A DNA stretch of 22,491 nucleotides, taken from assembly GCA_019084435.1 (NCBI GenBank), contig JAHRFV010000194.1:1-22491 (forward strand). Reading direction: 5' to 3'. The position numbers and the translations under genes were made by a program. Every line of letters begins with the position of its first letter. Position 1 is the first letter of the stretch. Positions 1 to 22,491 of the stretch are shown in pieces. This stretch comes from Dethiosulfatibacter sp. (GTDB lineage Bacteria; Bacillota_A; Clostridia; Tissierellales; Dethiosulfatibacteraceae). The notes beneath the pieces are model-generated. The model saw only the letters and a program-made list of their open reading frames with translations, did not search any database and was not told the DNA's origin.

Positions 1-25
1 GTATGTTATCATTCCTTGTAAGCAT
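1..25 (-). CDS. Start of a gene running off the left edge
   Basis: Only the first eight codons (MLTRNDNI) are inside the window, so no function can be given. The start is well supported: an ATG on the minus strand at 25-23 is preceded by a strong Shine-Dalgarno sequence, GCGGAGGA (31-38 on the plus strand), at normal spacing, and by an extended -10 promoter further upstream. Confidence 0.6.
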
Positions 26-52
26 TGATTTCCTCCGCTTTTTGATACTTAT

Positions 53-61
53 ATTATACCA
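53..61 (-). promoter_or_regulatory. Extended -10 promoter for the left-edge gene
   Basis: The minus strand reads TGGTATAAT, a perfect TGn-TATAAT extended -10 element, about 28 bases before the start codon at 25. No good -35 hexamer is visible 17 bases upstream, which is usual for extended -10 promoters. Confidence 0.5.
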
Positions 62-139
62 AAAAACTGAAAAAGAATCCTCTTTTCCGAGAATTCTCTT
101 TCTTACATTTTCGTAATTTTTGACTTTGTCAGCAGTCTG

Positions 140-161
140 AACTACCGTGTGGTAGTTTTTT
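140..161 (+). terminator. Stem-loop with T-run, plus strand
   Basis: AACTACC (140-146) and GGTAGTT (151-157) form a 7-bp stem with a GTGT loop, followed by a T-run to 161. The T-run is only on the plus strand, yet no plus-strand gene precedes it in the window. It may be a relic, or may end an unseen transcript. Confidence 0.4.
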
Positions 162-260
162 AAAATTGATTTCCATTTTCCATCAATAAGGCTTCATTCA
201 GCAATACGCGAAATACCAAGCAAACAAGAGCTGTTTGAAGAAATAGACAAGTATCTCTAA
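156..260 (+). pseudogene. Possible coding remnant, C-terminal fragment
   Basis: A plus-strand frame runs open from 156 to a TAA at 258-260 with no start codon or ribosome binding site. Its end reads IREIPSKQELFEEIDKYL, a composition that looks like a real soluble protein C-terminus rather than chance translation of AT-rich DNA. It overlaps the stop codon of the convergent GntR gene by three bases. The family is not recognised. It could equally be a chance open frame of about 34 codons. Confidence 0.2.
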
Positions 261-892
261 CCAAAATAAGTATTGAAAAGTTTCTTTACATAGACAGAGT
301 CGAGGTACTCTGTCTCTTTATATGCAGTTTCCGCGTCCTTATTTTTGATTGCCATGGCTATGCTGCTTAATGATTGGGCATGCCACTTAGGATTCTCACA
401 GACATACTGTATATATCTTAAGAATCGAACGATAATATTGTTCCAGTCTTCTAGGGTATCTCTTAGCAGTTCATTTCTGCAGTTATCTCGGATGATTCTA
501 AAGAATTCATAGTCAGCTTCAATATACTTGAGGTAATCGCTGCTACCAAGATAGGTGTCCATTTCCGCAGATATCTCCATGAGTCTCTGGACATCCTTTT
601 CTGAAGCGAACTCCGCTGTCAACTCAGCCGCAAAGGCCTCTAGCTTCTTTTTCACCTGATAAGCATTTTTGACCTCTTTGATATCAATTTGCGTCACATA
701 TGTTCCTATTCTGGGGATCATATTGATCATGGATTTATTGGATAATCTCAGTAGGGCCTCCCTAACAGGTGTCCTGCTGATGTTAAACTCCTCTGCTATT
801 TTCTTTTCCTCAATAATATCACCGGGCTTATATTCTAGGTTCAAGATTCTCTGTGTAATAATATTATAGATTCTTTCATTTGTGTTTTCCAT
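257..892 (-). CDS. GntR-family transcriptional regulator, FCD type
   Basis: This 211-residue protein is a DNA-binding regulator of the GntR superfamily, FadR/FCD subgroup. The N-terminal winged helix (about residues 5-70) has the typical run KPGDIIEEKKIAEEFNISRT followed by PVREALLRL. The helical FCD effector domain covers about 75-205. FCD domains usually hold a metal through Asp and three His; here the first Asp is kept (D127) but the His normally three to four residues later is Phe (EADYEFF), and the His before the AI..KD segment also appears to be missing. The effector may therefore bind without metal. The start has a GGAGGCGG ribosome site nearby. The gene is divergent from an aminotransferase, which is the natural candidate target, along with its own promoter. 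The ligand cannot be told from sequence. Confidence 0.9.
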   Translation of the reverse strand: MENTNERIYNIITQRILNLEYKPGDIIEEKKIAEEFNISRTPVREALLRLSNKSMINMIPRIGTYVTQIDIKEVKNAYQVKKKLEAFAAELTAEFASEKDVQRLMEISAEMDTYLGSSDYLKYIEADYEFFRIIRDNCRNELLRDTLEDWNNIIVRFLRYIQYVCENPKWHAQSLSSIAMAIKNKDAETAYKETEYLDSVYVKKLFNTYFG

Positions 893-914
893 TCCGCCTC
901 CAGCTTTTAGATTG

Positions 915-940
915 ATATATTAGTACTATTACTAGTATAT
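915..940. promoter_or_regulatory. Candidate operator of the GntR regulator
   Basis: An inverted repeat has 11-base arms with one mismatch: ATATATTAGTA (915-925), spacer CTAT, TACTAGTATAT (930-940). The right arm covers the -10 box of the GntR promoter. The core has GT and AC half-sites, as in operators of FadR-like regulators, so autoregulation is plausible. This is inferred from position and symmetry only. Confidence 0.4.
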
Positions 941-962
941 AACGACGATATATTTATTACAA
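934..962 (-). promoter_or_regulatory. Promoter of the GntR gene
   Basis: On the minus strand TTGTAA (plus 962-957), a 17-base spacer and TATACT (plus 939-934) form a reasonable sigma-A promoter, about 42 bases upstream of the GntR start codon. It overlaps the palindrome at 915-940. Confidence 0.5.
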
Positions 963-970
963 TGGTTTAG

Positions 971-999
971 TTGAGGGAAATAAATTTGCATTGTCTAAT
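971..999 (+). promoter_or_regulatory. Possible promoter of the aminotransferase gene
   Basis: TTGAGG (971-976), 17 bases, TCTAAT (994-999) is the best sigma-A-like match upstream of the start at 1053. An alternative is TTGCAT (987-992), 16 bases, TAATAT. Neither is strong. Confidence 0.3.
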
Positions 1000-1052
1000 A
1001 TCGAATGCTAATATTATTTAAAGATATGTATGATTTTAAACGGAGGGAATCC

Positions 1053-2216
1053 ATGAAACACAGATTTATTTCAAAGCGTTACTGGATTGATCAATCAACA
1101 CCAATGGGGAAGGTCGACGAGCTGTCTAAAGGATTCGATGATGTAATCAATCTAAGTCTCGGAGATCCTGATATCATTACAAATGATTTGATTATCGAGC
1201 ATTCCTTTCTGGATGCAAAAGCGGGACATACGAAATATACGGATTTTAGAGGAGACCCGGAGCTAAGAGCTGAAATATTAAAGACTTACAAAGAAGATTA
1301 CGGTGTTGTATTGGATGATACTGAAATCATGGTCGTTGCCAGCGGATGCCTAGCCATGTATCTCGTGCTGGAGGCAATACTTGATGATGGTGATGAGGTC
1401 ATCATACACGCACCTTATTTCACACCTTATGTTCAGCAGATCCAATTGGCTCGAGGCATCCCAACAGTCTTGGATACTTTGGAGGAAGAGGATTTTCAGA
1501 TTAATGTCGAAAGACTTGAGCAACTTATAAATGAAAGGACCAAGGCAATCATCGTCAACACGCCTAACAATCCTTCAGGTGCCTGTTTTACTAGGGAAAC
1601 TATGCAGAAGGTCGCTCAATTGGCTATAAAGCATGACCTCATCATAATTGCAGATGACATATATGGAGCATACAGCTTTTCTGAGCCATTTATACCAATG
1701 ATCACAAATGATACTGTCAGAGACCGAACCATCACCATCAACAGCTTTTCTAAAGACTACGCCATGACAGGCTGGCGAATCGGTAACATCATAGCACCTG
1801 ACTACATCATCCGTACTGTACAGCAAATCAATGAGAATGTTGTATTTACAGCCCCTTCTATATCTCAAAGGGCTGCAATCTATGCTTTACGTAACAGGCA
1901 CATCATTCAACCCGGTTTGATAGAGGAGTATAAAAAACGGGTTATGTATGCTGCAGAAAGAATCAACAACATTCCCAATATGTCTGTGTTGCCACCTAAG
2001 GGAACCTTCTATCTGTTTGTCAACATCAGAAAAACCGGTCTGACATCAATGGATGCTTCCGATATGATTTTAAGAGAAGCTCATGTATTGACCATCCCGG
2101 GTAACGCTTTTGGCAAATGTGGCGAAGGATATGTGAGGATTGCATGCACAGTTGGTGTTGAAATATTGAAAGAGGCTTTCGATCGTATTGCAAAAATGGA
2201 CTTATTTTCAAAATAA
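1053..2216 (+). CDS. PLP-dependent aminotransferase, class I/II
   Basis: This 387-residue fold-type I PLP enzyme moves an amino group between an amino acid and a 2-oxo acid. Family hallmarks are visible: NTPNNPSGA in the middle, the Asp of the IIADDIYGAY segment that contacts the pyridine nitrogen, the PLP-binding Lys in SFSKDYAMTGWRIG, and the substrate-carboxylate Arg near the C-terminus in GYVRIAC. The reading frame is open from 1005, but the start at 1053 is chosen because GGAGGG at 1042-1047 sits six bases before it; residue numbering starts there. It is divergent from a GntR regulator and directly upstream of the DAHP synthase-prephenate dehydrogenase operon, so it may act on aromatic or branched amino acids, but the substrate is not determined. 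Confidence 0.88.
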   Translation: MKHRFISKRYWIDQSTPMGKVDELSKGFDDVINLSLGDPDIITNDLIIEHSFLDAKAGHTKYTDFRGDPELRAEILKTYKEDYGVVLDDTEIMVVASGCLAMYLVLEAILDDGDEVIIHAPYFTPYVQQIQLARGIPTVLDTLEEEDFQINVERLEQLINERTKAIIVNTPNNPSGACFTRETMQKVAQLAIKHDLIIIADDIYGAYSFSEPFIPMITNDTVRDRTITINSFSKDYAMTGWRIGNIIAPDYIIRTVQQINENVVFTAPSISQRAAIYALRNRHIIQPGLIEEYKKRVMYAAERINNIPNMSVLPPKGTFYLFVNIRKTGLTSMDASDMILREAHVLTIPGNAFGKCGEGYVRIACTVGVEILKEAFDRIAKMDLFSK

Positions 2217-2219
2217 TGA

Positions 2220-2247
2220 TTGACTATCATTTCAATTGTGTTATAAT
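2220..2247 (+). promoter_or_regulatory. Promoter of the aromatic operon and its leader
   Basis: TTGACT (2220-2225), a 16-base spacer and a perfect TATAAT (2242-2247) form a strong sigma-A promoter. Transcription should begin near 2254, about 20 bases before the leader peptide start and about 220 bases before the DAHP synthase start, so the whole attenuator lies in the 5' leader. Confidence 0.75.
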
Positions 2248-2274
2248 TCTTTTAATAATGTTAGGGAGAATACA

Positions 2275-2364
2275 ATGATTAATCGACAATCAAGTCTTAA
2301 CAATTGCACATATTATGCTTATTATCTTGGCTATTATAGCGAAGATCAATTTAGGTGCAATTGA
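2275..2364 (+). CDS. Tyrosine-rich leader peptide of an attenuator
   Basis: A 29-codon ORF starts at ATG 2275 and ends at TGA 2362-2364. It has its own ribosome site (AGGGAG, 2263-2268) at good spacing and lies just downstream of a strong promoter. Residues 13-21 are YYAYYLGYY: six tyrosines in nine residues, all encoded by TAT (codons between 2311 and 2337). The gene that follows after an intrinsic terminator is DAHP synthase, then prephenate dehydrogenase, the tyrosine branch enzyme. This is the classical layout of a leader peptide whose translation reports the level of charged tRNA, as in the trp and his leaders of enterobacteria. The peptide itself probably has no function after synthesis. 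Chance is unlikely given promoter, ribosome site, codon cluster, terminator and pathway all in order. Confidence 0.8.
   Translation: MINRQSSLNNCTYYAYYLGYYSEDQFRCN
2301..2363 (+). promoter_or_regulatory. Leader hairpin enclosing the Tyr codons; candidate antiterminator strand
   Basis: CAATTGCAC (2301-2309) pairs perfectly over 9 bp with GTGCAATTG (2355-2363). The six Tyr codons lie in its loop and the leader stop codon overlaps the right arm. A ribosome stalled on the Tyr codons would open this hairpin, while one reaching the stop codon would cover the right arm. A second pairing, 2342-2350 with 2414-2422 (9 bp including one G-U), would be free only in the stalled state and abuts the terminator stem. 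It touches but does not clearly overlap the terminator, so the switch is not fully resolved by eye. Confidence 0.55.
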
Positions 2365-2423
2365 ATAGAAGGTTGTTTAGATAATGGGTTAGTTGTATCA
2401 TCTCGATAGAAATATTGATTTTA

Positions 2424-2448
2424 GAGGACTCGTTAAGAGTCCTTTTTT
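2424..2448 (+). terminator. Intrinsic terminator (attenuator) before DAHP synthase
   Basis: GGACTC (2426-2431) pairs with GAGTCC (2437-2442) around a GTTAA loop, followed by six T (2443-2448); the stem can extend by AG/TT outside. It lies between the leader peptide and the DAHP synthase ribosome site (AGGAGGG, 2459-2465), as expected for a transcription attenuator. Confidence 0.8.
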
Positions 2449-2472
2449 GATAGAAAATAGGAGGGTATGAAA

Positions 2473-3489
2473 ATGATAGTTGTTTTTAAAAAGAATGCAG
2501 ACATCAAAGAAATTGAATTATTGAAAAAATCCTTGGAGCAAAAGGGATTTCATATTCACGAGTCTCTTGGGGAAAATCATTATCTTTTTGGACTGGTAGG
2601 CGATACGTCCATATTGGATCCGGGTATGCTACGAGCTCAAACCATCGTCGACAAGGTTGTTTTTGTTCAAGAACCTTATAAGAAAGCCAATCGTCGATTT
2701 AATCCCGATGATCTGGTGATAGACGTAAGTGGACACAAAATCGGTGGTGGTTTCTTTTCAGTTATTGCCGGTCCTTGTTCTGTGGAAAGTAAAGATCAGA
2801 TGGTCTCTATCGCAAATAGCGTTAAGGCTTCTGGGGCAGGAATGATGAGAGGTGGTGCCTTTAAACCAAGATCTTCACCTTACAGCTTTCAGGGAATGGG
2901 TGCTGAAGGTCTTAATATACTCATTGAGGCAAAAAAAGAAACCGGCCTTCCTATCGTAACGGAAATTATGTCTGTCAGTCAATTAGAAAAGTATCATGAA
3001 ATGGTTGATGTTATCCAAATAGGGGCTAGAAATATGCAAAACTTCGACTTGCTTAAAGAAGTTGGCATGCTGAGAAAACCTGTCCTCCTAAAGCGCGGCA
3101 TGTCCGCTACTCTGGAAGAACTGCTGATGTCTGCTGAGTATATATTGGCAGGAGGAAACAGCAATGTTATCCTTTGCGAAAGAGGAATAAGAAGCTTCCA
3201 GGGAGAAACTAGAAATCTCCTTGACCTGAGTGCGGTTCCAATTCTCAAGAGCAAGACACATCTGCCTGTCATTGTTGATCCAAGCCATGCAACAGGTATT
3301 TGGTCGTTGGTGGAACCTATGTCAAAAGCAGCAGTTGCAGCTGGAGCAGATGGTCTAATCATTGAGGTGCATAATGATCCAAACAATGCATTGTGTGATG
3401 GTGATCAATCAATCAAGCCAGAAAAATTTGATTGTCTGATGAAAAAGCTGGAAAAATACCTTGAATTAGAAAACAAGATATTGAATTAG
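2473..3489 (+). CDS. aroF: 3-deoxy-7-phosphoheptulonate synthase (DAHP synthase, type I beta)
   Basis: This enzyme condenses phosphoenolpyruvate and erythrose 4-phosphate, the first step of the shikimate pathway. The 338-residue protein has an N-terminal ferredoxin-like domain (about 1-70, beginning MIVVFKKNAD), known in Thermotoga-type enzymes to carry tyrosine/phenylalanine feedback control, then the TIM barrel with AGPCSVES (99-106), the GGAFKPRSSPYSFQG segment and VDPSHATG near the end. The open frame has an ATG at 2467, but that is almost touching the AGGAGGG ribosome site; ATG 2473 has the normal spacing and matches the family N-terminus. It is the first structural gene of an operon with prephenate dehydrogenase (9-base gap). 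Expression is probably set by the tyrosine-codon attenuator upstream, so tyrosine may act both on the enzyme and on transcription. The symbol follows common usage for this family. Confidence 0.95.
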   Translation: MIVVFKKNADIKEIELLKKSLEQKGFHIHESLGENHYLFGLVGDTSILDPGMLRAQTIVDKVVFVQEPYKKANRRFNPDDLVIDVSGHKIGGGFFSVIAGPCSVESKDQMVSIANSVKASGAGMMRGGAFKPRSSPYSFQGMGAEGLNILIEAKKETGLPIVTEIMSVSQLEKYHEMVDVIQIGARNMQNFDLLKEVGMLRKPVLLKRGMSATLEELLMSAEYILAGGNSNVILCERGIRSFQGETRNLLDLSAVPILKSKTHLPVIVDPSHATGIWSLVEPMSKAAVAAGADGLIIEVHNDPNNALCDGDQSIKPEKFDCLMKKLEKYLELENKILN

Positions 3490-3498
3490 GGTGAAGCT

Positions 3499-4365
3499 AT
3501 GAATTTTAGTGATATGAATATAACCATTGTTGGACTAGGTATGGAAGGTGGTTCTTACGCCATAGCGATCAATCATTATATCAGACCAAAAAATCTCTTT
3601 GCCATCGATATTAACGAAAATATCCTCATCGCTGCTGAGAAACTGGGTGTTATTCAAAAGGGAAGCACGAATCCAAAAGACATATTGCCCCAATCTGATT
3701 TGGTGATTATGTGCATCTATCCATCTGATATTATTGATTTTATTAGAGATCATATGGCTTTGTTCAAATCTGGCAGTATCATCACTGATGCCGCAGGTGT
3801 GAAGAGAAACATTGTCAATGAGATCGTCAACATCATTCGAGACGATTTAGATTTCGTCCCTGGTCACCCAATGGCTGGAAATGAGTTCAAAGGATTCCTA
3901 TATGCCGATCAAAAGATATTTCACGGCAACAGCTATCTTATAACACCTACCACTAAGAATAAGGAAGAAAACATCAAGTTGGTCGAACAGATGGCGAGGC
4001 GGTTTGGATGCTCTAAGGTTTATAGGACAGATATAGACACCCATGATTCAATGATTGCTTATGCCAGCCAGTTGATGCACGTGATTGCTGTTTCCATTGT
4101 TAACAACGACAATTTTTCTAATGATATTGACCTTTTTTCAGGTGGTTCATTCAAAAACGCCACAAGGGTCGCAAACATCAATCCAGATTTATGGACCGAT
4201 GCTTTCATGCAAAACAGTGACTTTCTCATCGACCAGATTACCGCTTTTAATGATAATATGGAGTTAGTAAAAAAGGCACTAATTGATAAGGATTCGGATG
4301 CTATTTATCAATTCCTTGAGAAAAGCAGGTTAAGAAGTAATGAATACGTGAACAGGTTTGAGTGA
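3499..4365 (+). CDS. tyrA: Prephenate dehydrogenase
   Basis: This enzyme oxidatively decarboxylates prephenate to 4-hydroxyphenylpyruvate, the committed step to tyrosine. The 288-residue protein has an N-terminal Rossmann motif GLGMEGG (12-18), the family signature GHPMAGNEFKG around residue 122, and the helical C-terminal domain including LMHVIAVSIVNN and SGGSFKNATRVA. There is no C-terminal ACT domain, so direct tyrosine feedback of the kind seen in ACT-bearing homologues is not expected. It follows DAHP synthase by 9 bases with a GGGTG ribosome site and must share its leader-controlled transcript. An alternative reading is arogenate dehydrogenase of the same family; the sequence does not separate them. 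Confidence 0.93.
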   Translation: MNFSDMNITIVGLGMEGGSYAIAINHYIRPKNLFAIDINENILIAAEKLGVIQKGSTNPKDILPQSDLVIMCIYPSDIIDFIRDHMALFKSGSIITDAAGVKRNIVNEIVNIIRDDLDFVPGHPMAGNEFKGFLYADQKIFHGNSYLITPTTKNKEENIKLVEQMARRFGCSKVYRTDIDTHDSMIAYASQLMHVIAVSIVNNDNFSNDIDLFSGGSFKNATRVANINPDLWTDAFMQNSDFLIDQITAFNDNMELVKKALIDKDSDAIYQFLEKSRLRSNEYVNRFE

Positions 4366-4386
4366 TGATAATCAATTGGAAATAAC

Positions 4387-4416
4387 TTGACATACCCCCA
4401 TGGGGTATGTTATATT
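4387..4416 (+). promoter_or_regulatory. Promoter of the ccdA operon
   Basis: A perfect TTGACA (4387-4392) is followed after 17-18 bases by TTATAT/TATATT (4410-4416). Transcription would begin around 4423, shortly before the AAGGATGG ribosome site of ccdA. Nearly the whole spacer is occupied by a palindrome (next entry), so a bound repressor would block RNA polymerase. Confidence 0.7.
4390..4410. promoter_or_regulatory. CsoR/CstR-type operator in the ccdA promoter
   Basis: A perfect inverted repeat, ACATACCCC (4390-4398), spacer CAT, GGGGTATGT (4402-4410), fills the space between the -35 and -10 boxes. ATACCCC/GGGGTAT arms are the form of operator bound by the CsoR/RcnR/CstR (DUF156) repressors, which sense copper(I), other metals, or persulfide/sulfane sulfur. 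No such repressor gene is in the window. The operator call rests on motif resemblance and position. Confidence 0.6.
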
Positions 4417-4437
4417 CTTAAGAAGGATGGTGACTAT

Positions 4438-5124
4438 ATGGCAGATTTATCGATAGTAATAGCATTTTGGGCAGGAATTGTGTCTTTTTTCTCGCCCTGT
4501 ATCATACCTATGATTCCTGCTTATTTGTCATTTATCTCAGGATCAATTACTGATAACAAAAATACATCCTGGCTAAAGCCTTTTTACAGAACCACCGGAT
4601 TCATACTTGGATTCAGTATTGTGTTCATTCTATTAGGGGCTTCCGCAACAACTGTTGGCAGGTTTTTATCCTTTAATGTTCTGACCTTCAGGCGAATCAG
4701 CGGTGTTATCATCATTCTATTCGGGCTCTTCATGCTCGATATACTCAAAATTGATTTCTTAAGAAGAGAAAAAAGATTGAAGCTCCCAAGAATCGTGGAT
4801 AGTTATTTCGGGTCTGTGCTACTAGGCATTGCATTTGGAGCCGGATGGACACCATGTATCGGAGCTATATTGGGTTCTATCCTAGTCTTTGCAGGCACAC
4901 AGCAAACATTAGGCGAAGGTGTGAAATTGCTTATAGCTTATTCAGCAGGTTTGTCTGTTCCGTTCTTACTGGCATCCTTGTTTATTGGAAAATTTACAAG
5001 TAATTTAGCGAAAATCGAACGTTTTTCTGGTATAATGAATAAAATTGGCGGTATAATGCTCATAGCATTGGGTGTGTTGGTCTATACCAATAGATTGGTT
5101 TCACTAATTGGATACTTATTATAG
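4438..5124 (+). CDS. ccdA: Cytochrome c biogenesis protein CcdA (membrane thiol reductant carrier)
   Basis: This 228-residue integral membrane protein passes electrons from cytoplasmic thioredoxin across the membrane to thiol proteins outside. About six hydrophobic segments are visible. The two redox cysteines typical of the family occur in FFSPCIIPMIP in the first segment and in GAGWTPCIGAIL in the middle. The frame is open back to a TTG at 4387, but that codon is the -35 box; ATG 4438 has the AAGGATGG ribosome site. It is the first gene of a three-gene unit, 11 bases before a TlpA-like lipoprotein that is its obvious extracytoplasmic partner. Expression is probably repressed by a CsoR/CstR-type protein through the promoter palindrome. 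Confidence 0.92.
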   Translation: MADLSIVIAFWAGIVSFFSPCIIPMIPAYLSFISGSITDNKNTSWLKPFYRTTGFILGFSIVFILLGASATTVGRFLSFNVLTFRRISGVIIILFGLFMLDILKIDFLRREKRLKLPRIVDSYFGSVLLGIAFGAGWTPCIGAILGSILVFAGTQQTLGEGVKLLIAYSAGLSVPFLLASLFIGKFTSNLAKIERFSGIMNKIGGIMLIALGVLVYTNRLVSLIGYLL

Positions 5125-5135
5125 GCGGTGATAAA

Positions 5136-5720
5136 ATGAAAAAAAGAAATAAATTGATTACTTTAATGCTGATTCTTATACTGTCACTGGTACTTGCATC
5201 GTGTACAACAGCGCAGGCACCCACCAACACTACAGCGTCATCACCAACGACCAGCGAGCCGACAAATGAAGAATTAGAAACAGAGGAACCTGTGAGAGAG
5301 GTTGTTTACGCTCCTGAATTTGAATTGGAGGATCTAGATGGCAATATTGTCAGATTAGTTGATCTCAAGGGGAAAAATGTTCTGTTGAACTTTTGGGCTA
5401 CATGGTGTCCCTTCTGCGTAGATGAAATGCCTGATTTACAATTACTTCATGAGAAATATATGGATGATGACTTTATTGTTCTTGCAATAAATGTTCAGGA
5501 AACAGCAGAAAAAGCCAGTAGCTACCTAGAAGAAGCAGGTATTGACCTTCCCGTCTTATTAGATAAGGATTCGAGAATCGCAGCTTTATATGGTGCTAAT
5601 TCCATTCCTCTGACGATAGGTATAAACAAAGACGGTGTGGCTGTTACAGGCTATAGAGGAAAAATGACTATTGAACAGATGGAAACAATGTATAATATGC
5701 TAGTGGAAAGTAATAATTAA
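5136..5720 (+). CDS. TlpA/ResA-like thioredoxin-fold lipoprotein
   Basis: This 194-residue protein is an extracytoplasmic thiol-disulfide oxidoreductase. A lipoprotein signal peptide ends in LVLASC, with the lipid-bearing Cys at residue 23, followed by a Thr/Ser/Pro/Glu-rich linker to about residue 55. The redoxin domain follows, with NFWATWCPFC carrying the active cysteines C91 and C94, and the cis-Pro region NSIPLTIGI near residue 155. It sits 11 bases downstream of ccdA, which would supply electrons, and 18 bases upstream of the HesB-like selenoprotein. ResA-like roles include apocytochrome c reduction, but no cytochrome gene is nearby, so the substrate is open. Confidence 0.9.
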   Translation: MKKRNKLITLMLILILSLVLASCTTAQAPTNTTASSPTTSEPTNEELETEEPVREVVYAPEFELEDLDGNIVRLVDLKGKNVLLNFWATWCPFCVDEMPDLQLLHEKYMDDDFIVLAINVQETAEKASSYLEEAGIDLPVLLDKDSRIAALYGANSIPLTIGINKDGVAVTGYRGKMTIEQMETMYNMLVESNN

Positions 5721-5738
5721 TAAGGAGGAACAATTAAA

Positions 5739-6038
5739 ATGAAATTAGAAGTGTCGCAAGAAGCAGTAGATGCTTTAAAAGCAGTACTGAAAGAAAAAGA
5801 AGAAACTACTAAATCAGTTCGTGTCAATATAGCAGGTTTTGGCTGAGGCGGCCCTAGATTAGGGCTTGTTCTGGACGAACAAAAGGAAACTGATGAAACA
5901 TTTGAACAGGATGGTTTAACCTTCCTAGTTGGAGAAGAGTTGATGAACTACCCCGGTTTTACCGTGGATTATACCAATTCATTCCTAAGAAAAGGATTTG
6001 CTGTCGATATCATGGGATATGCTGGCAGAAGTTGCTAA
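5739..6038 (+). CDS. HesB/IscA-like selenoprotein with in-frame TGA
   Basis: Reading through one TGA gives a 99-residue protein with selenocysteine at residue 36 (TGA 5844-5846) and a true TAA stop at 6036-6038. AAGGAGG (5722-5728) is an excellent ribosome site for ATG 5739. The sequence around the TGA, AGFGUGGPRLGLVLDE, matches the HesB-like selenoprotein family, in which Sec replaces the first conserved Cys of the IscA/HesB iron-sulfur scaffold fold (GGCSGF-type motif). The C-terminal CxC of IscA is reduced to a single final Cys99. Good coding continues after the TGA (LTFLVGEELMNYPGFTVDY), and a hairpin fitting a bacterial SECIS lies just downstream. Its role is not established; the operon with CcdA and a thioredoxin-fold lipoprotein suggests thiol or sulfur redox chemistry. 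Standard gene callers would miss it or split it. Confidence 0.9.
5866..5882 (+). promoter_or_regulatory. Candidate bacterial SECIS element
   Basis: TTGTTC (5866-5871) and GAACAA (5877-5882) form a 6-bp stem with the five-base loop TGGAC, whose second base is G. The loop lies 26-30 bases after the UGA, within the usual range for bacterial SECIS elements. A stronger hairpin, GCCCTA (5851-5856) with TAGGGC (5860-5865), lies closer to the UGA with a GAT triloop and could contribute or compete. SelB recognition cannot be proved by eye. Confidence 0.5.
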
Positions 6039-6056
6039 AAAAAATTAGAAAATTTA

Positions 6057-6080
6057 AGGGCTCTGAGATTTCAGAGCCCT
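6057..6080. terminator. Bidirectional terminator between convergent operons
   Basis: AGGGCTCTGA (6057-6066) pairs perfectly over 10 bp with TCAGAGCCCT (6071-6080) around GATT. The minus-strand side is followed by a long T-rich run, the plus side by a weaker GTTTATT. It separates the selenoprotein operon from the convergent aminotransferase gene. Confidence 0.8.
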
Positions 6081-6094
6081 GTTTATTATGCAAA

Positions 6095-7291
6095 TTATTC
6101 AAGTTTCTTTAGTGCCTCTTCCAATCGATTCATTCCTTCTATGATATTTTCCATAGAATTGGAGTACGAGATACGAATATTTTCAGGTGCTTCAAAAGCA
6201 GCACCGGTAACAACAGCTATTTTAGCTTCCTCCAAAAGATAGTTTGCCATGTCAAGGGAGTTGTTGACTGTGAAATCTTTGTATTTTTTGCCATAGTAAT
6301 ATTTTACATTTGGCATGACATAAAAAGCACCCTTTGGTGTGCTGCAATGGATATTCTCCATAGTATTGATTCTATTGATTATGTATTGCCTTCTTTTATC
6401 AAACTCGAGTCTCATGGTTTCTACGGACTCATCGGAGTTTGCCAGCGCTTCGATAGAGGCATACTGTGCCGGTGTATTGGGGCTTGTGGTTGTATTACCC
6501 TGATAATCAGTCATCGCTTTGATGATTTGTGTTGGACCGACAGCATACCCAATTCTCCAGCCAGTCATGGCATAAGCCTTGGACACACCATTGATGGTTA
6601 TGGTTTTTTCTTTGATTTCAGGGGATAGGGCAGCTACACAAATATTTTGCTCCCCATCATATATCAGCTTTTCGTATATTTCATCTGATATGATATAGAA
6701 GTCATGCTCTATCGCTAGTTGGCCAAGTTGTCTGAGATCTTTCTCGCTGTAAACAGCTCCAGTCGGATTGCTGGGTGAATTGATGATAATGGCTTTTGTC
6801 TTCTCTGTGATGCTTTCTCTTATCTTGTCCACATCCAGTCTAAATCCGTCCTTTTCCTCCAACGAAACCAAAACAGGAATGCCTTCAGCTAGCTTAATCA
6901 TTTCGACATAGCTGACCCAGCAAGGTGTGGGTACGATGACTTCTTCACCGGGATCCACTATAGCCATAAAGACATTCGTCAGGGATTGCTTGGCACCCGA
7001 TGAGACAACAACATCTTTTGGTGTATAATCCAAACCATAGTCTTTTTTGAATTTTCTACAAATCTCTTCTCTAAGCTCTATCATGCCAGCTGCTGGTGTA
7101 TACCTGGTCAAACCTAGATGATATGCCTCTTCTGCTTTTTTGATGATGTTATTGGGTGTGTTGTAGTCAGGCTCACCAACATTGAATCCAATGATTTGAA
7201 CACCTTGTTTTTTTAATTCCGCAATTTTAGGGGACTGCTGTATCTTTGCTGATGGGGTGATATTTTTGATTCTTTTGCTTATGATAGCCAC
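6095..7291 (-). CDS. Aspartate-type aminotransferase (class I, PLP)
   Basis: This 398-residue enzyme resembles the Bacillus/Thermus type of aspartate aminotransferase (subgroup I-beta), interconverting aspartate and oxaloacetate with glutamate/2-oxoglutarate. Visible marks are the N-terminal ISKRIKNITPSAK, GFNVGEPDYNTP, PGEEVIVPTPCWVSY, NSPSNPTGAVYS, ISDEIYEKLIY, the PLP-binding Lys in NGVSKAYAMTGWRIGY, and the C-terminal IRISYSNS with the substrate Arg. It follows homoserine dehydrogenase by 44 bases on the same strand and probably shares its transcript, so it would feed the aspartate family pathway. The start is a GTG: a TAA lies two codons upstream, and the only visible ribosome site (AGAGGTGG) overlaps the GTG itself, so initiation is unusual. 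Confidence 0.9.
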   Translation of the reverse strand: MAIISKRIKNITPSAKIQQSPKIAELKKQGVQIIGFNVGEPDYNTPNNIIKKAEEAYHLGLTRYTPAAGMIELREEICRKFKKDYGLDYTPKDVVVSSGAKQSLTNVFMAIVDPGEEVIVPTPCWVSYVEMIKLAEGIPVLVSLEEKDGFRLDVDKIRESITEKTKAIIINSPSNPTGAVYSEKDLRQLGQLAIEHDFYIISDEIYEKLIYDGEQNICVAALSPEIKEKTITINGVSKAYAMTGWRIGYAVGPTQIIKAMTDYQGNTTTSPNTPAQYASIEALANSDESVETMRLEFDKRRQYIINRINTMENIHCSTPKGAFYVMPNVKYYYGKKYKDFTVNNSLDMANYLLEEAKIAVVTGAAFEAPENIRISYSNSMENIIEGMNRLEEALKKLE

Positions 7292-7335
7292 CTCTTATTT
7301 TTAGGTATTTTTAATCTCTGAATCCATTATACTCT

Positions 7336-8619
7336 TCATATAAGTTGTTTTTCAACCGTTATAATACTGGCAATCTTTAAAACATTGCTATATGCTCTGA
7401 CTTCCTGCAATGCATCATCAATATTCTTTCTTTCCACTTCATGGGTGATAAAAACCAAAGGAGCCACCAAATCATGCTTATATCTCTGTACCACAGATGC
7501 TAGGCTAATGTTGTTTTTCCCAAAAATATTGGATATGTAACCCAATACACCGGGTTTATCGACAACATCCATACGTATATAGTATTGGCTGTAGCCTTTG
7601 TTGACAATCTGATATTTTTTTGATGAGGGTTTAAGTAGTTGCTGTGATTGAGTCGATTTTTCTTTGACAATCGCTATAATATCTTCCAAAACAGCGCTTC
7701 CTGTAGTCATAGAACCAGCTCCCTTGCCATAGAGCATCACTTCACCGACAGCGTTGCCTTTCAAGAGAACTGCATTGAACTCATTTTTCACTGTTGCTAG
7801 AGGGTGTGTTTTGGGTATAAAAGTTGGATGAACTCTCAATTCTATCTCATTATCTCTTTTTTGTGATGATGCAATCAGTTTTATAACATAGCCAAGCTCA
7901 TCAGCATATTTGATATCTTCTTTGGAGACATGTGTTATACCTTCCTTTGGTATATCGTTCAGGCTAATCCTCTGTCCGAATCCAATGTAAGAAAGAATCG
8001 CTATTTTATAGGCAGCATCGTCGCCTTCAACATCCGAGGATGGATCAGCCTCTGCAAACCCCATTTCTTGAGCTTCCTTTACAGCTTGATCGAACTCAAG
8101 ACCTCTTTCTGTCATCTGTGTCAAAATATAATTGGTAGTACCGTTTACAATACCGGATATTTCTGTAAAATCATTGACAGAAAGATTATTTGTCATTGTG
8201 TTGATGATTGGTATTCCGCCGCCCACGCTGGCTTCATACATTAATCTTACGCCATAATCTCTTGCAATGTTCTCCAATTCCTCTCCATGTGTAGCTATTA
8301 GGGCCTTATTGGCTGTCACTACATGTTTTTTGTTCATCAAGGCGTCTCTCACATATTCAAAGGCGGGGTGAATGCCTCCAATCAATTCAACTACAATATC
8401 TACATTTTCATTACCAATTATTTCATGGGCATCTGTAGTGAATTTAGCTTGATCTAGATCTACGTCTCTTTTTTTGTTCAAATTTTTGACTAATACTTTT
8501 ACTATCTCAAAAGTATTGCTTGTTTTTTGCTGGATTATGTCCTGATTCGACGTCATTATATTGATCAATCCAGATGCTACCGTCCCCATTCCTAAAATAC
8601 CTATCTTGACTGTTTCCAT
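7336..8619 (-). CDS. hom: Homoserine dehydrogenase
   Basis: This 427-residue enzyme reduces aspartate semialdehyde to homoserine, the branch to threonine and methionine. The N-terminal Rossmann domain starts with KIGILGMGTVASGL; the catalytic domain has EASVGGGIPIINTM, SGIVNGTTNYILTQM, and ADPSSDVEGDDAAYKIAILS, which contains the catalytic Lys. A C-terminal ACT domain (about 345-427, from YYIRMDVVDKPGVLGYI) is the usual site of threonine feedback in this length class. GGAGG precedes the ATG at good spacing, and a sigma-A promoter is seen about 75 bases upstream. The aspartate aminotransferase gene follows. No T-box or leader peptide was seen in its short 5' region. Confidence 0.95.
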   Translation of the reverse strand: METVKIGILGMGTVASGLINIMTSNQDIIQQKTSNTFEIVKVLVKNLNKKRDVDLDQAKFTTDAHEIIGNENVDIVVELIGGIHPAFEYVRDALMNKKHVVTANKALIATHGEELENIARDYGVRLMYEASVGGGIPIINTMTNNLSVNDFTEISGIVNGTTNYILTQMTERGLEFDQAVKEAQEMGFAEADPSSDVEGDDAAYKIAILSYIGFGQRISLNDIPKEGITHVSKEDIKYADELGYVIKLIASSQKRDNEIELRVHPTFIPKTHPLATVKNEFNAVLLKGNAVGEVMLYGKGAGSMTTGSAVLEDIIAIVKEKSTQSQQLLKPSSKKYQIVNKGYSQYYIRMDVVDKPGVLGYISNIFGKNNISLASVVQRYKHDLVAPLVFITHEVERKNIDDALQEVRAYSNVLKIASIITVEKQLI

Positions 8620-8695
8620 ATTCCCTCCAATTTGAAAAAACCTATTAATTGTTTTTATTTTGTGTACAATTGTCTTTTATTTTAACATCTTAAAA

Positions 8696-8724
8696 AATAT
8701 ATCACAATTTCTCAGACTGTTCAA
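8696..8724 (-). promoter_or_regulatory. Promoter of hom
   Basis: On the minus strand TTGAAC (plus 8724-8719), a 17-base spacer and TATATT (plus 8701-8696) form a good sigma-A promoter. The transcript would carry a leader of roughly 70 bases that is AT-rich with only short possible stems. Confidence 0.6.
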
Positions 8725-8746
8725 CCACTAAATGAGAAAAAATCAA

Positions 8747-8779
8747 GAAAAAAAGTCTAGACCTGTAAGGTGTCTAGAC
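8747..8779 (-). terminator. Terminator after the M50 protease gene
   Basis: On the minus strand two copies of the self-complementary GTCTAGAC (8772-8779 and 8755-8762) form a stem with extra CCT/AGG pairing in the loop, followed by seven T (8754-8748). It lies 27 bases past the stop of the gene at 8806. Confidence 0.8.
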
Positions 8780-8805
8780 CAAGAACCCTGTTGATGGTAC
8801 CTCAA

Positions 8806-9441
8806 CTAAAAAACATTAAAAATTGTAAACAAGAAATTGGTGATACCATAGACCGGAGGTCCGATAATTCTGCCGATATAGCCTGTAACCAATAGCAGAA
8901 TCAGTCCTATTCTGATAATCTGTTCGTACTGCCTGAAGAAATTATAGACTCTCCACCCACCTATACTTTGGGCAATGTGATGGCCATCCAGTGGTGGTAT
9001 AGGCATCAGGTTGAATATCATCAGGACGATGTTTATTTGTACTACAGCATATAGCATTGTTATGGTATACTGACCTGCTTCAGTGATAAGAAAGCTATAA
9101 AAGTTATTAACCACAAATTTGATGACTAGTGTAAAGGCAATAGCTGTCAGAAGATTCATAGTGACGCCTGCCAAGGATACGATTATATCATCTCTTCTTG
9201 GGTTCTTGAAGTTTCTGGGGTTAATCATGACTGGCTTGGCCCATCCAAATCCAACAATCATCAAAAATAAAAATCCCATGGGATCCAGATGCTTTATCGG
9301 ATTCAGGGTCAACCTTCCCTGATACAGTGGTGTATCATCTCCCAGCTTTACCGCAGCTAACGCATGACCGTATTCATGGATGGATATGGCTATGAGGATG
9401 GCTGGTATAATAAGGAGTTTAGGTAAAAGACTTTGCAGCAT
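8806..9441 (-). CDS. Site-2 protease family membrane protein (peptidase M50)
   Basis: This 211-residue integral membrane zinc metalloprotease-like protein belongs to the small Bacillus YwhC/YdiL-type M50 group. The HExxH motif is ISIHEYGHALAA (H22, E23, H26) in the first membrane helix, and the third metal ligand lies in NLMPIPPLDGHHIAQS in a later helix, both intact, so activity is likely. Four to five further hydrophobic segments are visible. AAGGAG precedes the ATG by seven bases. It has its own promoter and terminators on both sides, so it is a single-gene unit. Substrates of this short subgroup are generally unknown. Confidence 0.9.
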   Translation of the reverse strand: MLQSLLPKLLIIPAILIAISIHEYGHALAAVKLGDDTPLYQGRLTLNPIKHLDPMGFLFLMIVGFGWAKPVMINPRNFKNPRRDDIIVSLAGVTMNLLTAIAFTLVIKFVVNNFYSFLITEAGQYTITMLYAVVQINIVLMIFNLMPIPPLDGHHIAQSIGGWRVYNFFRQYEQIIRIGLILLLVTGYIGRIIGPPVYGITNFLFTIFNVF

Positions 9442-9475
9442 ATGTAGGCTCCTTCCTTTCTATTGCAATATATAG

Positions 9476-9504
9476 ACTATAACTTTTTTCGTTTTATTTT
9501 TCAA
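9476..9504 (-). promoter_or_regulatory. Promoter of the M50 protease gene
   Basis: On the minus strand TTGAAA (plus 9504-9499), a 17-base spacer and TATAGT (plus 9481-9476) precede the start codon at 9441 by about 35 bases. Confidence 0.6.
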
Positions 9505-9548
9505 GTAAAACAAGTATATCAGCCATATCTTAACTTATTATTAAGCAT

Positions 9549-9583
9549 CAAAAAACAAAAGGAACCGTCCCTTTTGTTTTTTG
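9549..9583 (-). terminator. Long hairpin with GGGACGGTTCC core, terminator or repeat
   Basis: CAAAAAACAAAAGG (9549-9562) pairs perfectly over 14 bp with CCTTTTGTTTTTTG (9570-9583) around a 7-base loop. It starts directly after the stop of the polyphosphate operon and gives a T-rich 3' arm on the minus strand, so it can end that transcript. The GGGACGGTTC core with AAAAG-rich arms resembles small dispersed palindromes I recall from other Firmicutes genomes; only one copy was noticed in this window. Confidence 0.6.
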
Positions 9584-9585
9584 GA

Positions 9586-11085
9586 TCAGACAATAATCAT
9601 CTTGAGCTTGAACGCATTTTCGAAGTCGTGTTCGAGTGTTCTTAGATAAGCGATCTCTAAAGAAATATCGTCGTAGTTCATGGTTTTGATGATGACATAT
9701 TTGTCTACGCATCTGCACATGATATCTTTAACCTTTGAAGTCAATCCTCTGTCCAGTCCTTCCGCAAGCTTCATGAGTATGCTAAGCCTGTCTACTGTCT
9801 GAAGCTCTTCTTTTGTCAGCAATTTAGTGTACATATCTAGGTCAATTTTCAATTTGCTGTCCGTGTGGTTGCCTGCTATTATAGCAGCCATCAGCTGTTT
9901 TTTATGACTGATACCGCTGAGCAGTGAATTGAGCATAATGTAGAATGTGTGTTCATGATGATTTTTATAATCTAGCAACTTACCGACATCATGGAGCATA
10001 CTAGCTGTATATATGATTTCATCTACATCCTCTTTGATCTGGTGAATCTCTCTAAGTTCCTCAAACAGCTTGCGAAACAAAAACAATACCTGTGAGGCAT
10101 GGCCGTGATCGATATCGTATACCTTCAGCATGTTTTCTACCGATAGTTCCAAAGGATTCGCTGTCACGTTGCCCATCCCATGCCCCATTTTTTCATACAG
10201 AAGACCCTCTCTTAGACCATCCCTGCTGATAATGAGACTATCGCTGTTAAGATAATCCACAAGCTGTCTTACTGCACCACATGCGCCTACGAATATATCA
10301 GCCCTATCTTTTCCCAGTCCATTTATACCACATCTATCCTTAAAGCTTACACTTGACACAGCTTTATATATTTCGTCTAGCTCCTGTGGTTTGATAATAT
10401 AGTTATGTATTGCACTTAACGGATACTCTGCTTTTCGCTTTTGAATCTTTCCAATCTCCCTGATTGTTCCGCCTATCCCTACAAGTGGCAGTTTTTTTGC
10501 TTCTTTTAGCCAATCAAGGCTCTTATACTGCTCTGACAGATATTTCTCCAGTTTTTTAATGTCTTTGTCATCCGGTTTATCTTTCAGGTTATACTTTTCA
10601 GCCAAATCAACAGCCCCGAAAGGTAAGCTGATGCTCTCAGTTAATTGTCTACCTAAAACCAGCCCGAGCTCTGTTGAACCACCACCTATATCCATAAACA
10701 GATAGTCGTCCAGACTGATGGCATTTATAGACCCCACGTAATCGTATTCGGCCTCCATCTCTCCTGGAAGCAGTTCAACTGTTATATCAATATCTCTTTT
10801 AGCACTCTGAATAAAGATATCCCTATTGTCGGCTTTTCTTAAGGCTGCTGTACCCACAACCCTGATTTCTTCACACCCACTTTGCCTACAGTAGTTCACA
10901 AGCATTTTCAGTGTTTTTAATCCATAGGTCATTTTTTCCTCATTCAGCATATTGTTGCTGTCTAAACCCTCTGAAAGCCTCACACTCTCCTTGAATCCGT
11001 CAACGATAAAGTAAGAGTCGTTCTTGATTTCTGCAATGATCAATCTGAATGTGTTTGATCCAATATCTATTATTCCATATTTCAT
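9586..11085 (-). CDS. ppx: Exopolyphosphatase, Ppx/GppA family with HD domain
   Basis: This 499-residue enzyme releases phosphate from polyphosphate or from pppGpp. The N-terminal ASKHA ATPase-fold domain has both phosphate loops intact: DIGSNTFRLII (from residue 7) and DIGGGSTELG (132-141), and a glutamate motif GEMEAE (108-113). The C-terminal HD-like domain carries a clear HD pair in ASMLHDVGK (H365, D366) and downstream HHEHTFYIM. Its start overlaps the end of polyphosphate kinase by four bases (ATGA), so the two are translationally coupled; kinase and phosphatase made together would control the polyphosphate pool. A long hairpin ends the operon. Whether polyphosphate or pppGpp is the main substrate is open. 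Confidence 0.9.
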   Translation of the reverse strand: MKYGIIDIGSNTFRLIIAEIKNDSYFIVDGFKESVRLSEGLDSNNMLNEEKMTYGLKTLKMLVNYCRQSGCEEIRVVGTAALRKADNRDIFIQSAKRDIDITVELLPGEMEAEYDYVGSINAISLDDYLFMDIGGGSTELGLVLGRQLTESISLPFGAVDLAEKYNLKDKPDDKDIKKLEKYLSEQYKSLDWLKEAKKLPLVGIGGTIREIGKIQKRKAEYPLSAIHNYIIKPQELDEIYKAVSSVSFKDRCGINGLGKDRADIFVGACGAVRQLVDYLNSDSLIISRDGLREGLLYEKMGHGMGNVTANPLELSVENMLKVYDIDHGHASQVLFLFRKLFEELREIHQIKEDVDEIIYTASMLHDVGKLLDYKNHHEHTFYIMLNSLLSGISHKKQLMAAIIAGNHTDSKLKIDLDMYTKLLTKEELQTVDRLSILMKLAEGLDRGLTSKVKDIMCRCVDKYVIIKTMNYDDISLEIAYLRTLEHDFENAFKLKMIIV

Positions 11086-13160
11086 ATTCCCATCATATCC
11101 TTTTTGGCTTTTTTAATAGCATCTGTTGCCTTTTGATGCATCAACACCTGCGCATTGACAGGTTCTTTGCCTCTTCTGTCTAGGTCCTTGTATGTTCCAT
11201 CTTCCAACTGTATACTTGTTTTTTCGGTGTCGGCCAGCAGTATTTCCAGGAAACACAGGAGTCTTTCTTTAAGTAACTGTTCTTCCACTGGAAAAAGTGT
11301 TTCTATTCTTCTGTCAAGATTTCTCTCCATCCAATCCGCACTGGATAGGAACAGGTCATCATCTCCACCGTTATAGAAATAATAGATGCGGCTGTGTTCC
11401 AGGAATGTCCCGACGATACTTCTGACGGTAATATTTTCACTTAGTCCTTTCACTTGGGACCTCAATGCACACATGCCTCTGATTATAAGCTCGATTTTTA
11501 CTCCTTCTTGGGATGCCTCGTATAGCTTGTCGATAATGCCTTGGTCTATGAGCGAGTTTAGCTTAGCTATGATATGTCCCTCACCACCAGCTCTGACATT
11601 TCTGATTTCTCTGTCTATGTAGTACTCAAATCCGGTGCGCAAATTGCCAGGAGCAACAAATATTTTTTTATAATGCAACGCTTTTGTGTAACCGGTAATC
11701 ATATTGAACATATTGGATATATCTATGCAAATATCCTCTCTGCTGGTAAATAAGCCGATGTCTTCATAAAGCGTGGCTGTTGTGTCATTGTAATTGCCTG
11801 TTGATAGGTGCACGTACCGATGGATGCCATCTTCTTCCCTTCTGACAATCAGCAATGCCTTGCTATGAATCTTAAGTCCTGGTAACCCATATACCACATG
11901 GCAACCTGCTTGTTCTAGCTTTCTTGCCCACAGGATATTTTTTTCTTCTTCAAATCTGGCCTTCAGCTCCACCACTACTGTGACCTGTTTTCCATTTTCG
12001 GCTGCTCTTATAAGCTTCGATATAATAGGTGAGTTGTTGCTTACCCTGTACAATGTCTGTTTGATCGCCAAAACTTTAGGGTCTTCCACAGCCCTCTCGA
12101 CAAAATCCAGCACTTTGTAAAAGGATTCATATGGATGATGTAACATTCTATCCCTTTCTTTTATAGCTTCAAACAGATCTTCCTCTCCGAAGAAATCAAT
12201 GGAATCCTGTGGATTGGGAAGCATATCCAGCAAGTGTACAAACTTCTTGTTCTCTATGAACTCAAACCAGCAGGTTGGATCCAGAGGTCCATTTATTTCA
12301 TAGGTCTCCTCGTCCTTCACTTCCAGCTTTTTCTTGATAAATTTTCTGATTTTCTTGTCGCCCTTGCTCTGTATCTCAAGCCTGACAGCTGCGCCCCACT
12401 TTCTTTTCTTGATATTCTTTTCAATTTGAAGCAGCAAGTCCTCTACATCATCTCCGTCGATCTCGAGATCAGCGTCTCTTGTAATTCTAAAAATCGACTT
12501 TTCCATTATTTCATAGCCGAGAAACAGCTTCTCCAGATTATTTAGAATTACTTCTTCCAGAAAAATGTATTCTGTTGAGCCTTCCTCGCTGTAAATTTCA
12601 ACAAATCTTGGCAGCACAGTCGGTACTTTTACCACAGCATATAGCTCCTCTTCATCTGTTGATCTTAGCATTATGCCTATATTGATGCCCTTTGTCTGTA
12701 GCAAAGGAAATGGTCTGCCTGAGTCTATAGCCAGAGGTGTAAGGGCTGGAAAACAAAATTCATCAAAAAAATCCCGTGCATAAATGATTTGTCTCTCATT
12801 CAATTCACTGTATCTTTTGAATCGGATTCCGGACTCTTCTAATTTCGGCATCAATGATTTATTCAAACAGCTATATATCTTTTTCATCATCAATTGAGTT
12901 TCCAGATAAATAGCATTCAATTGCTCTTCTGGAGTTTTTCCTGATATATCTTTTTTCCTGTATTTGGCAGCCATTTGCTGCTTGAGGCCTGCAACCCTGA
13001 CCATGAAAAACTCATCAAGGTTCGAGGCTGTAATCGCTAGAAACTTCAGTCTTGTAAACACCTTGCTATCTTTGTCGTAGGCCTCTTCCAAGACTCTGTC
13101 GTTAAACATAAGCCAGCTTAGCTCTCTGTTGATATATTTTTGATCTTGATTGTGATCCAT
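11082..13160 (-). CDS. ppk1: Polyphosphate kinase 1
   Basis: This 692-residue enzyme reversibly builds polyphosphate from ATP. It begins with the characteristic YINRELSWLMFNDRVLEEA, then SNLDEFFMVRVAGLK. The catalytic half has KQTLYRVS, VVVELKARFEEEKNI, and GLKIHSKALLIV near residue 433, whose His is the expected phospho-acceptor, followed by YVHLSTGNYNDTTA. The second conserved His lies in LEHSRIYYF, and SSADWMERNLDRRIE ends the active domain. Length and motifs are those of a normal PPK1. The ribosome site GAGGGG lies in the end of the upstream Ppx-like gene, which stops 3 bases before this start; the intact ppx overlaps its end. The three genes form one operon. Confidence 0.96.
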   Translation of the reverse strand: MDHNQDQKYINRELSWLMFNDRVLEEAYDKDSKVFTRLKFLAITASNLDEFFMVRVAGLKQQMAAKYRKKDISGKTPEEQLNAIYLETQLMMKKIYSCLNKSLMPKLEESGIRFKRYSELNERQIIYARDFFDEFCFPALTPLAIDSGRPFPLLQTKGINIGIMLRSTDEEELYAVVKVPTVLPRFVEIYSEEGSTEYIFLEEVILNNLEKLFLGYEIMEKSIFRITRDADLEIDGDDVEDLLLQIEKNIKKRKWGAAVRLEIQSKGDKKIRKFIKKKLEVKDEETYEINGPLDPTCWFEFIENKKFVHLLDMLPNPQDSIDFFGEEDLFEAIKERDRMLHHPYESFYKVLDFVERAVEDPKVLAIKQTLYRVSNNSPIISKLIRAAENGKQVTVVVELKARFEEEKNILWARKLEQAGCHVVYGLPGLKIHSKALLIVRREEDGIHRYVHLSTGNYNDTTATLYEDIGLFTSREDICIDISNMFNMITGYTKALHYKKIFVAPGNLRTGFEYYIDREIRNVRAGGEGHIIAKLNSLIDQGIIDKLYEASQEGVKIELIIRGMCALRSQVKGLSENITVRSIVGTFLEHSRIYYFYNGGDDDLFLSSADWMERNLDRRIETLFPVEEQLLKERLLCFLEILLADTEKTSIQLEDGTYKDLDRRGKEPVNAQVLMHQKATDAIKKAKKDMMGI

Positions 13161-13163
13161 GGA

Positions 13164-14702
13164 TTATATTCCCCTCTTTATCACTAATTTCACTTCGATT
13201 CCAAACACCTCTTTGAAAAAGTCGCAATACTCGTTGAATTTTATTTGTTCGATATAGGTATTGGTCTTACTTTCAACCTCGACAATCATCAAACCCTTTT
13301 GCTGCTTGATATGAATGTTTTTGAATTTCTGGCTATAATTCTTATCCAGAGCGTCTGCCAGTCTCAGCACGGCTGACAGCTTTGACACAGAAATTTTTTC
13401 CACAGCACTCAATTGTGCATATTCTTCATCCTTTTCAGTAGGTAGTAAATAGGATTGATATTTGACAATTAGAGATATCATTTTTCTGTCTTGTTCACTC
13501 AAACCGATGATATCAGTTTTTTGTATGATATAGCTTGAATGCAAGTAGTGCTTGTCTGGATTAATATATTTTCCAATATTGTGTAATATAACTGCTATTT
13601 TTAGATATATAACTTCTTTTTCCTTAAATCGGTTGTTCTTGGAAAGCTTTTTCAGTATGGCACTTGCCATTTCTTCAACAAATTCGATATGCTGACCATA
13701 TGACTTATACATCTGTGCCAATTTTCTGGATGATTCAATGGCATAGCTATAAAACAGGGTTCTAATTTCCTCATATTGCTTTGGCAGCATCATTTCATAA
13801 AAAATGATGTCGAAAAAGAAGATGTTTGGTACTGCTATTGTTTCGGCTTCGGTCATCTCTAGGAGGTTTTCTATTACAATAGTTGCAATAACCAGCTCAT
13901 TGGCAAATTCCCTATTGAGATTGTATTTGATAGCAATGCTGTCTGCATTCAATGCAACAATTTCATTGTAAAAACTCTCAAGCCCGGGTTTTGATATGAA
14001 GCTGATGTCACCCTTGTCCTCTGCATTACATAATGCTTTGAGAGTATCAAGAGTCCTGCCTGTAACGATAAAATCTTTGATGTTGCTTTTAGGTAGAAAT
14101 GTGGGCAGAAAATTGAAATAGGTGTAGAGTTGTTCCTTAACCATAATGTTCATCTTGTCAGAATACTTGTCTGCATTTTTAGCTATCTCGTAGAGTTTAA
14201 TGGTTCCAATCATTATATTTTGTAAAAAATTAATTGACATATCTTCATAAAATGCTATCCCGAGATTGCCACTTCCTATGAAGGTTATGATAGCATTGTT
14301 TTTTAGATAATCCGCATCCTTTAACACTTTCAGATTGGACATGAAAATGATGTTCTTTAATTCCGAGTCGCTAATGATTTCCAGAACAATGCCTGTTTCC
14401 TGGTATAGCCTGTCTCTTATATAATACTTATTGTCTGATTCTCTTATGGCCGTAGATGCAAATAGTATAATCCTCTCAGCACCGTACTCCAATGAAAGCT
14501 GCTTGAAATTGGATACAATCTCGACAACTCGATCAACCTTGTCAGCAGATATCTTTCCAGTTTCAAAGGCTTCTTTACCTATTGCTATGCTATGACTCGC
14601 CTTTTCCACCATCTGAAGACCATTCTTTTTGATCTGCTTGATGGTTACGGTGATTTCGGTAGATCCTATGTATATAATTGATCCGATTTTCACACTGTTC
14701 AT
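13164..14702 (-). CDS. Degenerate Ppx/GppA-HD paralogue
   Basis: From the start at 14702 (AGGATGG ribosome site; the frame is open further upstream but without one) the protein has 512 residues and the same two-domain plan and length as the intact ppx two genes away. The catalytic motifs are altered: the first phosphate loop DIGSNT is YIGSTE (11-16), the second, DIGGGSTE, is FIGSGNLG (141-148), and the HD pair is HN (H374, N375 in VILHNIGKY). Acidic residues needed for metal and water activation are thus lost in both domains, while the fold-defining segments (FASTAIRES, FIVTGRTLDTL, LSAVLRLADALDKNY) are kept. No frameshift or stop is present. It may be a regulatory pseudoenzyme acting on PPK or Ppx. 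It is the first gene of the ppk operon. Confidence 0.75.
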   Translation of the reverse strand: MNSVKIGSIIYIGSTEITVTIKQIKKNGLQMVEKASHSIAIGKEAFETGKISADKVDRVVEIVSNFKQLSLEYGAERIILFASTAIRESDNKYYIRDRLYQETGIVLEIISDSELKNIIFMSNLKVLKDADYLKNNAIITFIGSGNLGIAFYEDMSINFLQNIMIGTIKLYEIAKNADKYSDKMNIMVKEQLYTYFNFLPTFLPKSNIKDFIVTGRTLDTLKALCNAEDKGDISFISKPGLESFYNEIVALNADSIAIKYNLNREFANELVIATIVIENLLEMTEAETIAVPNIFFFDIIFYEMMLPKQYEEIRTLFYSYAIESSRKLAQMYKSYGQHIEFVEEMASAILKKLSKNNRFKEKEVIYLKIAVILHNIGKYINPDKHYLHSSYIIQKTDIIGLSEQDRKMISLIVKYQSYLLPTEKDEEYAQLSAVEKISVSKLSAVLRLADALDKNYSQKFKNIHIKQQKGLMIVEVESKTNTYIEQIKFNEYCDFFKEVFGIEVKLVIKRGI

Positions 14703-14801
14703 ATCACACCATCCTATCTCATATCTTATTGTATAACGAATTACGCCAAAATTGGGGATTGTTATGTAAATTATGTGTAAAATCATTATATATCACATGA
14801 T

Positions 14802-14831
14802 AAAAAAAATAAACCCAAGTTCTGGGTTTAT
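14802..14831 (-). terminator. Terminator after the LCP gene
   Basis: ATAAACCCA (14809-14817) pairs with TGGGTTTAT (14823-14831) over 9 bp. On the minus strand the hairpin is followed by eight T (14809-14802). It starts 14 bases after the stop of the LCP gene. Confidence 0.8.
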
Positions 14832-14844
14832 ATATAACGTTCTG

Positions 14845-15813
14845 TTAGTTGTTGCCTGCTTTTTCGAATGGAATGTTATAAATTTCATATATGATTTTTT
14901 GAATCTTCATGCCATTCATCATATAGAAGGAAACACCTTGCATATATTCGTCATCACCTGGCAGTGTGTAAAAGTTGATGTCCTCAGTTTTCATCCCTAG
15001 GGTTGAAGTGGCATATGTTAACGCTTCGGACAATTTCACATCCGTTTCCATGGCATCGAATACTTCTTTTACGACCAAGGGAAATCTTATACCAATGGCC
15101 TGCCTGGCAGCAGCTGCCAAGAACTTCTGTTGTTGCTCAATTCTTTGAATATCACCATATGATATGGTCCCGTCATTATTCTTTCTGAATCTCAAAAAAT
15201 CAACAGCATTCTCACCATCAAGCACTTGCTCGCCTGCTTTTAAATTGATATGTAGTGGTGGGCTGTCATAAATATCATCATACACCATATCAAATGGTAC
15301 ATCAAACTCCACACCACCCATGGCGTCTACAGTTTTTGCGGCACCGGTCATAGTCACGGTGATATAATGATGTATAGGAATATTGACGATATCTTCAACT
15401 GCTCTAATCAATCCTTCAATCCCATTCCCGCTATATACCGCATTGATTTTGTAGTTTGCCACATATGTATAACCACTCCTGAATCCTTCTTTGTAATAGT
15501 AGGTGTCTCTAGGAATAGAAATCATATCCAGTTTTTTGCTTTTGATATTATAGCTAGCTAAAATGATTGTATCTGTTCTTACATCTTCCAAGCCCACAAT
15601 CAGGAAGTTGATGCGATTGCCCTCTGATATGTAAGCTTCGTATGATTCCAGAGTAACCAGATCATTTTCATAATCAGACAGCCAATTTTCGTCATATGAA
15701 GGAACTCGATTATTGTATCCTAAAATATTTTGATATATGCTATACACTTGAACACCAGCGATAACCATGAATACAACCATCGCGATGGAAAAGATCTTTA
15801 AAAATTGTTTCAT
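14845..15813 (-). CDS. LytR-CpsA-Psr (LCP) family protein
   Basis: This 322-residue protein is a membrane-anchored phosphotransferase that attaches undecaprenyl-linked anionic polymers or glycans to peptidoglycan outside the cell. A short cytoplasmic N-terminus is followed by one membrane helix (about 7-27). The LCP domain has FLIVGLEDVRTDTIILASYN, MISIPRDTYYY with its lipid-phosphate-contacting Arg, a mid-domain GGVEFDVPFDM segment, and FLRFRKNNDGTISYGDIQRIEQQQKF with the conserved Arg residues, given here as separate segments FLRFRKN and GDIQRIEQQQ. GGTGGAGG precedes the ATG. The kal-like gene lies 76 bases upstream on the same strand with no clear terminator between, so read-through is possible, though the functions are unrelated. 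Confidence 0.92.
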   Translation of the reverse strand: MKQFLKIFSIAMVVFMVIAGVQVYSIYQNILGYNNRVPSYDENWLSDYENDLVTLESYEAYISEGNRINFLIVGLEDVRTDTIILASYNIKSKKLDMISIPRDTYYYKEGFRSGYTYVANYKINAVYSGNGIEGLIRAVEDIVNIPIHHYITVTMTGAAKTVDAMGGVEFDVPFDMVYDDIYDSPPLHINLKAGEQVLDGENAVDFLRFRKNNDGTISYGDIQRIEQQQKFLAAAARQAIGIRFPLVVKEVFDAMETDVKLSEALTYATSTLGMKTEDINFYTLPGDDEYMQGVSFYMMNGMKIQKIIYEIYNIPFEKAGNN

Positions 15814-15889
15814 ATTACCTCCACCTTTACCATGTCAATGATAGTATATATCTTAACAAATTACAATTAATATTTTCTTAATTTATGCT

Positions 15890-16285
15890 TTATCCTTTTC
15901 TTTGGTTTTCTTTTGTGACAACGCAGGTGCCGCTTGCCTTGCAGACGATGATTGGCTCTTCCAGAATATCACAGGCCGATTCACTGATGTCCGTTCTGGG
16001 AACGATGACCTTTCTGGCCACAAACTCCATTTTTCTTGAGGTGTTGCCGGTTTTGGTAATCCAGCCCTCTGCTTCAATATACTCTCCTGCATAGACCGGT
16101 GCTGTAAATTCAACATTGTCGTAAGCCACAAATAAGCCCTCATCTCCATCATTAATAATCAATAGCTCTGTGGCTATATCCCCGAACAGGTTGAGCATCC
16201 TGGCACCATCCACCAGGTGTCCTCCATAATGCGCATCATGTGCACTCATTCTCACCCTTATAAACGATTTGATTTGTTTTTCCAT
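15890..16285 (-). CDS. kal: 3-aminobutyryl-CoA ammonia lyase-like hotdog protein
   Basis: This 131-residue hotdog-fold protein closely resembles Kal, which removes ammonia from L-3-aminobutyryl-CoA to give crotonyl-CoA in lysine fermentation. I recognise [48 protein letters not shown], and [20 protein letters not shown] as family-specific stretches. AGGAG precedes the start. In known lysine fermenters kal lies in a cluster with kamA, kamD/E, kdd, kce and transport genes; here none of these is adjacent, so either the pathway is scattered or this copy serves another beta-amino acyl-CoA, such as beta-alanyl-CoA. The family match is good, the exact substrate is inferred. Confidence 0.8.
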
Positions 16286-16510
16286 TTCACTTCTCCTATA
16301 TATTACTTATATCATATTGAACACTGAATCCATCTGATATTATATCAAATTTCAGTCTTTTATTAAACCCTAATTAATTTTGTGAAGATTTTGGCAATTC
16401 TTAAAAATCGATTAAATAATGATTATAAATTTCGCTATCGGATGATTTATTGAATTGTCTGTAGTATAATGGGATTGATTTCAAAGTTAACAAAAATTCT
16501 GGAGGATTTT

Positions 16511-17902
16511 ATGAAAAAAATAATATTACTTATACTATGCGCATCGCTTATTTTATCTACAGCTTGTAGAAATCAAGACCCAGTCACAACCACGACTTCA
16601 TCGGGTGAGACCTCACCGACAGATGAGCTTATCGTAGACGAGGCTTATATCGCTGGTACAGGATCTGCTTATCTTGAAAGTCTTTTTAACGGAGAGTATG
16701 AGAAGGCATATACGGTTTATCAGCATGATGAGACAATGACCAATGCCATCAACCCAGAGTCCTATAAGGCTTTTTTCGATGATATGTATTCCAAATATGG
16801 TCCCTTTGAAAAATTTGTTGGAGCAGAAACCCGATTCCAGGGTGACTATGGATTCTACACAACCGGTGTGATTCTTGAAACTTCATCAATGAACGCCAAT
16901 GTTGTGTTTGATAAAGAAGGTTTAATAGCTGGTTTCAATTTTACTCCCTTTACTTTTGATGAAGAAATCGATTCAGTAAAACCAACTGGTTTAGTGGAAA
17001 TCGATGTTGAGTTTGGCCTAGATGACTGGCCATTGAGGGGTAAAATAACCGTTCCCTCATCAGACGGTGAGAATCCCCTTCCAGGTAAACATCCTGTATT
17101 GGTACTCGTTCATGGTTCAGGTCCCAATGACATGAATGAAACAGTTGGACTAAATACACCCTTCAAGGATATCGCCTACTATATGGCTGAAAGAGGCATC
17201 AGTGTTCTGAGATATGACAAGAGAACCTTCACCTATGGCACTCAGATGGCTGGACTGAAAGATCTGACCGTATATGACGAGACCATAGATGATGCCGCTG
17301 AAGCGGTAGACTATGTCTCTACCCTAGATTACATCGACACGGATAGAATTTTTGTTTTAGGACACAGTCTTGGTGGCTACCTGATTCCAAGAATCGCAGA
17401 AAAGACACCTGAAGCAAGGGGTTACATTATAGCTGCTGGCATTTTTTCAAGCCTTGGCAAAATAATTCCTTATCAGCTCGAGTATTTGGCTATGATCGAT
17501 GGGGAGATTACCAAGGAAGAGCAAGACTATATCGATGATATGACAATCCAGGCTGAGAAATCCCTGAATCCAGACTCCATAGGTGCTGACGAGGCTGTTA
17601 TGGGCGCTTATAAAGCATACTGGGAAGATCTTGCAAATTATGATGCGGTAGCAATGGCCAGACAAATTGAAAAACCAGTCTATGTTTTTCAAGGAGATAG
17701 AGACTATCAGGTGCCTGTTAGTGAATTCGAATTAATAAATGACGCTGTCAATGACAAGGATAACTACACATTGCAAATCTGGAGTGGTATGAATCATCTG
17801 ATGTTTATTGGTGAAGGAACACCGACGCCCGAAGAATACTTCGTGAAGAATGAGGTGTATCCACCATTATTGGATTATATAATAAATTTCATGCTTAGAT
17901 AG
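16511..17902 (+). CDS. Alpha/beta-hydrolase lipoprotein with N-terminal DUF3887-like domain
   Basis: This 463-residue exported serine hydrolase starts at ATG 16511 (CTGGAGG ribosome site); an open frame from 16469 has none. The signal peptide ends in the lipobox LSTAC with Cys19, then a Thr/Ser-rich linker. Residues of about 40-140 (AYLESLFNGEYEKAYTVY onward) look like the DUF3887 domain that often precedes such hydrolases. The hydrolase domain has the oxyanion-region HGSGPND (from H201), the nucleophile elbow GHSLGG with Ser286, a likely acid in FQGDRDYQVP, and the His of GMNHLM near the end. Substrate unknown, probably an ester or peptide-like compound at the cell surface. An ABC transporter follows 18 bases downstream, suggesting co-transcription. 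Confidence 0.88.
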   Translation: MKKIILLILCASLILSTACRNQDPVTTTTSSGETSPTDELIVDEAYIAGTGSAYLESLFNGEYEKAYTVYQHDETMTNAINPESYKAFFDDMYSKYGPFEKFVGAETRFQGDYGFYTTGVILETSSMNANVVFDKEGLIAGFNFTPFTFDEEIDSVKPTGLVEIDVEFGLDDWPLRGKITVPSSDGENPLPGKHPVLVLVHGSGPNDMNETVGLNTPFKDIAYYMAERGISVLRYDKRTFTYGTQMAGLKDLTVYDETIDDAAEAVDYVSTLDYIDTDRIFVLGHSLGGYLIPRIAEKTPEARGYIIAAGIFSSLGKIIPYQLEYLAMIDGEITKEEQDYIDDMTIQAEKSLNPDSIGADEAVMGAYKAYWEDLANYDAVAMARQIEKPVYVFQGDRDYQVPVSEFELINDAVNDKDNYTLQIWSGMNHLMFIGEGTPTPEEYFVKNEVYPPLLDYIINFMLR

Positions 17903-17920
17903 CAAGAACTGGAGGAAAAA

Positions 17921-18643
17921 ATGTTAAAAATTCAAAACCTTTCAAAATCTTACTCAAAAGGCGCTACTAAGGCCGTCGATAATATCTCTTTTGAAGTGAA
18001 GCCGGGTGAGATATACGGTTTTCTTGGCCCAAACGGCGCCGGAAAAACCACCACCATTAAAATGATTGTTGGTCTGTTGAAACAGGATAGCGGCGTGATT
18101 CTTGTGGACGGACTCGATACAAATAAAGATAGTCTTAAAGCAAAACTGAAGATGGGTTATGTCCCTGACAATCCACAAATATATGACAAGCTGAAAGGCC
18201 TAGAATACCTGAATTTTATGGCGGATGTCTATAATGTGTCTAAAGAAGACCGCACTCAGAGAATAGAAAAATATCTGAGATTATTCAGTCTAGAGGATGC
18301 AGCTAATGACCTGATCAACTCATACTCCCATGGTATGAAGCAAAAAATCGTACTAACAGGTGCCTTGATCAATGACCCTGACTTGTTTGTACTGGATGAG
18401 CCTATGGTAGGACTTGATCCTAAATCCGCTTTCAATATAAAGGAAGTCATGCGTGAGATGTGCGACCGTGGAAAATCAGTATTTTTCTCAACACATGTCC
18501 TCGAAGTAGCTGAAAAAATATGTGATCGGATTGGCATTATCAACAATGGTCAGATTATCGCCGAGGGTAACATGTCCGAGCTTAGAGCAAAAGCAGGCAG
18601 AGAGGAGTCCCTCGAGAAAATCTTCCTGGAGGTGACACAATAA
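17921..18643 (+). CDS. ABC transporter ATP-binding protein
   Basis: This 240-residue ATPase drives the membrane protein encoded next to it. Walker A is GPNGAGKTT (36-44), the signature is a slightly divergent YSHGMKQK, and Walker B is LFVLDEPMVGLD, followed by the switch His in FFSTHVLEVAEKI. The overall type is the ABC-2/Nod-like exporter ATPase group. GGAGG lies just before the start. Its TAA stop overlaps the permease ATG by one base, so the two are made together. Confidence 0.93.
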   Translation: MLKIQNLSKSYSKGATKAVDNISFEVKPGEIYGFLGPNGAGKTTTIKMIVGLLKQDSGVILVDGLDTNKDSLKAKLKMGYVPDNPQIYDKLKGLEYLNFMADVYNVSKEDRTQRIEKYLRLFSLEDAANDLINSYSHGMKQKIVLTGALINDPDLFVLDEPMVGLDPKSAFNIKEVMREMCDRGKSVFFSTHVLEVAEKICDRIGIINNGQIIAEGNMSELRAKAGREESLEKIFLEVTQ

Positions 18644-20334
18644 TGAGAGAAATCTTTATATTGACCAGAGCGAGCCTAATTAACAACTTTAATCTGCATT
18701 CTCTCAATCCAGCGAATTTTAATCAATTCAAGAATATGAAGGAAGCTAGGAAAATATTGTTGTTCATTTTTGTCATCATAGCCATGATGCCGGCCTATCT
18801 ACTTTATATAAGGTTGATGAAGCAGGTAGGGGTCTCTTTTCTGATGATAAATCAGGAATCATATTTTCTTGCACTTGCACACTATGCATCTGTATTGATG
18901 GTGTTTTTTCTAGGATTGACTTATGTCCTTTCCTATTATTATTTCTCGAGGGATACAGATATGCTGATACCTCTTCCAGTAAAAGGGAGAAGCATCATTA
19001 TTTCAAAGTTCATCTCCCTACTGGTGTTTGAGTATTTTGTTTTGGCTATATTCATTATACCGGTACTAATTATAAACCACAGTCTGGTAGGTGGAGGGCT
19101 GATTTACTATCTCAAAGCAATTGTAGTATTTCTGTTGACACCTGTGGTTCCTTTGTCATTGGCTTCGGTCATCATCATCACCATTATGAAGTTCACAAAC
19201 ATCAAAGGCAAGAAGGATTTGATCCGTGTTGTCTCCATGTTTCTGTTTCTGTTTGTGTTTCTAGGACTGCAAATCGTTATACAAAGAGCTATGATGAATA
19301 TTCCTTTCGGTAATGAGCAGGAATTCTATTCCAAGCTTTTTACTGATAACCGTTATATGATTGATATGCTGGGGCGGTTTTATCCATTGTCCAGATGGGC
19401 TGCTATTAGCCTTGTTGACAACAGCATGACCGCTTTAACCGGATTGGTCGGTTTAATAGTGACGAGTATTGTTTTTTTTGCTGCAGTAGTTCTTTTCAGT
19501 GAAAAGATGTATTTGGGTGGAATTATCGGTGGCAATGAAATACAATCCAAAAAGAAGGCTCTTTCCAAGGAAGAGTTTGAAAAAGCATCGGGTAAGGTTT
19601 CCAGTAGCTTTATGGCCATTTTCAAGGTTGATTTAATTACTCTGATCAAGACACCTATCTATATGTTCAACTGTGTCAGTATAGTGGTGCTGGTTCCATT
19701 TATATTCTTGGTCATGCCTGCATTGAGCGGCGTTTCCTCTGACATGGATGTCTTTATTGGCATTTATCAGACGAATATCAAGCTCTTTGCGTTTGGTCTA
19801 GCTGGAGCTTATATGCTTTTTGCAGCCCTCAATCCAACGGCATCAACCACATTTTCAAGAGAAGGAAAGACCTTTTATATCACTCGGATTATCCCCGTTG
19901 CTGCGAGAGATCATATCATCGGAAGGGCTCTGGCCCCAATTCTGATGCAAATTTTTTCTATAATAGTAATTTCATTTGGTATAAGATTTTATATACCAAT
20001 CGACTTCAGCACAATTTTGATATCAGGTTTTCTTGGGTTTGCGGCATCGCTACCGGTCATTTTATCTGGTATACTCGTTGATATCAACCGTCCATTGCTT
20101 GATTGGGACAACCCACAAAGGGCAGTTAAGCAGAATATGAATGTCATTATCGCTATGGCCATCGGTGCTATCATGGCCTTAGGTATCGGGTTCTTGACCT
20201 ATCTGATGATAAATCTCGATTTGGCAACTTTGATCATTCTGTTGATTGACCTGATAATTATTGTGGCTGTGACTTATGTCATGTATAATTTACTTACAAA
20301 GCGTATAACCTACCAACTAGCAAATATGGAATAG
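18643..20334 (+). CDS. ABC transporter permease, ABC-2-like
   Basis: This 563-residue membrane protein has roughly ten to twelve hydrophobic segments in two halves, separated by a charged cytoplasmic stretch (IQSKKKALSKEEFEKASGK). The motif SRDTDMLIPLPVKGRSIIISKF between early helices, and the similar REGKTFYITRIIPVAARDHII in the second half, are the kind of coupling segments seen in large ABC-2 export permeases. The protein contains both halves in one chain and pairs with the single ATPase before it, which would work as a dimer. Substrate unknown. Confidence 0.85.
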   Translation: MREIFILTRASLINNFNLHSLNPANFNQFKNMKEARKILLFIFVIIAMMPAYLLYIRLMKQVGVSFLMINQESYFLALAHYASVLMVFFLGLTYVLSYYYFSRDTDMLIPLPVKGRSIIISKFISLLVFEYFVLAIFIIPVLIINHSLVGGGLIYYLKAIVVFLLTPVVPLSLASVIIITIMKFTNIKGKKDLIRVVSMFLFLFVFLGLQIVIQRAMMNIPFGNEQEFYSKLFTDNRYMIDMLGRFYPLSRWAAISLVDNSMTALTGLVGLIVTSIVFFAAVVLFSEKMYLGGIIGGNEIQSKKKALSKEEFEKASGKVSSSFMAIFKVDLITLIKTPIYMFNCVSIVVLVPFIFLVMPALSGVSSDMDVFIGIYQTNIKLFAFGLAGAYMLFAALNPTASTTFSREGKTFYITRIIPVAARDHIIGRALAPILMQIFSIIVISFGIRFYIPIDFSTILISGFLGFAASLPVILSGILVDINRPLLDWDNPQRAVKQNMNVIIAMAIGAIMALGIGFLTYLMINLDLATLIILLIDLIIIVAVTYVMYNLLTKRITYQLANME

Positions 20335-20345
20335 AGGAGTTTTAC

Positions 20346-21488
20346 ATGATTGATCAGATAATCAAATTGTCATCCAGCAAGAAAGAAGAAATCTTAAAGG
20401 TTTATAATGACTTGAATGCTATCCCCGAATTGGCGATGCAGGAATATAAGACCTCGGCCTATATCTCTGAATACCTCAGAAAAAATGGTTTTGAAGTGAC
20501 GTCAGGAATCGCAGGAACCGGTCTGACTGCTTCGCTTCATGGGGTTGAGCCTGGTCCAGTCCTTGCTGTCAGGGCTGACATGGATGCTCTGAATCATATA
20601 ATAGATGGTAAAAAGGTCGCTATGCACTCCTGCGGTCATGATGCTCACTCAACTATGGGTTTGTTTACCGGAATAATTGCGAAAGAATTATGCATCGTCA
20701 AACGAGGCACTCTCAAATTGATTTTTCAGCCATCTGAGGAGCAAGAGATGACAAGCGGTGCCAGAGCCATGGCTAAAGCAGGTGTCATAGATGATGTAGA
20801 TATGTGTGTTGGTATCCACTTGCGCCCTATAGAAGAAGCTGAGCTTGGGGAAGCAATCTCAGCCCTAAGACACGGGGCATTGACTATTATAGTCGCAACA
20901 ATCCATGGAGAGACTGCCCATTCAGGTCGCCCTCACATGGGTAAGAACCCGATTGATGCCATGGCAGCCATCATCAATGCTGTCAATGCAATTTGGATCG
21001 ATCCGACTATCCCAGCATCCGCCAAGCTAATTGCAATCAATGCTGGCGATGCTCGAACCACGTCGATTCCAGGGACAGGACAACTTGCTGTTGATTTAAG
21101 AGCCAATACCAATGAGGCTATGTCTTTGTTGATAGAAAAGGTTCATAATGCTATTCTGACAGGCGCGTCTACTGTGGGTTGCAGCGCAGAAGTCACTATT
21201 GTACCTGGATTGCCTGCGGCGGTCTATGATGACAGCATGATTCAGATAGCCAGCCAATCCATAATCGAGGTCTTAGGTGAAAATGGTTTGCTTGGCGAAA
21301 GGACGACAACAGGCTCCGAGGATTTCCATGAATTTACAAAGGCCAAACCATCACTCAAGACAACCTATCTAGGCCTAGGATGCGATCTGACACCGGGACT
21401 CCATAATCCGGAAATGTCTTTCAACAAGGATGCGATGTTAAACGGCGTCAACATACTGGTTAATATGATTCATAAAATTCTTGGTTAG
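20346..21488 (+). CDS. M20-family amidohydrolase (N-acyl amino acid amidohydrolase-like)
   Basis: This 380-residue metallo-hydrolase cleaves amide bonds of N-acylated amino acids or similar small compounds. It has AVRADMDAL with the metal-bridging Asp, MHSCGHDAHSTMGL with Cys and His ligands, the catalytic Glu pair in FQPSEEQEMTSGARAMAKAG, GIHLRP, the dimerisation-domain segment GETAHSGRPHMGKNPIDA, and TGSEDFHEF near the end. This is the HipO/AbgB/IAA-hydrolase side of M20. GAGGAG precedes the ATG, and the gene starts 11 bases after the permease, so it belongs to the same unit; the transporter and the surface hydrolase may handle related substrates. The exact substrate is not shown. Confidence 0.9.
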   Translation: MIDQIIKLSSSKKEEILKVYNDLNAIPELAMQEYKTSAYISEYLRKNGFEVTSGIAGTGLTASLHGVEPGPVLAVRADMDALNHIIDGKKVAMHSCGHDAHSTMGLFTGIIAKELCIVKRGTLKLIFQPSEEQEMTSGARAMAKAGVIDDVDMCVGIHLRPIEEAELGEAISALRHGALTIIVATIHGETAHSGRPHMGKNPIDAMAAIINAVNAIWIDPTIPASAKLIAINAGDARTTSIPGTGQLAVDLRANTNEAMSLLIEKVHNAILTGASTVGCSAEVTIVPGLPAAVYDDSMIQIASQSIIEVLGENGLLGERTTTGSEDFHEFTKAKPSLKTTYLGLGCDLTPGLHNPEMSFNKDAMLNGVNILVNMIHKILG

Positions 21489-21499
21489 AAACTAATGAG

Positions 21500-21534
21500 A
21501 AAGCCCCAGCAATCCTTAAAACTGCTGAGGCTTT
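21500..21534. terminator. Terminator between convergent genes
   Basis: AAAGCCCCAGCA (21500-21511) pairs with TGCTGAGGCTTT (21523-21534) with one C-A mismatch. A T-run follows on the plus strand. It ends the M20 operon and may also serve the convergent msrAB gene. Confidence 0.75.
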
Positions 21535-21564
21535 TAATTATGCTATTATGTATTTAATACTTTT

Positions 21565-22491
21565 TCAATCAAAGAGTCTCATCAGATCGCCATATCCCTC
21601 TTTTTCCATGTCCTCATAAGCGATAAATCTCAGGGATGCGCCATTGATGCAGTATCTCAATCCGCCCAATTCCTTAGGTCCATCTTCGAAAAGATGCCCT
21701 AGATGGGAATCTCCAACCCTACTTCTAACCTCTGTTCTGACCATGTTGAAAGTTGTATCTTTCTCGAACTCAACCACTTCCTCTTCGATTGGCTTTGCGA
21801 AGCTTGGCCATCCGCAGTTGGAATCAAACTTGTCCATTGATGTAAACAACGGTTCTCCGGTAACGATGTCCACGTAAATTCCTTTTCCATTGAAGTTCCA
21901 ATACTCGTGGGTAAAAGGTCTCTCGGTGGCTGCATTTTGGGTAACCTCATACTCCAGGTCTGACAGGTTTTGCTTGATGATTTCATCCTCAGGTTTGATG
22001 TATTTTTCCGGGTCTATGATAATATCATCCGCCAGATTCAAATCGATGTGACAGTAACCGTTTGGATTCTTTTTAAGATAATCCTGGTGGTATTCCTCTG
22101 CCAGATAGTAATGCTTCAATGGTTCCACTTGAACCACTATTGGTTTGGTGTAGTTGGTCTGCTCGTCAGCGATGATTTTGTTGATGACTTCTAACTGAGT
22201 CTCATCTGTGTAGTAAATGCCTGTTCTGTACTGAGAGCCCACATCATTACCCTGCTTGTTGACACTTGTCGGGTCTATGACTCTGAAATAATACAGCAGC
22301 AAGGTCCTCAAGTCCACTACCTCTGAATCATATCTGACATGGACCGTCTCCGCATGACCGGTATTCTTATAAAGAACGTCTTCATATTTGGGGTTTTCCG
22401 TAGTTCCGTTCGCATAACCGGAAGTCACATCAAACACACCCGGCAGCCTGTCCATGTATTCCTCCAGACCCCAGAAGCATCCTCCCGCTAA
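21565..22491 (-). CDS. msrAB: Bifunctional methionine sulfoxide reductase MsrA-MsrB, 5' end cut off
   Basis: This fusion repairs both stereoisomers of methionine sulfoxide. The frame is open to the window edge, so the protein is at least 308 residues long and lacks only a few N-terminal residues. The MsrA domain begins [10 protein letters not shown] with its catalytic Cys (codon TGC, not TGA), within five codons of the edge, and continues [22 protein letters not shown]. The MsrB domain starts about 175 residues before the C-terminus's last third ([13 protein letters not shown]), with DSNCGWPSF carrying the resolving Cys and [13 protein letters not shown] the catalytic Cys. The two CxxC zinc motifs of some MsrB proteins are absent. 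The internal ATG at 22455 is not the start, because the active-site Cys would be lost. Confidence 0.93.

Follow-up and report, generated by a model that had tools for sequence, protein, structure and literature searches.

The aroF and tyrA genes in this stretch of Dethiosulfatibacter DNA are preceded by what is very probably a ribosome-mediated transcription attenuator, one that would sense charged tRNA-Tyr through a leader peptide and would control aroF-tyrA by ribosome stalling and transcriptional read-through. The window, by which we mean the whole stretch of 22,491 nucleotides that was analysed, carries in order a promoter, a ribosome site, a 29-codon ORF, a 9-bp hairpin round the Tyr codons, a terminator, aroF and tyrA. 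The features are as follows.

2220..2247, forward strand: sigma-A type promoter, TTGACT-16-TATAAT, with TG before the -10 box
2263..2269, forward strand: ribosome binding site of the leader ORF, SD-like AGGGAGA, with GGAG invariant in the seven alignment rows
2270..2309, forward strand: segment 1, from folding; the start-codon region and 5' arms of the leader hairpin (2270-2276, 2280-2291, 2295-2297, 2301-2309)
2275..2364, forward strand: leader peptide ORF, MINRQSSLNNCTYYAYYLGYYSEDQFRCN, 29 codons, ATG at 2275 and UGA at 2362-2364, open in all seven aligned leaders
2311..2337, forward strand: Tyr codon run, six TAT within nine codons, the presumed stall site, read from the sequence
2324..2346, forward strand: inner hairpin P2, from folding and alignment; 2324-2328 with 2342-2346 and 2330-2333 with 2337-2340, a G-G mismatch between them
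2355..2398, forward strand: segment 2, from folding and alignment; the 3' arms of the leader hairpin, over the stop codon and into the antiterminator strand
2382..2390, forward strand: 5' strand of the antiterminator, UAAUGGGUU, from pairing tests
2423..2448, forward strand: intrinsic terminator, 2423-2431 with 2437-2445, T run to 2448, from folding and the alignment of seven
2427..2435, forward strand: segment 3, the 3' strand of the antiterminator, GACUCGUUA, from pairing tests; the end of the terminator 5' arm and most of its loop
2473..3489, forward strand: aroF, DAHP synthase, with FXD and DAHP_synth_1 domains by Pfam; the ORF was listed from 2467
3499..4365, forward strand: tyrA, prephenate dehydrogenase, by Pfam

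Most of these parts had been picked out in an earlier note made from the letters of the DNA, and they held up on analysis. The strong promoter matches the consensus at 11 of 12 positions; the 29-codon ORF, its ribosome site and the six TAT codons are all where they had been placed; the 9-bp hairpin with the Tyr codons in its loop has the arms CAAUUGCAC (2301-2309) and GUGCAAUUG (2355-2363); the terminator just before DAHP synthase is found by folding and alignment; and Pfam identifies the two downstream products as AroF and TyrA. The TAT codons are leader codons 13, 14, 16, 17, 20 and 21, and TATTATNNTTATTAT occurs once in the window against 0.01 expected. Thus, a short ORF with its own ribosome site and clustered codons for the end product is present, followed by an intrinsic terminator between the ORF and the first gene, as is typical of leader-peptide attenuators. 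A simple terminator scan did not list the terminator at 2423-2448, the stem of which runs into its T run. Translation of aroF probably begins at the ATG at 2473, 7 nt 3' of GGAGGG (2460-2465), rather than at 2467 as listed, judging from that ribosome site and from the start positions in relatives.

A gene for a class I/II aminotransferase (window 1005-2216) ends 3 nt before the -35 box. The simple scan listed no terminator between this gene and the -35 box, so transcription of the gene may continue into the leader. Elsewhere in the window, a long ORF at 21565-22491 resembles, by eye, a fused methionine sulfoxide reductase A/B.

The same leader in relatives

A search with AroF was made of GTDB species genomes, and the best 80 of 321 loci were taken. 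Among these, the same leader is found at L001 (95% AroF identity), L002 (86%) and L004 (66%), and it is also found in G003, G008 and G011. It is present in all six of the nearest relatives with sequence over the leader (G001, G002, G003, G004, G008 and G011), although the G003 leader sits at the end of a contig, together with only the first 26 codons of aroF, and the aroF of G011 is a fragment. The contig of G009 begins 64 nt before aroF, and the terminator alone is visible there. A TTGAC..TATAAT pair was seen by eye in five of the six relatives, the exception being G011.

In an alignment of the seven leaders (the window and the six relatives), every leader retains the Tyr run, which numbers 4 to 8 Tyr codons. 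G002 and G004 have TAC in place of TAT and so retain Tyr. The earlier note had proposed as a check that the Tyr run and the terminator should be kept while other residues drift, and the outcome was favourable in the six relatives, with one Tyr replaced by Arg in G001 and two by Phe in G003. In G008 and G011 the 3' RNA arm of the leader stem is read in another frame and the C-terminal end of the peptide differs; it is therefore the RNA, and not the end of the peptide, that is conserved there. A covariance model of the Tyr leader, run over 60 relatives, recovered the five genomes of that set on which it had been trained and a single further genome, G025 (G025:C20:6429-6618, locus L238), where a weak match under strict filters (E 0.002) lies 35 nt before the aroF match and the leader starts MNRLIEAIKEN; no match at E<=0.01 was found elsewhere in the 60.

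The hairpin itself is conserved as a structure. None of 200 dinucleotide shuffles folds as stably as the 219-nt region (z -3.06), and the leader hairpin is more stable than codon-order shuffles in all seven leaders, with z from -2.0 to -5.0. In the alignment, 95.2% of the cells of P1b (the stem round the Tyr codons) and P2 are paired, against at most 36.8% when the partners are slid, and the two stems co-vary: 6 of their 18 pairs change on both sides. In the corresponding control, none of 500 shuffles did as well on four of five measures, and 20 of 500 did on the fifth. In G002, for example, a G-C pair of P1b has become A-U, by a change from Cys to Tyr on one side and a synonymous change on the other. 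That P2 serves as a pause hairpin is only a guess. The aligned terminator has no two-sided change in the seven sequences, and its shuffle control is uninformative (500 of 500).

The pairing also leaves its mark on codon choice. The motif L/W-G-[YF]-S has 30 matches in 189 upstream stretches, and its Gly is encoded by GGC in all 30 and its Ser by AGC in 28, against 14% and 19%, respectively, in the aroF genes of the same loci. Fixation at the codon level points to pairing of the RNA. The two exceptions are G008 and G011, where an 8-bp stem of other sequence folds. (The motif test requires both residues in one frame and is not informative on frame keeping.)

Aromatic leaders at other DAHP synthase genes

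How common are such leaders? The survey drew on the best 80 of 321 aroF loci, on relatives of G001 and on part of a draw from the class, in which 195 of 291 genomes matched and from which 30 loci and 58 further regions entered. It began with 195 sites, of which 187 were left after removal of identical upstream stretches and 182 had at least 250 nt. Since kin species remain, the 182 sites are not independent events. At 92 of the 182 surveyed sites (best 80 of 321 loci included) there is an ORF in which 7 or more of 12 residues are aromatic, compared with 6 for the reverse strand and 2.3 for shuffles; at a threshold of at least 8 of 12, the numbers were 60 sites, 1 and 0.1. A strict terminator follows 85 of the 92 surveyed leaders, against 14 on the reverse strand and 2.5 in shuffles, and is found at 8 of 60 sites without a leader. 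The window and G001 are not among the 92, since they score only 6 and 5 of 12; the window is one of 103 leaders at a threshold of at least 6, which was reached 18 times on the reverse strand and 11.5 times in shuffles. The earlier note had expected a leader of this kind to be uncommon in Clostridia. For DAHP synthase this fails, because about half of the surveyed sites bear an aromatic-rich leader, but clusters of Tyr without Phe are indeed rare: in the counted stretch they occur in 5 of the 103 leaders (the window, L002, L004, L093, which is that of G008, and L146).

Leaders among the best 80 of 321 loci are mostly from Clostridia, with single cases in Negativicutes (L010, L038) and Fusobacteria (L015); at these three loci no antiterminator signal was found. 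In Sedimentibacter and its kin (L009, L012, L033), aroF lacks an aromatic leader, and no T-box was found there at the gathering score.

The codons of the leader follow the end product of the operon, with Tyr before tyrA and Phe before pheA. In four relatives (G001, G002, G008 and G009), a second DAHP synthase gene lies ahead of pheA and is preceded by a Phe-rich leader with a terminator of its own (L120-L123, L140-L143). The pheA product, prephenate dehydratase, was identified by Pfam PF00800 for G001 and by tblastn for the other three. In three of these genomes, G009 being the exception, the Tyr leader of the other aroF copy is also visible. Over the survey, most leaders linked to tyrA mix Tyr and Phe, and Tyr makes up a larger share in the 75 leaders before tyrA (median 0.55) than in the 8 before pheA (0 to 0.43; the genomes are G001, G002, G008, G009, G028, G199, G246 and G186), with a Mann-Whitney P of 5e-6 calculated without correction for kinship. 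No leader at the threshold of at least 6 of 12 was found at 28 of 103 sites followed by tyrA and at 6 of 14 followed by pheA.

Predicted competing pairings and the position of the ribosome

The E. coli trp and pheA attenuators combine stall codons with the pairings 1:2, 2:3 and 3:4, and the logic proposed here is the same. Three mutually exclusive, trp-like pairings would be open to the leader: 1:2, the long hairpin, in which the 5' half of the leader would pair with the stretch from the stop codon to the antiterminator strand; 2:3, the antiterminator, in which 2382-2390 would pair with 2427-2435; and 3:4, the terminator. With ample Tyr, the ribosome would reach the UGA and leave, 1:2 would re-form and capture the antiterminator strand, and the terminator would halt transcription. 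When Tyr-tRNA is short, the ribosome would stall on the TAT codons and mask segment 1, segment 2 would pair with segment 3, and the polymerase would enter aroF-tyrA. Unlike in the E. coli systems, segment 1 takes in the start-codon region of the leader, and the first base of the stop codon is 20 nt upstream of the antiterminator strand, so that a ribosome parked there should leave that strand uncovered.

The attenuator of the earlier note is borne out in its parts, but the element that makes it a switch, the antiterminator, had not been named. UAAUGGGUU can pair with GACUCGUUA, and this pairing excludes the terminator. In the alignment, 92.1% of its cells are paired, against 25-54% when slid; one side varies in three of its pairs, both sides in none, and shuffling gave an uninformative control (500 of 500). 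Over the survey, to which G003 and G011 were added by hand for the antiterminator and 5'-part tests only, an antiterminator that excludes the terminator is found: across 101 leaders the mean z is -1.70, 46 of the 101 were reached by at most 5 of 100 shuffles (5 expected), and 17 of the 101 by none. For the window alone the pairing is not significant (9 of 100 shuffles), and five others of its clade gave 3 to 34 of 100, most of them not significant. The strands vary by lineage, UAAUGAG/CUCAUUA and UUUGUGU/ACACAGA being two examples.

A 1:2 hairpin competing with the antiterminator is also present. The outer leader hairpin reaches the antiterminator strand in all seven leaders, its partner being the start-codon region or the first codons, in a register specific to the lineage; in the window it takes in one base of the strand in one fold and four in another. 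In the survey, pairing of the 5' part of the leader with the antiterminator strand was reached by at most 10 of 200 shuffles at 25 of 100 loci and by at most 2 of 200 at 15 of 100; the window by itself does not reach significance (69 of 200), and the clade gave 12 to 162 of 200. In several leaders that start MEKLIRK, MENLIGK, MNNLLGK or MDRLIRK (L006, L007, L008, L037, L039, L040, L097), the pairing extends to 11-13 bp, although it does not do so in the related L095 and L161. Conservation at the N-terminus of these leaders may thus reflect the RNA. Mononucleotide shuffles served as the control for the antiterminator and for the 5'-part pairing; they are milder than the dinucleotide shuffles used for the ORF and the terminator.

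Which position of the ribosome would favour the antiterminator? In a model in which only the RNA beyond the ribosome was folded, a stall at the first Tyr codon raised the probability of the antiterminator over the released state in six of seven leaders: from 0.06 to 0.66 in the window, 0.01 to 0.83 in G003, 0.00 to 0.97 in G004, 0.00 to 0.98 in G008, 0.08 to 0.98 in G011 and, weakly, 0.006 to 0.22 in G001. In G002 the direction was reversed (0.65 to 0.007), and stalls at Tyr 16 and 17 gave 0.03 and 0.02 in the window. In a masked model, in which upstream RNA could also pair and the transcript ended at the antiterminator, stalling at the first Tyr codon gave 0.00-0.07 in all seven, no better than without a ribosome, and only a ribosome at the start codon raised the antiterminator (0.40-0.999). 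Folding with the ribosome in place, a check proposed in the earlier note, therefore lends mixed support to the stall step, favourable in six of seven leaders in the downstream-only model and in none of seven in the masked one, and the outcome depends on the model chosen. When the finished leader was folded at equilibrium, the terminator prevailed in each ribosome state in all seven, so timing would have to decide.

In the downstream-only model, a ribosome parked on the stop codon left the antiterminator free in five of seven leaders, the window included, whereas in G008 and G011 it covered the antiterminator strand. Termination in the window and the four leaders like it should thus need release of the ribosome, unlike in G008 and G011.

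Alternative readings, known systems and significance

Amino acid operons of low-GC Gram-positive bacteria are commonly taken as T-box territory, and T-boxes are indeed common in the related genomes, with 8-22 matches in each of the six searched. If a T-box or a protein-bound attenuator were at work here, the ORF would be a coincidence. However, nothing in Rfam matched anywhere in the window at E<=1, so by that test the window holds no T-box (the covariance model RF00230 included), in agreement with the earlier note, which had seen no T-box hallmarks. Nor was a T-box found at E<=0.5 in the upstream stretches of 14 relatives or of L001, L002 and L004, and 20 leaderless loci yielded none at the gathering score; we give this explanation practically no chance of being right. 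An equally negligible prospect is that the ORF encodes a small protein with another purpose, followed by an ordinary terminator that does not switch. Nothing positive speaks for this beyond the ORF itself, the C-terminal end is not kept, G008 and G011 reading the same RNA arm in another frame, and pairings incompatible with the terminator are found repeatedly across the survey.

The strong conservation of the stems, the fixed GGC and AGC and the G-G mismatch in P2 would all suit a riboswitch that binds Tyr or Phe, with the ORF as an incidental passenger. Against this, the choice between Tyr and Phe codons tracks the downstream gene, TAC replaces TAT in G002 and G004 with Tyr kept, the ORF is open in all seven aligned leaders with GGAG kept before it, and the window matches no Rfam family at E<=1; a riboswitch thus seems very unlikely. 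The nascent chain might instead arrest the ribosome in response to free Tyr or Phe, through L/W-G-[YF]n-S-A, and not to the charging of tRNA. The recurrence of the LG..S residues (30 matches in 189 upstream stretches) is what one would expect of such a peptide, but those residues are fixed at the level of the codon, which argues for pairing of the RNA, the exceptions G008 and G011 fold a stem of other sequence, and many of the 92 leaders are without the motif. We consider an arrest peptide quite improbable.

Ribosome-mediated attenuation by a leader peptide, the reading that we prefer, has several counterparts elsewhere. The aroR-aroF attenuator of C. glutamicum was reportedly described by Neshat et al. 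in 2014. There, a Phe-Tyr-Phe leader peptide precedes the DAHP synthase gene aroF and acts by attenuation (PMC11802643, PMC4046766), in response to limitation for Phe and not for Tyr (PMC11802643); the same source names trpL and pheL as leader peptides (PMC11802643). As far as the descriptions go, the two systems share an aromatic-codon leader peptide before DAHP synthase and ribosome-mediated attenuation, but C. glutamicum belongs to the Actinobacteria, and the present leader, from Clostridia, has a Tyr run before aroF-tyrA. The uORFC-13-1 element (Brewer et al. 2021, PMC8632094) is likewise an aromatic uORF, coding for Phe, with a terminator before aroF; control by it was proposed for Acholeplasma, and its 24 representatives are described from Acholeplasma and environmental sequences only. 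Its description, to the extent that it bears on these points, gives no antiterminator scheme, Tyr form or paired Phe and Tyr operons (PMC8632094). The His leader peptides of hisS/hisZ in bacilli replace a T-box (Naville and Gautheret 2010, PMC2965389), and the present leader resembles them, as described, in being a case of leader-peptide attenuation in Firmicutes instead of a T-box, for a different amino acid and different genes. Searches of the open-licence part of PubMed Central brought up no description of a Tyr leader upstream of aroF in Clostridia.

A wider reading can be offered tentatively, and we lean slightly against its holding as a whole: the leaders at DAHP synthase genes may form a T-box-independent family throughout the class Clostridia, in which the codons specialise after duplication of the gene, to Tyr for aroF-tyrA and to Phe for aroF-pheA, and which, in the clade of the window, works as a switch gated by release. 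In this release-gated form, the ribosome would have to be off the stop codon for the terminated state to arise, so that the 5' part could capture the antiterminator strand.

What does the finding mean for these bacteria? Genomes that are rich in T-boxes appear to control the entry into aromatic synthesis by leader peptides instead, and in the duplicated operons of a single genome two amino acids are read through the same kind of leader. This amounts to a natural experiment on the rewriting of attenuator specificity, and it provides an annotation for a feature that no Rfam family matches in the window. If the family reading is true, the same kind of RNA frame would have been re-addressed by a change of codons.
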